From NCBI GenBank assembly GCA_905480575.1, contig CAJQQZ010000006.1:1-64000 (forward strand): 64,000 nt of DNA, in the 5' to 3' direction. Positions within the stretch are counted from its first letter, which is position 1. The number at the start of each line of letters is the position of its first letter. The notes beneath the pieces were generated by a model. It searched no databases. It was not told the DNA's origin and saw nothing but the letters and a program-made list of their open reading frames with translations. Source of the stretch: an uncultured Alphaproteobacteria bacterium (GTDB taxonomy: Bacteria; Pseudomonadota; Alphaproteobacteria; UBA7985; CAJQQZ01). This document shows positions 1-64,000 of the stretch, piece by piece. The position numbers and the translations under genes were made by a program.

Positions 1-285
<285 letters not shown>

Positions 286-356
286 TTAATCTTATTAAAA
301 AATTAACTGCACTTAAATCTAAATCCGGCCACAAAATTTGGCTGAACCTTTAAAAC

Positions 357-473
357 GACTCCATTTGTAGCGAGAATCCAGGGAAGGTCAAGAATCTTTT
401 TAAATCAATGAGATAAAATATTTTCCTGATGTATTCTGTGGAGTCGAAACCTACTAGATATAGTAGCGGAGTC
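357..473. promoter_or_regulatory. Cluster of five GANTC methylation sites in the ccrM leader
   Basis: GANTC sites lie at 357-361, 374-378, 392-396, 441-445 and 469-473, all within the rnhB-ccrM intergenic region (274-489). Chance predicts about one site in 216 bp of balanced composition. In Caulobacter the ccrM promoter/leader contains GANTC sites that couple transcription to methylation state, so the same feedback is inferred here. Four TTAA words (286, 295, 303, 313) lie closer to the start codon, but their spacing does not match a full CtrA site. Confidence 0.7.
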
Positions 474-489
474 GCAATTTGGCCCTATT

Positions 490-1101
490 TCAAACAAGAT
501 TGCGAATAGGAGCAAATGACTTACGGTGGTGCGGCGTCACTCCTAATCGCGCCAAAGCTTCCTGATGTTGTTTCGTGCCGTAGCCTTTATTTTGTGCCCA
601 ACCGTACCCGGGGTAGGTTGAATCCAGTTCTCTCATCGTTCGATCTCTGGTTACCTTGGCCAGGATCGAGGCGGCAGCGATAGAGAATGAACGCCCATCG
701 CCCTTAACGATCGCGGTGGATGGTATGGACAGATCAGGTACCTTGTTGCCGTCAATCAGGGCATGACCAACCTTTTCCCCTAAGGACTGGACAGCCCAAG
801 ACATGGCGCGAAAGTTGGCTCTCAGTATATTAAACTCGTCGATCTCCTCGACCGAAGCCTCAGCAACTGCCCAATGGCTGCTCTCTTTGATGACTTCAAA
901 CAACTCTTCACGACGGGCCTCGCTAAGTTTTTTCGAATCATTAAGATGCTTCAGCAGTAAATCAGGAAGGTTTTGATCTTCAAAAAACACCGCCGCAGTC
1001 ACGACAGGGCCAGCCCACGGCCCTCTGCCGGCTTCGTCGACGCCGCAGACAAAGCGGCCCACAGGCAATTCAATTTGATTTTCTAAAGAGAAGTCTGGCA
1101 T
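490..1101 (-). CDS. rnhB: Ribonuclease HII
   Basis: This 203-residue enzyme removes RNA from RNA-DNA hybrids, including single misincorporated ribonucleotides. The RNase HII signature VDEAGRGPWAGPV begins at residue 21, with the four acidic catalytic residues readable as D22, E23, D117 (LIDGN) and D135 (VKGDGR). NDSKKLS at 54-60 and the GYGTKQHQEAL block near the C-terminus are also typical. Length is normal for the family. The ATG is preceded by GGAGA. It is transcribed toward ccrM and is divergent from the operon starting at 1145. Confidence 0.96.
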   Translation of the reverse strand: MPDFSLENQIELPVGRFVCGVDEAGRGPWAGPVVTAAVFFEDQNLPDLLLKHLNDSKKLSEARREELFEVIKESSHWAVAEASVEEIDEFNILRANFRAMSWAVQSLGEKVGHALIDGNKVPDLSIPSTAIVKGDGRSFSIAAASILAKVTRDRTMRELDSTYPGYGWAQNKGYGTKQHQEALARLGVTPHHRKSFAPIRNLV

Positions 1102-1144
1102 AGACTCTCCATAGGAAAAAGCGATCCACGAAACAAGCCCGAGA

Positions 1145-1759
1145 ATGATGCCCCATCACAACAGAACCCTTGTCCTCATGGCGCGCCAGCCGCAATTTGG
1201 TGTTGGCAAGAGGCGGCTGGCCAAAGGTCTCGGCAATGTCAAAACCTGGCTCTTCTACAAACGCTCGTTTGAAGGGCTTATGAGGCGTCTGGGTCGAACG
1301 GAGTTCTGGAACCCCATCATGGCCCTAACGCCAGACAGCGCTTCAAAAACAGCGCGGCCAACTAGGAGCTGGACGATTGTTCCACAGGGCCGTGGTGATC
1401 TGGGCGACCGAATGAGCCTTCATCTGCATGCTGCGCCTGGACCTGTGGTCTTTATCGGCACGGACTTGCCGGACATATCCGTCACTGACATTCGCATGGC
1501 CTTTGATGAATTAGAGAGATCAGACGCGGTCTTTGGTCCCGCCGAAGATGGTGGCTATTGGTTGATTGGTCTCAAAAAACTGCCAAAGACTATCGATCCC
1601 TTCCACCCCGTCCGGTGGTCGAGCAAACATACCCTGGACGATACAATCAGAAACCTGGGTGCGGGTGCCAAAATCACGCTGCTTGATGAGCGAGAGGATA
1701 TTGATGACCTAGACGCCTTCAAACGCTGGTCATCCGCGAGACGAAAGCCTTGCACATGA
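1145..1759 (+). CDS. DUF2064 / TIGR04282-family glycosyltransferase-like protein
   Basis: This 204-residue protein belongs to the GT-A-like DUF2064 family, often called rSAM/selenodomain-associated transferase 1. Visible family features are the N-terminal LVLMARQPQFGVGKRRLAKG, PQGRGDLGDRM, the nucleotide-binding-like IGTDLPDI and GPAEDGGYWLIGLKK. The first gene of a tight operon: its TGA overlaps the ATG of the next gene (ATGA at 1756-1759). No radical-SAM partner is nearby. The substrate is unknown. An ATGATG start leaves a one-codon ambiguity. Confidence 0.8.
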   Translation: MMPHHNRTLVLMARQPQFGVGKRRLAKGLGNVKTWLFYKRSFEGLMRRLGRTEFWNPIMALTPDSASKTARPTRSWTIVPQGRGDLGDRMSLHLHAAPGPVVFIGTDLPDISVTDIRMAFDELERSDAVFGPAEDGGYWLIGLKKLPKTIDPFHPVRWSSKHTLDDTIRNLGAGAKITLLDEREDIDDLDAFKRWSSARRKPCT

Positions 1760-3057
1760 GCCTGCTGAACAACACCGAATACATGCGCGCTGACGAACTT
1801 TTTCCGCATCAACAGGCTGCTTGGCACAAGCAAAGAGACTACGTTCTAAGCCGCTCCGACCTGTTCCAAAAGCTTTGGCTGGGTCACCAGCCACCCAAAG
1901 ACTTGCGTGACTTGGCAGAGCTTCCGCTTTCTTCCAAAGCTGAACTGCGCCTTTCACAAGAACGCCACCCCCCTTTCGGCGACTATCTTGCTTCTCCCAA
2001 ATCTGGGGTCTCCAGGCTTCACCGTACCTCTGGCACAACAGGCCAAGCCATGAACCTAGCGATGTCCGCCAGCGATTGCCATATCACCGAAGTGATCGGT
2101 GGGCGTTGTCAATCTGCTGCTGGCCTCACCGCCGAGCATACAGTTGTGCATTGCCTTAACTATCAAATGTGGATGGGCGGTTTGACCGACCATCTGACAC
2201 TGGAAAAGACCGGGGCGACAGTGGTGCCTTTTGGTGTTGGCAATACAGAGCTGTTGATCAGAACAATTCAGGAGGTCGGCGCCACCGCCATTTCCTGCAC
2301 GCCGTCCTACCCCGCTGTCCTGGAGCGTGTGATCGCTGAGCATTTCCCGAAGCTGCAACCAGCCGACTTGGGATTGCAACTCGGGCTGTTTGGCGGCGAA
2401 CCTGGATTGGACGACCCTCAACTGAGAGCCAAGATCCAAGATACTTGGGGTCTGGAACCGCGCAATGCCAATTACGGTGTGTCAGACGTTTTCTGCAATT
2501 TTGCGGCACAGTGCGTCCATGATACGCGGCTTCATTATGTGGCCGCAGACGTGCTCTACCCCGAACTGATTGATCCAGACAGCGAGCAACCTTTGCCGTT
2601 CCAAGCTGGTCAAGAGGGTGAACTGGTCCTCACGCACTTGGCGCGTGACTGCCAACCGCTCGTGCGGTTTAGGACCGGCGATATCATAGCCCTCGACGAA
2701 ACTGGCGCTTGTGAGTGCGGTCGTCTCACCTCTCGTTTTCGTGTTGTCGGACGCAGCGATGATATGGTTGTGGTCAGAGGCCTGAACCTTTTCCCGACCA
2801 TGGTCGCCGCTGTGGTGAATTCGTTCGATGAACTGTCAGGTGACTACCGAATTACCCTTTCCACCCCGCCACCCTATGATTTTCTGCCGTTGCAGGTCGA
2901 GTTGTCGGAAGGACAGAAGGTCGACGACAGCGTAAGTCTTGCCGTTGAACAAAGACTCAAGTCCAAACTGGGTGCGACGGCGAAGGTGACATTGCTGCCG
3001 GCCAACAGCCTGCCGAAAACAGACGGCAAAACCAAACGCGTTATCAGGAGTTACTAA
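1756..3057 (+). CDS. Phenylacetate-CoA ligase family (AMP-forming acyl-CoA synthetase)
   Basis: This ligase of 433 residues adenylates a carboxylic acid and transfers it to CoA. The adenylate-forming motifs appear in order: RTSGTTGQAM (P-loop), YGVSDVFCN, VRFRTGDI, GRSDDMVVVRGLNLFP and a C-terminal LPKTDGKTKRVI with the expected lysine. The architecture matches PaaK-like enzymes rather than long-chain FadD. The start was placed at ATG 1756, which overlaps the upstream stop; a TTG two codons earlier is less likely. Its TAA overlaps the hydratase ATG (TAATG), so the two are translationally coupled. The substrate is not known; an aryl or branched acid is plausible. Confidence 0.87.
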   Translation: MSLLNNTEYMRADELFPHQQAAWHKQRDYVLSRSDLFQKLWLGHQPPKDLRDLAELPLSSKAELRLSQERHPPFGDYLASPKSGVSRLHRTSGTTGQAMNLAMSASDCHITEVIGGRCQSAAGLTAEHTVVHCLNYQMWMGGLTDHLTLEKTGATVVPFGVGNTELLIRTIQEVGATAISCTPSYPAVLERVIAEHFPKLQPADLGLQLGLFGGEPGLDDPQLRAKIQDTWGLEPRNANYGVSDVFCNFAAQCVHDTRLHYVAADVLYPELIDPDSEQPLPFQAGQEGELVLTHLARDCQPLVRFRTGDIIALDETGACECGRLTSRFRVVGRSDDMVVVRGLNLFPTMVAAVVNSFDELSGDYRITLSTPPPYDFLPLQVELSEGQKVDDSVSLAVEQRLKSKLGATAKVTLLPANSLPKTDGKTKRVIRSY

Positions 3058-3818
3058 TGAGCCAATTCACTTATCAAACCGTTGAAAGCCAGATTAACGA
3101 CAAAGGCGTTCGGACCATCACTCTCAATCGCCCAGACTCGCTCAATGCCATGAACCTCCAGCTGATCCTGGATGTGGCCGAAGCCTTCAACGACGCCAAC
3201 CGCGACAGTGCAACCAAAGCCATTGTCTTTACCGGTGCAGGCCGCGCATTCTGTGCTGGGGATGACCGCCACGAACATGTCCACCCAGAAAACGAGGAGC
3301 AAGCCCGCGATCTCGTCGACGCAATCCAGCGCGCCACACAAGCTATTGTCTTTGGCAGTAAACCTGTTGTTGGCGCTATCAATGGTTGGGCCGTGGGTGG
3401 AGGATTCGAATGGGCGATCAACTGCGACTTCCCCATTTGGGGCGAAAGCGCCAAGGCCTTCTTTCCTGAGGTCTCATTGAACCTCTTTGTCACCGGAGCC
3501 GTCACCTCCCTCCTGCCCGCCACGGTCGGCATCAACAAAGCCCGCGAAATGCTGATGCTCGGCGAGCGCTACACGGCAGAAGAACTCGGCAAGCTCGGCG
3601 TTGCCTGGCGTGTTGTTAGTGATGAAGACCTGCAAAAAGAAGCGCTGGCGGTCGCAACCAAACTTGCCAAACAACCACCGCTGGCCATCAGAGCCATGAA
3701 ACGCGTTCTAAACCAGACAATGGCAACTGACCTGCCCCGCGCTCTACAATTAGAGACCGAGGCGACCGTTGCGGGATTCCTGGATCCCGAGACGACAGAG
3801 CGATTAAAGAACTTTTAG
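3057..3818 (+). CDS. Enoyl-CoA hydratase/isomerase (crotonase) family protein
   Basis: A 253-residue crotonase-fold enzyme expected to add water across, or isomerise, an enoyl-CoA. The oxyanion-hole segments are AFCAGDD and GWAVGGGFEWAINCD. Glutamates at the two classical catalytic positions are present, in GGGFEWA and in FFPEVSLN, which favours genuine hydratase activity. It is the last gene of the operon with the acyl-CoA ligase, overlapping it by one base, so both probably act on the same acyl chain. Length is standard for the family. Confidence 0.9.
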   Translation: MSQFTYQTVESQINDKGVRTITLNRPDSLNAMNLQLILDVAEAFNDANRDSATKAIVFTGAGRAFCAGDDRHEHVHPENEEQARDLVDAIQRATQAIVFGSKPVVGAINGWAVGGGFEWAINCDFPIWGESAKAFFPEVSLNLFVTGAVTSLLPATVGINKAREMLMLGERYTAEELGKLGVAWRVVSDEDLQKEALAVATKLAKQPPLAIRAMKRVLNQTMATDLPRALQLETEATVAGFLDPETTERLKNF

Positions 3819-3914
3819 TTAAACTGGACGGCGCTAAATGAAGGCTAATAGCTATCGCCATACAAAAAAGCCTTAGCGCGTCGTACCCAAACCACCTTCG
3901 TTAGCGAAAGAGTA

Positions 3915-4064
3915 CTAGCTCCAAGAGAAGAACCACCCGGCATCAGCTTGGCTTGCCGTCACGATTGAAGAGCCAGCGATTGTCGCTGAGAAAACCATCG
4001 CGAAAGTTGCAGCTTTTACAATCCGTGCTGCTCTTGATGTCTTAGTTGTTAATGTCTGTGTCAT
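3915..4064 (-). CDS. Small secreted peptide precursor (49 residues), unannotated type
   Basis: A short reading frame not resembling any family I recognise. ATG at 4064 is preceded by AGGA at good spacing. The protein has basic residues (K8, R11, R14, K17), a hydrophobic core FAMVFSATIAGSSIV, and AxA-type cleavage options at residues 37-42, which would release only about 7-9 residues ending GWFFSWS. A perfect CRP-type palindrome lies 77 bp upstream. The codons are ordinary and the signal peptide is well formed, which supports a real gene, but no homologue is known to me and expression is unproven. Confidence 0.55.
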   Translation of the reverse strand: MTQTLTTKTSRAARIVKAATFAMVFSATIAGSSIVTASQADAGWFFSWS

Positions 4065-4140
4065 TGCTTTAATCCTTTTTGGGGGCTGGCTTCTTATCAG
4101 CGCCTATGAACACAACATAGCCAAGAGCGGAGATGCGCAA

Positions 4141-4156
4141 TGTGATCAAAGTCACA
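4141..4156 (-). promoter_or_regulatory. CRP/FNR-family binding site, perfect TGTGA-N6-TCACA
   Basis: The sequence TGTGATCAAAGTCACA matches the CRP consensus at all ten conserved positions. On the minus strand it is followed directly by TTGCGC (4140-4135), a 15-bp spacer and TATGTT (4119-4114). That would put the site near -41.5 of a start around 4107, a class II activation geometry. The gene it would serve is the 49-residue secreted peptide starting at 4064. The regulator could be CRP or another family member with the same half-site. Confidence 0.65.
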
Positions 4157-4219
4157 AATATTTCATTATGTTAAAAATTTGGCAGGCTAGCAACGTCAGG
4201 TCTGTTGTTTGTGATTGGA

Positions 4220-4301
4220 GTCAGGTTCGTATTTTTGCGTAACAAAAGAAAAACTTGGTCTCTAAGTTTTTTTGCTTCTAATGCTAAAATGCGAACCTGA
4301 C
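4220..4301. repeat. 82-bp imperfect palindrome with nested stem-loop
   Basis: Outer arms 4220-4238 and 4283-4301 match as an inverted repeat at 17 of 19 positions and begin GTCAGGTTCG. Inside them, AAAAACTT (4249-4256) and AAGTTTTT (4264-4271) form a perfect 8-bp stem with a 7-nt loop. The whole element can fold into one long hairpin. It lies in non-coding sequence and could be a MITE/REP-like relic or a bidirectional terminator. No second full copy was seen in this window. Confidence 0.6.
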
Positions 4302-4383
4302 CTCGTCTAAAAACGGTTTGACGTGAGAAAGTTTCTTACAAATGATTAAATCACCAAAGTTTGTAGAAACAATAGAGCAGACT

Positions 4384-4476
4384 ATGGGATGCAAGATCGC
4401 TAATCCGCAGCAGCCACTTGATGTCCAAGCTGCCCAACGGGTGGTGTTTTACCAGAACGGTGGCTGTGGCAGCTAG
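4384..4476 (+). CDS. Possible 30-residue Cys-containing peptide (weak)
   Basis: A short open frame from ATG 4384 to TAG encodes 30 residues, starting MGCKIANPQQ and ending YQNGGCGS. Only a weak AGAG precedes the start and no family is recognised. The Gly-Cys-rich tail recalls some modified-peptide precursors, but no modifying enzyme is nearby. It is listed because this otherwise gene-free stretch has no better explanation; it may be chance. Confidence 0.18.
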   Translation: MGCKIANPQQPLDVQAAQRVVFYQNGGCGS

Positions 4477-4503
4477 CGGAGTCACGATAATAATATGAAC
4501 ACC

Positions 4504-4533
4504 CAACCAACCTTTTGAGTGTTATGTTGGTTG
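4504..4533. repeat. Inverted repeat CAACCAAC / GTTGGTTG
   Basis: Perfect 8-bp arms at 4504-4511 and 4526-4533 with a 14-nt loop lie 50 bp past the sulfurtransferase stop on the minus strand. It could be a terminator stem, but no T-run follows on that strand. Confidence 0.35.
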
Positions 4534-4583
4534 CACTGCATACGAGCCAAAAGAACCCGATCCCATTTGATAAAACTTAATCC

Positions 4584-5465
4584 TCAATCACATTCGATAG
4601 GTAACGATTCATCGGGGCCCCACTCACTCATAGAATTTTCATAAACGCTGACCTCGCTATGCCCAAGTTGATGAAGCCAAAACGCATCGACTGTCGCGAA
4701 TATGCCTCCACCACAGTAGGCTATATGCTTAGATGCATTGTCTGCACCCACAGATGCAAATTGCTCAGCGATAGCCGCAGGTGACTTGAATTTGTGCGTT
4801 GTCGGATCAACCAAAGATATTTGTGGCACACTGACACTTGCCGGTACGCGGCCTGCTCGGCCATATCTAGGATTTTCGCCAGAATAGATATCACTTCCCA
4901 GCGCGTTTACTGTACAGGTTGAACGGTCGTCTATTGCGGCCAGCACTTGCTCTTTGCCAACGAATAAATTCGGGCGGAGTTTTACTGACAGCAACCCTGG
5001 AGCGTAAGTACTTGTCTCCTTTGTCGTCGAGCGGCCCTCAGCCAACCACCCTTCATAGCCACCGTCTAAAACAGCTGCGTTGTCAAAGCCCAACCAACGC
5101 AGCATCCACCAGAACCGGGTCGCCCAGGAAATGCTGCGGCGGCTGTAAAGCACCACACGGGATCCGTCGCTGATCCCGGCGCGAGCGAAAGCCGCCGCGA
5201 CAGTTGTAGGGTCCGCCAGCGTCATAGCAAAGGGGCTGTTCTGCTGCGAAAAATCGGCTTGAAGGTCAAAATAGCTAGCGCCAGTGATGTGCCCAGCCTC
5301 ATGCTCACTCTGGCAATTGATCACCTCATAGGGCCTATCATCTCCCGTGTCGAAGTTGAGTATAGTCGAGCAGTCAAAAATTCGAACATCAGGCTCGTTC
5401 AGATGGCGCTCCAGCCAGTCACCGCTCACGAGAGCGTTTGGATCGCGAAGTTTGATTTTGGGCAT
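4584..5465 (-). CDS. Two-domain rhodanese-type sulfurtransferase
   Basis: A 293-residue protein with tandem rhodanese domains: an inactive N-terminal one (VLYSRRSISWATRFWW replaces the Cys loop) and a C-terminal catalytic one with the loop YCGGGIFATVDAFWLH. The cysteine is present, but the loop CGGGIFAT differs from the classical CGSGVT of mercaptopyruvate sulfurtransferase and CRKGVT of thiosulfate sulfurtransferase, so the donor is uncertain. The start was set at ATG 5465 because AGGAG sits 10 bp before it; a TTG 13 codons upstream lacks this. It follows a single-domain rhodanese on the same strand. Confidence 0.85.
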   Translation of the reverse strand: MPKIKLRDPNALVSGDWLERHLNEPDVRIFDCSTILNFDTGDDRPYEVINCQSEHEAGHITGASYFDLQADFSQQNSPFAMTLADPTTVAAAFARAGISDGSRVVLYSRRSISWATRFWWMLRWLGFDNAAVLDGGYEGWLAEGRSTTKETSTYAPGLLSVKLRPNLFVGKEQVLAAIDDRSTCTVNALGSDIYSGENPRYGRAGRVPASVSVPQISLVDPTTHKFKSPAAIAEQFASVGADNASKHIAYCGGGIFATVDAFWLHQLGHSEVSVYENSMSEWGPDESLPIECD

Positions 5466-5561
5466 AGACACCTGACTCCTGTAGTTGGATTCATTGGCAC
5501 TCAACGGCGCAACCGAGAAAGCCTCCTAAACTGGGTTTAACGGCTGATCACAATGCGGCAC

Positions 5562-5957
5562 TTAAGGTAGTTTGGTAGATATTCCTGCTGCCAAGAGCGA
5601 CGCCATACCGCCATCAACAAATGAAACATCTGTAAAGCCCATACGCGTCAAGACATTCGCGGCTGAAGCGCCACGATAGCTAGGAGAGCCACCGCAAGTC
5701 GTCAATACCCGTCGCGAGCGATCTTGTAATTCGTGTGATTTGTATTCACATTCCAAATCTGCCATCCAAGCAACCGCTATGCCCGGGGCGGCTAACGCTT
5801 GTAATCCAATGCCAGTTGCCTCCATCTCGGATGTGTCCCGAACGTCAAGCAAAAGCGCGGTAGCGTCATTATTAAGAATTTTCAGCGCGTCATCTGCTGA
5901 AACTTGGTTGGCTTTTGATATTTCGCGCTCTTCCATTTGCGCGTATGTTTCAGCCAT
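5562..5957 (-). CDS. Single-domain rhodanese-like protein
   Basis: A 131-residue rhodanese domain with LLLDVRDTSEMEATG near residue 40 and an active-site loop TTCGGSPSYRGASAA containing the expected cysteine followed by the family arginine. The start at ATG 5957 is supported by AGGAGG eight bases upstream. It lies between the enolase-superfamily gene and the two-domain sulfurtransferase, all on the minus strand, with gaps of about 100 bp. A perfect 9-bp inverted repeat lies just upstream (5978-6014). It likely relays persulfide sulfur; the partner is unknown. Confidence 0.85.
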   Translation of the reverse strand: MAETYAQMEEREISKANQVSADDALKILNNDATALLLDVRDTSEMEATGIGLQALAAPGIAVAWMADLECEYKSHELQDRSRRVLTTCGGSPSYRGASAANVLTRMGFTDVSFVDGGMASLLAAGISTKLP

Positions 5958-5977
5958 TTTGGCTCCTCCTAAGGCCT

Positions 5978-6014
5978 GATTTACCCCCAAAACTAGCACA
6001 TTTGAGGGTAAATC
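5978..6014. promoter_or_regulatory. Inverted repeat GATTTACCC-N19-GGGTAAATC upstream of rhodanese gene
   Basis: Two perfectly complementary 9-bp arms (5978-5986 and 6006-6014) frame a 19-bp spacer, 20 bp upstream of the rhodanese ATG and 50 bp past the stop of the preceding gene. There is no T-run, so an operator or leader hairpin is more likely than a terminator. The cognate regulator is not identifiable here. Confidence 0.45.
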
Positions 6015-6063
6015 TCAACAAACAGCAGAGAACGCCCGTAGAATCACGTCGACAGTTACCGAA

Positions 6064-7176
6064 TTAGACAGGCTTGTATTCCATGGCTTCAAGGGTTGCT
6101 TCATCAACCGTAACGCCAATTCCTGGGTCATTGGGCAGAAGGATACAACCCTCGTCATCCATTTCAGTCGAGAAGGTTGAGAAGGCGTTCGAACCCGCTA
6201 CAAAACGGGGGAAGTACTCCACCAGCCTCACATTGGGAATCACGGCGGCGGTGTGCAAGGCGGCGGCAAGGCCGATGGTCATGGTGTTGTTGTTATGAAC
6301 GGAAACGGAGACGGAAGAGGCATCTGCCATGGCCGCAATTTCCTTGATTCCCAGCATGCCGCAAAGGGTGACATCGGGGTTCAGACTATCGGCTGCTTTG
6401 TGTTCAACAAGACGGCGGAAATCCTGTTTTAGGTACAGAGTTTCGCCTGAGATCACTGGTAGCTGTGATTGGCGGCGAATAAGCGCGAGTGTCTCGACCT
6501 CGGTAGCATCGGCAGGATCCTCAAACCATGTCACCCACTGGGCGTGAAGAGCATCAATAATCCGCGGCAGGTCTTCGTCGCGCACCCTGCTCCACATATC
6601 AACAAAAAGAGACACGTCAGAACCAACGGCTTCGCGAACGGCGGCGAGGCAGGCGATGCCATCGTCTACAGTCACATCATAGAGGAATGGATAGACTTTG
6701 ACGGCTTTGAAACCCTGGTTCACTTGCTCGAGGGCGAAAGCCCCTAGCTCTTGTGGTGATCGTGGAACGTGGCTCCAACAGTTTGCATAAACGCCAACAC
6801 GGTCGTGGCAAGCTCCACCCAACAATTGGTGCACTGGTGCATTTTGAGCCTTGCCCACAATATCCCAGAGCGCAATTTCGATACCAGCCGCTGCCGCCGC
6901 GGTTTCACTACCGCCACCAGGGCCAGTAATAGTGTCCAATGCTTTCGCCATGAAGCCTTTAACGTCAAACGGGTAGAAACCATCAAGGATGAGTGCCAGC
7001 TTGTGAACCGCCAAAGCAATGGCCTGCTCCCGGTCGCGGAAGGTATAGGTCTGTCCCCAACCGACGATACCGCTATCGGTCTCCAGCCTAACCAGCACCC
7101 AGGGATTTCCAGGACCCCAAGCGGTCACAGATAACTCAGGTGGCACTATGTAGGTTTTGACAGTCCTTATCTTCAT
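6064..7176 (-). CDS. Mandelate racemase / muconate lactonizing enzyme family protein
   Basis: A 370-residue enolase-superfamily enzyme that should abstract the proton alpha to a carboxylate. In the barrel, KAVKVYPF carries the KxK-type lysines, followed by metal ligands in FVDMWSR (Asp), WFEDP (Glu) and SGETLY (Glu), then NPDVTLCGG-like sequence and the VSVHN histidine. The N-terminal capping domain is complete (WGPGNPWVLVRLETDSG). The pattern fits sugar-acid dehydratases or racemases such as galactonate-dehydratase-like members; the substrate cannot be decided by eye. No transporter or kinase of a sugar-acid pathway lies adjacent. Confidence 0.85.
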   Translation of the reverse strand: MKIRTVKTYIVPPELSVTAWGPGNPWVLVRLETDSGIVGWGQTYTFRDREQAIALAVHKLALILDGFYPFDVKGFMAKALDTITGPGGGSETAAAAAGIEIALWDIVGKAQNAPVHQLLGGACHDRVGVYANCWSHVPRSPQELGAFALEQVNQGFKAVKVYPFLYDVTVDDGIACLAAVREAVGSDVSLFVDMWSRVRDEDLPRIIDALHAQWVTWFEDPADATEVETLALIRRQSQLPVISGETLYLKQDFRRLVEHKAADSLNPDVTLCGMLGIKEIAAMADASSVSVSVHNNNTMTIGLAAALHTAAVIPNVRLVEYFPRFVAGSNAFSTFSTEMDDEGCILLPNDPGIGVTVDEATLEAMEYKPV

Positions 7177-7568
7177 AGACGTAACTCTTGCTTCACCTTC
7201 TCCACAGAGCCGTTCGGTTACAACGAAAAACAGCTGGGATCAGGGTTTCTTTTTTTGCAATTAAGGTAATGGTATGGACGCCCCGAGCGGCATCTAATGT
7301 GCCATATTAGAAGCGTTGACAGAGAAGTGTGGTTGAATTTTGGCGACGCCAGAAACTGTTTAACGAAAGGGGCAAGTTTACCTCTTGCATCAACATCCTT
7401 TGAAAGCGTTCTTGCTCACTGGTCAATTATTATCGTAATTCAAAAATCCAAACCTGACTCAAGCCACTACCAACTTAAATTAGCGCATACTAAAGGTGTT
7501 ATCTATCACTTTGTTCGTCAATTATAATTGATATATTTGTTCCACATCAACTAAATGGATATCGACAA
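7177..7568. other. Divergent intergenic region, no confident gene
   Basis: The 392 bp separate the minus-strand enolase-superfamily gene from the plus-strand NHL gene and must hold both promoters. The right part is visibly AT-rich and includes the perfect 12-bp palindrome CAATTATAATTG (7519-7530), about 40 bp before the NHL start. A 76-codon frame at 7297-7527 has no recognisable domain or ribosome site and was not called. Confidence 0.5.
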
Positions 7569-9341
7569 ATGACGAACTTACAATTTGAATTTTTGGACGA
7601 AATTGGACCTGAACATGGCTTCTTTCATGAGCCCTATGGAGTGGCATCAATTGATGGAGATACGATTTACGTATCAGACCATCGATTGGGGTACATTCAA
7701 AAGTTTGACGCCAATGGGAATAGTATTAGTAAATTGGGCGACTTTGGCTTCTATGGTGCTGCAGATGGCCAACTCAGAAAACCGGCTGGTTTAGCAGTTG
7801 ATTCTCGGAACAATCTCCTCGTTGCCAACTCTGGTAATAATCAAATCGTGGTTTTTGATGAAGAGGGAAACATTCAAGAAGTCTTCGGAATCTATGGACA
7901 ACAACCAGGCGAGCTTGATCGACCATTCGGCGTAAGTGTGAGCGCGAAAGGTAATGTTTGTGTTGCCGATACTGGCAATGGTCGTGTTCAAGTATTCGAT
8001 CGTAACTACAATTTCCTGCATTCGTTTGCCGCCACGAAAGGCGTTACTGTGTTGCCTTTGATATCCCCTGTGTCCGTCAGGGTTGTCAGGCTGGATGGCA
8101 AAGAGTTATTGTTAATCTGTGACACTGGCCAAGGACGCGCACTCCTGACAGATATTGAGGGAGAATTTGTTAGTGAGTTTAGGCCAGGATTGATTGAGCC
8201 AACAGACGCCATCTTACTTGCTACGGGTCAGATTTGCGTTACAGATGCCGATACGCACACCTTTCACTTTTTTGAAGTCGATGGCACACCGGTAAACGTT
8301 TTCGGAGGACTTGGCTCTGGTCTTTCTCAATTTGTTGCGCCTCGCTGTTTAGCACTCAAGAATGATGTTGAGTTTCTCATAACCGATTTTGGTAACTCTA
8401 GGGTTCAAACCGTGGACGTTAACGGCTCACCCCTAGGCACATTTTGCGGCAGCTCTACGCCTCCGGAAAATCATTTTCGTCGGCCAACGCGTGTGAAAGC
8501 CAATACGGATCGTATTTTGGTCTCTGATACGGATAATTTTCGGATCCAAATATTTGATTTTAATTGGGGTTTTGTGTCTTCTTTTGTTCCAGGAGGAACG
8601 CCAGTAGATCTAGACTTCGAACCAAATACCTCAAATGTTTATGTCCTGAATGATCAGTGGACGGTTCACAAAATCGATTCTGATTCAGGTGCTTGGCTGC
8701 AGTCTTTTTCAGTGTTAACCGCTCTCACTGCTTCTGGCCTGGGGACTGGGATTCAACCTCGATCTTGTGTTGTGGATCGAGATGGGAATTTATTTTTCGG
8801 AGGCCAAACCTTTGGAGCCGGTGGCGGAACACCTAATGGAGTTTTGGTGAAAACAGACGCAAATGGTAATTTGCTGAATCAGTTTGGTTCACCCGCTTCT
8901 ACACCGCCGTCGCCCTTCGCAGATTACATATTCGATTTTCCAACAGACATTTCAATGGACGAAAATCGTCAACGCTTGTTTGTATTGGGAAGCCATACGC
9001 AACTCCTTCGCCGTGTGTCTGAATACTTGATGGATGGCAGCTTCATCTTTCACTATAATAACTATCCCATATCGTCAAAGCCTGTCTGTTCCTCTACCTT
9101 CAAGGACAGTTTGTTATCTGCGTCCTCTCGAGGGTTGTTTACATTGAGAGACTTCGGAACCACACGGATTCGGGGCTCTTGGATGCAGGGTCAAAATTCT
9201 GGCGAGTCGGGATCGTTCTGCGAAATTTCAGATATTGAGTTGGTGTTTGATCGTGGCAATGACAAACTCTTTTTGTTTGTAACAGATCCGATAACTAGCA
9301 AGGTTCTGCGCTATAACGTGCCACTGGAAAACAACATCTAA
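7569..9341 (+). CDS. NHL-repeat beta-propeller protein, no signal peptide
   Basis: A 590-residue protein built mainly of NHL repeats. Examples are FHEPYGVASIDGDTIYVSD, LRKPAGLAVDSRNNLLVAN and LDRPFGVSVSAKGNVCVAD, each followed by a strand of the form NxxIxxFD. Further degenerate blades continue to about residue 450. There is no N-terminal signal peptide or membrane segment, unlike many extracellular NHL proteins. The codons are AT-richer than the flanking genes, suggesting separate acquisition. It stands alone, followed by a strong inverted repeat. NHL propellers usually act as binding platforms; the ligand here is unknown. Confidence 0.8.
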   Translation: MTNLQFEFLDEIGPEHGFFHEPYGVASIDGDTIYVSDHRLGYIQKFDANGNSISKLGDFGFYGAADGQLRKPAGLAVDSRNNLLVANSGNNQIVVFDEEGNIQEVFGIYGQQPGELDRPFGVSVSAKGNVCVADTGNGRVQVFDRNYNFLHSFAATKGVTVLPLISPVSVRVVRLDGKELLLICDTGQGRALLTDIEGEFVSEFRPGLIEPTDAILLATGQICVTDADTHTFHFFEVDGTPVNVFGGLGSGLSQFVAPRCLALKNDVEFLITDFGNSRVQTVDVNGSPLGTFCGSSTPPENHFRRPTRVKANTDRILVSDTDNFRIQIFDFNWGFVSSFVPGGTPVDLDFEPNTSNVYVLNDQWTVHKIDSDSGAWLQSFSVLTALTASGLGTGIQPRSCVVDRDGNLFFGGQTFGAGGGTPNGVLVKTDANGNLLNQFGSPASTPPSPFADYIFDFPTDISMDENRQRLFVLGSHTQLLRRVSEYLMDGSFIFHYNNYPISSKPVCSSTFKDSLLSASSRGLFTLRDFGTTRIRGSWMQGQNSGESGSFCEISDIELVFDRGNDKLFLFVTDPITSKVLRYNVPLENNI

Positions 9342-9377
9342 GTAATCAGGTTCTTTCCTCAATCCACTTGCTTCTAT

Positions 9378-9414
9378 AGGTGTTACGGTAACTATTACAG
9401 TTACTGTAACACCT
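9378..9414. repeat. 16-bp-arm inverted repeat after the NHL gene
   Basis: Arms 9378-9393 and 9399-9414 pair over 16 bases with a single G-T wobble and a 5-nt loop (ATTAC), starting AGGTGTTACGGTAACT. The element sits 37 bp after the NHL stop. In RNA it would make a very stable hairpin, but no T-run follows, so it is either a Rho-associated 3' end structure or a DNA-level palindrome bound by a protein. Confidence 0.6.
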
Positions 9415-9431
9415 GCGAGTTCAATCTCGGT

Positions 9432-9644
9432 TCAACGGTTATTTACCTCGAAAAATTTCACTGAAAACAAATCTATTACAATAGTTATCATATCACAGAT
9501 AGACCGCTCATTTGAAGTGTCGCCCAACAAAAAGTGCCGAACTTCCCGGTTGCGCGAATGCCCAATCAGATTGATCTCAGTCATTTCACGAAAACCTGCT
9601 TTGCCCACGATGGGCAGGTCGTGCTCAGAACGAACTGATCTCAA
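9432..9644 (-). pseudogene. Possible remnant of a universal stress protein C-terminus
   Basis: A 70-codon frame on the minus strand contains EINLIGHSRNREVRHFLLG followed by DTSNERS. This resembles the UspA C-terminal signature G-x-x-G-x9-G-S/T-x-x-E plus a degenerate final strand. Upstream sequence shows no continuation of the domain. If genuine, it is a truncated relic; the similarity is short and could be fortuitous. Confidence 0.22.
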
Positions 9645-9650
9645 CTATCT

Positions 9651-9664
9651 TGTAAACGTTTTCA
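9651..9664. promoter_or_regulatory. LacI-family type operator (TGNAANCGNTTNCA) upstream of xsc
   Basis: TGTAAACGTTTTCA matches the general LacI/PurR/CcpA-family operator pattern TGNAANCGNTTNCA at every fixed position. It lies 128 bp upstream of the xsc ATG. The family pattern is established knowledge; regulation of xsc by such a protein is inference, and no LacI-type gene is present in the window. Confidence 0.5.
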
Positions 9665-9792
9665 TACTGGTTCAATGATTGAGTCCAACTGGTCCTATTG
9701 AATCACCCGCCTTATAGAGTAGGTCACATCCACGGATTTCTGCCCGCTTGCAGGGCATCTACTCATGCACACAATCAACAAGAGGAAACGTC

Positions 9793-11574
9793 ATGGTTAA
9801 AATGACCACAGAAGAGGCTTTTGTAAAAGTCTTGCAAATGCACGGCATCGAACATGCTTTTGGTATTATCGGTTCAGCAATGATGCCGATCTCTGACTTG
9901 TTCCCACAGGCTGGTATCAAGTTCTGGGACTGTGCCCACGAATGTAACGGTGGCATGATGGCCGATGGTTACACACGTGCCTCTGGCAAGATGTGCATGG
10001 CTGTGGCGCAAAACGGCCCTGGTATCACGAACTTTGTGACACCTGTTAAGACAGCCTACTGGAACCACACTCCTATGTTGTTGGTGACACCACAGGCGGC
10101 CAACAAGACAATCGGTCAGGGCGGCTTCCAGGAAGTTGAGCAGATGGCTTTGTTCGCTGACATGGTTTGTTACCAAGAAGAAGTTCGCGACCCATCCCGC
10201 ATGGCCGAAGTTTTGAACCGCGTTATTGCTCAGGCTCAGCGTCAGTCTGCGCCAGCGCAAATCAACATTCCACGTGATTACTGGACTCAAGTAATCGATA
10301 TCAACATGCCTCAAATCCTCGAATTTGAACGCCCTGCCGGTGGCGCTGAAGCGATCAAGAATGCGGCTGAGTTGCTTTCATCAGCTAAGTTCCCCGTTAT
10401 CCTTTCAGGTGCTGGTGTGATCCTCGCCGGTGCGATCCCTGCAACGGCTGCTTTGGCCGAAAAGCTCGACTCACCCGTATGCTCAAACTACCAGCACAAC
10501 GATTCATTCCCAGGCAGCCACCCGCTCGCTTGTGGCCCTCTGGGCTACAACGGCTCCAAAGCTGCGATGGACTTGGTTGCCAAAGCTGACGTTGTTTTAG
10601 CACTTGGTACTCGTTTGAACCCATTCTCAACACTGCCTGGTTACGGCGTTGATTACTGGCCAAAAGACGCGAAGATCATTCAGGTTGACATCAACCCAGA
10701 TCGCATCGGCCTTACAAAGCCTGTGGCTGTTGGTATCTGTGGTGACGCGAAGAAAGTCGCTGAATCCATCCTCGCTCAGTTGAGCCCATCAGCCGGTGAC
10801 GCTGGCCGCGCCGACCGTAAAGCCTTGATCCACACAACAAAGTCAGGCTGGTTGCAAACACTCAGCTCTATGGACCACGAAGACGATGATCCAGGCACAA
10901 CTTGGAACGAGCGTGCACGTGCTGATCTGCCGAACCACATGTCACCACGTCAGGCTTGGAGAGCCATCCAGGCAGCACTTCCAAAAGAAGCGATCATCTC
11001 CTCTGACATTGGTAACAACTGTGCCATCGGTAACGCCTACCCTACTTTTGAGGAAGGCCGCAAATACTTGGCACCTGGTCTCTTCGGTCCTTGTGGTTAC
11101 GGTCTTCCTGCCATCGCCGGTGCGAAGATTGGTTGTCCAGACACACCTGTTGTTGGTTTTGCTGGTGACGGCGCATTCGGCATCTCAATGAACGAAATGA
11201 CAGCGGTTGGCCGTGGCGATTGGCCTGCGATTACTCAGGTGATCTTCCGTAACTACCAGTGGGGCGCTGAGAAGCGTAACACGACACTTTGGTTCGACGA
11301 TAACTTCGTCGGTACAGAGCTCGACGAGAACGTGTCTTACGCTGGTATTGCTGAAGCTTGTGGCCTGAAAGGCGTACAAGTTAAGACAACAGACGAGCTG
11401 ACAGCCGCTTTGGCAACAGCTGTTAAAGAGCAGATGGAAGACGGTATCACAACTTTCATCGAAGTTCTGTTGAACAAAGAACTGGGCGAGCCTTTCCGTC
11501 GCGACGCGATGAAGAAGCCAGTTTCTGTTGCCGGTATTGACCCAGCGGACATGCGTCCACAAGCGGGCGCTTAA
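9793..11574 (+). CDS. xsc: Sulfoacetaldehyde acetyltransferase
   Basis: This thiamine-diphosphate enzyme of 593 residues converts sulfoacetaldehyde and phosphate to acetyl phosphate and sulfite, the desulfonating step of taurine and isethionate degradation. The N-terminal HGIEHAFGIIGSAMMPISD, the HECNGGMMADGYTRASGK segment and the GFAGDGAFGISMNEMTA TPP-binding motif with downstream NYQWGAEKRN fit Xsc rather than acetolactate synthase. The start at ATG 9793 has AGAGGA upstream; an earlier in-frame start would add a non-family tail. Codon choice looks like that of a highly expressed gene. No pta or taurine aminotransferase gene is adjacent. A strong terminator follows. Confidence 0.94.
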   Translation: MVKMTTEEAFVKVLQMHGIEHAFGIIGSAMMPISDLFPQAGIKFWDCAHECNGGMMADGYTRASGKMCMAVAQNGPGITNFVTPVKTAYWNHTPMLLVTPQAANKTIGQGGFQEVEQMALFADMVCYQEEVRDPSRMAEVLNRVIAQAQRQSAPAQINIPRDYWTQVIDINMPQILEFERPAGGAEAIKNAAELLSSAKFPVILSGAGVILAGAIPATAALAEKLDSPVCSNYQHNDSFPGSHPLACGPLGYNGSKAAMDLVAKADVVLALGTRLNPFSTLPGYGVDYWPKDAKIIQVDINPDRIGLTKPVAVGICGDAKKVAESILAQLSPSAGDAGRADRKALIHTTKSGWLQTLSSMDHEDDDPGTTWNERARADLPNHMSPRQAWRAIQAALPKEAIISSDIGNNCAIGNAYPTFEEGRKYLAPGLFGPCGYGLPAIAGAKIGCPDTPVVGFAGDGAFGISMNEMTAVGRGDWPAITQVIFRNYQWGAEKRNTTLWFDDNFVGTELDENVSYAGIAEACGLKGVQVKTTDELTAALATAVKEQMEDGITTFIEVLLNKELGEPFRRDAMKKPVSVAGIDPADMRPQAGA

Positions 11575-11607
11575 TCCAGACGACATAAACTAGACGACAT
11601 GGACTTC

Positions 11608-11636
11608 AAAAGGGCTGCCTTCGGGTGGCCCTTTTT
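11608..11636 (+). terminator. Rho-independent terminator after xsc
   Basis: AAAAGGGCTGCC, a TTCG tetraloop and GGTGGCCCTTTT form a 12-bp stem with two G-U pairs, followed by T residues to 11636. It lies 34 bp past the xsc stop, ending the transcript as a single-gene unit. Confidence 0.9.
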
Positions 11637-11686
11637 GTTTGAGGATTAAGGCTGGCAAAAACATCGCGGCTTGCCATATATGGTTC

Positions 11687-12139
11687 ATGCCTCTTGCTCT
11701 CTACTCCTGGCGCTCTGACCCTTCCGTTCCGGACTTCGACGACAGTTTCAAAGTTGTCTTCATGGACGGCGACTGCGCCTTGTGTTCGCGCTCGGCTCGA
11801 TGGATTGCCAAGATGGACAAGCGCGAAGAATTTAAGATTTGCCCTATTCAGGCACCCTTGGGACAAGCTGTATTGGTGCATCACGGGCTGGACCCAAGTG
11901 ATCCCGACAGCTGGTTACTGTTGGATGAAGGGCAAGCTTTCACTTCCTTTGACGCCATCATCAAGACGGGGCAGAGATTGGGTGGCTTCGGTTGTTTGGT
12001 GCTTGTTTTCCGGCCTTTGCCGCGAAAACTAAGGCGCGGCCTCTACCAAATGGTTGCTCGTAATCGCTATCGCTGGTTTGGCAAAGCAGACCTCTGTACT
12101 TTGCCAGATGCTGAACTACAGAAAAGACTGATATTCTAA
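11687..12139 (+). CDS. DCC-family thiol-disulfide oxidoreductase-like protein (DUF393)
   Basis: A 150-residue protein of the DCC family. The defining DGDCALCSR motif (DxDCxxC) lies near residue 26, followed by the family blocks RWIAKMDKREEFKICPIQ, SWLLLDEGQAFTSFDA and VARNRYRWFGK. The family is a thioredoxin-like fold of unproven redox role. The ATG at 11687 is preferred over an upstream TTG at 11639 that overlaps the xsc terminator. It converges with the hemerythrin gene 9 bp away. Confidence 0.85.
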   Translation: MPLALYSWRSDPSVPDFDDSFKVVFMDGDCALCSRSARWIAKMDKREEFKICPIQAPLGQAVLVHHGLDPSDPDSWLLLDEGQAFTSFDAIIKTGQRLGGFGCLVLVFRPLPRKLRRGLYQMVARNRYRWFGKADLCTLPDAELQKRLIF

Positions 12140-12148
12140 GCGACTTGC

Positions 12149-12730
12149 TTAAAATCTAGCTAACAAAATTGGCACGATGATCTCCTCTTCATCCCAGAGA
12201 TGACGTGCCAAGACAGCTTGCAAAGCCTGACATCCATTATGGGCGCGAGCAATCGCATCGCGGTCCGCCGTCTGGTTTTGTAGACAACTCAACGCCCGTT
12301 CGGTCTCATCCAGCGCTTCATCAAGGACGCGGTGGTCTGAATCCAACAGCGATATGGCATGCTCAACATTGGGGTAAAACTGCACAAATCTCGGAAAATA
12401 ATTGTGGTCTTCAATCTCGTGATGATGCTGAGCGAAACTAACAACGTTTGCGCCAACCTCTTTGAGGCGCGCCGTGTTGACCGCATCATCCAGATTGCTC
12501 TCAGCCTCATCCAACAAACGCTGAAACCCTTTGACCAGATAGTCGGACCCGCCGCGCAAGTTGTTATGAATACGCAGCCAAAAATTGGCATAGCCATCAA
12601 AATTGGAATGACTTGACCAACCCTCACGAGGATCGCCCAAGAGAGCGGCCTTGATCTCTGGCGAAAGGTTCTCTCGTTTCAGAATATGGTTTTCAGGCAG
12701 ACTGTAATCGAAAGGTTTTGTTTGGCTCAT
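12149..12730 (-). CDS. Hemerythrin HHE cation-binding domain protein
   Basis: A 193-residue cytoplasmic helical protein with iron-ligand-like histidines in order: NLRGG region, FAQHHHEIEDHNYFPRF (residues around 95-111), LDSDHRVLDEALDE and RHLWDEEEIIVP. These spacings fit the four-helix hemerythrin HHE domain. Such proteins bind a di-iron centre and are linked to oxygen or nitric-oxide sensing or iron-sulfur repair; the specific role here is open. It is a single gene, convergent with the DCC protein and divergent from the S41 peptidase. Confidence 0.83.
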   Translation of the reverse strand: MSQTKPFDYSLPENHILKRENLSPEIKAALLGDPREGWSSHSNFDGYANFWLRIHNNLRGGSDYLVKGFQRLLDEAESNLDDAVNTARLKEVGANVVSFAQHHHEIEDHNYFPRFVQFYPNVEHAISLLDSDHRVLDEALDETERALSCLQNQTADRDAIARAHNGCQALQAVLARHLWDEEEIIVPILLARF

Positions 12731-12887
12731 AATGAGCTGTCACTAGCACTGCGCATGAGCAAAGACCAGAGAGGCAAACCTGGCACGGCGTTTTTCACCA
12801 ACACTGTGCAAAAGGTCGAAATCCTTGGTTGCAAAACCAAAAGCGGCTAGACTTAAAACCATAGCGTTCATTAGACCGACACTCCCT

Positions 12888-14549
12888 ATGCATAAGGTTC
12901 TTTATTGCTTTTTCTTCGTCTTGATTGCGTCGTTGATCGCGACCATCAGCTTTGACGTCGATGCAAAAGGAAAGAAGCTCACCCCAAAGCAAATGCACAA
13001 GGAACTCAACATTACCCTTGAGCTTTTAAGAGACCAACATCCCAATTTCGGATTCTATAGCCACCAAACGGTCGTAAATCAATCTTTCAACAAAGCAAAA
13101 AGAGAAATCACGAGCCCTCTAAGTCGGGAGGAATTCTTTAAGCGGCTGATGCCCCTCGTCACTCAAGTTAGTGACGCTCACACTTGCCTGGACGTTCCGG
13201 AAAAACTTTTAAGGAGGTACTTTAAGCTCAACACTAAGGTCTTACCAATAGTGTTGACGGTCCACCCGCGCCATGCCGTTGTGACCAAGAGCTACCCAGT
13301 ACTTAAGGCAGGTGCGAAAATCACAAGCATTGACGGACGATCCATTCGCCGGATCATCAAAGACCTAAGCGCTTTTACCTGTCGCGATGGTAACAACCAA
13401 AGTGCGATTCTTGATCAACTGAATGACGGATTCCCATGGTTCTACCATCTGGCCTACGGCGAAAGTTCTCGCCATGAATTGGTTGTCGACCTGCCCAACG
13501 GCAGTCTGGAGACATTGCAGGTCAAATCCAAACGTCTTGCATCGATTCTCCCGCGGTTTGCGCGCCGGGACAGGCAATCGAAAAAATTCCTCAAAACAAA
13601 ATGGTTCAATGCAATTCGCACCTATTACATTGATCTCAATTCATTCATGCCCGACAAGACTCGCTTCCAAAAAAGCATAGGCAAAACATTCAAGGACGTT
13701 GCGAAGAAAGAGGCCAAACACCTTATTTTGGACCTCAGAGGAAATGATGGCGGTCTGACCGAAAATGCAGCGCACCTACTCTCATATTTGGTGAAAAAAT
13801 CCTTCTACTTTCCGCGGTTTTATCATCTGCCGAAAGAGAAACTCTTGCTCCCCACAAAAACAAAGAATGTGGTCCCTTCTCCTAAAGGGAAAGACACCCA
13901 CATCAATGTAGCGAACGAACTGATTTCAAAAGTGAACCGGTGGATGGGAATGACAACAGCGATACCGGGTGGCAATGTCCTACCTAACAATTCCACCGGT
14001 CGTCAAAAATCTCCCTTCAAAGGTAAAATCCATGTCTTGATCGATGGTGGGACAGCCTCTGCCTCTTCTATGCTTGCCGCTCATTTGAGAACGCATGGCG
14101 AAGCAACTTTTTATGGAGCCGATGCGGGCGGCATTCCTGGGCGAAACTGTGCTGCGCCCTCACATGCTTATGTTCTTCCCCACAGCAGATTTGAGCTTCA
14201 CGTCGCTTGGTTTTGTCACCTCGAAAAAGTCACCAAAAAGTTTTCGACTTTCAAGCCCGATGTACTCTTTGTCGATAGCAAAGCTGACAGTTTCAAGAAA
14301 GATCGCTTGCTGGATTTGGTTAAAGGGAAGATCGAAATTGATTCCTATCCCGCCATTCCCAAAGCCAAGCCATTGAGTCTGCAATTCAAGCAAAGCTATG
14401 GATCGAGAAAAAGAATTGAACTAAAGAAACAACCTGAGCCTAGTGAGGAAATGCTGGAAATGGATTTCGGAATCCCCTTGCCTAAACCCAAGCCTCTAAG
14501 CCGACAATTCCGAAAAAGCTATGGCGTCAATGCCGGTAAGCAAAGCTAA
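12888..14549 (+). CDS. Exported S41-family peptidase with duplicated C-terminal tail
   Basis: A protein of 553 residues beginning with a Sec signal peptide (hydrophobic stretch to about residue 26 ending VDA). A tail-specific-protease-like core follows: HLILDLRGNDGG, then IDGGTASASSMLAAHLRTHG, the position of the nucleophilic serine in S41 enzymes, and YGADAGG. The C-terminus holds two copies of PKxKPLSxQFxxSYG about 40 residues apart, ending at the last residues. ATG 12888 was chosen because it opens the signal peptide; a TTG 21 codons earlier would bury it. Its stop overlaps the convergent hydrolase by 4 bp. The substrate is unknown. Confidence 0.8.
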   Translation: MHKVLYCFFFVLIASLIATISFDVDAKGKKLTPKQMHKELNITLELLRDQHPNFGFYSHQTVVNQSFNKAKREITSPLSREEFFKRLMPLVTQVSDAHTCLDVPEKLLRRYFKLNTKVLPIVLTVHPRHAVVTKSYPVLKAGAKITSIDGRSIRRIIKDLSAFTCRDGNNQSAILDQLNDGFPWFYHLAYGESSRHELVVDLPNGSLETLQVKSKRLASILPRFARRDRQSKKFLKTKWFNAIRTYYIDLNSFMPDKTRFQKSIGKTFKDVAKKEAKHLILDLRGNDGGLTENAAHLLSYLVKKSFYFPRFYHLPKEKLLLPTKTKNVVPSPKGKDTHINVANELISKVNRWMGMTTAIPGGNVLPNNSTGRQKSPFKGKIHVLIDGGTASASSMLAAHLRTHGEATFYGADAGGIPGRNCAAPSHAYVLPHSRFELHVAWFCHLEKVTKKFSTFKPDVLFVDSKADSFKKDRLLDLVKGKIEIDSYPAIPKAKPLSLQFKQSYGSRKRIELKKQPEPSEEMLEMDFGIPLPKPKPLSRQFRKSYGVNAGKQS

Positions 14550-15292
14550 TTGCTCCAATGTTCACCAAGAAAGGCTTCAACCGCCTGCCAATAAGGATCG
14601 GCCTTCTTGCCTTGGTTTGTATGGAGAGCAGACGAGCCATGTCGGCCCTGAATTGGGGGCTTAAAGCCAACCTTTTTGTCAGTACCCACCGCATTGAAAA
14701 TTTTGCGCCACTTGCTGGTCTCATTTTTGGCCGAGGTAATGAAGGTAGGAATGGTGATGTCATCAGCCGTGTCACGGATCCAGCTGCCACCGAAGTATTC
14801 ACCCGGCGAGAAAGCCAGCACTCCGTCCGCCAAACCTGGCTCAGCCGCAAGCTTCAGCACGAGGGAAGAAGAATAAGACGAGCCCCAGATGATGATAGGA
14901 CTGTCAGGGCTATTTTCTTTCGCGTAAGCAATGGCTGCTCTCAGGTCGGGTGTTGCATCCTTGTACCGTCTTGGCTTGCCGGCCTTTCGTGCCCGCCGGG
15001 TTGTTTCATTGCGTACGCCGCGGTAGGCCTTTCCAGACCTTTGATCGATCGCCATGGCATTAAAGCCCAACTCGTTAAGCCTGGGTGCTATCGTTCTGTA
15101 TTCACCACGGCTGGACCCTGCTTGATGGAAAAGAACAATGAACGGCGTGCCTGGAGTACCATGCGCTTGATAAAGGTCTGCGGTGACAATCAAACCATCG
15201 TCAGAGGGAAATTCTATTTCGGTTCGATCGTCTGCATTGGCATTAAGCGAGAAAAAAAGGAACGGCAAAAGTAGAGACAGTCGGATAATCAT
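14546..15292 (-). CDS. Exported alpha/beta hydrolase (dienelactone-hydrolase-like)
   Basis: A 248-residue hydrolase with a signal peptide ending near SLNANA. The fold is shown by PFIVLFHQAGSSRGEY (oxyanion side), AMAIDQRSGKAY, the nucleophile elbow WGSSYSSSLVL and a late histidine in RHGSSALH. The start at ATG 15292 is supported by AGGAG upstream; an earlier in-frame start would place 13 residues before the signal peptide. It probably hydrolyses an ester or similar bond in the periplasm; the substrate cannot be read from sequence. Confidence 0.83.
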   Translation of the reverse strand: MIIRLSLLLPFLFFSLNANADDRTEIEFPSDDGLIVTADLYQAHGTPGTPFIVLFHQAGSSRGEYRTIAPRLNELGFNAMAIDQRSGKAYRGVRNETTRRARKAGKPRRYKDATPDLRAAIAYAKENSPDSPIIIWGSSYSSSLVLKLAAEPGLADGVLAFSPGEYFGGSWIRDTADDITIPTFITSAKNETSKWRKIFNAVGTDKKVGFKPPIQGRHGSSALHTNQGKKADPYWQAVEAFLGEHWSN

Positions 15293-15338
15293 GGTCTTGT
15301 TACTCCTAAGTTTGCGACAGTAGCCGCACACTGGGTTT

Positions 15339-16001
15339 TCAATCTATTTTAGTCAAAGTCACATAGCCCACCGGGATCAAACCATCTGCGGTCAGAAAGT
15401 GGCGACTAGACAGTAACCGCACTGACTGTTGGGGTTGAGCATCTTGATTAGGTGAAAGATAGCTCTCCCCAAAATCAGTTCCACTATCCCAAACCCAAAC
15501 GGGAAGCCCTACGCTGTCAATCCATTCCCCATCCCTCATAAGGGACAGATCAGAAATTCCCGCAAACCAATCCGGACTAGGGGCCAACATCGTCACAAAT
15601 GAAAGTAATGGATGTTTGGCTGTTGTCTCGAACTGAAAACTAAAGGAGCCAGGAACTGCTATCCCGGGGACTTCAATGAGGCTACCGATTCTTTCGCGTC
15701 TTAAGCCATCGTCAATCTCTGCCTTCAGGATGTTGCTTCTGCCGTTTTCGGCTACAAGTTCGAGGCCGCTCGACGCAGTATCTCCATCGCGAAACAGATT
15801 GAATTTGCTATGATGCATTATGCCTATTAACCTGGACATATGAGGCCGCTCAGGGAAATCGTGTGGGTTGTTCTCCGCACTCCAAACCACATCGAATGAG
15901 AATTGGTAGCTAACGGAACCTTCATCAGCAGAAAGCAGTGTCGAAAAGCTGACAGCCATTGTAGCAGCCAATGACACAACCAATTTAACAATCCTAAGCA
16001 T
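15339..16001 (-). CDS. Secreted Spondin_N-domain protein
   Basis: A 220-residue exported protein (signal peptide through about FSTLLSA). The mature part reads as one spondin N-terminal domain: SFDVVWSAENNPHDFPERPH, MSRLIGIMHHSKFNLFRDG, LVTMLAPSPDWFAGISDLSL-like sequence (FVTMLAPSPDWFAGISDL) and WVWDSGTDFGESYLSPNQ. The acidic and serine positions of the putative metal site in this fold (PSPDWF, DSGTDFGESY) are kept. Bacterial spondin domains are secreted and of unknown role. Start at ATG 16001 with AGGTGG upstream. It lies 46 bp upstream of the hydrolase gene on the same strand and may be co-transcribed with it. Confidence 0.82.
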   Translation of the reverse strand: MLRIVKLVVSLAATMAVSFSTLLSADEGSVSYQFSFDVVWSAENNPHDFPERPHMSRLIGIMHHSKFNLFRDGDTASSGLELVAENGRSNILKAEIDDGLRRERIGSLIEVPGIAVPGSFSFQFETTAKHPLLSFVTMLAPSPDWFAGISDLSLMRDGEWIDSVGLPVWVWDSGTDFGESYLSPNQDAQPQQSVRLLSSRHFLTADGLIPVGYVTLTKID

Positions 16002-16128
16002 CGCAGACCACCTGATGAATTTGTTACACAATCATCCAATTGAGACCCAATTCCGCGTCGAGCGCAACCGAGATCTACTGACGTAAACTCATCTCCCCGT
16101 GATCAAGCACTTCTTGAGCGCCTCGTGC

Positions 16129-16656
16129 CTATCCAACTCTCTTCATTTTGTCATAGTTGGCGTCACTGAAAGGCATAGCCTCGCCGCTTTCCCAATCGAA
16201 GAGAGAGCGTTCAATCACCGTCAAAGCGCTGAGATACACGTGAATGCCGCAACACGGCGTGCCGCCGACCGCTTTGACCGAATGAATACCTTCTGAACCA
16301 ATGGCCAGGACATCGCCAGGCTTCAGTTCTTTTGCCCCTTTCAAAACCAGTTTCTCGCCTTCAACTTCATAAAAGGAATTGCGTTCAGTCCCCGCATAAA
16401 GCCCGATGATGGCTGGTGTTTGATGATCGTGGGGCGGCACATGGAGATCGGGTTGGAAACGGCAATGCCAAATCGAAACCTTATCGTCTTCGAAAAGGAT
16501 AACGTCATCTTCGTCGAAGTGAGGCAAATCCCGTTCCAGCCGATCAGGATCTACAAAAGCCTCATCTATCAGTTTTCGCACGTTTCGTGCGGGGCTATCA
16601 CTGCGCGAGGCTTGTTTCACACGATCTACAAAAGCATCCAAATCAAAGGCTGTCAT
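16129..16656 (-). CDS. Cysteine-dioxygenase-type cupin protein
   Basis: A 175-residue single-domain cupin similar to the cysteine dioxygenase / mercaptopropionate dioxygenase superfamily. The metal-binding segment is VPPHDHQTPAIIGLYAGTERN (two His, with the downstream Tyr and Arg), and a third histidine is in GSEGIHSVKA. CCGIHVYLSALTVIERSLF forms the last strands. Its ATG overlaps the moaB stop (ATGA), so it is translated from the same transcript. Whether it oxidises a thiol or another small molecule is not decided. Confidence 0.8.
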   Translation of the reverse strand: MTAFDLDAFVDRVKQASRSDSPARNVRKLIDEAFVDPDRLERDLPHFDEDDVILFEDDKVSIWHCRFQPDLHVPPHDHQTPAIIGLYAGTERNSFYEVEGEKLVLKGAKELKPGDVLAIGSEGIHSVKAVGGTPCCGIHVYLSALTVIERSLFDWESGEAMPFSDANYDKMKRVG

Positions 16657-17198
16657 ATCACCCTCTTCTTATGCTCATTGAGGCGTGGCATCAGCTCTGT
16701 CAAATTACAGGGACGGAAGCGATTATCCAGTTGGAGACGCAGAATCTTAGTCCAGCCGTCTTTGCAAGCCCCAGGCGAGCCCGGCAGAGCAAAAAGATAA
16801 GTGCCTCCAGCAACACCTCCAACCGCCCGCGATTGCATAGTTGAGGTGCCAATCAGGTCAAAAGATAACATGCGAAACAGTTCGCCAAAACCGTCGATCT
16901 TCTTTTCGAATACTGCCTCAAAGGCCTCCGGCGTCACGTCACGTCCGGTGACGCCCGTCCCACCCGATGACACCACGACATCGATATCGCTGTCTTCAAT
17001 CCATTCCTGCAATTTTGCAGAGATGACATGTTGATCGTCTGTGAGGATTTCTCGCCGAACAACCTGATGTCCGTCTTCGGTAATCAGCTTCACCAGGGTC
17101 GCACCTGATTTATCGTCATCCATGGTCCGGCTGTCAGATACGGTTAAAACCGCTATGCTGACCGCTACAAAAGGACGGCTTTCATCAATACCTGGCAT
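16653..17198 (-). CDS. moaB: Molybdenum cofactor biosynthesis protein MoaB/Mog type
   Basis: A 181-residue MoCF_biosynth-domain protein that binds molybdopterin and probably carries out or supports its adenylylation. AVLTVSDSRTMDDDKSG at the N-terminus, VVVSSGGTGVTGRDVTPEA and LFALPGSPGACKDGW match MoaB/Mog. No other molybdopterin genes are nearby; its partner is the overlapping cupin gene. Confidence 0.88.
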   Translation of the reverse strand: MPGIDESRPFVAVSIAVLTVSDSRTMDDDKSGATLVKLITEDGHQVVRREILTDDQHVISAKLQEWIEDSDIDVVVSSGGTGVTGRDVTPEAFEAVFEKKIDGFGELFRMLSFDLIGTSTMQSRAVGGVAGGTYLFALPGSPGACKDGWTKILRLQLDNRFRPCNLTELMPRLNEHKKRVI

Positions 17199-17268
17199 GA
17201 CCTTGACCCTTCATCTATCTGAAACAAGATTAGTTGGAGACTAGGAAATAACCCCATCAGTCAATGGG

Positions 17269-17727
17269 TCAATCTTTTTCCTTTTTAGGGCCGGGATTAT
17301 AGGCCTTTTCCGCTTCATCTTCATCGTCATAAAAACCGGATAGCTCAGTCGAACCTTGGCTCAACGCGCCAAGATCAAAGTGCCGCTTGTCCAGCTGCTC
17401 AGCAATCAAGGGGAGTAATCGCGCAAACTGTTGTTCCGTGAGCCGCTGATCTCTGGAAGATTCCCAGGCTCTCAAACCCTTCGCTGCCACATCAAAAGAA
17501 TCGCGGGAGATAACCCGTTCTTCGCCATCACTTCGAAGAGTGATTTCATCCAATGAGCAATCGAGAATTGCGGAAATTTTAACCAGGTTTTCATAAGAAG
17601 GGCTTTTTACCTTCTCGATTATTAGATCCCTAATATAGGTTTCCCCAAGGCCAGCCGCGCGCGACAGAGACTTCATATTATAGCCCCGACTACGCATTAC
17701 CTGTTGAAGTGCCTTTGGATCGATCAT
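17269..17727 (-). CDS. XRE-family helix-turn-helix transcriptional regulator
   Basis: A 152-residue DNA-binding protein. The helix-turn-helix occupies residues 5-58 (RGYNMKSLSRAAGLGETYIRDL, then SPSYENLVKISAILDCSLDEI). The remaining 90 residues form no recognisable peptidase or ligand domain and end in an acidic DDEDEAEKAYNPGPKKEKD tail. The ATG at 17727 was preferred over GTG 17763, as the domain begins there, though neither has a strong ribosome site. A perfect palindrome upstream (17794-17811) is a likely autoregulatory operator. There are no phage genes around it. Confidence 0.82.
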   Translation of the reverse strand: MIDPKALQQVMRSRGYNMKSLSRAAGLGETYIRDLIIEKVKSPSYENLVKISAILDCSLDEITLRSDGEERVISRDSFDVAAKGLRAWESSRDQRLTEQQFARLLPLIAEQLDKRHFDLGALSQGSTELSGFYDDEDEAEKAYNPGPKKEKD

Positions 17728-17793
17728 CTTGTTCTTTTTCTTGATGGCAAATAAATCCAACACGAGAAGTAAAGAAAACGAGATGGGTTTACA

Positions 17794-17811
17794 AATGTGT
17801 TAAAACACATT
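17794..17811. promoter_or_regulatory. Perfect palindrome AATGTGTT-AA-AACACATT, likely XRE operator
   Basis: The two 8-bp arms are exactly complementary with a 2-bp centre. The site lies 66 bp upstream of the preferred XRE start codon, where a self-repressing XRE protein would bind. The palindrome is seen directly; its use as operator is inference from the habit of this regulator family. Confidence 0.6.
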
Positions 17812-18005
17812 ATTTCATGTCTTAGTTAAGTCCCCCGTACTTTTTTGAAGTCGCCCGATGATAAGAAGCTGGCCGCCAAATTAGGCAGAACAGCTCTGGG
17901 GTACTTAGTGAAAACTTGGCCTTGTTCGCTCCAAAAATTGCAAGGCGAAGTGACGAAATCGGCTCAGACCTGATTTTGGTCAATCCAACTGAATAGGAAA
18001 AGGGC

Positions 18006-18032
18006 AAGGAAGAGTTCTGCGCCTCTTTCCTT
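18006..18032 (-). terminator. Hairpin after UDG gene
   Basis: AAGGAAGAG (18006-18014) pairs with CTCTTTCCTT (18023-18032) with one bulged base. It lies about 30 bp past the UDG stop on the minus strand; the T-tract that follows is short and interrupted, so efficiency is uncertain. Confidence 0.45.
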
Positions 18033-18060
18033 CTTTTGCTAAAGTCAGTTCCCTGACGAC

Positions 18061-18891
18061 CTAGACTTCTTCCAGCTTCTTTTGAAAAGACAGCAAGTCC
18101 ATCCACGCCTGACGCTTGGCCACCGGTTGCCGCAACAGGTAAGCAGGATGGAGGATCGGCAGCGCCGGGATAGCACGTTCCGAATTTAGCTGATAGTTCG
18201 CCCATTTGCCCCGCTGGCGCAAAATTCCTTCTGTGCGGTTGAGCATGGTTTTGGCAGACAGACCGCCCACTAACATAATGGCAGAAGGATTAATGAGCTC
18301 GATGTGCCTCTTCATGAACGGCAGGCAAGAAGCGACCTCAGTCGACGTCGGTGTGCGATTTCCCGGAGGGCGCCAGAAAAGGATGTTGGTGATATAAAAT
18401 GACGTTCTATCCAAACCTATTGTCGCCATCATACGGTCCAGCAACTGACCACTCACGCCAACAAAGGGCTTCCCTTGTCTGTCTTCGTCAGCACCGGGGG
18501 CTTCGCCTATCAGCATGACCTTAGCTTCAGGGTTTCCGTCTGAGAAAACGGTGTTCATAGCCGTGGCCTTCAAAGGGCAGCCTTCAAAGGCTTCAACGGC
18601 AGCCTTTAACTCTTCGATGGTGTTACAAGTGTTTGCGATTTGGGTTGCGTCACGGGCCAATTGATCTTCGCTGGCCATAACTGCTGACTGAGCCTTGTTG
18701 ACCCTTGGTGCTTCTGCTTGAGCCTCTGCTTGTGCTTGTGCAACAGCGGCCTCAAAGGGCTGATGGCGTGGTTTAGTGGGTTCAGCGGTTAGGGGTGCCC
18801 ACGCCTGTGAAGACACAACTTCATCAGCGCCAGAATCGAGCTGCCACCTCAATCCTTCCAACGCTGCTTGATAGGTCAAGTTTTCCGACAC
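18061..18891 (-). CDS. Uracil-DNA glycosylase, family-4-like, with degenerate Fe-S site
   Basis: A 276-residue glycosylase that removes uracil from DNA. Motif A reads [17 protein letters not shown] and motif B HPAYLLRQ, as in family 4. An Ala/Gln-rich N-terminal extension ([13 protein letters not shown]) precedes the domain, a common alphaproteobacterial form. Of the four cysteines expected for the [4Fe-4S] cluster, only those in FEGCPL and VASCLPF are in place; the first of the CxxC pair is missing and the third is Trp ([10 protein letters not shown]). Start uncertain: GTG 18891 fits the family, whereas TTG 18942 or TTG 18897 are alternatives. Confidence 0.85.
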
Positions 18892-19116
18892 CGACAAAAT
18901 TTTCCCAACTAAATTAAGAGACCACACAAGTATGCGACGCAAAATGTAAGGAAATCACCAAACCAATCAAGCTTATTTCGATTCCTGTTCAATGAAAGCA
19001 ACTAACACCTTCATTTTCAGTTGAAATAGTCTAAAAGGCTTGGAAAAATCACTGAAAATTCAATAGGTTTCGGTAAAAGTTCAATTCGCAAAGACAAAGA
19101 TAGATAGAGGTCTGAT

Positions 19117-20769
19117 ATGGAACGCGAATCAATGGAGTATGATGTTGTTATCGTTGGAGCGGGACCTGCCGGTCTGTCTGCAGCGATAAAGCTCAAACAG
19201 CTGGCTGCAGAAGGCGGTCAAGAGATCGCCGTCTGTGTCCTTGAAAAAGGTTCCGAAGTTGGCGCACACATCATGTCCGGCGCGGTTATGGAACCGCGTG
19301 CCATGGATGAGCTGTTCCCTGACTGGAAAGAAATGGGCGCTCCGCTCAATACACCTGTTACCTCAGAGAAATTCTTGCTGCTCGGCAAAGAGAAGTCTGT
19401 GTCCGTTCCGATCTGGATGCTGCCAGGTCAGTTGCACAACGATGGCAACTACATCATCTCCCTTGGCAACGTTTGCCGTTGGTTGGGCGAGCAAGCAGAA
19501 GCGCTTGGGGTTGAAATCTATCCTGGCTTTGCGGCAGCCGAAGTTCTCTACAATGACGATGGTTCTGTCAAAGGTGTTGCCACCGGCGACATGGGCATCG
19601 GCAAAGATGGCCAGCCCAAGGCAACCCACGAGCAAGGGCTAGAGCTGCATGCGCGCTACACCCTCTTCGGCGAAGGCTGCCGTGGTTCACTCACAAAAGG
19701 TTTGATGCAGAAGTTTGATCTTAATGCCGACAATGACCCACAGACTTTCGGTATCGGTATCAAGGAACTTTGGGAGCTGCCTGAAGACCAACACAATGAA
19801 GGCCAAATCGTCCACACCGCCGGTTGGCCAATGGATACGAAGACCTGGGGTGGTTCCTTCATCTATCACTTGAGCGACCGTCAGGCCTACGTTGGCTACG
19901 TTGTAGGACTGGATTATCAAAACCCCCACCTCTCTCCTTTTGAAGAGTTCCAACGCTTCAAAACCCACCCGGCAATCCGCAAGATGCTGGAAGGGGGCAA
20001 GCGCATTTCTTATGGTGCCCGTGCCTTGAACGAAGGGGGCCTACAGTCCATCCCGACATTGTCTTTCCCAGGCGGTGCCTTGATCGGCTGTACAGCTGGT
20101 TTCTTGAACGTGCCAAAGATCAAAGGCAGCCATAATGCCATGAAGACCGGTATGTTGGCTGCGGAATCAGTGTTTGAAGATTTCGTCGCAGAAACCAAGT
20201 CAGAAGACAAAGTGCTCACGTCATACCCAGAGAAGTTCAAAGCTTCTTGGGTTTACAAAGAACTGCACGCCGTTCGTAACTTCCGCCCTGCTTTTGCTAA
20301 GTTTGGCATGTTGGGCTTTGCTATCGGTGGCATGGAACTCAAACTGCTGGGTGGCAAGACACCTTGGACTTTCCGTCACAAGCACCGTGACCACGAAAGC
20401 CTCAAACCTGCCGCAGACATGCCGAAAATCGACTATCCGAAACCCGATAACGTTGTTAGCTTCGATCGTAACTCTTCGGTCTTCCTATCTGCGACTAACC
20501 ACGAAGAAGATCAGCCAGTTCATTTGACGCTGAAAGATGCGTCGGTTCCAATTGCACACAATCTGGCAATCTACGATGCGCCTGAGCAACGGTTCTGCCC
20601 TGCTGGGGTTTATGAGATTGTCCGTGATGACGATGGATCAAATCCTCGTTTACAGATCAACGCACAGAATTGTGTTCACTGCAAAACTTGTGATATCAAA
20701 GACCCATCACAAAATATCAATTGGGTCACACCAGAGGGTGGTGGTGGACCTAACTACCCAAATATGTAA
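19117..20769 (+). CDS. Electron transfer flavoprotein-ubiquinone oxidoreductase
   Basis: A 550-residue membrane-associated flavoprotein that passes electrons from ETF to ubiquinone. The FAD-binding [15 protein letters not shown] lies near residue 10, [12 protein letters not shown] and the TPE-like [19 protein letters not shown] segment follow, and the C-terminal ferredoxin-like domain has CPAGVYEI with [13 protein letters not shown] giving the four [4Fe-4S] cysteines. Length matches bacterial ETF-QO. AGAGG precedes the ATG. It stands alone here; the etfAB and dehydrogenase partners are elsewhere. Confidence 0.96.
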
Positions 20770-20822
20770 AATAGCCACTCAATTGCCTTGGAAAACTCTG
20801 AATTATGAGGAATGCTGGCCGA

Positions 20823-22556
20823 ATGAAAGCTGGATTAGTTAACAATCTCAAACTTGTTTTAACCAGCTGTGCTTGTGCCAGCGTTTTGGTCCTCCTGCCG
20901 GTGGGACCGACCGAAACTTCAGCCCGAACCTTGTCCCTACCTATAAAGGTCGGCAGCTATATTTCTCCGTTTGGCCACTATCTAGCCGCTTTCCACGCGG
21001 AGCGAGAAAAAAACTATTCTCTCGCGGCGGACTTGCTCAGCGTGACCAGAGTCAGAGATGAAGACAATTCATTTCTAAAAGATAACCAACATCAGTGGCT
21101 GGTCACTGAAGGCCGCTACGTCGACGCAACGGCACTAGCAGAAAATCTTTTGGAAATTAGCCCGGACAGTATTTTTGGCCAAAGAACTCTGTTCATGGAT
21201 GCTGTCAGCAAGGATGATTGGGACGGCGCTAGAACCTTTCTCCCGGCTTTTCCTGAGCAAGGGCTGGACGCCTATTTAGTGCCATTACAAACAGCTTGGT
21301 TAGCCGTGCATGACGGCAAAGCCCAGGAAGCCCTCGATGCTTTGCAGCGCTTTAGGGAAGAACCGATCCTGGAGCCGATTGGCATTGTCACCGAAGCCTT
21401 GGTGCATGAGCAGATAGGCAATAATCAGCAAGCCATCGATTTTTATCAGAAGGCCCTGGATCTCTACGAAATTCCGCCTGAGCGCTTGGTCGCTTTAGCC
21501 GGTAATCTTTTTGAACGGAGGGACCAGGCCCAACGAGCCCAAGACCTCTATACGGCATTCCTAAGTCAATCGCCTCGAAACCACCATATACAGGCGAGGT
21601 TGGCTAGCGTGATGAGAGGCGATGTAGCGACGCCCTTGATTTCTAGCCCTAGAGCAGGATTGGCCGAAGGCGCTTATGCCCTCGCTCGTGTCATTTACCG
21701 GGATAACCTGGACCCAGTAGCACTGACTTTGGCGAATATAGCTCTCCATCTTTCACCAAGTGAACCCGCTTACATTTTACTCACTGGGCGGATGCTGAGC
21801 GGTCAGAAGCGGTATGAAGACGCTTTAACACTCTACAACAGCGTTGAGCCGGACTCCTTAGCCTATTACTCAACAAAACTGATTAAAGCGAGCACTCTGT
21901 CAGACGCGGACCGGGTTGAAGAAGCTGTTGCCATCTTGACAGAGCTATCTGAGCAACAGCCAGAACGTGTCGATGCCTTAGTTCAACTAGGTAATATCTT
22001 AAGACGCAACGAGCAGAACGCGGAAGCCGCTGAGGCCTACGATACCGCCGTAGAAAGAGTGAGTAACCCAGATGATTTGGGTTGGCGAACCTTCTATTTC
22101 AGAGGTATTGCACACGAGCAATCCGGTAATTGGCCAGCAGCGGAGGAAAGCCTTAAACAAGCGCTCGTTCTCAACCCAGACCAGCCCTTGGTTCTCAATT
22201 ACCTCGGTTACAGCTGGGCCGATATGGGCATCAATCTGGTTGAAGCATTAAGCATGTTGAACCGAGCAGTCGATAGCCGACCAAACGATGGCTATATCGT
22301 CGACTCTCTCGGATGGGTTCTATTTCAGTTGGGTAGAGTTGAGGAAGCTCTACCTCACTTAGAGCAAGCTGTCGAAATTTTGCCTGGTGATCCTGTTATC
22401 AATGACCATGTTGGTGATGCTTATTGGCTGGTTGGTCGTGAGAGAGAAGCACGCTTTCAATGGCGTCGCGCTTTGTCTTTCGATCCGATCGAAAAGAACG
22501 AGAAAGAAATCAAAGCCAAGTTAGAAAATGGCTATCCCAAAACAGCTTCTGACTAA
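20823..22556 (+). CDS. Exported tetratricopeptide-repeat protein
   Basis: A 577-residue TPR protein with an N-terminal signal sequence (hydrophobic stretch around residues 10-32 containing cysteines, then TSARTLS). Repeats run through most of the length, clearest near the C-terminus: WPAAEESLKQALVLNPDQP, LVEALSMLNRAVDSRPNDG and VEEALPHLEQAVEILPGDP, each about 34 residues. ATG 20823 has GAGGA upstream and gives a better signal peptide than ATG 20805. It lies between ETF-QO and ispE. Proteins like this are thought to act as envelope scaffolds. Confidence 0.8.
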   Translation: MKAGLVNNLKLVLTSCACASVLVLLPVGPTETSARTLSLPIKVGSYISPFGHYLAAFHAEREKNYSLAADLLSVTRVRDEDNSFLKDNQHQWLVTEGRYVDATALAENLLEISPDSIFGQRTLFMDAVSKDDWDGARTFLPAFPEQGLDAYLVPLQTAWLAVHDGKAQEALDALQRFREEPILEPIGIVTEALVHEQIGNNQQAIDFYQKALDLYEIPPERLVALAGNLFERRDQAQRAQDLYTAFLSQSPRNHHIQARLASVMRGDVATPLISSPRAGLAEGAYALARVIYRDNLDPVALTLANIALHLSPSEPAYILLTGRMLSGQKRYEDALTLYNSVEPDSLAYYSTKLIKASTLSDADRVEEAVAILTELSEQQPERVDALVQLGNILRRNEQNAEAAEAYDTAVERVSNPDDLGWRTFYFRGIAHEQSGNWPAAEESLKQALVLNPDQPLVLNYLGYSWADMGINLVEALSMLNRAVDSRPNDGYIVDSLGWVLFQLGRVEEALPHLEQAVEILPGDPVINDHVGDAYWLVGREREARFQWRRALSFDPIEKNEKEIKAKLENGYPKTASD

Positions 22557-22634
22557 AGCCAACTTTTTTGTCTCCGCCCTAAAGCGCTTCGGGTAGCTTC
22601 CGAACGTTCCAAGCACCGTAAAGTCCCTAGCACT

Positions 22635-23498
22635 ATGTCGTGTTCAATCGTTGAGATAGCACCAGCTAAAGTAAATCTTTTTCTTGAGATTACGGCAAAG
22701 CGAGCCGATGGTTTTCATGAACTGGACAGCCTTTTTGTTTTCGCATCAACACATGATGAAATTGCAGCAACGCCAGCGGATCATTGGGAGCTTTCGGTAT
22801 CCGGCCCCTTTTCCTGCAATCTCGCCAGCGAAGCACCAGATAACAATTTGGCCCTAAAAGCGGCGAAAAAGCTCGCTCAACACTTAGGTTTGGATCAGGC
22901 TTTTACTATCCAGCTGACCAAGAATTTGCCGGTGGCTGCTGGTTTGGGGGGTGGATCAGCTGATGCGGCAGCGGCTTTGAGGGCTATTTGTCGATTGGCG
23001 AAAACAGAAATCCCTGATCAGGACCTAGAAAAATTGGCCTTAGAATTGGGCGCTGACGTCCCGTCTTGTTTATCCAGCAGCGCTCAAATTGTTAGAGGGA
23101 TTGGAGAATTAAGGTCAAAATTGCCTTACTTCCCTACAGTTCATGCCGTTTTGGTCAATCCTTTGGTCCCACTGTCAACAGCACAAGTGTTCAAGTCCTG
23201 GGCCCCAAAATTCACCAAAAACCAAGTATGTCCGACTACAGGCGACATAAACAGTTGGATAGACTTCGTTCAAAACCGAACGAACTGCCTTCAATCAACA
23301 GCCATCCAACTTTGTCCCGCGATTGCTGAGGTATTGGAGCAACTCGCACAAAATGCTGACTGTTTCTTAGCAAGAATGAGCGGTTCTGGCCCGAGTTGCT
23401 TCGGGCTCTACCCAACAGCAGAAGCGGCTGACGCAGCAGCTACGCACCTGTCAGAAGCTAGACCGGGTTGGTGGGCACAAGCTGTTGAATTAGGCTAA
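22635..23498 (+). CDS. ispE: 4-diphosphocytidyl-2-C-methyl-D-erythritol kinase
   Basis: A 287-residue GHMP kinase catalysing the ATP-dependent step of the non-mevalonate isoprenoid pathway. The N-terminal PAKVNLFLEITAKRADGFHEL, the ATP-binding PVAAGLGGGSADAAAALRA and a C-terminal ARMSGSGPSCFGLYPTAE are all diagnostic. Full length. It follows the TPR gene by 78 bp on the same strand. Confidence 0.96.
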   Translation: MSCSIVEIAPAKVNLFLEITAKRADGFHELDSLFVFASTHDEIAATPADHWELSVSGPFSCNLASEAPDNNLALKAAKKLAQHLGLDQAFTIQLTKNLPVAAGLGGGSADAAAALRAICRLAKTEIPDQDLEKLALELGADVPSCLSSSAQIVRGIGELRSKLPYFPTVHAVLVNPLVPLSTAQVFKSWAPKFTKNQVCPTTGDINSWIDFVQNRTNCLQSTAIQLCPAIAEVLEQLAQNADCFLARMSGSGPSCFGLYPTAEAADAAATHLSEARPGWWAQAVELG

Positions 23499-23515
23499 CC
23501 GATTGAAGAAGCACT

Positions 23516-23827
23516 CTAATTTCCTGAAAGCAGCTCTTTCATCGCTTTCAACTCATCGAAAAGATTCTGGTCGATTTCGCCCGTCTCAGGCATATCGGCG
23601 AAGACCTGAAACTCTTTAATCGCTTCTTTCAGCATGGGGTCCGCATTCCCATCGACTAAGCCGGGGTTCATGTCCATGTCTCTCAACATTTCCTCGACCG
23701 CGTAGATAACTTTAGGATCGGATGCAGAGAACTCCGTTGAGCTAAACATCAACATGTAGAGATAGACGATACCACCAATCACACCTGAAAATAGGATAAT
23801 GGCTAATAAATAAACAATAATCCGCAC
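23516..23827 (-). CDS. Small membrane-anchored peptidoglycan-binding-like protein
   Basis: A 103-residue protein with one N-terminal membrane segment (IIVYLLAIILFSGVIGGIVYLYM region) and a C-terminal PG_binding_1-like unit: VEEMLRDMDMNPGLVDG, MLKEAIKEFQVFADMPETGEID, NLFDELKAM. The pattern of helix, GxxDG-like turn and KEAIxxFQ matches such domains. It may hold a partner at the cell wall. The gene converges with ispE. Confidence 0.7.
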   Translation of the reverse strand: MRIIVYLLAIILFSGVIGGIVYLYMLMFSSTEFSASDPKVIYAVEEMLRDMDMNPGLVDGNADPMLKEAIKEFQVFADMPETGEIDQNLFDELKAMKELLSGN

Positions 23828-24025
23828 GTGCTTTTCAATCCTCCCGCCTCAGGCGACCGCAATCAGTGTTGAACTCTCGCAGCTTATGCCCAAATTTCGG
23901 TCGAAATCAGTCGTGAATAAGGCAGAAAAGTTCGATGACTAAAATTCAAGATACCACAAAATGTCGAATTAGCACAGTGAGGGAAATTTATTTGTAAAAA
24001 GCCGGTTTTTTCTTCATCTAAAGGC

Positions 24026-24054
24026 TTGCACTATGTCGGATCTTTCCCTAAGTT
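24026..24054 (+). promoter_or_regulatory. Predicted promoter of tRNA-Gln
   Basis: TTGCAC (24026-24031) and TAAGTT (24049-24054) are separated by 17 bp. A start near 24061 would give a short 5' leader before the tRNA at 24078. Assigned by pattern only. Confidence 0.4.
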
Positions 24055-24077
24055 GCGGCTCCGAAATGACCGGTTAA

Positions 24078-24151
24078 TGGGGCATGGCCAAGCGGTAAGG
24101 CATCGGTTTTTGGTATCGTGATCCCTGGTTCGAATCCAGGTGCCCCAGCCA
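24078..24151 (+). tRNA. tRNA-Gln (anticodon TTG)
   Basis: The cloverleaf is complete: acceptor TGGGGCA pairs with TGCCCCA (24141-24147), the T arm is CCTGG-TTCGAAT-CCAGG, and CCA is encoded at the 3' end. The anticodon TTG is at 24110-24112. The anticodon stem TCGGT/ATCGT has a T-T mismatch at its outer pair and one G-T pair, weaker than usual for this tRNA. Confidence 0.95.
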
Positions 24152-24255
24152 GTCATTTTGAAGATCTCCTCACTCCTATTTCCCGCAAATACCGGCTGAA
24201 ATTTACTTTAGCCGTAAAAGCCTTTATGGGTGAGTTGAATGAGGAGTTCAAAGCC

Positions 24256-24798
24256 ATGAGCGAGCAAGAAAAAGTCCTTAAATTTTGGTTTGAAGACAGT
24301 GAACCCAAAGACTGGTTTACGAAGTCAGATGCCTATGATGAAAAGGTTCGACAGGTTTTAGGGCCATTGTACGAGAAAGCTCGTGACGGTGCTTTAGACG
24401 GCTGGGCTGAAACAGCCGACGGTGTATTAGCGCTCTGTATTTTGCTGGACCAAGTCCCCCGAAACATCTTCCGGAATTCTGCAAAATCCTTCGCAACAGA
24501 TCCACAGGCTTTGGCCCTTACTAAAGCGGCGCTAGAACGTGGGTTTGAAAACGATCTTAATCAGGACCAGAAGTCATTCTTACTCCTCCCCCTCGAACAT
24601 TCGGAAGACCTACAGGACCAAGAACGTTCGGTTGAATTGTTTAAGATTCATGGTAGTGACTCCGGCTATGACTATGCCATCCGACATCGGGATATCGTTG
24701 CTCGGTTCGGTCGTTTTCCTCATCGCAATGCCGTCCTTGGGCGAGAAAATACAGAGGAAGAAACAGAATTCCTGAAGCAACCAGGCTCAGGTTTCTAA
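24256..24798 (+). CDS. DUF924 family protein
   Basis: A 180-residue helical protein of the DUF924 family, function unknown. Typical blocks are KVLKFWFEDSEPKDWF at the start, LALCILLDQVPRNIFRN, FLLLPLEHSEDLQDQERSV and RFGRFPHRNAVLGREN. ATG 24256 is preceded by GAGGAG; longer in-frame extensions would run back into the tRNA. It is followed 9 bp later by the GNAT gene. Confidence 0.87.
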   Translation: MSEQEKVLKFWFEDSEPKDWFTKSDAYDEKVRQVLGPLYEKARDGALDGWAETADGVLALCILLDQVPRNIFRNSAKSFATDPQALALTKAALERGFENDLNQDQKSFLLLPLEHSEDLQDQERSVELFKIHGSDSGYDYAIRHRDIVARFGRFPHRNAVLGRENTEEETEFLKQPGSGF

Positions 24799-24807
24799 CT
24801 ATCCGCC

Positions 24808-25368
24808 ATGTTACCTCCTCTATCACAATCGCAGGGTTCTGGCTTTGCGGACGAATTTGCTATCGTACCGGAAAGAGATCAAGACACCGACGTCATTGAT
24901 GCCCTGATGGATGCCTCCTTTGGGCAAGAGCGTCACAATCTCACTGTTTACAAACTGAGAGACGGCTATCCACCTGTTCGTCAACTCGGCTTCATCGCAA
25001 TGGACCAGCAAGGTAAAGCGAGAGCCTCCATTCGATACTGGCCTATACAAGTTGAGGGATCTTCTTTGCGATACCTCTTACTTGGTCCCCTTGCGGTCGA
25101 CCCGACAATCAGAGGAGGCGGGCTCGGAAAGGCCCTCGTGAGCCGCAGTCTTGATCGTGCCGTAGAACTTGGCTTCGATGCTTGTTTGCTGGTTGGGGAG
25201 CCTTCCTATTATGGTAGTTTCGGTTTCACGAACGCAACGGCTCTGGGATTCAAGCTGCCAGGATGGGTTGAGCTGCGCCGGTTCCTCGTTAGAGAACTAC
25301 AATCCAACGCCTTAGCAAAACCAGAAAGCCGCGGCTTAATCAATCCTGTTAAGACCAGAACGAAATAA
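24808..25368 (+). CDS. GNAT-family N-acetyltransferase (YhbS-like)
   Basis: A 186-residue acetyltransferase. The acetyl-CoA-binding motif A is LGPLAVDPTIRGGGLGKALV, followed by the motif B region LLVGEPSYYGSFGFTNA, the hallmark of the YhbS subgroup. The acceptor is unknown. Probably co-transcribed with the DUF924 gene; its stop is 3 bp from that of the convergent vWA gene. Confidence 0.88.
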   Translation: MLPPLSQSQGSGFADEFAIVPERDQDTDVIDALMDASFGQERHNLTVYKLRDGYPPVRQLGFIAMDQQGKARASIRYWPIQVEGSSLRYLLLGPLAVDPTIRGGGLGKALVSRSLDRAVELGFDACLLVGEPSYYGSFGFTNATALGFKLPGWVELRRFLVRELQSNALAKPESRGLINPVKTRTK

Positions 25369-25370
25369 AC

Positions 25371-27470
25371 CTAGCGCCCCTCTCTGACCCAAGCAAAGAG
25401 CATCAAGCCAATAAGCAAAATCAACGCTAGGAGTGATGGGAACAAACTCACTCTGACTTGTCCCAATCGGCGTTGCACATCATTGGCTCTCACGCCAATC
25501 CAGCCAGCACCGTGCATGCGTCGTGAAAAAGAGACCTTCCGAACATCCAGTATTGGGTTGTTCGCAAGGCGGAGAATTTTTCCGTCCGTTGCAGATAGCA
25601 ACGGCAGGAAATTATCCTCTCGAGAAACGGGATCACTAAATTCCTGGCTATTGGATTGTCCTACGGCCGCGTAAGCAACATCTTCATCGTGAGACAGAAA
25701 ATAGAGTCCATGTGGAAGGTCCGTTAACTCACCGGTCCATTTTCCACTTTTCGACTTCTCAAGCGTTATGGTCGACGTCGTACCGTCAGGCCGCGAAACC
25801 GACACAACAACCTCACTCGGGTCCTTCAGCGTCAACCGCTCTACAAACAGCCGATCACCACTCGTTGCGGCCCTCAACTGCTCAGCTTCCAATTCCGGCT
25901 CTTTCATGAGCCAATGAGACAAGCGGCGCAAAAATTCGGCATGCGGACCACCCCCTTCATGGCCCCGCGCCCAAAGCCAAACCTGATCACTCACAAGTTG
26001 GGCGACGCGGCCTTTACCAATTTCGTCCAGTACCAATAGAGGTTGACCGTCGACACCTGTCATCAAGGTTTTACCGCGATCAAGCTCGATACCGATCTGG
26101 CGGTACCAAGGACCCCATTCAGGGTCTTCTCCCGCTGTGTTGTCCAGTAACCCACCAGTAACAGGATGACTGCGTCCCAAGGCGGAGAGAGCCGGTCTAA
26201 AGGCCTTCTCGTACACGATACCGGTGGGACGCCCTGGCAGTATCTCCCGCAGGGATGTGTTGAAAATGGAAGCCGGGCTGGCAAAAGCATTGCCGGAAGC
26301 GACCATCAACGCTCCACCCTGCCTCACAAACTCAACAATGTTATCGAAGTAGTTGGGCGCGAGGAGGCTGCGCAGGGGATAGAGGTCGAAAATAATCAGA
26401 TCAAATTCGCTCAACCTTTCCTGAAACAGATCATAAGTTGGAAAGGGGATCAAGCTCATCTCGCGGCTAGGCGTGTCGTCTCTGCGGTCACTCGGGCGAA
26501 GTATGGTGAAATGTACCAGTTCAACCGCCGAATCAGACTTTAAGAAGTTTCGCCACGTGCGGCCCGCCTGATGAGGTTGGCCAGAGACCAAAAGGACTCG
26601 AAGCCGTTCCCTGATGCCGTTAACGGTCAGAAGTGCTTTGTTATTAACTTCAGTCAACTCGCCCGTTCTTGTTTCAACAGAGAATTCAAAATGATTGGCA
26701 CCAGCGTGGATCAGAGAAAGCGGCAGGTCGATTTCTTTGCCAAGTTCAATCTGGTGCCGCCCTACCTCGACATTCCCCTGGCGTACAATCAGCTCAGCAA
26801 ACTCAGCTTTCTCACCACCACTGTCTTCTGCCAAAAGTTTCACGTCGACCTGTTCACCAACCAAGCCATAAAGCGGGGCCGCTACTGTCGTTAGCTTCCG
26901 ATCCGTTTCCTCCATCTCTCCCGTTAGCAGCAGGTAGAAAGGAGCCGTTAATTTGTTCGACAATGATTTTTTCAGCGCGCGCCTATTTTCTTCATCATCA
27001 TGGCTTTGCCCATCACTCACCAAGAATATGGCGCTCAACCGATCGGGTGGCACCTCGGCCAGGGCGGTTTCGATCGCCAAGAAAGCCTGGCTACCATCCT
27101 CGAATTCCTTGGTGCCGAAATCGACAAAACGGACTTCCGTTTCACCTAGATCGCTGATGGACTTCCGCAAGGCTGGCACCGCATCCGCAATCTGCTGAGG
27201 TCGCCGACCAATGCTTTGGCTGCCGCTTTGGTCTACAATCAAGAGTACGATGTCCGCTTCTGACTTGCTTTTCTCTTGAATGATCGTTGGGTTGCATAGC
27301 ATCAAAATCAAAACTGCGAAAAGCAACCCGCGGAGAACTACGCCCTTAGCCCTCAACAAGACACCGATCAAAACGATGCCCAGAAGTGCAACCGCCAACA
27401 AACCGATCCAAAGCCAAGGAAGCGAAGGATGCCAATCCAGGCTAAAGGATGTGAGAAAGGCGCTATTCAT
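25371..27470 (-). CDS. Membrane protein with von Willebrand A-like and amidotransferase-like domains
   Basis: A protein of 699 residues closing the moxR operon. Two N-terminal membrane helices (LPWLWIGLLAVALLGIVLIGVLL and GLLFAVLILML) are followed by a vWA-like domain (DIVLLIVDQSGSQSIG, then FLVSDGQSHDD) in periplasmic orientation, a class I GATase-like region (DLIIFDLYPLRSLL, GGALMVASGNAF) without a clear catalytic cysteine, and a final helix LLALILLIGLMLFAWVREGR. ATG 27470 overlaps the stop of the preceding gene. Probably part of a Bat-like envelope complex with the three upstream products. Confidence 0.8.
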   Translation of the reverse strand: MNSAFLTSFSLDWHPSLPWLWIGLLAVALLGIVLIGVLLRAKGVVLRGLLFAVLILMLCNPTIIQEKSKSEADIVLLIVDQSGSQSIGRRPQQIADAVPALRKSISDLGETEVRFVDFGTKEFEDGSQAFLAIETALAEVPPDRLSAIFLVSDGQSHDDEENRRALKKSLSNKLTAPFYLLLTGEMEETDRKLTTVAAPLYGLVGEQVDVKLLAEDSGGEKAEFAELIVRQGNVEVGRHQIELGKEIDLPLSLIHAGANHFEFSVETRTGELTEVNNKALLTVNGIRERLRVLLVSGQPHQAGRTWRNFLKSDSAVELVHFTILRPSDRRDDTPSREMSLIPFPTYDLFQERLSEFDLIIFDLYPLRSLLAPNYFDNIVEFVRQGGALMVASGNAFASPASIFNTSLREILPGRPTGIVYEKAFRPALSALGRSHPVTGGLLDNTAGEDPEWGPWYRQIGIELDRGKTLMTGVDGQPLLVLDEIGKGRVAQLVSDQVWLWARGHEGGGPHAEFLRRLSHWLMKEPELEAEQLRAATSGDRLFVERLTLKDPSEVVVSVSRPDGTTSTITLEKSKSGKWTGELTDLPHGLYFLSHDEDVAYAAVGQSNSQEFSDPVSREDNFLPLLSATDGKILRLANNPILDVRKVSFSRRMHGAGWIGVRANDVQRRLGQVRVSLFPSLLALILLIGLMLFAWVREGR

Positions 27471-30291
27471 TGCTGATAGATCCGCCAAGACTTTTGTTCA
27501 GAAGTCTCTCAAGTTCCGTGCTTGCGGGTTGGTCAGCTCCAAGACGCTTCAATATGGCTTCAACGTGCACTTGGTCCGCTTTATAGTTTCCGGCCAGCGC
27601 ATACATCACCAAATTGATGCCGAATCTGAAAGCCAACTCCCTCTGTCTTTCGCCGCCAGGAACCGCCGGAAACAAGGGTCGCCCTTCCTGATCCAGCGCC
27701 CAAGCGCCAGCCCAATCGTTTGAGCCAATCACCACAGAAGAGACGCTATCATTGACTCTAGCTTCACCGAAAACCAACGAGTTATCAGATTGCTTTATCG
27801 CCCAGAGATCGCCACCAATCCAGCGACCCGGGAAACTATCCAACAAGAAAAAGGTGCGCCCTAGCACGTGGTCGCTCTCTACTTTTCCAAGTGATGGGAT
27901 CGCCAAATTTTGAACCGTTTTTTTGAGAACAGCACCATTGGTCCGAACGGCACCAGACGGTAGATTTGCATCCCTTGTATCAAACAGAATCAAACCACCA
28001 TTGCGGAGGTAGCGGTTTATTCTTTCAACCGCTTCTTCGCTCAGCGATTTTTGCTGAGGTGTAATTGGCCAATAGAGCAACGGGAATGGGCTTAGTTCAT
28101 CGACTTCGAGATCTAGGCCCAATGGGATGCCCAGATCAATGGCTGTCCTTCGAACAACGTTAAGCGAAAGACCAAAAAGCCCGGCTTTGCTGCCGGCATC
28201 AATCTTGGGATCGCCTGTCTCAACAAAAGCCAACCGCGTGATCAAAATCGCGTCTATTGGATCATGTTCCTGTGCGGCGGCTTCTTGAGTGACTGTCACG
28301 AATGAACTGACAAGAGCTATCGCAAGCGCAGCTGCAACGGGCTTTCTATTCACACGACTCAACACACCCTGAAGGGCAAATCTGATCAATAAATCAAACA
28401 GCAACAAAAGGATCACTCCCAACAGTAACCAGGGCTTAATATCCAATTGCTCGGTTCTATCGTAACTGCGTCGCTCCGCAAAAGTGAGGCTAGGATCAAA
28501 AGCCTCAAGCTCGCCGAGCGAAGAATTTAGGTTTAACGCGATGGCTTCAGCCTGTGTACCGTAAAGACCGGGATAAAGACCAAGCGGCAATGAAGGTTCA
28601 CCTTCACCTGTCACGATCAGCGCCGTGTCGCTGTCTGCGGAATTAATAATCTCGCCCAGACCATTGACCAGTTTCCAGGGAGGGTAAACCGTCCGTTGCC
28701 CTTTGGATTGAACACCTTTTGAGGCACGGACCACCAATTGCAGGAGATCGACGAACTGGCCTGAAAGAGCTAAATCGCTCCAAGTCGGGTTAGCACTTGT
28801 GTGGAACAAAACCAACTGGCCTTGCCCCGATTGAGCCGCTGTGACAACCGGTGTTCCGTCCTCCAAACGCGCCCAGGTCTTCTCACTTAATTCTGGGCTG
28901 GGCACGGCCAGCACTTGTCGGAAAATCCTAATTTTGTCGTCAGCTTTCAACGTTGAGAATGGGCTTTTACTGGTGAAGGCAGCGATTGAGGCCGGTTGTT
29001 CCCAAGTCATAGCGCCGCCAAGTTGTCGCCCGGCTCTGCGTAGGGGCGTCGGTAAAAGCAGATCTGCTGGATCTTTTAGCAGGTTGGGGCCTGCAAAACG
29101 TACCAACATGCCACCACTCTCAACCCACTGGGCTAATAACGTGCGCTCTTGTTGATTGAGAAGAATATCGTCCGCCCAGAACATCACGGAAAGTTCCTTC
29201 TCCAACAGATCGCCAACCGTGCCAGCACGAACATTGGCAAAGGGATTCATAGCTGTTTGAAGGTAAAACTTTGAGGTTAGCAGAGCATTAGCGGCTTGGA
29301 ACTTGTCCTTTGCAAGGATGCCGACTGGCCGACGCACCCAATCTTTGTCGAGCAAGTGAACGGCCCCAGATGTTGCACGTTCTGGAACAGAAAATGAGGC
29401 AATTCGGTTTCTCAAGACAGATGGGAGATCAAACACGGCATTCGCAGTTTTCACCGACGCCTCAAAGACAGCTGTACTCTCACTCACCAAGTACCCCCTA
29501 CGGTCAAAAGCCGCCACGACCAACTCCTCTGCCTGCCCAGTCGTCAGACGCTGTACGGGGACAACAAAAGAATTGCCTTCTGTTTGCGGAGGCATGAGTT
29601 TCGCTACGGAGTTCTCGACCGAATCTTCAAACAGAGTAACTCGTCCCAAAGCCCTGAGTTCATCTGCAAAAGCTTTGTCCCCCTCATACGCCAGGGGGCC
29701 TGCTAACCAGAAAATCTCTAAGGCTTCATTGGGTATGGCGCTGGTTCGAATGGCCTCGATCAATTCTGCCCTCTGTACCTGCCAGGGTTGCGGCGTGAGT
29801 TGATTGAGAACCAATGAAGCTTCCCTCACCCCTAAAGGTCCCTGGACACGAGGGCGTTTGAGCAGCAGATCATTTTCCGCTGACGCCAAAACAAATGTTT
29901 TCTGGCTATAGCGATTTGCTAACTCGACAATCATGTCGAAAATTTCCTGGCGGTTTTCCCAGCGCCGACCGCTGCTCCAATCATTATCCACGACAACAAA
30001 GATGGCGCCAGTAATTGGGTGTTCCTTTTCCTTTGATAGAATTGGCCCGGCGAGCGCTAGAACAACCAAAGCCGCAATCAACAATCGGAGTAACAAAAGC
30101 CACCAGGGTGTTTTGAGCGCCTTGCTCTCCGCGCCCTCTAAACCTTCAACGAACCTTGTCGCTGGAAATGAGACTTGTTTGGGTTGGGGCGGTGTTACGC
30201 GTAGTAAGAACCAAAGCAGCGGCAACAACAGCAACGCCAGCAACATCCAAGGTGTTACAAAGAACAGAGACGATAGATCGGGGAAAGCCAT
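27463..30291 (-). CDS. BatA/DUF4159-domain membrane protein
   Basis: A 942-residue protein. The N-terminal 100 residues are a BatA-type membrane region (FFVTPWMLLALLLLPLLWFLL and WWLLLLRLLIAALVVLALAGP). A vWA-like domain follows (FVVVDNDWSSGRRW). Another helix pair lies near residues 630-700. The C-terminal 210 residues form DUF4159 (ILITRLAFVETGDPKIDAG, GGLILFDTRDAN, FFLLDSFPGRWIGG, ELAFRFGINLVMYALAGNYK). ATG 30291 sits one base after the DUF58 stop; ATG 30306 is an alternative. The gene order moxR-DUF58-DUF4159 is conserved in alphaproteobacteria. Confidence 0.85.
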   Translation of the reverse strand: MAFPDLSSLFFVTPWMLLALLLLPLLWFLLRVTPPQPKQVSFPATRFVEGLEGAESKALKTPWWLLLLRLLIAALVVLALAGPILSKEKEHPITGAIFVVVDNDWSSGRRWENRQEIFDMIVELANRYSQKTFVLASAENDLLLKRPRVQGPLGVREASLVLNQLTPQPWQVQRAELIEAIRTSAIPNEALEIFWLAGPLAYEGDKAFADELRALGRVTLFEDSVENSVAKLMPPQTEGNSFVVPVQRLTTGQAEELVVAAFDRRGYLVSESTAVFEASVKTANAVFDLPSVLRNRIASFSVPERATSGAVHLLDKDWVRRPVGILAKDKFQAANALLTSKFYLQTAMNPFANVRAGTVGDLLEKELSVMFWADDILLNQQERTLLAQWVESGGMLVRFAGPNLLKDPADLLLPTPLRRAGRQLGGAMTWEQPASIAAFTSKSPFSTLKADDKIRIFRQVLAVPSPELSEKTWARLEDGTPVVTAAQSGQGQLVLFHTSANPTWSDLALSGQFVDLLQLVVRASKGVQSKGQRTVYPPWKLVNGLGEIINSADSDTALIVTGEGEPSLPLGLYPGLYGTQAEAIALNLNSSLGELEAFDPSLTFAERRSYDRTEQLDIKPWLLLGVILLLLFDLLIRFALQGVLSRVNRKPVAAALAIALVSSFVTVTQEAAAQEHDPIDAILITRLAFVETGDPKIDAGSKAGLFGLSLNVVRRTAIDLGIPLGLDLEVDELSPFPLLYWPITPQQKSLSEEAVERINRYLRNGGLILFDTRDANLPSGAVRTNGAVLKKTVQNLAIPSLGKVESDHVLGRTFFLLDSFPGRWIGGDLWAIKQSDNSLVFGEARVNDSVSSVVIGSNDWAGAWALDQEGRPLFPAVPGGERQRELAFRFGINLVMYALAGNYKADQVHVEAILKRLGADQPASTELERLLNKSLGGSISNE

Positions 30292-30292
30292 T

Positions 30293-31213
30293 CTAGCGAC
30301 CCGCATTTCCGTGATGAGATGAAAGCCTCAGGAAGGCCTCAGTGGCGACACTGCCAATTCCATGGTCCGTTCTATGAGAAATCAAGTTCCATCCCACAGC
30401 TTTGACTTCCCGTTCCAGAACAGCTCGGTGTGCGCGCAGTTTCTCCTGATAGACCAAACGAACGTCATCGACGTTTGAAAGTGTCCAAGCCGAACTTGTC
30501 TCACTGTCAGAAAACCTGACCCTTCCTGAAAAGTTCAAGTCCTCCTCAGCGGGATCATGGATTTCAATGAGCGTTCCTTTGATGCCTTTGTTAGCAAAAA
30601 TCATCATGGTTTTACGCACTTGATCAATGGATTCAAAAAAGTCACTGATCCAGATGGCTTGGCTGTTGCGTTTCAAGCCCAAAACCGGAGGCAAATTTTC
30701 CAATGCATGTGCCGCAGAAGGTTCTAGCAAACTTTGTCCCATACGACCTAGTGCTGACCGGTTCGACGTTGGCCGTATGACATCGCCCAACAAGCCGACT
30801 TGTTCCTGCGCACGCAAAGCCAAAGACGACAAAGCCAACGTCAGGACCTGGCTGACCCAAAGTTTGGTCGGTAACTTCGCGTCGGACGTAAAATTCATTG
30901 AACGGGAGCTGTCACACCAAAAAGAGAGCGTTTGAGACGCTTCCCATTCTGTCTCACGCACCAAGGCCCGATCACCGCGTGCCGATTGTCGCCAATCAAT
31001 CCAACCCAATGGGTCGCCTGCTTGGTAATCACGAAACTGCCAAAAGGACTCACCCTGACCCGAACGGCGGCGACCGTGGACTCCTTGCAAAATGGAGGCC
31101 GCCACTTGCTCAGCCTCAAGCAACAAGGCAGGCAGCCGGCTTTGAACCTGATCTGCTTCAAGCCTCAGTTGCTCGTGAGCTGTTTTTTTTGACTGACCCT
31201 TTAGGACTGACAC
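30293..31213 (-). CDS. DUF58 domain protein
   Basis: A 306-residue protein with the DUF58 signature FRDYQAGDPLGWIDWRQSAR around residue 60, part of a vWA-like fold (LSFWCDSSRSMNF). It has no membrane segment, unlike many DUF58 proteins. Start GTG 31213 with AAGGG upstream. It lies 10 bp downstream of moxR and one base before the DUF4159 gene, so it is surely in the operon. DUF58 proteins are the usual partners of MoxR ATPases. Confidence 0.88.
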   Translation of the reverse strand: MSVLKGQSKKTAHEQLRLEADQVQSRLPALLLEAEQVAASILQGVHGRRRSGQGESFWQFRDYQAGDPLGWIDWRQSARGDRALVRETEWEASQTLSFWCDSSRSMNFTSDAKLPTKLWVSQVLTLALSSLALRAQEQVGLLGDVIRPTSNRSALGRMGQSLLEPSAAHALENLPPVLGLKRNSQAIWISDFFESIDQVRKTMMIFANKGIKGTLIEIHDPAEEDLNFSGRVRFSDSETSSAWTLSNVDDVRLVYQEKLRAHRAVLEREVKAVGWNLISHRTDHGIGSVATEAFLRLSSHHGNAGR

Positions 31214-31223
31214 GACTATACCC

Positions 31224-32237
31224 TTAGTCTAGTGCCTGTTCACAAAGCTTGTCGATCACCTGATCCATCGTCACGCCCTCTGCTAACGCCGCGAAAGTAA
31301 GAGACATACGATGTTGAAGAATAGGCTTTGCTAAAGCAGCGACGTCATCACGAGAGGGCGCAAAGCGTCCTTCCATGAAGCTCTTCGCACGAACCGCCAG
31401 CATCAAGGCTTGACTGGCTCTGGGCCCTGGCCCCCAGGCCAAATGAGAGGCTACTTTTGCACCGCCGACATAGCTGGGTCGAGCGCTGCGTACAAGTTTC
31501 AGAATTGAATCCACTGTCTTATCCCCGATGGGCATCAGGCGGACCAATTCTTGGGCTTCCTGAAGTTCTTTTTGAGACAGTTTCTTGGTTATTTTGGCCT
31601 CATGTGCACCCGTCGTGCCCAGAACCATAGCTTTCTCAGCTTTCCAATCTGGATAGTCGATTGAAATCTGCATCAAAAATCGATCAAGCTGGGCTTCTGG
31701 CAAGGGGTATGTGCCTTCTTGCTCAATAGGGTTTTGTGTCGCCAATACATGGAAAGGTTTGGGTAAGTTCCGCTCTTTGCCTGCCACCGTCACTTGTCGT
31801 TCTTGCATGGCCTGTAACAAGGCGGACTGAGTTCTCGGGCTTGCACGGTTGATTTCGTCGGCCATCAACAGCTGACAAAAAACCGGACCCTCAATAAACC
31901 GAAAACTGCGTTTCCCCTTCTCGTTTTCCTCTAGAAGCTCCGTGCCAATGATGTCACCCGGCATCAAATCTGGTGTACATTGGACACGCTTTGAATCGAG
32001 ATCCAAGACCTTTGATAGCGTTGTCACCAGCTTGGTTTTGGCAAGCCCTGGCACACCGACCAACAGCGCGTGGCCACCCGCCAACAGAGTGACAAGCAAG
32101 TTATCAATCACCTGTTCTTGGCCGAACACAGCTTTTGTCGTTTCTGCCTGAACAGCTTTGATTTTTGGAGCAAGTGAATTGAAACGCTCAATCAGCTTAC
32201 TTGCTTCTTGAGTCTTTTTGTTTTCCGCATCTGCCAC
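31224..32237 (-). CDS. MoxR-family AAA+ ATPase
   Basis: A 337-residue MoxR ATPase, first gene of the four-gene minus-strand operon. Walker A is GVPGLAKTK, Walker B LLMADEINRASPRTQ, sensor segments ATQNPIEQEGTYPLPEAQLDRFLM and PILQHRM close the module. MoxR proteins act as chaperone-like factors for vWA partners, and three such genes follow. GTG 32237, with GGAGA upstream, was preferred over a TTG 20 codons earlier. Confidence 0.9.
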   Translation of the reverse strand: MADAENKKTQEASKLIERFNSLAPKIKAVQAETTKAVFGQEQVIDNLLVTLLAGGHALLVGVPGLAKTKLVTTLSKVLDLDSKRVQCTPDLMPGDIIGTELLEENEKGKRSFRFIEGPVFCQLLMADEINRASPRTQSALLQAMQERQVTVAGKERNLPKPFHVLATQNPIEQEGTYPLPEAQLDRFLMQISIDYPDWKAEKAMVLGTTGAHEAKITKKLSQKELQEAQELVRLMPIGDKTVDSILKLVRSARPSYVGGAKVASHLAWGPGPRASQALMLAVRAKSFMEGRFAPSRDDVAALAKPILQHRMSLTFAALAEGVTMDQVIDKLCEQALD

Positions 32238-32390
32238 GCTTGACGGTCTCCGGTCTGTAATTTCTGGCTTTAATATAAAAAAGTGCTTCAATAGCAAAAT
32301 TCAAATAAACTTGAGCACCTTTTGTTTATAGTGCTGTAGAACTTATTTAGCATTGCTTTCGTTTATAAGAAAGACTCCAAAGGTAGGCCA

Positions 32391-32927
32391 ATGGAAGCAG
32401 CCAAAGACGGCAAAGAAAAGGCGGCATTTAAGGAAATGCCACTGTGTGGTGATTATGACATCCGCATCGCGGCTGACGGGAGCTGGTTTTACCAAGGCAG
32501 CCGTATCAACCGACCTGCTTTGCCGAAGCTATTTGCCACCGTTCTGAGCCGCGATGATGGCGGAGATTTTTGGCTCATCACGCCTTATGAGCGAGGTCGA
32601 GTAGTCGTCGATGATGCTCCTTTCACGGTCGTCGAAATGAACAAGAGCGGTGAAGGCCTGCGTAGTGTCTTCACTTTACGAACCAACCTTGATCACGAAA
32701 TCGTCTTAGGCCCTGACAACCCCATTCGCGTCGAAATCGATCCAGAGACTGAAGAGCCTCGGCCCTACGTTTTGGTCAAAGAGAAGCTGGAAGCATTAGT
32801 CTTGCGTTCCGTCTTCTATCACCTAGTTGACCAGGCCGAGGAAGCCACCATTGATGGCCAGCCTCACATCGGAATATGGTCCTCCGGTCATTTCTTTCCC
32901 ATCGACAAGCATCAGAGCGCATTTTGA
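32391..32927 (+). CDS. DUF1285 family protein
   Basis: A 178-residue alphaproteobacterial protein of unknown function. Family blocks are DIRIAADGSWFYQGSRINRPALPKLFA (start of the domain), FWLITPYERGRVVVDDAPF, RTNLDHEIVLG and LVLRSVFYHLVDQAEE. It is the first gene of an overlapping set with the Nudix hydrolase and the CCA-adding enzyme, a conserved neighbourhood in this class. Confidence 0.88.
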   Translation: MEAAKDGKEKAAFKEMPLCGDYDIRIAADGSWFYQGSRINRPALPKLFATVLSRDDGGDFWLITPYERGRVVVDDAPFTVVEMNKSGEGLRSVFTLRTNLDHEIVLGPDNPIRVEIDPETEEPRPYVLVKEKLEALVLRSVFYHLVDQAEEATIDGQPHIGIWSSGHFFPIDKHQSAF

Positions 32928-33604
32928 ACAAGTTATCCAACAATCAAGTCTTTCAAAAACTGAGAGACTATGAGCGCAATCAAAACGGTGCACGCCCAGG
33001 CTTCTTCACACCGCTTGCTTTGCATCGTGGTGATCATGACCTGAACCCCGATTTCAAACCTCAAACCGATGAGTTAACGGAAGCGGCAATTGTTGTGCCG
33101 CTTGTTCAAAGGCCAGAGGGCATCAACGTCCTTCTGACAGAGCGAAGTAAGCACTTGCGCAATCACCCTGGGCAAGTTGGCTTCCCTGGTGGCCGCAAAG
33201 ATCCCGAAGATGCTGATGCACTAGAAACCGCGCTGAGGGAACTTCACGAAGAAATAGCAATTGAGCCTGAACAGGTCACCATTCTGACCTGCCTTGATAC
33301 CTACATAACAAGGACCGGCTTCAAAATTACACCGGTTGTAGCGGAACTCGACCCACAGATTAAACCCGTCCCAGATCCCAGCGAGGTAGAGGAAGTTTTT
33401 GAAGTGCCGCTAAGCTTTTTCCTCGATCCAACAAACCGAAAAGTAGAGAGCCGTTTTTATGGCGGCAAAGACCGGTACTTTTACGCCTACCATCATGAAG
33501 GGCACTATATTTGGGGTGTTTCTGCTGGGATCGTCATCAATCTGATTGAGGCTCTGCTGGGACCCATCGCGACCGCGGAAGCCGCCCACTGTATAAATGA
33601 CTAG
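32924..33604 (+). CDS. Nudix hydrolase, CoA pyrophosphatase type
   Basis: A 226-residue Nudix enzyme predicted to split CoA or its derivatives into 4'-phosphopantetheine and 3',5'-ADP. It has the CoAse signature LLTERSKHLRNHPGQVGFPGG next to the Nudix box (GGRKDPEDAD ... ALRELHEEIAI), with the REx2EE core intact. The start is taken as TTG 32924, which overlaps the DUF1285 stop; ATG 32876 would overlap that gene by over 50 bp. Its stop overlaps the next ATG. Confidence 0.87.
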   Translation: MNKLSNNQVFQKLRDYERNQNGARPGFFTPLALHRGDHDLNPDFKPQTDELTEAAIVVPLVQRPEGINVLLTERSKHLRNHPGQVGFPGGRKDPEDADALETALRELHEEIAIEPEQVTILTCLDTYITRTGFKITPVVAELDPQIKPVPDPSEVEEVFEVPLSFFLDPTNRKVESRFYGGKDRYFYAYHHEGHYIWGVSAGIVINLIEALLGPIATAEAAHCIND

Positions 33605-34793
33605 CGAAAAGCAACAAACCGACCTTCACAAGCAGCTTCTGACGCCAAGCCTGCTGTTGCTAGCCGAGCTTCTTGGCTCTCAAAACTTTCGCTTTGTTGG
33701 CGGCGCCGTCCGCGACGCTATTCTGGAACGACCTATCCATGACATTGATCTGGCAACAAGTTTGATGCCTGAGGACGTCATGCAACTAGTCGAGGAAGCC
33801 GGTTACAAATCAATCCCAACCGGATTGAGCCACGGAACAATAACCGCTGTTGTGAAAGGTGAAACCTTCGAAATCACAACGCTGCGGAAGGATCTGGTAA
33901 CGGACGGGCGGCGGGCAGAGGTCGCCTTCACCGATGATTGGGTAGAAGACGCCGCGCGAAGAGACTTCACAATGAATGCCCTCTCCCTTTCTGTTGACGG
34001 TGTGCTCTACGACCCCTTCGGCGGCGTCGGTCATTGCCAACAAGGCAAAATTCGGTTTGTCGGAATGGCTGACCGACGCATACAAGAGGACTATTTGAGA
34101 ATTCTCCGCCTGTTTCGTTTTCAGGGACAGCTAGGACGCCAGCCACTCAAAAAAGAAGACCTAATAGCGGTCGCCCAAAACCATCAAGGCATTAAAAACA
34201 TGAGCGGGGAGCGACTTTGGCAAGAGTTTGCCAAAATTCTGGTGTCACCAGGGGTGGCGCAAGTTCTGCCTCTTATGATCGAAACACAAGTTTTGTCGGC
34301 CTTTCTAGACAGCCCCTTTGACATTGAGAAGCTCCTCAATCTTGCGACACTAGAAACCACACACTCAGCTACCTCGCCACTTAGTCGTTTAGCGCTTCTG
34401 TTAACGCTTGAACCAAACCGGATGAAGAGCGCTGCAAAACGCCTAAAACTTTCAAGGAAAGAGAAGGACAGTTTACTCGCTTTTGCTGTCACGCCCAACG
34501 ACAACATTTACCATGACCTGGTTTTTGATGGCGGAGAAATAGCGCTGCGACGCCTGCTTATTCAAGCAGCCTGCACAGGATCGCTAAATTCGGATTCCTT
34601 GACAATAGTTCAGAATTGGAAGCAACCGAGTTTGCCCGTCACCGGAAAAGACCTAAGAGACCAAGGCCTGGATGAAGGCAAAGAGATTGGTGAGGCACTT
34701 CGTCGATTGCAAAACTGGTGGATTGCGCGTAGTTGCACCCCCGATCGGCAAGCTTGTCTTGATTTTCTAAGAACTGATCTATTTTCCAATTAA
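33597..34793 (+). CDS. CCA tRNA nucleotidyltransferase
   Basis: A 398-residue class II tRNA nucleotidyltransferase or poly(A)-polymerase-family enzyme that repairs or adds the 3' CCA of tRNA. The active-site motifs are VGGAVRDAIL and HDIDLATS (the two metal-binding aspartates), then EITTLRKDL, RRDFTMNAL and EDYLRILRLFRF. The start ATG 33597 overlaps the Nudix stop by 8 bp. Both tRNAs in this window encode CCA, so repair is the likelier main role. Confidence 0.9.
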   Translation: MTSEKQQTDLHKQLLTPSLLLLAELLGSQNFRFVGGAVRDAILERPIHDIDLATSLMPEDVMQLVEEAGYKSIPTGLSHGTITAVVKGETFEITTLRKDLVTDGRRAEVAFTDDWVEDAARRDFTMNALSLSVDGVLYDPFGGVGHCQQGKIRFVGMADRRIQEDYLRILRLFRFQGQLGRQPLKKEDLIAVAQNHQGIKNMSGERLWQEFAKILVSPGVAQVLPLMIETQVLSAFLDSPFDIEKLLNLATLETTHSATSPLSRLALLLTLEPNRMKSAAKRLKLSRKEKDSLLAFAVTPNDNIYHDLVFDGGEIALRRLLIQAACTGSLNSDSLTIVQNWKQPSLPVTGKDLRDQGLDEGKEIGEALRRLQNWWIARSCTPDRQACLDFLRTDLFSN

Positions 34794-34816
34794 CAGCAAA
34801 AATACAAAAAGCTCGG

Positions 34817-35602
34817 ATGGTACAGCGCCTTACAAAGATCAGCGACATTGATTGTCGGAAGGAAAACAGGCAAAAGCCTGACGCCGTTGCCTCTGCCCTC
34901 AAAAATTTCATTGCCAAAGGACACTACGCTCCCGGTCAACGCCTCCCCAGTGAACGTGATCTGTCTGCAACTCTGTCGGTCAGCCGTGTTTCAATCAGAT
35001 CCGCATTGCAGCAATTGAGAGCTCAGGGGCTGGTGATATCAAAGCCCGGAGGCGGCACCTACGTTTCGACACCGGTATCCAACGAGCAGAATCCTTTGTT
35101 TGAGTTGGTCACCCATTGCAACGAGAATTTGCGTGATCTATTTTTAGTTCACACTCATCTTGATGCCTGGGGCGTTCGACGCGCTGCTGAACGTATTACG
35201 GAGGAACAAGTTTCGCGCTTGAGAGATCTAGTCCGAGAATACAAATCTGTTTGCGGTGATTCAAAGAAACTCTCGAAACTCGACACACAAATCCATTTGG
35301 AGATTGCTCAATCAACTGGCAGCGCCATTTACATTAACCTGTCCTTGTTAACCCGTGATGTTTTAGGAAAAGTTCTGAAGCACCACAGAGTTCAAATTTT
35401 CGAGGATCTGGTTCATGTCGCGCAAATCGGCCGAAGGAACTGGCTTCTGATCGAAGCATTGGCTGACCGAAACCCGGACGAAGCCGAAGAAAACATGCGC
35501 GCTCGGAGAGCCTATTTCGGCGAGGCTCTTGATTTAGACCTCGGCCTGACAGACGAGCACAGCCCATATTCATCGCACGCGCGTACGAATCTCTATCGTT
35601 AG
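34817..35602 (+). CDS. GntR/FadR-family transcriptional regulator
   Basis: A 261-residue regulator with an N-terminal winged helix (YAPGQRLPSERDLSATLSVS, RVSIRSALQQLRAQGLV, KPGGGTYVS, residues 30-95) and an all-helical FCD-type effector domain (LDTQIHLEIAQSTGS carries the D and H of a possible metal site). It follows the CCA gene by 23 bp on the same strand, and the tRNA-Val gene is convergent. The target genes and ligand are unknown. Confidence 0.87.
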   Translation: MVQRLTKISDIDCRKENRQKPDAVASALKNFIAKGHYAPGQRLPSERDLSATLSVSRVSIRSALQQLRAQGLVISKPGGGTYVSTPVSNEQNPLFELVTHCNENLRDLFLVHTHLDAWGVRRAAERITEEQVSRLRDLVREYKSVCGDSKKLSKLDTQIHLEIAQSTGSAIYINLSLLTRDVLGKVLKHHRVQIFEDLVHVAQIGRRNWLLIEALADRNPDEAEENMRARRAYFGEALDLDLGLTDEHSPYSSHARTNLYR

Positions 35603-35622
35603 ATTTTTGAACCGAGGAAAAA

Positions 35623-35698
35623 TGGTGGGTGGTACAAGGCTCGAACTTGTGACCTCCACGATGTCACCGTGATGCTCTACCAACTGAGCTAACCACCC
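35623..35698 (-). tRNA. tRNA-Val (anticodon GAC)
   Basis: On the minus strand the gene reads GGGTGGT ... ACCACCC-A-CCA with a standard D arm (GCTCAGTTGGTAGAGC), anticodon stem TCACG/CGTGG and a T arm ACAAG-TTCGAGC-CTTGT. The anticodon GAC lies at 35663-35665. CCA is encoded and a T5 run follows as terminator. Confidence 0.96.
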
Positions 35699-35731
35699 AC
35701 ACCAAAATACCGTCTATGACAGCGAGGGGTG

Positions 35732-35759
35732 ATCTATCATCTAGTCCTGGTCTTGGCAA
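35732..35759 (-). promoter_or_regulatory. Predicted promoter of tRNA-Val
   Basis: On the minus strand TTGCCA (35759-35754) and ATAGAT (35737-35732) are separated by 16 bp, placing a start about 25-30 bp before the tRNA. Pattern evidence only. Confidence 0.35.
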
Positions 35760-35844
35760 GACAAGAAAATACAGATTAGATGACAAAGCCGTCGTTTTTG
35801 TTTACGAAAATCTCTTGGACATCTCTTCGAAGGACCAGCACTGA

Positions 35845-36732
35845 ATGACTAAGCCACCTCCGGTTTATGAGATTGAACGACCGGCTGAATTGACAGCTCC
35901 GGTCATTTTCTCATCTCCTCATTCTGGCGCCTTCTATCCAAGACATTTTCTGGAGGCGAGTCGGCTTTCAGCTTTGGAATTGAGAAGTTCCGAAGATTGT
36001 TATGTGGACCGGCTTTTTTCAACGGCTAGCAAGTGGGGCGCTCTGCTAATCAAGGCTAACTACCCCCGCGCATTCCTCGACCTAAACCGAGAAGCCTATG
36101 AGCTTGATCAGTCTATGTTTAAAGGAGCTCTCCCGGATGTCGCCAACACCAACTCACCCAGAGTTCTATCCGGCCTCGGAACCATTCCGAAACTCGTTTC
36201 CGAAGCCACGCCCATTTACAAAACCACCCTTGCTGTCGAAGAGGGCCTAGAGCGCATTCAGGACTACTATTTCCCCTATCATGACGCACTCAGAGCTTTA
36301 ATCGATGAAGTGAAATCTCACTTTGGATTTTGTATTGTCATTGATTGCCATTCGATGCCCCCTCTGTTCTCAAAGGGCGGTTTCCTGCCGGAGAAATTGA
36401 CCAGAAAAAAGGGGCGGAAAATCGACTTTGTTCTAGGTGACAATTTCGGTGCTTCTTGTGATCATAGTCTTACAGCATCCATTCATCAGTTCCTCAATGA
36501 CAAGGGCCACAGTGTAGCGCGCAATCAACCCTATGCCGGGGGTTTCATTACCAAACGCTATGGCCGCCCTCGCCAGGCCGTCCAGGTGCTCCAACTGGAG
36601 ATTGGTCGCGATCTTTATATGGACTGTCAAACCTTGAAGCCCCATGAAGGTTTTGTGGGTTTGAAAGCTGAGCTTACTGAGTTAATTGGCATGATCACAT
36701 CTTCGAAGAAGATGCAGCAAGCCGCAGAGTAA
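35845..36732 (+). CDS. N-formylglutamate amidohydrolase family protein
   Basis: A 295-residue amidohydrolase of the HutG/FGase fold. Visible features are FSSPHSGAFYPRHF (first metal histidine), SSEDCYVDRLF, NYPRAFLDLNREAYELD, VIDCHSMPP (second histidine) and LQLEIGRDLYMD. The classical enzyme hydrolyses N-formyl-L-glutamate in histidine breakdown, but no other hut gene is nearby, so another N-acyl amino acid is possible. It is 18 bp upstream of the class V aminotransferase. Confidence 0.86.
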   Translation: MTKPPPVYEIERPAELTAPVIFSSPHSGAFYPRHFLEASRLSALELRSSEDCYVDRLFSTASKWGALLIKANYPRAFLDLNREAYELDQSMFKGALPDVANTNSPRVLSGLGTIPKLVSEATPIYKTTLAVEEGLERIQDYYFPYHDALRALIDEVKSHFGFCIVIDCHSMPPLFSKGGFLPEKLTRKKGRKIDFVLGDNFGASCDHSLTASIHQFLNDKGHSVARNQPYAGGFITKRYGRPRQAVQVLQLEIGRDLYMDCQTLKPHEGFVGLKAELTELIGMITSSKKMQQAAE

Positions 36733-36750
36733 CCCACTTAGGAAAATGAT

Positions 36751-37929
36751 ATGACACAAGCTTTGGACCTGGCCGCAATTCGTGCGCAGACGCCAGGCGT
36801 TAAAGAGAAACTACACTTTAACAACGCCGGTGCTGGTTTGATGCCACAAGTGGTTTTGGATGCCCAGTTGTCTTATCTGCAAACTGAAGCATTGAACGGC
36901 GGCTATGAAACCGCCGTTTTGATGGCAAGCGAAATTGAGAATAGCTACACAGCGATAGCGCGTTTAATCAATGCCATGCCAGATGAGATTGCTGTGGTAG
37001 AAAACGCGACCGTTGCTTGGGCTCAGGTTTTTTATGGTTTCCCCTTCAAAGCAGGAGACCGCGTTCTGACGACTGAGTCAGAATACGCCAGTAATTTTAT
37101 CGCCTTTCTGCAATTGAAGAAACGCCTGGGCATCGAAATCGACGTCGCCCCAAGTGATGAAACCGGCCAGGTTTATTGCGGACAACTAGAGGCGATGATT
37201 GGTCCGAAGACTGCTATGATTTGCCTCAACCACATCCCGACCAATGGCGGGTTGGTTCAGCCAGCAGAGAAAGTTGGAGAAATCGCCCAGGCACATAATA
37301 TCCCCTATCTGTTGGACGCGTGCCAATCTGTGGGGCAACTGCATTTGGACGTTGATGAGCTCAAATGTGATTTCCTGTCAGCCACAGGCCGCAAGTACCT
37401 CAGAGGCCCAAGAGGCACCGGCTTTCTCTATGCACGCAAGGGCTCAATGGATTTACTAGAGCCTGCGGTTCTTGATCTTCACTCCGCTAAATGGACAAGC
37501 AGCACCGCCTACAAAATGCGCGACGATGCACGCCGTTTTGAGAACTGGGAGAACAATCTCGCGGCAAAAGTCGGTCTAGGAGTGGCAGCGGACTATGCCT
37601 TTGGTCTTGGCACAGGAGCAACCGAAGAACGCTTGGTCAACCTGGCGAATGACTTGCGAAAGAAACTCAGCTCTATCAGAGGGTCAGAAGTATTCGACCT
37701 AGGAGAAAGAAAAGGCGGGATAACGACCTTCTCCCTGGCGGGGCATGACCCTTTCACAATGATGGCGAAACTGCGCGAACAGTCAATCAACACGTCGGTT
37801 AGCGACCGCGAAAGTACCTTGTTGGACGCCACAAGGCGCAATCTAGAACCAATGCTTCGCGCCAGCGTCCATTACTACAACAGCGAAGAAGAAGTTGACC
37901 GCTTCGTTGAAGCCATTGAAGCACTCTAG
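36751..37929 (+). CDS. Class V aminotransferase-family PLP enzyme
   Basis: A 392-residue PLP enzyme related to cysteine desulfurase-fold proteins. LHFNNAGAGLMP at the N-terminus, LNHIPTNGGLVQP, LLDACQSVGQLHLD (the PLP aspartate and Gln) and SATGRKYLRGPRGTGFLYA with the Schiff-base lysine are clear. It may be an epimerase, lyase or desulfurase; no catalytic loop cysteine typical of IscS was noticed. It overlaps the following MATE gene by 35 bp. Confidence 0.86.
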   Translation: MTQALDLAAIRAQTPGVKEKLHFNNAGAGLMPQVVLDAQLSYLQTEALNGGYETAVLMASEIENSYTAIARLINAMPDEIAVVENATVAWAQVFYGFPFKAGDRVLTTESEYASNFIAFLQLKKRLGIEIDVAPSDETGQVYCGQLEAMIGPKTAMICLNHIPTNGGLVQPAEKVGEIAQAHNIPYLLDACQSVGQLHLDVDELKCDFLSATGRKYLRGPRGTGFLYARKGSMDLLEPAVLDLHSAKWTSSTAYKMRDDARRFENWENNLAAKVGLGVAADYAFGLGTGATEERLVNLANDLRKKLSSIRGSEVFDLGERKGGITTFSLAGHDPFTMMAKLREQSINTSVSDRESTLLDATRRNLEPMLRASVHYYNSEEEVDRFVEAIEAL

Positions 37930-39271
37930 CGCCTCTGAGCAACGTGTCAGTCATACGAGAGTTTGGGCACTTGCTCTACCGATCATGCTGTCGAATGTAT
38001 CTGAATCCCTGCTCGGGATCGCCGATACAATGGTCATCGGACGCCTTGGTGAAGAAGGGTTAATCGGAGCCATTGCTATTGGCGCGATCATCTTCTCCTT
38101 TCTTTTTTGGGCTTTCGGTTTTCTCAGGCTCAGCACGGGTGGCTTCACGGCTCAAGCCAATGGTGCCAACGATGAAAAAGAAATCGCCGCAGTTTTATTG
38201 CGTGCAACGTCAATCGGGCTGATCATTGGATTGTTGATCCTCTTCACCCAAACTTGGTCACGAACCTTGGCTTTCTGGTGGTTTGCCCTGCAACCAGCCT
38301 TAGAAGGCCATGCTACCACCTACTTTGACATCCGTATTTGGTCTGCACCCGCCGCTATGGTCACCTACGTCGTCCTTGGCTGGTTGGTCGGTCTGCAAAG
38401 AACTGGGTATGTCTTGGTCCTGCAATTGGTGCTGAACGGCACCAACATCGTTCTTGATGTCATTTTCGTCTATTGGCTTGGTTGGGCAGTTGAGGGGATC
38501 GCTTATGCAACCGTCATTGCGCAGTGGGTGACGTTGATTCTGTCGTTCTTCATGGCCTATCGGCTGATGCCCAAAGTTAGGCTGACCAAAAGGGAGTTGC
38601 TCGACCGAGACAAGTTCTTGGTGCTGTTGAAAGCAAACATCAACATCATGTTGCGCACACTTTGTTTGATATTTGCCTTTGCTGAATTCAGTCGACAGAG
38701 CGAAAAAATGGGGACGCTAACCCTGGATGCTAACTCGGTTTTGTTGCAGTTTTCGTCGCTTGCTGCGCATGCTCTCGACGGCTTCGCTCATGCCGCAGAA
38801 GGACTTTGCGGGGCCGCAATCGGGGCTAAGAGCAAAACCCGGCTGAGAGATGCTTTCTTCAAAACAAGCCTTTGGAGTGGTGTCTTCTCTGTTCTAATCG
38901 CCGTTGTTTTTTGGTTTTCGGGACCTCTCATCATCGATAGTCTGACAACTAATCTTTCAGTCCGGGAAACAGCCAAGGAATTTCTGTTGTGGGCGGTGAT
39001 TTTCCCACCTTTAGCCTTTGCCAGCTTTCAATTTGATGGCCTGTTTTTCGCAGCGACGCGAGCCGCAGAAATTAGAAACGCTATGTTCGTGTCGTTAATG
39101 CTCTATTTGGCCGCCATCTGGGCTTTCACACAATTCTTCGGCAATCATGGGCTCTGGCTAGCCCTGGCTCTCTTCATGGTTCTCCGCGCCGTAACCCTAG
39201 TATTTTACTACCCACGCATAGAAGCAGGGCTGTCATCCGCGAACTCTGCTGGGGCAAAGGCTAGAGCCTGA
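37895..39271 (+). CDS. MATE-family efflux transporter
   Basis: A membrane protein of about 458 residues and 12 helices, DinF-like. The start of the domain HTRVWALALPIMLSNVSESLLG and DTMVIGRLGEEGLIGAIA are typical, and FAHAAEGLCGAAIGAKS begins the second half. No ATG is available before the first helix: TTG 37895, 37907 or 37916 must be used. It overlaps the aminotransferase by up to 35 bp at its start and runs 64 bp into the convergent dusA at its end. It exports an unknown cationic or amphipathic compound. Confidence 0.87.
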   Translation: MTASLKPLKHSSASEQRVSHTRVWALALPIMLSNVSESLLGIADTMVIGRLGEEGLIGAIAIGAIIFSFLFWAFGFLRLSTGGFTAQANGANDEKEIAAVLLRATSIGLIIGLLILFTQTWSRTLAFWWFALQPALEGHATTYFDIRIWSAPAAMVTYVVLGWLVGLQRTGYVLVLQLVLNGTNIVLDVIFVYWLGWAVEGIAYATVIAQWVTLILSFFMAYRLMPKVRLTKRELLDRDKFLVLLKANINIMLRTLCLIFAFAEFSRQSEKMGTLTLDANSVLLQFSSLAAHALDGFAHAAEGLCGAAIGAKSKTRLRDAFFKTSLWSGVFSVLIAVVFWFSGPLIIDSLTTNLSVRETAKEFLLWAVIFPPLAFASFQFDGLFFAATRAAEIRNAMFVSLMLYLAAIWAFTQFFGNHGLWLALALFMVLRAVTLVFYYPRIEAGLSSANSAGAKARA

Positions 39272-40236
39272 CGAATTATCTGCGCTCCTGGTTCAGCTCT
39301 CGGTGCATTTTCACTAATAAATCGCCGCCAGGCCCGTGCGCCCGGCATACCATTGAACAATCCTAGAATATGACGGGTGATCGACTTAATCGGTACACCT
39401 AATTCTACCTGCTGGTCGGCATAATCCTGCATCGCTAGGGCAATGTCATACCGGCTCAATGGAGAGGTCGGCTCCCCATAAAAATCCGCATCAACCGTCG
39501 CCAAAAAATAGGGATTGGTATAGGCTTCTCGACCTACCATGACACCATCGGCCCATGAGAGCTGATCCGAAATCTGCTCCATTGTCGTCAGGCCGCCGTT
39601 TAGTACAATTGTCAATTCCGGATTGTTCTCCTTCAGACGCCGAACGCGATCATAATCAAGGGGTGGGATTTCGCGATTTTCCTTTGGGGACAGACCTTGC
39701 AGCCAAGCCTTCCTCGCGTGAACAATAAAGGTCGTGCAACCACCGTCAGCAACAACGTCAATGAAGGTTGCTAAATCCTTCTCACTGTCTTGATCATCAA
39801 TGCCGATACGGCACTTAACAGTGACAGGAATAGTTACGGCCTCGCGCATCGCCTTGACGCAATCGCGAACCAAGCCTGGTTCCGCCATTAAGCAAGCCCC
39901 AAACCGCCCGCTCTGCACTCTATCACTGGGACAACCAACATTTAGATTAATCTCGTCATAGCCATAGTCCTGTCCCATCAGCGCACAATCCGCCAAAACC
40001 GCAGGGTCGGCCCCACCCAATTGCAGTGCCACTGGATGTTCTTCCTCATTAAAGCGCAAGTAGCGGTCGCGATCACCAAAAACCAGCGCACCCGTCGTTA
40101 TCATCTCTGTATAGAGCAAAGCCCGTTTGGAAATCAGCCGAAGAAAATAGCGGTCATGACGATCGGTCCAATCGATCATCGGGGCGACAGAGAATGTGCG
40201 GTCTAATTTCATGGGGTAAGCTGTTTCGCGAATCAT
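39208..40236 (-). CDS. dusA: tRNA-dihydrouridine synthase A
   Basis: A flavin enzyme of 342 residues that reduces uridine to dihydrouridine in the tRNA D-loop. FSVAPMIDWTDRHDRYFLRL, NLNVGCPSDRVQSGRFGACLM with the catalytic cysteine, VKCRIGIDD and FIVHARKAWLQGLSPKENR identify DusA. Start at ATG 40236 or 40212; neither has a strong ribosome site. The 3' end overlaps the MATE gene on the other strand by 64 bp. The upstream leader is unusually structured, with an inverted repeat, a terminator-like stem and five GANTC sites. Confidence 0.93.
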   Translation of the reverse strand: MIRETAYPMKLDRTFSVAPMIDWTDRHDRYFLRLISKRALLYTEMITTGALVFGDRDRYLRFNEEEHPVALQLGGADPAVLADCALMGQDYGYDEINLNVGCPSDRVQSGRFGACLMAEPGLVRDCVKAMREAVTIPVTVKCRIGIDDQDSEKDLATFIDVVADGGCTTFIVHARKAWLQGLSPKENREIPPLDYDRVRRLKENNPELTIVLNGGLTTMEQISDQLSWADGVMVGREAYTNPYFLATVDADFYGEPTSPLSRYDIALAMQDYADQQVELGVPIKSITRHILGLFNGMPGARAWRRFISENAPRAEPGAQIIRQALAFAPAEFADDSPASMRG

Positions 40237-40246
40237 TTACGTTAGG

Positions 40247-40264
40247 GTGAACGGGTCGGTTCAC
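40247..40264. promoter_or_regulatory. Inverted repeat GTGAAC-N6-GTTCAC upstream of dusA
   Basis: Perfect 6-bp arms (40247-40252 and 40259-40264) lie 11 bp upstream of the longer dusA start. It could be an operator or a leader stem affecting ribosome access. Confidence 0.4.
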
Positions 40265-40278
40265 AATTTGCATTGGTC

Positions 40279-40343
40279 GAATCCAAGAGATCAAACCAAA
40301 TGCCGGAGTCAAAAAAGAGTCGCTGGATTCCCACCCTTGACTC
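40279..40343. promoter_or_regulatory. Dense cluster of five GANTC sites
   Basis: GANTC sites occur at 40279-40283, 40306-40310, 40317-40321, 40326-40330 and 40339-40343, five in 65 bp where chance predicts about 0.25. A sixth is at 40230-40234 at the dusA start. The region is the divergent promoter space of dusA and the TAXI gene. Since ccrM is encoded in this genome, methylation-sensitive control or protein binding is a reasonable inference. Confidence 0.7.
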
Positions 40344-40345
40344 TT
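40310..40345 (-). terminator. Terminator/attenuator-like stem in the dusA leader
   Basis: On the minus strand AAGAGTC and GACTCTT form a 7-bp stem around a 17-nt loop, followed by a run of T residues ending at about 40311. It is about 75 bp upstream of dusA, so it could attenuate dusA transcription; the large loop makes this tentative. Confidence 0.35.
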
Positions 40346-40454
40346 GCACTGCTCCTACCAGAATGATGCGCAATTTACAAATTTCAGACCCCGAAGCGTT
40401 ATTTTTTTAAGCTTCATATGAATTGAGACACCAATAATTTCGCCCACAAAGTCT

Positions 40455-41567
40455 ATGACTCGTTTTATCTGTTACATCGCCTGTGTTATCTCGTTGTTGA
40501 GCTCTGCCCCTGCACTGACTCAAGCGCAAACCAAGAACGTTGATGCTTTACAAAAAGCAAACCAAGGCACGATTGGCTTGGTTTCTGGCCCCTTTGGCAG
40601 CACAGCTCTCTACTTTGCTTCTGATATGGCCGAAGTTCTGGATGACTTCGACACTTTTGAAACCAGATTGGTCGTCAAACTCGGCAAAGGGACAGGGCAG
40701 AATATCGCTGACTTGCTTTACTTAAAAGGCACGGACATTGCGATTGTTCAAACTGATGTTTTGGATCATATTCGCCGTAACAAGATCTACCGCAATATCG
40801 ATGGGTTATTACGCTACGTCACGAAACTACATGACAAAGAAATTCACCTCCTTGCGTCTAAAAATATCTCAAACATTTCTGACCTCAACGGCATGGTTGT
40901 TAACCTGGGTCCTCAGCAATCCGGGAGTTTCATCACGGGATCCTTGCTGCTGGGTTTGAGCGGTATCGAGAGCGACATTCGGTTGGATACAAATGCTGTC
41001 GCAGTACGTAAACTTTTGGCGGGGGAAATTGATGCTGCAGTAATCGTAGACGGTAAGCCATCGGCTTTGTTGACCAACCTGCCATCTGATCATTCCCTCC
41101 ATTTGTTGCCCATCGAGAATGAGTTCATGGCGGAGAAGTACAACGCGGCTTCTTTTGAGGTTTCAGATTATCCCAACCTAGTACCGGAAGCAGGTTCCGT
41201 CCCTACTTTAGCTGTTGAGACTGTACTGGCGATCTACAACTGGCGTCCGGACAACAAACGTTTCCCACAAGCCATGAAGTTCATCAACCGCTTCTTCAAC
41301 AAATTCGCAGAGCTCCAATCGGGTAATTATCACCCCAAATGGCAAAGCGTTGATATCCGCGCCGAGGTAGATGGTTGGGAACGTTTTTCAGCCGCCACAA
41401 CTTGGCTAGAGAAAAACCCCATTAAGGTCGCGGAACCAGAAGCCGATCCTTTGCGCCTGCAATTTGAAGCATTTTTGCAGTCAACGCAGCCCAACACCGA
41501 ATGGACCCCAGAACAAAAAGACCTTCTGTTCCAACAGTTTCGAGCTTGGCAGAAACAGAACAATTAG
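40455..41567 (+). CDS. TAXI-family solute-binding protein, orphan
   Basis: A 370-residue exported protein (signal peptide ending about LTQAQ) of the TAXI subgroup of TRAP-transporter binding proteins. GTIGLVSGPFGSTALYFASDMAE, GTGQNIADLLYLKGTDIAIVQ, VVNLGPQQSGSF and AVIVDGKPSALL outline the two-lobed receptor. A C-terminal extension of about 40 residues rich in Gln and Trp (LLFQQFRAWQKQ) is unusual. No DctQM-type permease is adjacent. It is followed 12 bp later by another secreted protein, probably its partner. Confidence 0.85.
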   Translation: MTRFICYIACVISLLSSAPALTQAQTKNVDALQKANQGTIGLVSGPFGSTALYFASDMAEVLDDFDTFETRLVVKLGKGTGQNIADLLYLKGTDIAIVQTDVLDHIRRNKIYRNIDGLLRYVTKLHDKEIHLLASKNISNISDLNGMVVNLGPQQSGSFITGSLLLGLSGIESDIRLDTNAVAVRKLLAGEIDAAVIVDGKPSALLTNLPSDHSLHLLPIENEFMAEKYNAASFEVSDYPNLVPEAGSVPTLAVETVLAIYNWRPDNKRFPQAMKFINRFFNKFAELQSGNYHPKWQSVDIRAEVDGWERFSAATTWLEKNPIKVAEPEADPLRLQFEAFLQSTQPNTEWTPEQKDLLFQQFRAWQKQNN

Positions 41568-41579
41568 TAGATCTTGATC

Positions 41580-42875
41580 ATGAAAAATTGGCGTCACAGC
41601 AGCTTCGTCAGCCTGTTCGGTCTGATCGCACTCCTCTGCTTTCAAACAGCGCACTCAAATGCGCAAAGCTTAAGTAGCTATCGGTTGAACGGCAACCTTG
41701 GTTGTGCGGACCGTGACCGTGTCGAAGTTAAAACCCTAGGCAAGACGATGCTTGAAGTGAAAGGGCATAATTCCTGCCGCGCTAATCAGATTATTGCCTA
41801 CAGCCTAAATGACATTGGCTTTAAGACAGCAGCAGATACCTTTGGAAATTTCCATTTCATCGTTACTCTATCCCAGTCGGTCAATCGACTAAGTCTGACA
41901 TCGCTCACGGGCGAGCAAACGCCTGTCTACACATCTAACCTAGGTGATCGGGGGTATCAAACGCCCTCTGGATTGACGTTGCAACCCGCCAGCCTCATCC
42001 TTGATGGGCCCGCCGATGATACATTCAAACTTCACAATCCTATCATCAACGACTTGACGGAAACCGGTCTAGACATAAAGCCCCAAAAAACCAACACTCA
42101 AATTATGTTGACTGCAAACGCGTTCTCGGCAAGCGACGCATCTGAAGGCATCCAACCTCTTCCTTTTGCAGATCCTCCCTTAAGCCTGAGCAAACCGGTA
42201 ACAAAATCCAAGCTGCTGGTAGAACCTGTTCAGCCTGAAGAAGTACCTGGTGCCGAGACAATTGAGGCTGAAAAAGCAGTTGAAATTGCTGTCGAGGAAA
42301 AAGCTGAGGAAACAGTAAGTGAGCCGATCAGAATCGAGCCGGAAATCGTCAAGCTTGAACCTGTTAAATCAGAGGCTTCAAGCCTTGTCCCGCCGAAGAC
42401 ATCTGACAGCAAGCCGGTTTCTATTCCTGAGGGCGAAGAAGTGAGAGTTGAACTAGTTTGGACCGCTCCTGTTGATCTCGACTTGCACGTTTTCGAGCCT
42501 GGATACAAAGGTGATCCAACAGTTGTTTCGAAAAGCGCATTTCATATCTCGGAGAAAAACAACCCTGGCGGTTTCTTGAGTCTAACCCAAGCAAATGAGA
42601 GTGAAGGCAAGAAACGTTATAAGGAAACCTATCGTCGTTCAATTAAGGCATTGCGTAAGGGCGTGATCAGACTTGCCCTGTCCTACCAGGACCGCAGCGC
42701 TGGCTTACCTGACACGTGCGGTACGGGGCGCTTTGCCGCCATCCCAGCTTTGGCCAAGATCAAAACACCAGACTTCAGCCGCTCCGAGCTGGTACTTATT
42801 AATCCTGTTTCTTGTGATGCGGTCAAAGAGAACGCCACTCTTTTAATTGATATCGCAGAGATCACACTCGATTAG
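41580..42875 (+). CDS. Secreted protein with acidic linker and C-terminal DLDLHV domain
   Basis: A 431-residue exported protein with no whole-length family I know. After a signal peptide (to about HSNAQ) comes a region of 150 residues with conserved-looking cysteines (LGCADRD, GHNSCRAN) and beta-rich character. Residues 200-285 are an acidic, proline-rich linker with runs of EKAV/EEKAEE type. The last 140 residues hold VELVWTAPVDLDLHVFEPG, a signature seen in DUF2135/YfaP-like domains often found beside vWA proteins. It is co-directional with and 12 bp from the orphan TAXI protein, so a joint envelope role is inferred. ATG 41580 preferred over TTG 41574. Confidence 0.65.
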   Translation: MKNWRHSSFVSLFGLIALLCFQTAHSNAQSLSSYRLNGNLGCADRDRVEVKTLGKTMLEVKGHNSCRANQIIAYSLNDIGFKTAADTFGNFHFIVTLSQSVNRLSLTSLTGEQTPVYTSNLGDRGYQTPSGLTLQPASLILDGPADDTFKLHNPIINDLTETGLDIKPQKTNTQIMLTANAFSASDASEGIQPLPFADPPLSLSKPVTKSKLLVEPVQPEEVPGAETIEAEKAVEIAVEEKAEETVSEPIRIEPEIVKLEPVKSEASSLVPPKTSDSKPVSIPEGEEVRVELVWTAPVDLDLHVFEPGYKGDPTVVSKSAFHISEKNNPGGFLSLTQANESEGKKRYKETYRRSIKALRKGVIRLALSYQDRSAGLPDTCGTGRFAAIPALAKIKTPDFSRSELVLINPVSCDAVKENATLLIDIAEITLD

Positions 42876-42953
42876 TCGCCATTCTTGCGTTGAGTTCAGC
42901 CACCACTCGTTTATGCTTGATTGGCTGTGCCCCTAATTGACTTAAGAGACTCT

Positions 42954-43550
42954 ATGGCGACCAAGAACCCTAAATCCAAACAAGCCTGGCAAAGAATGCT
43001 GTCTGGTAGACGCCTTGATATCCTTAATCCATCACCGCTCGATATAGAAATCGAAGATATCGCCCATGGTCTTTCCAGAGTGGCTCGATGGAATGGCCAG
43101 ACCTCAGGACCTCACGCATTTACCGTGGCTCAGCACTCGGTTTTAGTCGTCGACATCATGGGAAAACTGACCGAGAACTTGAGCCCTCAAGATTTGGTTG
43201 TCGGTTTGCTGCATGATGCACCCGAATACGTTATTGGTGATTTGATATCACCTTTCAAACGCGCAGTGGGTGCTGACTACAAAACGCTCGAGGACTCGCT
43301 TATGGCCGCAATCCATCTGCGGTTCACGCTCCCGGCCAAGCCAACACAAAAACTTCAAAAGTTAATCAAGAAAGCAGACACGACCGCGGCCCACCTCGAA
43401 GCCATCAATCTGGCCGGTTTCCACTATGATGACGCGGTACTGGCTTTCGGCCCCCTGCCCGAAGTTCCCTTGCCTCAGGTTTCCAGCCTGAACCCCAACC
43501 AAGCCAAGGAACTCTTTCTCGATCGCTTCCAGGAACTGACTAACTTCTGA
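42954..43550 (+). CDS. HD-domain phosphohydrolase (YfbR-like)
   Basis: A 198-residue metal-dependent phosphohydrolase. The H...HD...D motif is readable as VAQHSVLVVDIM, VGLLHDAPEYVIGD and KKADTTAAHLEA, an arrangement like that of 5'-deoxynucleotidase YfbR relatives. ATG 42954 has AAGAGA upstream and opens the family-typical MLSGRRLDILNPSP segment; an upstream TTG is unlikely. Function in nucleotide salvage is probable. Confidence 0.83.
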   Translation: MATKNPKSKQAWQRMLSGRRLDILNPSPLDIEIEDIAHGLSRVARWNGQTSGPHAFTVAQHSVLVVDIMGKLTENLSPQDLVVGLLHDAPEYVIGDLISPFKRAVGADYKTLEDSLMAAIHLRFTLPAKPTQKLQKLIKKADTTAAHLEAINLAGFHYDDAVLAFGPLPEVPLPQVSSLNPNQAKELFLDRFQELTNF

Positions 43551-43663
43551 CTTTTGGAGCGCTTTTGCACGCTCAACAAACAACTGCTTCGCAACGTGCG
43601 ATTTACTAAAACGAAAGCAAGCTGTAGAAGAAGCCCCTAACGCTATCATTAGGAATAGAATTC

Positions 43664-44923
43664 GTGGACCATATTCTCGACATCCCTGCGCTGATCCTCG
43701 TCCTCGCGGCACTCTTTGGCTGGCTTAATCATCGCTTTATGGGACTGCCAATGACCGTTGGTTTGGTGGTTATTGCTCTGTTGACGTCTATGGGAGTGAT
43801 GGCTGTCGACGGCGTTGCGCCGCAATTGGGCATCGGTGACAGTGTCCGCCAAGTCTTGAGTTCTATCGACTTCCGGCAAACTCTTATGGAGGGCATGCTG
43901 AGCTTCTTGCTCTTTGCTGGAGCCATGCATGTTAATCTGGATGAACTGCTTAATCGCAAGTGGACGGTTTTAACCCTAGCCTCTGTCGGTGTCTTGCTCG
44001 CCACCTGTATCAATGCGCTTGGATTTTGGTACTTTGCCAACTGGCTTGGTTTCGCGATTCCTGTGATGACAGCGCTCGTTTTCGGCGCCTTAATCGCACC
44101 AACAGACCCAGTTGCCGTCCTCGCCGTGTTAAAACGGCTCAAAGTTCCAGCTCAACTAGAGGCGACGATCAAAGGCGAGTCCTTGTTCAACGACGGTGTT
44201 GCCGTGGTTCTTTTTTCCGTTCTCGCAACCATTGCTTTTAACAGTCATGACGTCCCGTTCACGCTGCAAGATGGCATTCAATTGTTCCTTCTTGAAGCCT
44301 TGGGTGGCGCCGCCTTAGGCCTCCTTGCGGGAACCATTGCATTCTATGCTTTGCGTTCGTTAGACGACTATGTGTTGGAAGTGATCATCACACTGGCTCT
44401 CGTCACCGGTGCTTATTCTTTGGCTCTTCAACTACACCTGTCTGGCCCTATCGCTATGGTGATTGCTGGTCTGATCATCGGGAACAAGGGCATTAAGTAC
44501 GCCATGAGTGATGTCACTAAAGAGCATCTCAACAAGTTCTGGGAGCTGCTTGACGAGATCCTAAACGCTGCACTTTTCCTCTTGATCGGCTTTGAGGTTA
44601 TGGTGGTCGAGTTCAATCAGAACCTAGTCATCTTAAGTCTTCTCGCTATTCCACTCGTTTTGTTTTCGCGTTGGGTTTCTGTCGGCTTGCCAATTTCCAT
44701 TGCGAACCTAAGAACCCCTTTCACGCGTGGCACAGTGCCGATTCTAACTTGGGCTGGCTTGAGGGGTGGTATTTCTGTGGCTTTGGTCTTGTCATTGCCA
44801 GACACAGAAGCCAGATCAGTGCTGCTGACAGTTTGCTACGCGGTTGTGGTCTTCTCAGTCATTGTCCAAGGTATTACCGTGGAACGCGTTATTCGAAAAT
44901 TCCTGCCCAACAAGCTCCTCTAG
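43664..44923 (+). CDS. Na+/H+ antiporter of the CPA1 (NhaP) family
   Basis: A 419-residue membrane protein with about 12 helices, exchanging Na+ or K+ for H+. Core motifs are FGALIAPTDPVAVLAVLKRL and IKGESLFNDGVAVVLFSVLA, the ion-binding ND of CPA1 exchangers, and LTWAGLRGGISVALVLSLP. Start GTG 43664, preceded by AGGA. It lacks a C-terminal cytoplasmic regulatory domain. Typical for salt-adapted bacteria. Confidence 0.9.
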   Translation: MDHILDIPALILVLAALFGWLNHRFMGLPMTVGLVVIALLTSMGVMAVDGVAPQLGIGDSVRQVLSSIDFRQTLMEGMLSFLLFAGAMHVNLDELLNRKWTVLTLASVGVLLATCINALGFWYFANWLGFAIPVMTALVFGALIAPTDPVAVLAVLKRLKVPAQLEATIKGESLFNDGVAVVLFSVLATIAFNSHDVPFTLQDGIQLFLLEALGGAALGLLAGTIAFYALRSLDDYVLEVIITLALVTGAYSLALQLHLSGPIAMVIAGLIIGNKGIKYAMSDVTKEHLNKFWELLDEILNAALFLLIGFEVMVVEFNQNLVILSLLAIPLVLFSRWVSVGLPISIANLRTPFTRGTVPILTWAGLRGGISVALVLSLPDTEARSVLLTVCYAVVVFSVIVQGITVERVIRKFLPNKLL

Positions 44924-44941
44924 ATGGATGCTTGTTACGGT

Positions 44942-47221
44942 CTAATTCAATGCCTTCCGGAAAACTAGACCGACGAGTGTTTCAGTATCGGCATTAACAT
45001 CGTGATTGGGTTGAAATCTCAACTGACCGACAAACTCCAATGAGGCTTGCTTGCCTGCCTCTACCAGGTAGCTTGCTCGCGCGTTGAGTTCTCGCCCGGA
45101 AGGGGCAAGCGATACTTGCTCGCTTGTTCTGATCACTTCGCCATCAAGCGTACGTTCCACCGGAACATCAAGCACTGCACTGCCAGAATTGATCCTCAAT
45201 GGCTGAGAAAGCGTTACCAACAAATGGTCTTGATAACGCCCGGAAGTTCTTTCAGCCAGACCGCCCCTCAAAGCCAAGCCAAGAGCAAAACCATCACTCC
45301 TGACATTGCCAAAGGATCGAACAAGAGCTGAACTCAGCGAAGAAGCATTGGTTCTTCCAAACGAATAGCGCCCTAGTAGGGTGGCTTTCTTTCCAAGCTT
45401 AAGCTCACCGTAAAGCGTCGTGAAGTCTGTCGTGCTTTTACCCTGGTAGCCAAAAGCCCCTGTTGACGACGTGTCTAGAAGCGTTGCTTCTTCAAAGAGC
45501 CGCCCAGCCAATAACCCTAACCGCAGAGCACTTCCTGCTTTGAAGGAGAAATCCCCAACTAGAGCTGATTGATTGTTAGCAGGTTGAAAGGCGTCAGAAG
45601 ATTGCAGCGCCAATCCACCATTCAGCAAATTCGACGTGTAACCAACTTTGGCTTCAAACGACCTGCCTACCTTCTGTTCGTAACCAAAACTCAGCCCCTG
45701 ATCCGCGAAGCCTAGAAAGGGAGATGATAGATCTTGTGCAATGTCCAGATCGGTCACTTTGTTTGCAACAAACCCAGGGCCAAATTTTTTCGACAATTGT
45801 TCACCGATAGAAAGCGTCGCCCGTCCACCAGTCTCAAAGCGTTCTGTCAAACTGGCTTTGATGAAGCCTCCTTCTTCGCTCGACGATAATTGCTCCTCTC
45901 CCGTGCTGGAGAAAGACTGCCGGGCAAAGCCAATTGAGAAAGAGCGTGTCGGCGTTAGATATACAGAAGACGATGATCCGCTCGCCTCTCGCCGACGGGT
46001 TAACCAACTATCTAGATCGAGTCCGCTATTTTTGCTTTCAACAGCGGCAGAGAGGTCGCTGGAATAGGCACGGCCATAGTCATCCAAAATTAGTACATCA
46101 TCCAGTAAACCAGCCGCTTGGAAAGCCACACCGAGGCCGGCGGTTGTTGTCGTCCCGCTACCAGGTGTAGAAACCGATGGTCCGCCAACAGAAGTACCAG
46201 TCGGAATGCCGGTTGGCCCGACCGGTTGCAATGCTGCCTCGATGTTAACCAGACCGTGGCCATAGATAGCGTCAACACCTGCCGCACCAAGGTCAGTAGC
46301 GGTAGAGGTTAACAAGCTTGCGACTTGGCTTCCCGTTAAGTGTGGTGAGTGTTCAAACAGCAAAGCTGCTGCACCAGAGACATGAGCGGCGGAGAATGAG
46401 GTACCATTGAATGTCCCCGTCTGATCGCCAATGAAGGTCGTTTCTATGTTCTCGCCAGGGGCCACAACAAAATAATTCTGTGTAACACCGGCGCGGTTAC
46501 TGGAGGCCACTATTTCATTGTCTTCATCCACCGAGCCCACGGCCAATACTGCGCCCGCCCTGCCCGCAAAATCACCTGCGTTTCTCGCTGGGTATTCTGG
46601 ATTGCTTCCACCGCTGTTACCGGCGGCGACAACAATCAACCCACCTGCATCTACGGCCCTGCCCATTGCATTTGTCAAAACGATAGAAGTCGGAAGCGAC
46701 CCGGAAAAACTATAATTGTATACTCTAGCACCATTGTCTTTAGCGTAATCTGTTGCCAGGACGATATCGGTTTGAGAATAACTGCCGCCACCTTGGTCAA
46801 CGTTCAGCGCCAATATTTGGGCGTTATATGCAACGCCGTGAGTGCCCAGATCGTTTTTCTCTGCCGCAATGACCCCAGCAATAACAGTTCCGTGACCAAA
46901 GGTGTCTTCGACAGACACAGACAGGCCGCCGACGAAACCAGTACTGAGCGGTGAAATGTTAGCATCCAGATCTATATGATCGCTATCGATCCCAGAATCT
47001 ACGACCGCCACTATAACGCCGTTACCAGTCAGGCCAAGTTCATAAGCTGCTGGCGAGTTCAGCGTAGCGAGTGCATAGTTTCGTTCAAACTCGCTTTCCG
47101 CTGTCGGCGCCGTATTCGTTGAGGGTGTCGTATCTGATGATCCGAACAAGCAAGCATTCAAAAGGGCAAGCGGCATTAAACATACCAACCTCAATCCTTT
47201 TGTCGCCAACCGCGATTTCAC
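44942..47221 (-). CDS. Lipoprotein subtilase autotransporter (paralogue 1)
   Basis: A 759-residue surface protease. The signal ends in a lipobox (LALLNAC, Cys near residue 24). A subtilisin S8 domain follows with Asp in VAVVDSGIDSDHID, His in FGHGTVIAGV and Ser in FNGTSFSAAHVSGAAAL. Residues from about 480 to the end form an autotransporter-like beta-barrel. This resembles NalP/SphB1-type lipidated autotransporters. The C-terminus is FRKALN, without the usual terminal aromatic residue, unlike its paralogue. Start GTG 47221. An in-frame stop two codons upstream forbids extension. Convergent with the NhaP gene. Confidence 0.87.
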   Translation of the reverse strand: MKSRLATKGLRLVCLMPLALLNACLFGSSDTTPSTNTAPTAESEFERNYALATLNSPAAYELGLTGNGVIVAVVDSGIDSDHIDLDANISPLSTGFVGGLSVSVEDTFGHGTVIAGVIAAEKNDLGTHGVAYNAQILALNVDQGGGSYSQTDIVLATDYAKDNGARVYNYSFSGSLPTSIVLTNAMGRAVDAGGLIVVAAGNSGGSNPEYPARNAGDFAGRAGAVLAVGSVDEDNEIVASSNRAGVTQNYFVVAPGENIETTFIGDQTGTFNGTSFSAAHVSGAAALLFEHSPHLTGSQVASLLTSTATDLGAAGVDAIYGHGLVNIEAALQPVGPTGIPTGTSVGGPSVSTPGSGTTTTAGLGVAFQAAGLLDDVLILDDYGRAYSSDLSAAVESKNSGLDLDSWLTRRREASGSSSSVYLTPTRSFSIGFARQSFSSTGEEQLSSSEEGGFIKASLTERFETGGRATLSIGEQLSKKFGPGFVANKVTDLDIAQDLSSPFLGFADQGLSFGYEQKVGRSFEAKVGYTSNLLNGGLALQSSDAFQPANNQSALVGDFSFKAGSALRLGLLAGRLFEEATLLDTSSTGAFGYQGKSTTDFTTLYGELKLGKKATLLGRYSFGRTNASSLSSALVRSFGNVRSDGFALGLALRGGLAERTSGRYQDHLLVTLSQPLRINSGSAVLDVPVERTLDGEVIRTSEQVSLAPSGRELNARASYLVEAGKQASLEFVGQLRFQPNHDVNADTETLVGLVFRKALN

Positions 47222-47513
47222 GGCTTACGCCTCTCGCCCAATTGGCGAAACATTGTATAAAATAATAGTGGTCAATTAACTGCCTCCTCATCGGCTCAAA
47301 ATTGACGTGATCGCTAATTTAAGTTTATTAAAATTTTATTTTAAAGCCCTGTATCACAATTATGCTAAGCAAAAAGAGGAAATATTATTCTTTTTCTCCG
47401 AGTCGTATATCAAAGTTAACGTCGCGACTCTAGAAAATCCGTACAAATATCGAAATAAAACCCAATCTAGCTCATCAAGCCAGATTGGGTTTTCGCATTA
47501 TGCGAATTTCATG
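47222..47513. other. AT-rich spacer between the two subtilase genes
   Basis: It holds the terminator of the upstream paralogue (47457-47493), the perfect palindrome TTCGCAT-T-ATGCGAA (47492-47506), an inverted repeat GAGTCG/CGACTC (47400-47405, 47425-47430) made of two GANTC sites, and an AGGAGG ribosome site followed by a TTG-initiated 16-codon frame that ends 3 bp before the paralogue 1 start, possibly a leader peptide. Confidence 0.45.
47457..47493 (-). terminator. Rho-independent terminator of subtilase paralogue 2
   Basis: AAAACCCAATCT (47457-47468) and AGATTGGGTTTT (47482-47493) form a perfect 12-bp stem; in the minus direction the stem is followed by TTTTATTT. It lies about 20 bp after the paralogue 2 stop and separates the two paralogues transcriptionally. 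Confidence 0.85.
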
Positions 47514-49775
47514 TCAGAATATTTTCTTATACAATAAACCTAGAATGGTTTCTGTTTCGGCTTCTTTGTTGTGATCTGGTTGAAACCGGACTTGGCCAAC
47601 AACATGGACTGAACTCTTATCTTCAGTCTGAACGACATAGCTGGCTTTGGCTCTGATTTCACGGCCTGTAGGGCTTAGGTTGACCCGTTCACTTTCACGA
47701 ATCACTTCACCGTCAACAGTTCTGCCAACTGGCACATCAGCGATAACAGAGCCTGATCTAATTCTCATGGGCTGTGAAACAGTCAGCATCAAGTGGTCTT
47801 GATAACGACTGCTTTTCTTGCTCATCAAACCGTTCACGGCCAGACCGAGAGCGAAGCTATCGCTTTCCAAATCTGTGAACGAGTGCATCAAAGCGGAGCG
47901 TACTTTCGAAGCATCTGTACGACCGATAGAATAGCGACCGAAGAGGTTAACGTTTGGCATCAAAGTTAGGGCCGCATATAGGCTCGTGAAGTCGGTTGAA
48001 CTGTCATTGCGGAAGCCAAATGCGCCCTCACCTGTGTTATCCAGGAATGTGCTTTGCTCGTACAGTTGCCCGGCAAGCAAACCCAACTTGAGTGAATCGT
48101 TCACTTGGTATGCCAGATCACCGGCAAGTGCTGCTTGGTGGTTCATTGCGTTTATTTGATCGTTCAAACCAAGCGCCAATCCACCATTCATCAAGTTAGA
48201 TGTTAAACCGAACTTAAAGGCTAGGTCTGAGCGAAGTTTGCGCTCCATGCCAACGGAGATGCCCTGATCAGCAAAGCCTAGATAAGGAGAATTGAAATCC
48301 TGGTTATTGCCGTGCGTAGCATGAGCCGCCGCGATGTAACCCAGGCCCAGCTGGTTGGAAAGTTGCTCACCAAATGAGGCGGTCAATTTTGTGTTTGTGT
48401 CAATGTGGTCGGTAAAGCGAGCTTTGATATAGCCTGATGCCGCTGCTTTGTTGGCTTGTTCTGAACCATTCTCTGAAAAGTTCTGACGAAGATAGCGAAT
48501 AGAGAAGGAGCGCGTTGGTGAGATGAAGCCAGAAGCTTCATAGCCTTGCTCTTCCTCTTCTCCGCCAATCCATTCTTCAAGTTCAAGCAAACCGCCACTT
48601 GTGGCAACGCCGGCGGTAGCATCAACCTTATAGGCCCGTCCGAAATCGTCAAAGACCGCCATTGATTTAAGAGCGCTAGAAGCCTGCAAGGCTTGCCCCA
48701 TACCGCCAGATGCCGTGATCTTGCTGTTCTCTGCATTCACCGATGGACCATCGACAGAAGACGATGTAGCGACAACGGTGTCACCAATCGGCTGTAGAGC
48801 AGCCTCTACATTGATCAAACCGTGACCGTAAACGGCGTCTACGCCAACGGCGCCTAAATCTGTTGCTGTACCCGTGAGGATCGCTGCGATTTCAAAGCCA
48901 TTGAGATGCGGCGCGTGATCAATCAAAAGAGCGGCAGCGCCCGAAACGTGGCCAGCTGCAAACGAAGTGCCGTTAAAGGTACCTGTCTGATCATTCAGGT
49001 AAGTCGATACAGTGTTTTCGCCCGGTGCCACAACAAAGTAGTTCTGCATGTCGCCCGCACGGTTGCTGGTCAACGCAATCTGGTTGTGAGCATTCACAGA
49101 CCCTACCGCGAGTACGGCACCATCTTTGCCTGCAAAATCTGCTGCATTGTTTGCCGGGTATTCTGGAACTGGGCCACCCGCATTGCCAGCGGCCACAACG
49201 ATGAGCGCGCCTTTATCGACGGCATTTTTCATGGAGTTCAAAAGGTGGCTGCCCGTTGGGTTAGCGCCAGCAAAGCTGTAGTTTAGGATAGACGCACCGT
49301 TCTCAACCGCATAGTCCGTCGCGAAAGCGATGTCTGCCTGGGAGAATGATCCGCCGCCATGATCCACATTGAGCGCACGGATCTCAGCATCGTATGCAAC
49401 ACCGTGCATGCCGATGCCGTTGTTCTCCGCAGCGATCAAACCTGCGATGGCTGTTCCGTGGCCATATGTATCTTCAACGGAGACTTTCGTGCCATTTCTA
49501 AAACCAATACTGAGGTCAGAAATCTTCGCGTCGAGATCAACATGATCTGTGTCTATGCCTGAATCAACAACAGCAACGATAACGCCGTCACCTGTTACAT
49601 CTAACGAATAAGCGTAATCTGCATTGAGAGTTCCGATGGCATAGTTTTTAGAGCCTTCGCTAGCGGCTGCGCTCAGGACGTCATCTGACCCAGATGATCC
49701 AAAACAGCCAGCCAGCATAGTCGTCTGCAATAGTGCAGCAACCAGTAAGCCCTTATTTTTAAGTCGCTTTTCCAC
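47514..49775 (-). CDS. Lipoprotein subtilase autotransporter (paralogue 2)
   Basis: A 753-residue relative of the gene at 44942-47221, collinear over its full length. The lipobox is TMLAGC (Cys about residue 24). The S8 triad is in VAVVDSGIDTDHVD, YGHGTAIAGL and FNGTSFAAGHVSGAAAL. A C-terminal barrel ends ILGLLYKKIF with the terminal Phe expected by the BAM machinery. Start GTG 49775 with GGGAAAG upstream. Its codons look more adapted to high expression than those of paralogue 1. It probably processes surface proteins and degrades extracellular protein. Confidence 0.89.
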   Translation of the reverse strand: MEKRLKNKGLLVAALLQTTMLAGCFGSSGSDDVLSAAASEGSKNYAIGTLNADYAYSLDVTGDGVIVAVVDSGIDTDHVDLDAKISDLSIGFRNGTKVSVEDTYGHGTAIAGLIAAENNGIGMHGVAYDAEIRALNVDHGGGSFSQADIAFATDYAVENGASILNYSFAGANPTGSHLLNSMKNAVDKGALIVVAAGNAGGPVPEYPANNAADFAGKDGAVLAVGSVNAHNQIALTSNRAGDMQNYFVVAPGENTVSTYLNDQTGTFNGTSFAAGHVSGAAALLIDHAPHLNGFEIAAILTGTATDLGAVGVDAVYGHGLINVEAALQPIGDTVVATSSSVDGPSVNAENSKITASGGMGQALQASSALKSMAVFDDFGRAYKVDATAGVATSGGLLELEEWIGGEEEEQGYEASGFISPTRSFSIRYLRQNFSENGSEQANKAAASGYIKARFTDHIDTNTKLTASFGEQLSNQLGLGYIAAAHATHGNNQDFNSPYLGFADQGISVGMERKLRSDLAFKFGLTSNLMNGGLALGLNDQINAMNHQAALAGDLAYQVNDSLKLGLLAGQLYEQSTFLDNTGEGAFGFRNDSSTDFTSLYAALTLMPNVNLFGRYSIGRTDASKVRSALMHSFTDLESDSFALGLAVNGLMSKKSSRYQDHLMLTVSQPMRIRSGSVIADVPVGRTVDGEVIRESERVNLSPTGREIRAKASYVVQTEDKSSVHVVGQVRFQPDHNKEAETETILGLLYKKIF

Positions 49776-49835
49776 GATCTTTCCCTTTCCCCAAACTATA
49801 ACCAGGCAGTTCCGGACCTGGTGTATTTCTAAGAT

Positions 49836-49869
49836 GTGAACTGAAGAAGTTCCTCTGACTTCAGCTCAC
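49836..49869. repeat. Stem-loop upstream of subtilase paralogue 2
   Basis: GTGAACTGAAG (49836-49846) pairs with CTTCAGCTCAC (49859-49869) at 10 of 11 positions around a 12-nt loop. A second hairpin (49945-49968, 10-bp stem, one mismatch) follows the parvulin stop. Neither has a T-run; they may be 3' end or 5' leader structures. Confidence 0.4.
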
Positions 49870-49978
49870 ACCCAGACTATTGAAGAGGGAGAAAGGGTTA
49901 CTCAACACCACCAAACGCTAATTTCGAGTCAGATGGGGCCATTAGGCAAATTGCATCTGCAAATTGCCAAAAATTCGT

Positions 49979-50836
49979 CTATTTTTGCGAAATTGGGTAC
50001 TTTTTGACGTCTGCTTGCTTAACAGCCTCGTCCAATTTTGCGTCTAAAACAGCTTTTTGCAGGTCTCTTATAAGAGATTCCTTAAGCTCTTCGAGGCTCG
50101 GAGCAGGCTTTGCACGACGATCTTCGACGAAAATGACGTGCCAACCAAACTGTGTCTGAACCGCTTCTTTCGTGAAAGTCTTTGGCTCTAAACTAAATGC
50201 TGCTTCAGAAAAAGGCTTAACCATTTGTTCTTTGCTAAAGTAGCCCAAGTCACCACCATTAGGACCCGTTGGGCCTGTCGACTTATCTTTAGCGAGGGTG
50301 GCAAAGTCCTGACCTTCTTCCAAAAGCTTGATAATTTCTTTGGCTTCTTCTTCCTCGCTTACGAGGATATGGCGGGCTCTGGTCTCAAACTGGTCGCCTA
50401 AGTCGGCAACATGCTTGTCATAGGCTTCTGCAATTTTTTCTTCAGTGATAGCCTTGTCATAGAGATCGGCCATGTAGACCTGCTCTAACAAGGAATCTTC
50501 CAGATAGCTCAACTGTGCTTGGAATTTCTCACCTTTGTCCAACTCCGCTGCCTTAGCGAGGCCGATTAACACTTTTTGCTCAACCAATCGACCGACCAGT
50601 TGCTCTTCAATCGCGGAGATTGGCAAACGTTGATACTGCTTAGGCAGGTTTTGATAAGCCAACGTCAGCTCAAGATAGGTGATATCGACACCGTTGACAG
50701 ACGCAACAACATGGCTTGGGTCTGGCTCGCCGCCGCCATCAATCGCGGCTGCAACGGGTTTATCTTCGGTGGTTTGTGCCTGAGTAAAAGAAACAGAAAG
50801 ACTCAAGGCGGTTAGAATAAAGATCAAAAAGCGCAT
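49979..50836 (-). CDS. Parvulin-type peptidyl-prolyl isomerase, exported
   Basis: A 285-residue periplasmic foldase. The signal peptide ends near SFTQAQ. An N-terminal helical SurA-like region (SVNGVDITYLELTLAYQNLPKQ onwards) precedes one parvulin domain: RARHILVSEEEEAKEI, FATLAKDKSTGPTGPNGGDLGYF and FGWHVIFVEDRR. The ATG at 50836 opens the signal peptide. It lies upstream of the surface proteases on the same strand and may help outer-membrane protein folding generally. Confidence 0.9.
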   Translation of the reverse strand: MRFLIFILTALSLSVSFTQAQTTEDKPVAAAIDGGGEPDPSHVVASVNGVDITYLELTLAYQNLPKQYQRLPISAIEEQLVGRLVEQKVLIGLAKAAELDKGEKFQAQLSYLEDSLLEQVYMADLYDKAITEEKIAEAYDKHVADLGDQFETRARHILVSEEEEAKEIIKLLEEGQDFATLAKDKSTGPTGPNGGDLGYFSKEQMVKPFSEAAFSLEPKTFTKEAVQTQFGWHVIFVEDRRAKPAPSLEELKESLIRDLQKAVLDAKLDEAVKQADVKKYPISQK

Positions 50837-51001
50837 CACTACGGCAACCAAAATTTGTTAAAAACTGGTGCCGTAGTGACATAAATGAAAATGAAAAGAA
50901 ACTGTTTTTCGAGTCGTGTTCTGGGAGGGCCTCATCTTACGGGAGGCCTTGTCTTTATAGGTCTTGTCTTTGTGACGTCTTGTTTTTGGAGAGATCCCCG
51001 C

Positions 51002-51394
51002 CTAGCGCGTCAGGACCTTTCCTTGACGCAGAACAAAGTTGAAACCGTTACCAAGCCCGTCATCAAAACGATAAGCACCGCCTGTGCCTTGATAAACCAC
51101 ATAGCATTGTGTCTTACCGCCAGCCCAGACTTGCCATTTCTGACAGAGTTTGTTGTCCTGAACACTCCAGCTGCCACGCTGGCTGATGTTAAGATAGACA
51201 GCCTCCACAGAGCCATTAGAGGCATAGTAGGCACGGTACTGATCATCCACTTGGCGAACGGAATTGCCCGCCAAGATTTGCTTGATCTGTGCTGTCGATA
51301 ATCTAGGGGCACCCGCCGCCTCAACAGAGGCGATCTGGCCGCCCAAAAATAGTACGGCTCCACAGGCCAAAACAAATCTTGTCAACAATCTCAT
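51002..51394 (-). CDS. Small secreted protein of unknown function
   Basis: A 130-residue protein with a signal peptide ending ASVEAAG. The mature 100 residues begin with a short helix (LSTAQIKQILAGNSVRQ) followed by beta strands with two cysteines (KLCQKWQ and TQCYVVYQ) suited to a disulfide. The build recalls small exported lipocalin-like or DUF995-like proteins, but no firm family is claimed. It begins 14 bp after the typA stop and is probably read from the typA transcript. Confidence 0.65.
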   Translation of the reverse strand: MRLLTRFVLACGAVLFLGGQIASVEAAGAPRLSTAQIKQILAGNSVRQVDDQYRAYYASNGSVEAVYLNISQRGSWSVQDNKLCQKWQVWAGGKTQCYVVYQGTGGAYRFDDGLGNGFNFVLRQGKVLTR

Positions 51395-51408
51395 TTTCAG
51401 AGCTCCTT

Positions 51409-53241
51409 TTATGCCGCTTCTTTAGAAGACTTACGCAAAGATTTCTTACGCTCATGTGGATCAAGAGCGCGCTTGCGCAGTCTAATAGAAGATGGCGTAA
51501 CTTCAACCAATTCGTCATCGGAAATATAGGCGATGGCTTTTTCCAATGTGAGCGGCAAAGGTGGCGTAAGTTTGATGTTCTCATCCGTACCTGAGGCGCG
51601 AACGTTGGTCAGCTGCTTACCTTTGAGCGGATTAACCTCCAGATCACCTGGCTTGTTGCCTTCGCCCAGGACCATGCCGTTGTAAACAGCGTCACCAGAT
51701 TTAACGAAGAACTTGCCACGGTCTTCCAGGTTCCACAGGGCGTAGCCAACGGCCTTGCCTGTATCCATGGAAACCAACACACCAACGCGGCGACCAGGAA
51801 TTGGGCCTTTGTAAGGGCCGTAACCTGAGAAGACACGGTTCAAAATGCCAGTACCGCGCGTATCAGTTAGGAACTCACCGATATAACCGATGAGCGAGCG
51901 TGATGGTGCCTGGAACGCGATGCGCGTCTTACCACCACCGGATGGACGCATGTCTGTCATTTCGCCACGGCGTTCACCAAGCTTTTCAACCACGGCACCT
52001 GCGTACTCTTCGTCGACGTCAACGATGACTTCTTCCATCGGCTCTAGCTGCTGACCCGTTTCTGGGTCTGTCTTGTAGAGAACACGAGGACGGGCAACGG
52101 AAAGCTCAAAACCTTCACGGCGCATTTGCTCAACCAAAACGGCCAGCTGAAGTTCACCACGGCCAGAGACTTCGAATGAGTCTTTATTGTCAGTTTCTTT
52201 AATCTTGATCGCAACGTTGCCTTCGGCTTCACGCATCAAACGATCGTAGATCAAACGTGAGGTGACTTTCGTGCCTTCTTTGCCAGCGAGCGGCGAATCA
52301 TTAACCGCGAAAGCCATAGAGATTGTCGGTGGATCAATCGGCTGCGCTTCCAACGCGACATCAACATCGACACCACAAAGCGTATCCGCCACCGTTGCAT
52401 TCTGGAAACCAGCAATCGCGATGATGTCACCGGCTTTGGCTTCATCAACTGGAACGCGCTTCAAACCACGGAAAGACAACAGCTTGGTCACACGACCGTT
52501 TTCGATCACGCCTTCATGGCCAAAGCGCAAAGCTTTGATCGTTGTGTTCGGCTTGATTGTGCCGGACTGAATACGACCCGTCAAAATACGACCCAAGTAA
52601 GGATCGGCTTCCAGTGTTGTTGCCAACAGCTTGAATGGGCCGGTCTCATCGACGTCTGGGGCTGGAACATGGTTCATAACCAAATCAAGGATCGGCTTCA
52701 TGTCTTCCTGAGGGCCATCTGGCTCTGTCGCGCACCAGCCTTGCTTGGCTGAGGCATACATGACTGGGAAATCCAACTGCTCGTCACTGGCTTCCAGCGC
52801 CGCGAAGAGATCAAAAGTTTGATCCAAAACCCAATCAACACGCTGGTCAGGCTTATCAACTTTGTTGATCAGCACGATTGGCTTGTGGCCAACCTTCAAC
52901 GCCTTTTGTAGAACGAACTTAGTCTGTGGCATTGGACCTTCAGCCGCATCGACCAACAAGACCACACCGTCAACCATGGTCATGATGCGCTCTACTTCAC
53001 CGCCGAAGTCAGCGTGTCCTGGAGTATCCACGATGTTGATCCGGTTGCCCTGCCAATCGACAGAGGTCACTTTGGCCAGAATGGTAATGCCGCGCTCACG
53101 CTCCAAATCATTGGAGTCCATCGCGCGCTCTTCCATCTGCGCATTTTCGCGGTCATCACCGCTTTGTTTCAAGATGCAATCCACGAGAGTGGTTTTGCCA
53201 TGGTCAACGTGTGCGATAATCGCAATATTCCGCAAAGACAT
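51409..53241 (-). CDS. typA: Ribosome-associated GTPase TypA/BipA
   Basis: A 610-residue translational GTPase. G motifs: [11 protein letters not shown] (G1), RERGITI (G2), [12 protein letters not shown] (G3), [10 protein letters not shown] (G4) and SAKQGW (G5), followed by the EF-G-like domains and the C-terminal TypA-specific region ([24 protein letters not shown]-like). BipA assists 50S assembly and stress or cold adaptation. Full length. Confidence 0.97.
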
Positions 53242-53299
53242 AGTTCAGCTTTTCTATTTAGGTGTAAGGTTTGCGGGCTGGATAAGCCCACGGGTTCGC

Positions 53300-53665
53300 T
53301 TAGTGTTGTTCGTCGCCACGCATTTTCATAGACCACATCAGGCCCAGCGTCGCACCTTTGATCCGTGGCAAGAACCACAGCATCAACAACATAGTAATCG
53401 GGATCCAGGTCGCCATCTGGATCCAGAGCGCAGGCGACCAAAGCTGCTCTGACCATAGGATCATTGGAACAACAAGGTGGCCAACAATCATAATGGTGAA
53501 ATAGGGTGGTGCATCATCGGCACGGATATGGCCGTAGGCCTCTCCGCAATGAGCACACTTTTCAGAGATTTTCAAATAGCCAGCAAAAAGGCTCCGGTCA
53601 CCACACTGACAACAGCGCCGCCCCCAGCCCTTCAACATCGATTGAAATGCTCTTCCTTTAAACAT
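53300..53665 (-). CDS. DUF983 family small membrane protein
   Basis: A 121-residue protein with two zinc-ribbon-like CxxC pairs ([12 protein letters not shown] and [12 protein letters not shown]), the family block [16 protein letters not shown] and two membrane helices. Function unknown; the family is nearly restricted to alphaproteobacteria and related groups. ATG 53665 with AGAGCGG upstream preferred over GTG 53716. It lies 59 bp upstream of typA on the same strand. Confidence 0.87.
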
Positions 53666-53850
53666 GGGCCGCTCTATAGTCGTCTTTTGTGACAAGATAA
53701 AGACCTCATTTGTCACGGCAGGGTTGTGCGGGGTGCGGGGCTGGTGGTGTTAGCCCTTAACGACGGGTCACTTTATCGTTGTGACCACAAACTGTTTGCC
53801 GCCTGATCATCAGTCATCTCATCATCAACCTTTTGCCCTTACCCCAAGCA

Positions 53851-53928
53851 CGTCATCCCAGCGAAAGCTGGGATCTCCCTGCAATTGAACCTCTTTGGTT
53901 GGAGATGCTGGTTTTCACCAGCATGGCC
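53851..53928. repeat. REP-like two-hairpin element
   Basis: Hairpin 1 is ATCCCAGC-GAAA-GCTGGGAT (53855-53874) and hairpin 2 ATGCTGGT-TTTC-ACCAGCAT (53905-53924). Between them ATCTCC (53873-53878) and GGAGAT (53901-53906) are complementary, so the unit can form a branched structure. The first half GTCATCCCAGCGAAAGCTGG is a type of dispersed palindromic repeat common in proteobacterial genomes. It sits between the TPR gene stop and DUF983. Confidence 0.7.
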
Positions 53929-53944
53929 TGATTTTGTGGTCGAC

Positions 53945-55642
53945 TTAGTTTTCCGCCAAAATCTGATCCGCAAATTCAAACAAAGGTTCCAAATTGGGAT
54001 GCTGTAACCCTGCTTCCTTGCCAGGTTTCAATAAAGCCTTGATTCGCTGCGCTCTTGTCTTTCTCTCCGACGCATTCGTCTCAACACCAATAACCTTATA
54101 AAGACTGACACCAACATCAATCACAAAACCAAAATTACCTGGGTCTGAGCTCACAAGCTCTTCTCTCATCACCAGCCCCTTTTCATAAGCCTGGAGAGCC
54201 TCACCAAGTTGACCTTGGGCAACCTGCACATCGCCAATTTTGAGATAGTACACAGAATAAAACCGTTTGGCATAAGCAGACGTCGGATCAGCATCAGAAA
54301 GTGGCTTCGATATAGCGAGGCATTTCTTATAGTTTTCCAGTGCTGCTTCAAGATTGCCCTGGGCAACCTGCACATCGCCAATTCTTTCCAAAGACACCGA
54401 GAGGTCTCGCTTGGCTTGGTAAGAATCAGGATTCTCTTGAACTGTTTGTTTTAGCCAAAAATTAGCCTGCCCAAAAACTTTTGATGCTTCGAACAGACGG
54501 CCAGCAGTAACCGCATTATCGCCAGCTTCGACTAACCAAATCACTTTCTGACGAACTTCCCCATCGGGGAGAATGGAAGCTGCTTTAACAAAATGCTCAA
54601 AGGCCTGTGCTCTATTGAACCTCATGATTGCCAATTCAGCTCTTTGATATTCAAAATTGGCGGCGGAGATGAGTTTCTTTGTTGCGGTTGACAGTTCAAA
54701 ATCACGGGCTTTTTCCAGCAAAGCATCCGCCAAATCATGGTCAGCCAGATTGAGGGCTGCCTCTATACCTTTCTTGAGTTCAATGATTTCTGGATTGTCG
54801 TCGTTCAACAGCTGCACTTGTTCTTTGAGCCAGATGTGGCGAGAAGCAATTTCCGCAAGTTTATCCTCGTAATCAGCGTCATCTTTCCCAACGTCGTGCT
54901 CTTCCAGTGATATCAAAAAGTTTTGAATGACCGTTTCTGTCAGATCGAGTTTTTCTTTGAGGCGGTTGACCTCAAGAAGATTGTGCTGGTTTAGGGCTGC
55001 TGCGAAGGCTTTAGCATCAACGGACGGTTTCGGGCTATCGTTAACATTTGGGAACTTTTCTTTAAGGTCTCCGACCTCCTGGATCAGCCGGTTTATTTCA
55101 GCACGAGCAGCTTTAACTTCATCTGTTAGATTTTTTTGATCCGCCTGAAGGGCGGTACTGCCTTCAATCAAGAGCCCCATGTTCGAGAGAACGGTTTGGT
55201 CACGCGCAGCTTCATAATTTGTCAGTTTTGGCGCCAAGTTAATCAACAAGACAGTCGCTCGCGATAGCATCTGCTTATAGAGTTGATAGGCTTTGTCTTT
55301 ATGATGGAAGCCAGAATTGAGTTTAAGCAAAGCTTCAAGAATTTTTCTCTGGTCAAGTCGTTGGTCAATGAGGAAATTTTCTTCCGCTGCGCGCTGCAGA
55401 ACCACTGCCAATTGGGTTAAAGCTGCTTCTAAATTTTGCTTGTCATTACTCTCGTGCTGGAAAGAAACGGCCATTTGCTCAGCAAAACGTTTGATTGCTT
55501 CATGAACTTCGTCGGCGTCTTTGCCCTTGAACCTTTTGAAAAAATACTGGGTGACATCGCCACTAATCCCAGTGGGATCATTAAGCAGAGTTTTGACAAA
55601 GAGTTTGGTTAGCCGGTTAGCAAGTACATAAGTGAGGGACAT
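53945..55642 (-). CDS. Coiled-coil/TPR protein of unknown function
   Basis: A 565-residue soluble protein. Residues 1-130 are helical with no family recognised (LFVKTLLNDPTGISGDVTQYF near the start). Residues about 140-300 include heptad-like stretches (DEVKAARAEINRLIQEVGDLKEKF). From about 330 there are tetratricopeptide repeats, two of them nearly identical around IGDVQVAQGNLEAALENYKK and IGDVQVAQGQLGEALQAYEK. There is no ATPase, nuclease or membrane segment. It is flanked by a REP-like element and stands alone, AT-richer than its neighbours, so may be acquired. ATG 55642 preferred over TTG 55666. Confidence 0.65.
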   Translation of the reverse strand: MSLTYVLANRLTKLFVKTLLNDPTGISGDVTQYFFKRFKGKDADEVHEAIKRFAEQMAVSFQHESNDKQNLEAALTQLAVVLQRAAEENFLIDQRLDQRKILEALLKLNSGFHHKDKAYQLYKQMLSRATVLLINLAPKLTNYEAARDQTVLSNMGLLIEGSTALQADQKNLTDEVKAARAEINRLIQEVGDLKEKFPNVNDSPKPSVDAKAFAAALNQHNLLEVNRLKEKLDLTETVIQNFLISLEEHDVGKDDADYEDKLAEIASRHIWLKEQVQLLNDDNPEIIELKKGIEAALNLADHDLADALLEKARDFELSTATKKLISAANFEYQRAELAIMRFNRAQAFEHFVKAASILPDGEVRQKVIWLVEAGDNAVTAGRLFEASKVFGQANFWLKQTVQENPDSYQAKRDLSVSLERIGDVQVAQGNLEAALENYKKCLAISKPLSDADPTSAYAKRFYSVYYLKIGDVQVAQGQLGEALQAYEKGLVMREELVSSDPGNFGFVIDVGVSLYKVIGVETNASERKTRAQRIKALLKPGKEAGLQHPNLEPLFEFADQILAEN

Positions 55643-55688
55643 GTAGGTAAAGCTAGCAAAACACAATTCTTTTGCAACTTAATTGTGC

Positions 55689-56426
55689 TTAATCCAATAC
55701 CTCAATCTGCCGTGCATCGGTCACATCAATCAGCGGGCCACCATAAAGCCGGAACCAGCCGCGGACGCGGACTTGTTTGCCTTCTAGGTCTTTGTAGTTG
55801 AGGCCTTGGGCGGCGACTGATTTGGCGAAGGGTTTTGGGATCATGATGGTGAAATCTTCACGCCAGTCTTCGCCGAAATTGAGGTAGATGTTGCCGCGGA
55901 CTTTGGCGACGGCGAGCACTTGGCCGGTTACCAGCTGGTAGTAGTTTCTAAGGTCAAACCGTTGAGGAATGGCTTCTTCGGCGGTGATGACCCGATAGGT
56001 TTTCAGTTTCCACAGGCCGATTTTTTGCGCCCGGGCTTGGGTTTCGGCTTTCAGCAGTTCGGTCAGATCTCCGCCCTCATCCGCCTGTGGGTAGACTCTG
56101 GCCAGACCTTGTTCGATCAGGAGATGCTGTAAGGTCTGGCCAGTCCCGAGGTCTATCATGCCGACTTCATTGCCGTAACGGTCGCGAACGATGGGCTCCG
56201 AAAGTACCCATTCTGGCTGCTTCAACCGTTGATTGATCAGGGCGAAGGCCTTTCGGTGCAAGCCTTTTTGCTCGACGATGCGGATCGCGGCCAGGCGGAT
56301 GATGCTGCCATCACTGCGCTCTATTCGGCCATCCTCTAACAGCCGCGCGAAGTCACTGGCGTCGCCCACTGACGGCACCAAACAAAACAAGCTGAACAGT
56401 AGAAACAGTCGTTGTCGCCAAACCAT
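55689..56426 (-). CDS. Exported thermonuclease-like (SNase fold) protein
   Basis: A 245-residue protein with a signal peptide (MVWRQRLFLLFSLFCLVPS start) and an SNase-like OB-fold: DGSIIRLAAIRIVEQKG, PIVRDRYGNEVGMIDLGTGQ, LIEQGLARVYPQ and ARAQKIGLWK. The conserved arginine-glutamate catalytic set of staphylococcal nuclease is only partly recognisable, so nuclease activity is uncertain. A second small beta domain follows (YYQLVTGQVLAVAKVRG). ATG 56426 has AGGA upstream. Divergent from polA. Confidence 0.75.
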   Translation of the reverse strand: MVWRQRLFLLFSLFCLVPSVGDASDFARLLEDGRIERSDGSIIRLAAIRIVEQKGLHRKAFALINQRLKQPEWVLSEPIVRDRYGNEVGMIDLGTGQTLQHLLIEQGLARVYPQADEGGDLTELLKAETQARAQKIGLWKLKTYRVITAEEAIPQRFDLRNYYQLVTGQVLAVAKVRGNIYLNFGEDWREDFTIMIPKPFAKSVAAQGLNYKDLEGKQVRVRGWFRLYGGPLIDVTDARQIEVLD

Positions 56427-56518
56427 CCGCTGATCCTGCCACAGCCACCCACAGGAAAGAAGCTGTAGGTGCGGAAAAGAACTCGACAAGAACAAGCGAC
56501 TCCTTCATTTTCCGGCTC

Positions 56519-59263
56519 ATGACAGATTCAGCACAGACAGAGCGCAAACGCGTTTACCTCATCGATGGTTCCTCGTTTATCTTTCGAGCCTACCATTCAC
56601 TGCCGCCACTCAGCCGTAAAGACGGCACGCCGGTCGGGGCTGTGCTTGGTTTCTCCAACATGTTGTTGCGGATTATTGAGGACAAGCATTGCGACTATAT
56701 CGCCTGTATTTTTGATACCGCGCGCCATACTTTTCGCAATGAAATCTATGACCTCTACAAAGCCAACCGTGATGCGCCGCCGGAAGACCTGCGCCCACAG
56801 TTTGCCATCGTTCGTGAAGCCACCAAGGCCTTCAACGTTGCCTCTATCGAGCTGGATGGATTTGAGGCCGACGACCTGATCGCCACCTACGCCAAGGTCG
56901 CGACAGAGGCCGGGTACGAGACCGTCATTGTGTCCTCAGATAAAGACCTGATGCAGTTGATCAATGATCAGGTCATGATGCTGGATACCATGAAGAACAA
57001 GGAAATCCGTGAACCGGAAGTCTTTGAGAAATTCGGTGTTGGTCCGAACAAGGTCGTCGATATCCAATCGCTGGCTGGTGATTCCGTTGATAACGTTCCT
57101 GGCGTGCCGGGTATTGGTGTGAAGACCGCCGCCTTGCTGATCAACGAGTATGGGGACCTTGATACCCTGTTGGAGCGCGCCGGTGAGATCAAACAGAACA
57201 AGCGCCGCGAGAACCTGATCGAGTTCGCCGATCAAGCGCGCCTCAGCCGAGATCTCGTCACCCTGAAAGACGACATCCCCCTGCCCATGCCGATGGAAGA
57301 CTTGGCCAAGACAGAAGCCGATGCAGAAACCCTGCTGCCATTTCTGGAAGAGAACGGTTTCGGTAAACTAATCTCCAGACTGCTACCCGGCCAAGAAAGT
57401 GCCGGTGCCAAGGCCGCCGCAGAGGAAGCCGCGGGCGAGAAATCCTATGAGCTTGTCACGACAGTAGAGCAGCTCGACAAATGGATCTTCGCTGCCGCGC
57501 GCGAAGGCCTGGTCGCGGTTGATACAGAGACCACGTCGGTTGATGCCGCCTCCGCCAAGCTGGTTGGGATATCCATGGCAACGGCCCCTGGCAAAGCTTG
57601 CTACATCCCGCTTGAGCATAAAGACGTGCTCGGCACCAAACTGGATAACCAGATCGACACCAAAGAAGCCATCGCCAGACTGAAGCCATTGCTGGAAGAT
57701 CCCGCCGTCATGAAGGTCGGTCATAACATGAAGTATGATATGACCATCCTCCACAATGTTGGTATCGACATCACGCCGGTCGACGACACCATGCTCATGT
57801 CCTACACGTTAGAGGCCGGACAACATGGCCACGGCATGGACGAGCTAGCAGGCCTGTTCCTCAACCACGTCACGATCAAGTTCAAGGAAGTGGCGGGCAG
57901 TGGTAAATCGCAAGTCACGTTCGATTTTGTCGAGCTGGACAAAGCCCTGGATTACGCCGCTGAAGATGCCGACATCACGCTACAGCTCTATCACCTGTTC
58001 AAGTCGCGCCTGCCGCTAGAGCAAATGACGACGCTCTACGAGACGATTGAGCGCCCCTTGATTCCAGTCCTAGCGAAAATGGAACAGACTGGCGTTACTG
58101 TGGATCGCGAACGCCTGCGCTTGCTGTCTTATGACTTCGCACAACGCGCTGCTGAGCTGGAGAAAGAGATCCACGAGATGGCGGGTGAAACCTTCAACGT
58201 CGCCTCCCCTAAACAGCTCGGTGAAGTGCTCTTCGACAAGCTCGGCATGCCGGGGGGCAAGAAGGGTAAAACCGGTGCTTATGGGACCGGGGCAGACGTG
58301 CTTGAATCATTGGTAGCGCAGGGTTTTGATCTACCTGCCAAAGTGATTGAGCGCCGCCAGGTCGAGAAACTGCGCTCGACCTACACAGACTCTTTGCAAG
58401 ACCAGATCAACCCCGCCACCGACAGGGTTCACACCTCTTATGCTATGGCGATTGCCTCAACCGGGCGGTTGTCATCCACCGATCCTAACCTTCAGAACAT
58501 TCCAGTCAGAACCGATGAAGGCCGCAAAATTCGCGAAGCTTTCATCCCTGCTGCTGGTCGCACTCTACTCTCTATCGATTACAGTCAGATCGAGCTGCGC
58601 CTGACGGCCCACATCGCCAACGAGCCTGCTCTGAAGCAAGCCTTCCACGACGGCCTTGACATTCATGCGATGACGGCGTCACAGGTTTTTGGTCTGCCTA
58701 TCGAGGGCATGGACCCCATGGTTCGTCGTCAAGCTAAAGCCATTAACTTCGGTATTATCTATGGCATTTCCGCTTTTGGTTTGGCCAACAACCTCGCCAT
58801 TCCACAGCACGAAGCCAAAACCTTCATCTCGGCTTATTTTGAGCGCTTCCCCGGCATCAAAACCTATATGGAAGAGGCCAAAGCCTTCTGTCATGAGCAT
58901 GGCTATGTCGAGACCCTCTTTGGTCGCCGCATTCACCTGAAAGGCATTGCGGACAAGAACGGTGCGGTTCGTTCCTTTGCTGAACGTCAGGCGATTAACG
59001 CGCCCATTCAAGGTACCGCCGCTGACATCATCAAACGCGCGATGGTCCGTATTCCGGCAGCGCTCAAGAACGCTGAGCTTTCGGCGAGAATGCTGCTCAC
59101 AGTGCACGATGAATTGATCTTCGAAGTCCTGCCGGAAGAGTTAGATCGGACAGTTACTGTAGTCCGCGAAATCATGGAGAACGCCCACCGTCCTGTTGTA
59201 GAGCTGTCGATCCCCTTGGTCGCCGACGCAGGTCAAGGCAAGAACTGGGCAGAAGCGCATTAG
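56519..59263 (+). CDS. polA: DNA polymerase I
   Basis: A 914-residue polymerase for repair and Okazaki-fragment processing. All three domains are intact: 5'-3' exonuclease (YLIDGSSFIFRAYHSLPP, GFEADDLIATYA, VPGVPGIGVKTA), 3'-5' exonuclease with the catalytic pair in VAVDTETTS and YAAEDADITLQLY, and polymerase (LSIDYSQIELRLTAHIA, KAINFGIIYGISAFGLA, LTVHDELIFEVLPEE). Normal length. Confidence 0.97.
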   Translation: MTDSAQTERKRVYLIDGSSFIFRAYHSLPPLSRKDGTPVGAVLGFSNMLLRIIEDKHCDYIACIFDTARHTFRNEIYDLYKANRDAPPEDLRPQFAIVREATKAFNVASIELDGFEADDLIATYAKVATEAGYETVIVSSDKDLMQLINDQVMMLDTMKNKEIREPEVFEKFGVGPNKVVDIQSLAGDSVDNVPGVPGIGVKTAALLINEYGDLDTLLERAGEIKQNKRRENLIEFADQARLSRDLVTLKDDIPLPMPMEDLAKTEADAETLLPFLEENGFGKLISRLLPGQESAGAKAAAEEAAGEKSYELVTTVEQLDKWIFAAAREGLVAVDTETTSVDAASAKLVGISMATAPGKACYIPLEHKDVLGTKLDNQIDTKEAIARLKPLLEDPAVMKVGHNMKYDMTILHNVGIDITPVDDTMLMSYTLEAGQHGHGMDELAGLFLNHVTIKFKEVAGSGKSQVTFDFVELDKALDYAAEDADITLQLYHLFKSRLPLEQMTTLYETIERPLIPVLAKMEQTGVTVDRERLRLLSYDFAQRAAELEKEIHEMAGETFNVASPKQLGEVLFDKLGMPGGKKGKTGAYGTGADVLESLVAQGFDLPAKVIERRQVEKLRSTYTDSLQDQINPATDRVHTSYAMAIASTGRLSSTDPNLQNIPVRTDEGRKIREAFIPAAGRTLLSIDYSQIELRLTAHIANEPALKQAFHDGLDIHAMTASQVFGLPIEGMDPMVRRQAKAINFGIIYGISAFGLANNLAIPQHEAKTFISAYFERFPGIKTYMEEAKAFCHEHGYVETLFGRRIHLKGIADKNGAVRSFAERQAINAPIQGTAADIIKRAMVRIPAALKNAELSARMLLTVHDELIFEVLPEELDRTVTVVREIMENAHRPVVELSIPLVADAGQGKNWAEAH

Positions 59264-59345
59264 AGAAAATATCAATAAAATTTGTTGTAAATTTTTCTAA
59301 TATTCCTATATCTTAAGCTCTTAGGATTCTAGTGGAGGACACGAA

Positions 59346-59999
59346 ATGCAGTTACAAAACCTTTTAGACATGATTTCACAAGCCCAAGGTGGTCAGGCGA
59401 CCCAAAACCTGGGCAACCAATTTGGTCTAGACCAACAGCAAACGAATTCAGCTCTCGAAAGTTTGCTGCCTTCGTTCTCCAGCGGCATCAAAAAGAACGT
59501 TAGCCAGCCACAAGGTCTCGAGGCTTTGCTCGGCGCTCTTCAAAAGGGTAACCACGCACAACAGCTTGATGACCCAAGCCATTTCCAGCGCCCTGAGGCC
59601 ATTGATGACGGCAACAACATCCTTGGCCATATTTTTGGCAGCAAAGACGTCAGCCGCAACGTAGCCCAGCGTGCCTCGCAAAAGAGCGGTGTCGATTCAG
59701 GCATTCTGAAGCAGATGTTGCCGTTGATTGCCTCCATGGTCATGGGGTCGATGGGCAAACAAACACAACAGCCGCAGTTTCAGCAACAGTTCGGTGGCGG
59801 ACAACAGCAAAGCAGCGGTGGCGGCGGCCTTTTGGGTTCGCTCGTCGGTGGCTTGTTAGGCGGCGGACAGCAGCAACAACAGGGCGGCATGCCAAACCTG
59901 GGCGGCCTTGAACAAATGTTCCAGGCCGACAGCAAAGGCAGTGAAGACGACGGTGCTTTTGATCTTTCAGACCTGACGGACCTCTTGAACCGTCGTTAA
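59346..59999 (+). CDS. DUF937 family protein with Gln/Gly-rich tail
   Basis: A 217-residue protein. The DUF937 part has the repeated LGxxFGLDxxQ / ALxxLLPSFSSGIKKN pattern and ILGHIFGSKDVSRNVAQRAS, and KQMLPLIASMVMGSM. From residue 145 the chain is low-complexity Gln and Gly (QQQFGGGQQQSSGGGG, GGGQQQQQGG) before an acidic end. AGGA precedes the ATG. Function unknown. Confidence 0.85.
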   Translation: MQLQNLLDMISQAQGGQATQNLGNQFGLDQQQTNSALESLLPSFSSGIKKNVSQPQGLEALLGALQKGNHAQQLDDPSHFQRPEAIDDGNNILGHIFGSKDVSRNVAQRASQKSGVDSGILKQMLPLIASMVMGSMGKQTQQPQFQQQFGGGQQQSSGGGGLLGSLVGGLLGGGQQQQQGGMPNLGGLEQMFQADSKGSEDDGAFDLSDLTDLLNRR

Positions 60000-60087
60000 A
60001 ACAGTCCAGGACTAGAAAATCCCGAGTCGTTGTGGTAAAGTCGGCTCGGCGCTATTGTGCTAATCTTACAAAACGGGGGTAAAATCC

Positions 60088-60264
60088 ATGAACCTTAATG
60101 CACCACGACAGATCACTTTTTTGGTTTCACTTTTCGTAGCAATACTTGCTTTAGTTGGATGGTTGGTTCCAGGCCTGCCTGTGCTTTCTCAGATCACACC
60201 GATGTGGACCGCTATCATTGCCTATGCCATTTTGGCGGCGGGTTGCATTCTTCCCGGCCTCTAA
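60088..60264 (+). CDS. 58-residue two-helix membrane protein
   Basis: A small gene from ATG 60088, preceded by GGGGG at proper spacing, to TAA. The protein has two hydrophobic helices (FLVSLFVAILALVGWLV and WTAIIAYAILAAGCILPG) separated by a Pro-rich turn. A terminator follows at 60286, giving a self-contained unit. No function is known to me; the architecture and signals support a real gene. Confidence 0.75.
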   Translation: MNLNAPRQITFLVSLFVAILALVGWLVPGLPVLSQITPMWTAIIAYAILAAGCILPGL

Positions 60265-60285
60265 GGCTTTTGGACAGACTTAATG

Positions 60286-60315
60286 AAAAGGGGTGCCTGT
60301 TGGTGCCCCTTTTTT
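60286..60315 (+). terminator. Rho-independent terminator of the small membrane gene
   Basis: AAAAGGGGTGCC, loop TGTT and GGTGCCCCTTTT form a 12-bp stem with two G-U pairs, followed by T residues to 60315. It lies 22 bp after the stop codon and abuts the end of the convergent gene. Confidence 0.9.
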
Positions 60316-60316
60316 G

Positions 60317-61138
60317 CTACTTGGATGATTTCAACAATTGCCCGGCTTCTTCCACAGTCGCTATCTTCCGACCCAGCAACTCGGCCAGCGCTACACCTTC
60401 CTCAATCACTTGAGCGTTGTCGCGAGCGACTGTTCCGTCGGCACGCCAAAGCGAATTTTCGAAACCGAGACGCACATGCCCGCCCAGGCTCATCGCCAAA
60501 GCTGCGCAGGCTCGTTCTTGAGAACCAAAGGCACAGATTGACCAGCGATGATCTTGCTCGTTGGCCTCGACAAATGAAACCAGATCTTTAGGGTCCGATT
60601 GCTGATTATCCGTATAACGTCCCAAGACAAACAAAACATTGTGTTTGCCTTTTGGGATCAGTCCTTGATCACAAAGCCCGTTGAATGTTGTCACTTCCTC
60701 TGGTGAATAAACAATGAACTGTGGCGCACAGTTGGCCTCAAGGTATTCATACACAAGCTCACTTGAAGCTTTTGATTCTTCTTGATTAGGAAAGAATTCT
60801 TTGACGGCCATTGAAATGGAGCTGGGTTTAAGTTCACGCACCAGAGCCCGTTGTTCGGCTGGTGTGTAAATTCCGATGGCTTCTGTGGTCACTTGTACGA
60901 CCAACTGATCACCAACACGCTCGGACAAAACAGAGAGAGCTTCACGATAAAGCCCAGTATCCAAACTGTGCTTTTGCTCACCGTCACGCACATGAAAGTG
61001 GATAGCATTCGCACCAGTTTTTAAGCATTGCAACGCAACCTCGGCCGTCTCCTCGGGTGTGACCGGAATGGCGGGATGATCCGCTTTGGTCCTGCGTGCA
61101 CCATTAGGGGCGACCATTAGGACAAGAGGCTCAGACAT
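60317..61138 (-). CDS. 3-keto-5-aminohexanoate cleavage enzyme family protein (BKACE, DUF849)
   Basis: A 273-residue zinc-dependent beta-keto acid cleavage enzyme. The metal-binding HFHVRD block (residues 47-52), the N-terminal MVAPNGARRTKADHPAIPVT, and SLGGHVRLGFENSLW are diagnostic. BKACE enzymes condense a beta-keto acid with acetyl-CoA to give a new CoA ester and acetoacetate. The actual beta-keto substrate is not known; no lysine-fermentation neighbours are present. AGGAG precedes the ATG. Confidence 0.9.
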   Translation of the reverse strand: MSEPLVLMVAPNGARRTKADHPAIPVTPEETAEVALQCLKTGANAIHFHVRDGEQKHSLDTGLYREALSVLSERVGDQLVVQVTTEAIGIYTPAEQRALVRELKPSSISMAVKEFFPNQEESKASSELVYEYLEANCAPQFIVYSPEEVTTFNGLCDQGLIPKGKHNVLFVLGRYTDNQQSDPKDLVSFVEANEQDHRWSICAFGSQERACAALAMSLGGHVRLGFENSLWRADGTVARDNAQVIEEGVALAELLGRKIATVEEAGQLLKSSK

Positions 61139-61200
61139 AGAATTCTCCTTCGCTAATCCTTATAGAAAGGTTCTTCGATTAGGCCTAAAGTAAAGTCACT

Positions 61201-62664
61201 ATGACCGAGATTTTAACCACAGCGCAAATGTATCAGGCTGAACGCCTTGCGATCAACATCGGCCACAGTGGCATTGAGCTAATGGCAGCCGCTGGCGAAG
61301 CCGTGGTGGAGCTGATCCTTGCAAACTACACGAAACAAGCCATTCTCATTTTGGCTGGTCCTGGCAACAACGGCGGCGACGGTTTCGTTGTTGCGCTTCG
61401 ATTGCGCCAAGAAGGCTGGCCTGTTCGGCTCTGTTTTGTGGGGCAGGAATCCAACCTTCCAAATGATGCAAAGCACTACTATGATCAATTGGGAAGTCCG
61501 TTAACAAGCATCGACGAAATTGGCGTACCTGAGCCACTCCTCATTGATGCTTTGTTCGGCGCCGGTCTGTCTCGCCCCATAACAGGTGAGCTCAGTGAAC
61601 TGGTCGAGAAGGTTAATCAGTCCAGTTGCGATGTTATTGCTGTCGATTTTCCAAGCGGTATCAATGGTGACAGTGGGCAAGTTCTGGGCTGCGCATTCAA
61701 AGCTCGTCACACAGTGACGTTTTTCAAACCCAAGCTGGGGCATTTACAGCAGCCTGGGCGGTCGTACTGTGGCCAACTAACCGTTGCCGATATTGGTATC
61801 TCTCGAAATATCCTTTCCGCGCTCGGACCGATGACCCGTGAAAATTCTCCTGAGGTTTGGACGAGTTTCCTTCCACGCCCCGCGTCCAAAGACCACAAAT
61901 ACTCACGCGGTCTAAGCGTCATCTACGGTAATATTACTATGCCGGGAGCAGCTAGATTAGCCACCCTCGCTGCACGACGTGTGGGTGCAGGTCTAGCGAA
62001 AATCGTCACCGATGCTGATCAAGACCTCAGCGTTTTCCACCAGGAAATGGGCCATCTCGTTTCCAATGACTGGTCAACGGCGCTCGCCGACCCGCGCAAC
62101 GCAGCTTTTTTGATTGGTCCCGGTGCGGGCACTCACCCAGATCTTCTGGAAAAGGTCCAGGCAATCCTTGCGGAGGGAAAACCGACCGTCATAGATGCCG
62201 ACGCCATCAGCGTTTTTCGTGAGAAACCCACGGTCCTATTCGATGCAATAAAAAGCGACTGCGTTCTGACTCCGCACAGTGGTGAGTTTCGGCGCCTGTT
62301 TCCCTCTATTGCGAACAACGAAACAAACAAGATCCAAAAAAGCCTCGCCGCTGCCAAACTGTCTGGTGCTGTCATTGTTCACAAGGGATCAGACACCGTC
62401 ATTGCCTCTCCTGATGGCCGCTCAATAATCAACACAAACGCTCCTCCCTGGCTTGCAACAGGTGGGACGGGAGACGTGCTTGCGGGGATGGTTGCTGGAT
62501 TGTTGGCCCAAGGTGTCCCGACTTTTGAAGCTGCTGCAATGGCTGTTTGGATGCACGGTGAAGCCGCCAATCGTTTTGGCGTCGGATTAATTGCAGAAGA
62601 TCTGCCCAAACTGTTGCCCTCTGTACTGGCCGAACTGATGAAAACAGCAAGCAGCGGCGGCTAG
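61201..62664 (+). CDS. nnrDE: Bifunctional NAD(P)H-hydrate epimerase / dehydratase
   Basis: A 487-residue metabolite-repair fusion. The N-terminal epimerase (YjeF-N) has ILAGPGNNGGDGFVVALRL and DALFGAGLSRP, and the C-terminal dehydratase (carbohydrate-kinase-like) has FLIGPGAGTHPDLLEKV, LTPHSGEFRRLFP, HKGSDTVIASPDG and ATGGTGDVLAGMVAGLLAQG. Together they restore damaged NADHX and NADPHX. Both catalytic halves look intact. Confidence 0.94.
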   Translation: MTEILTTAQMYQAERLAINIGHSGIELMAAAGEAVVELILANYTKQAILILAGPGNNGGDGFVVALRLRQEGWPVRLCFVGQESNLPNDAKHYYDQLGSPLTSIDEIGVPEPLLIDALFGAGLSRPITGELSELVEKVNQSSCDVIAVDFPSGINGDSGQVLGCAFKARHTVTFFKPKLGHLQQPGRSYCGQLTVADIGISRNILSALGPMTRENSPEVWTSFLPRPASKDHKYSRGLSVIYGNITMPGAARLATLAARRVGAGLAKIVTDADQDLSVFHQEMGHLVSNDWSTALADPRNAAFLIGPGAGTHPDLLEKVQAILAEGKPTVIDADAISVFREKPTVLFDAIKSDCVLTPHSGEFRRLFPSIANNETNKIQKSLAAAKLSGAVIVHKGSDTVIASPDGRSIINTNAPPWLATGGTGDVLAGMVAGLLAQGVPTFEAAAMAVWMHGEAANRFGVGLIAEDLPKLLPSVLAELMKTASSGG

Positions 62665-62761
62665 TCGCTAAAACACGATCTCGACTTGAAATCTTTGTGT
62701 CTTTGTTGCAATTAGCGGGCAACTTACCAGGGGTTAATTTTGCTAAGAAAGGACTCTTCTA

Positions 62762-63334
62762 GTGTACCCTACTCTATCTCAGGCCCTATGGCCGCAAACT
62801 GAAACAAATAAATGGCTTCGCACTGCGGCGCTGGTTCTGGCTGGAGTTGCAGCCCTTTGGATTTCAGCGAAAGTCCAAGTTCCGTTCTGGCCTGTGCCGA
62901 TTACTATGCAAACGCTCATCGTTCTGTTGATTGGAATGGCCTACGGCCCTAAGCTTGGTGTTTCGACAATTCTTGCTTATCTTGCCGCTGGCGCAGCGTT
63001 CCTTCCAGTCTTCGCTGGAACACCTGAGAAAGGCCTAGGCATCGCATACATGATCGGCACAACTGGCGGTTACCTCGTCGGTTTTGTGGTCGCAGCGGCT
63101 GTAGTTGGCTGGTTGGCCGCAAAAGGTTGGACGAAGTCAGTCGTCACGGTTGTCGCAGCAATGATCATCGGCAACGCCGTCATTTACGCTTTTGGTTTTT
63201 CTTGGTTATCGACCTTCATCGGCACGGAGAAAGCTTGGTTGTTTGGCGTTCAGCCTTTCATCTGGGGTGATTTGCTCAAGATCGGTTTGGCTGCGGTAAT
63301 CCTACCTGGTCTTTGGGCCATGATTCGCAAGTAG
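62762..63334 (+). CDS. bioY: Biotin transporter BioY
   Basis: A 190-residue membrane S-component for biotin uptake. The signature QVPFWPVPITMQTLIVLLIG lies after the first helix, followed by LAAGAAFLPVFAGTPEKGLG, GTTGGYLVGFVVAA and a final helix. Start GTG 62762 with AAAGGA upstream. No ECF ATPase or T-component is adjacent, so it works alone or with a shared module elsewhere. No BioR box was seen in the leader. Confidence 0.94.
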   Translation: MYPTLSQALWPQTETNKWLRTAALVLAGVAALWISAKVQVPFWPVPITMQTLIVLLIGMAYGPKLGVSTILAYLAAGAAFLPVFAGTPEKGLGIAYMIGTTGGYLVGFVVAAAVVGWLAAKGWTKSVVTVVAAMIIGNAVIYAFGFSWLSTFIGTEKAWLFGVQPFIWGDLLKIGLAAVILPGLWAMIRK

Positions 63335-63357
63335 TCAGACGTCAAACTCTTGTACTA

Positions 63358-63392
63358 AGGCCCTCGCAGTCAGCAGACTGGGAGGGCTTTTT
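63358..63392 (+). terminator. Rho-independent terminator after bioY
   Basis: GCCCTCGCAGTC (63360-63371), loop AGCA and GACTGGGAGGGC (63376-63387) form a 12-bp stem with one mismatch, followed by TTTTT. It lies between bioY and the convergent SDR gene. Confidence 0.9.
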
Positions 63393-63394
63393 CT

Positions 63395-64000
63395 TTACCA
63401 AGGGATGTGGCTGCCGTCCGGCCCGAAGAGTTGTCCGGAATGAGCGAGTGTGATTTCATCAAAGGTTTTCACCAAGAGATCTCGCGATTCCTCCGGCGTC
63501 AGTGTTGCCTGAGGGCCGCCCATATCCGTTTGTACCCAACCTGGGTGAAAATTAACGACCGTGACGCCACGGCCAACTAGAGCAGCCGCCGAACTGCGGC
63601 AAACCATATTGAGTGCTGCTTTAGAAGACCGGTAGATAACCCCGCTGCTGACAGTGGTCGCATCCATCGAACTCATGACGGAAGAGATTGAGAATATCTG
63701 CTTCAAATCTGAACCAGCTACGTTGTCGGCAAAGGTTTCAATCAGACGCATGGGGCCAATGGCATTGGTGTTGAAAACATCCAACCAGGCATCGTAATCA
63801 GTTTCACCGAAATCGGTTCTTGGGCCATAGACGCCAGCGTTGTTCAGCAAACGATCGATGGGACGATCGCTTAGGATGTCCTTTAAAGCCTGCACCGATG
63901 CGGAGCTGTTGACGTCTAAAGGCAACACTTGAATGTCCCCTTCCAAGGCATTTAAGTCATCTGCGGCTTCGGGATTGCGGCAGGTCGCAATTATCAACCA
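63395..64000 (-). CDS. Short-chain dehydrogenase/reductase (5' part outside window)
   Basis: The C-terminal 201 codons of an SDR; the N-terminal cofactor-binding glycine motif lies beyond the right edge. Visible parts are LLNNAGVYGP, the serine-bearing FSISSVMSSMD, the catalytic YRSSKAALN and VVNFHPGWVQTDMGGP. The closing DGSHIPW is typical of the C-factor/YbbO-like subgroup. Codons continue upstream of TTG 63997 without a stop, so that codon is not taken as the start. Confidence 0.88.
   Translation of the reverse strand, partial: WLIIATCRNPEAADDLNALEGDIQVLPLDVNSSASVQALKDILSDRPIDRLLNNAGVYGPRTDFGETDYDAWLDVFNTNAIGPMRLIETFADNVAGSDLKQIFSISSVMSSMDATTVSSGVIYRSSKAALNMVCRSSAAALVGRGVTVVNFHPGWVQTDMGGPQATLTPEESRDLLVKTFDEITLAHSGQLFGPDGSHIPW

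Follow-up and report, generated by a model that had tools for sequence, protein, structure and literature searches.

The 64,000-nucleotide stretch of DNA analysed here (the window) carries on its minus strand a 49-codon open reading frame (ORF) that is probably a real gene and is best read as encoding a small exported peptide downstream of a CRP box. Judged from its sequence, the 49-residue peptide would consist almost entirely of an export signal followed by a seven-residue aromatic tail, and CRP, the regulator that senses cAMP, probably activates the gene. On present evidence the gene is lineage-specific and lies at a synteny break. The explanation as a whole, i.e. a lineage-specific gene with class II activation by CRP, export by Sec and cleavage by signal peptidase I, is given a probability of about 0.5. 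The features of the locus are as follows.

3826-3885, no strand assigned: imperfect inverted repeat between the convergent enoyl-CoA hydratase and micropeptide genes
3915-4064, minus strand: ORF of the 49-aa micropeptide, with n-region (residues 1-17, net +4), hydrophobic core (residues 18-35) and c-region TASQADA
4065-4085, minus strand: ribosome-binding region CCCCAAAAAGGATTAAAGCA, with core AAGGA
4114-4119, minus strand: candidate -10 hexamer TATGTT at exact class II spacing, with a predicted start near 4107
4141-4156, minus strand: perfect CRP-type palindrome TGTGACTTTGATCACA (TGTGAN6TCACA, 10/10)
4165-4193, minus strand: alternative promoter TTGCTA-17-CATAAT, for which the box would lie at about +2 to +17 and be repressive
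4210-4225, plus strand: weaker CRP-like site TGTGATTGGAGTCAGG (8/10), 69 bp from the perfect box, in repeat family D2

A probable gene for an exported micropeptide

The ORF (4064 to 3915 on the minus strand) starts with ATG, ends with TAG and encodes the 49-aa product MTQTLTTKTSRAARIVKAATFAMVFSATIAGSSIVTASQADAGWFFSWS. Immediately 5' of the ATG lies the ribosome site AAAAAGGAT, read as CCCCCAAAAAGGATTAAAGCAATG. Re-reading of the sequence thus confirmed the 49-codon frame with a good ribosome site and a signal peptide that the first-pass annotation had described. The frame was also assessed with a strict filter, which called for an ATG start, a length of 35-80 aa, a Shine-Dalgarno match of at least 5, a hydrophobic core, a net positive N-terminus and an AxA motif. 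No match was found in 60 Markov windows (64 kb each, with the same dinucleotide statistics) and one in the real window, namely the micropeptide frame, which was likewise the sole frame reaching the ribosome-site cut-off of 5 in approximately 440 kb of sampled genome (the 64-kb window plus 20 stretches chosen irrespective of CRP boxes); the thresholds were chosen with this frame known, so the figures are guides rather than clean p-values. By codon usage, the share lying beyond the micropeptide frame was 14% for slices of real genes and 6% for random frames, a comparison that has no power at 49 codons. A 107-codon open stretch covers the same DNA on the opposite strand; it has no ATG, GTG or TTG start upstream of the box and was not taken as a gene.

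The micropeptide follows the layout of a Sec signal peptide, with a positive n-region, an apolar core and an AxA motif in the c-region. Four positive charges are found among the 17 residues of the n-region, and the mean hydrophobicity of the core is 1.77 over 12 residues and 1.53 over 19 residues. The motif ADA ends the seven-residue c-region, and a cut after it would leave GWFFSWS, while an alternative cut after VTA would leave SQADAGWFFSWS. The clean signal peptide with a choice of AxA cleavage sites and a tail ending in GWFFSWS, claimed from the first reading, can accordingly be read from the sequence, with ADA directly preceding GWFFSWS.

The CRP box and its candidate promoter

Upstream of the micropeptide, the consensus CRP palindrome that had been noted earlier was borne out at 10/10 positions. 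The box (4156-4141) is the window's only match within one mismatch, a level at which about 2.4 matches would be expected by chance, and perfect TGTGAN6TCACA sites number seven in the 4.03 Mb genome compared to one for the reversed control pattern. With the box centre (4148.5) set at -41.5, the hexamer TATGTT (4119-4114) occupies positions -12 to -7. The class II distance that had also been proposed is thus matched exactly by a candidate -10 hexamer (29 after the box centre), though this hexamer agrees with the consensus at only 4/6 positions, A2 and T6 included, and is for that reason modest evidence for a class II promoter; by our estimate, the chance of such a hexamer is about 5% when the position is allowed to vary by ±1. 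A generic promoter scan preferred TTGCTA (4193-4188) and CATAAT (4170-4165) over the class II hexamer. Activation is nevertheless favoured, because a hexamer stands at an identical distance from the box at a second micropeptide locus (see below). The weaker CRP-like site at 4210-4225 may be due to chance.

The genome encodes eight CRP/FNR-type HTH domains and 17 class III cyclase domains. Two proteins, L059 and L061, share 27-28% identity with E. coli CRP when aligned, retain the GE...RSA cassette of cyclic-nucleotide binders and keep the RExxxR recognition helix (RENVNR in L061 and RREAVSR in L059, compared to RETVGR in E. coli). CRP-like proteins with this helix, together with the 17 cyclases, indicate that the machinery for cAMP control is present, and one such protein would be expected to bind the box.

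Other perfect CRP boxes and a second locus

Four of the seven perfect boxes lie inside coding frames, identified from their translations as GST-like, GAF domain, EF-G and the 3' end of a P450, while the remaining three (the window box, L030 and L031) are non-coding. Two of these three precede exported micropeptides with strong ribosome sites. At the second such locus (L031; genome G000, contig C171), a frame at 253-116 encodes the 46-aa peptide MSGTKIAILAGAVMLTALTLVSATQAKQDCNDLPRGVINCRSSDLI, with the perfect box (372-387) placed 118 nt upstream of the start ATG AGT GGT. Preceded by the ribosome site AAAAGGAG, this frame encodes a strong signal peptide followed by two cysteines, and a second CRP-like box (9/10) lies 23 bp from the perfect one. 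At both loci a 4/6 hexamer occupies the class II position (29 after the box centre), TATGTT in the window and CATAAG at L031. By our arithmetic, about 0.003 such frames would be expected by chance within 250 nt of the six other boxes, a rough figure in that its base rate of about one frame per 440 kb derives from a single event. The 46-aa peptide is unrelated in sequence to the 49-aa micropeptide and gave no good match in the order's other genomes (best E 0.5); the two peptides may be members of one set.

A box common to genome G001 (L027/L041) was considered as a conserved CRP site and rejected, as it lies inside a conserved GST-like coding frame. Separately, two genomes of the order each have a perfect CRP box some 190-225 nt ahead of a small secreted protein, the two proteins being related (L034 in G005 and L040 in G003); the protein in G003 is PepSY_2-like at a score slightly below the Pfam cut-off. 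These boxes represent a possible conserved CRP target.

Conservation and genomic neighbourhood

Protein searches found no homologue of the micropeptide in the same-genus genome, in 11 genomes of the order, in 385 of the class, or among species-level genome contigs, plasmids or viral contigs, and a degenerate scan of 85,000 species genomes gave none either. Weak matches with E values of 0.01-0.4 (L002, L003 and L025) stop short of the tail, none extending past residue 44, and were put down to signal-like sequences resembling each other by chance. A scan of the 85,000 species genomes for the tail as AGWFFxWx-stop (TRR allowed) returned 98 stretches, and none of the 80 that were read was an exported pre-peptide. 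Pfam, NCBIfam and PHROG gave no family match, in agreement with the earlier remark that no described family is known. The idea of a secreted micropeptide under CRP control is thus supported as regards a small exported-peptide gene, its box and the lack of a family, but not as regards conservation, the criterion that the first reading had itself set, since neither the frame, the tail nor the CRP box was conserved in any genome searched.

The enoyl-CoA hydratase of the same-genus genome shares 92% identity and is followed by unrelated DNA, a WYL-type regulator region (read from a translated frame) without the micropeptide frame, an absence that is not absolute since this genome is 84% complete. 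As even the same-genus genome lacks the frame, the pattern points to a lineage-specific gene rather than proving the DNA non-coding.

The next gene in the window, the enoyl-CoA hydratase (3057-3818), lies on the strand opposite to the micropeptide. The inverted repeat between the two is a possible shared 3' end; it is non-canonical, and no canonical terminator was found downstream of the micropeptide gene. A leader peptide of an aromatic amino-acid attenuator was rejected, as the downstream hydratase faces the other way. Rfam gave only sub-gathering matches to eukaryotic families, which were taken as chance. On the other side of the gene, a strong hairpin at 4220-4301 (-44 kcal/mol for 4205-4315, z -10) is formed by two inverted copies of the dispersed 23-nt repeat GGTCAGGTTCGCATTTTTGCGTA, which occurs once more in the genome (G000:C183:4742-4764) and at two places in the same-genus genome. 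The repeat resembles REP or miniature elements, and the hairpin, which is probably unrelated to the peptide, may mark a local rearrangement.

A divergent 44-codon frame, MIKSPKFVETIEQTMGCKIANPQQPLDVQAAQRVVFYQNGGCGS (4342-4476, plus strand), starts 185 nt from the CRP box and has no family match. It is followed by two rhodanese-domain genes (4584-5999, minus strand) beside a mandelate racemase-like gene, and near these lie the genes of a large NHL-repeat protein and of a sulfoacetaldehyde acetyltransferase (9748-11574). The acetyltransferase is nearest to alphaproteobacterial plasmid copies (approximately 79% to Paracoccus), which makes it likely that the DNA comes from an alphaproteobacterium. 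The same-genus genome lacks a close copy of the larger rhodanese, which suggests a possible lineage-specific island, and a sulfur/sulfonate island of this kind may begin at the micropeptide locus.

Alternative explanations

The main alternative is an uncleaved, membrane-anchored small protein, followed by repression by CRP, a regulatory RNA and chance; the confidences attached to these are not mutually exclusive, as the membrane-anchor and repression readings each concern a single step. In a small inner-membrane protein, residues 18-37 would form an uncleaved helix with the N-terminus inside and the W/F tail anchored in the interface of the outer leaflet, so that regulation would be the same but no free peptide would arise. 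The four positive residues before the core, the 20-residue apolar stretch and the aromatic tail at the membrane border are all compatible with such a protein, as are the small proteins made from other CRP-controlled RNAs, VcdP (29 aa) and AzuCR (PMC8672173). However, the modest hydrophobicity of the core over 19 residues, which favours a cleavable signal over a stable anchor, the Gly-Ser-Ser within that core and the well-placed ADA site after a seven-residue c-region make an anchored product rather less probable than a processed one. Regarding the direction of control, transcription from the TTGCTA/CATAAT promoter would start near 4158 and be blocked by CRP at the box just downstream, in which case the peptide would be produced at low cAMP. 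This promoter pair scores 9/12 with a 17-nt spacer, and VcdRP, Spot 42 and AzuCR are all CRP-repressed (PMC8672173), but 1.8 such pairs are expected by chance per 2.5 kb, and TATGTT lies at precisely the class II spacing, as does a hexamer at the second micropeptide locus, which leaves repression unlikely.

It is also conceivable that the main role of the transcript is that of a regulatory RNA under CRP control and that the frame is secondary or incidental to it (a dual-function RNA). A short free-standing transcript, CRP control and an orphan frame would agree with this, and VcdRP and Spot 42 are precedents (PMC8672173), yet the predicted structure of the transcript is no greater than that of shuffled sequences (z -0.72), no Rfam match reached the gathering score at the locus and the frame is better than chance, all of which renders this the least probable of the four. 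That there is no gene at all, but only a frame and a palindrome that arose side by side by chance where synteny breaks and the intergenic DNA evolves fast, would account for the absence of conservation in all searches, for a codon usage that is not clearly gene-like and for the four of seven perfect boxes that lie plainly within unrelated genes. Coincidence nonetheless appears improbable given that none of the 60 simulated windows held a comparable frame, that box, spacing, ribosome site and signal peptide occur jointly, and that L031 offers an independent second case.

Proposed mechanism and relation to known systems

In the preferred reading, a CRP-activated gene for an exported peptide, cAMP-bound CRP or a CRP paralogue would bind at 4156-4141 and activate transcription from approximately 4107 in the class II mode. 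The resulting short mRNA would be translated from the micropeptide's own ribosome site, and Sec would export the product, a pre-peptide made up of little besides its signal sequence. The most likely cut by signal peptidase I would fall between ADA and GWFFSWS, after which the aromatic heptapeptide would remain in the periplasm, partition to the membrane interface or leave the periplasm. That a free peptide of 7-9 residues is released and acts as a signal or a surface-active factor, as the first reading suggested, would be a further, conjectural step. We infer CRP binding, activation, export, cleavage and any envelope role from what is directly observed, i.e. the frame, the ribosome site, the box, the spacing, the CRP-like proteins and cyclases, and the second case.

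The cCF10-type pheromones of enterococci consist of a few hydrophobic residues cut from signal sequences or short pre-peptides; they are Gram-positive, originate from lipoprotein signals and involve dedicated proteases, pumps and receptors. The likeness lies in hydrophobic residues derived from a pre-peptide that is mostly signal sequence, whereas no receptor or transporter gene was recognised beside the micropeptide gene and the peptide is not conserved. Closer in regulation are small proteins of Gram-negative bacteria, among them the membrane-associated protein AzuC. In Escherichia coli, AzuC is produced from a short RNA (AzuCR) that is repressed by CRP, and in Vibrio cholerae the 29-aa VcdP is encoded by the CRP-repressed VcdRP, where the small protein binds citrate synthase and the RNA also base-pairs (PMC8672173). 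The present locus shares with VcdRP a short free-standing transcript, a micropeptide frame and a CRP site at the promoter, and with AzuCR a small protein from a short CRP-controlled RNA. It differs from VcdP in its export signal and in a spacing that suggests activation, and from AzuC in its Sec-type signal and AxA sites; both are likened to it on their descriptions. The micropeptide gene would thus belong with CRP-controlled small protein genes and is loosely comparable to AzuC and VcdP.

A broader and rather speculative possibility is that this lineage has a CRP regulon of unrelated, fast-turnover exported micropeptides, comprising the aromatic one and the two-cysteine peptide of L031, which would act in the periplasm or outside at high cAMP as a Gram-negative counterpart of short processed peptide signals or envelope modulators. 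Genes so short usually escape annotation and homology searches. If the link between CRP boxes and micropeptides holds, regulatory sites would offer a route to such genes even when they are not conserved, and a single organism provides two loci on which to test this, in the window and at L031. For a Gram-negative bacterium, cAMP control of a free aromatic heptapeptide would, if true, be out of the ordinary.
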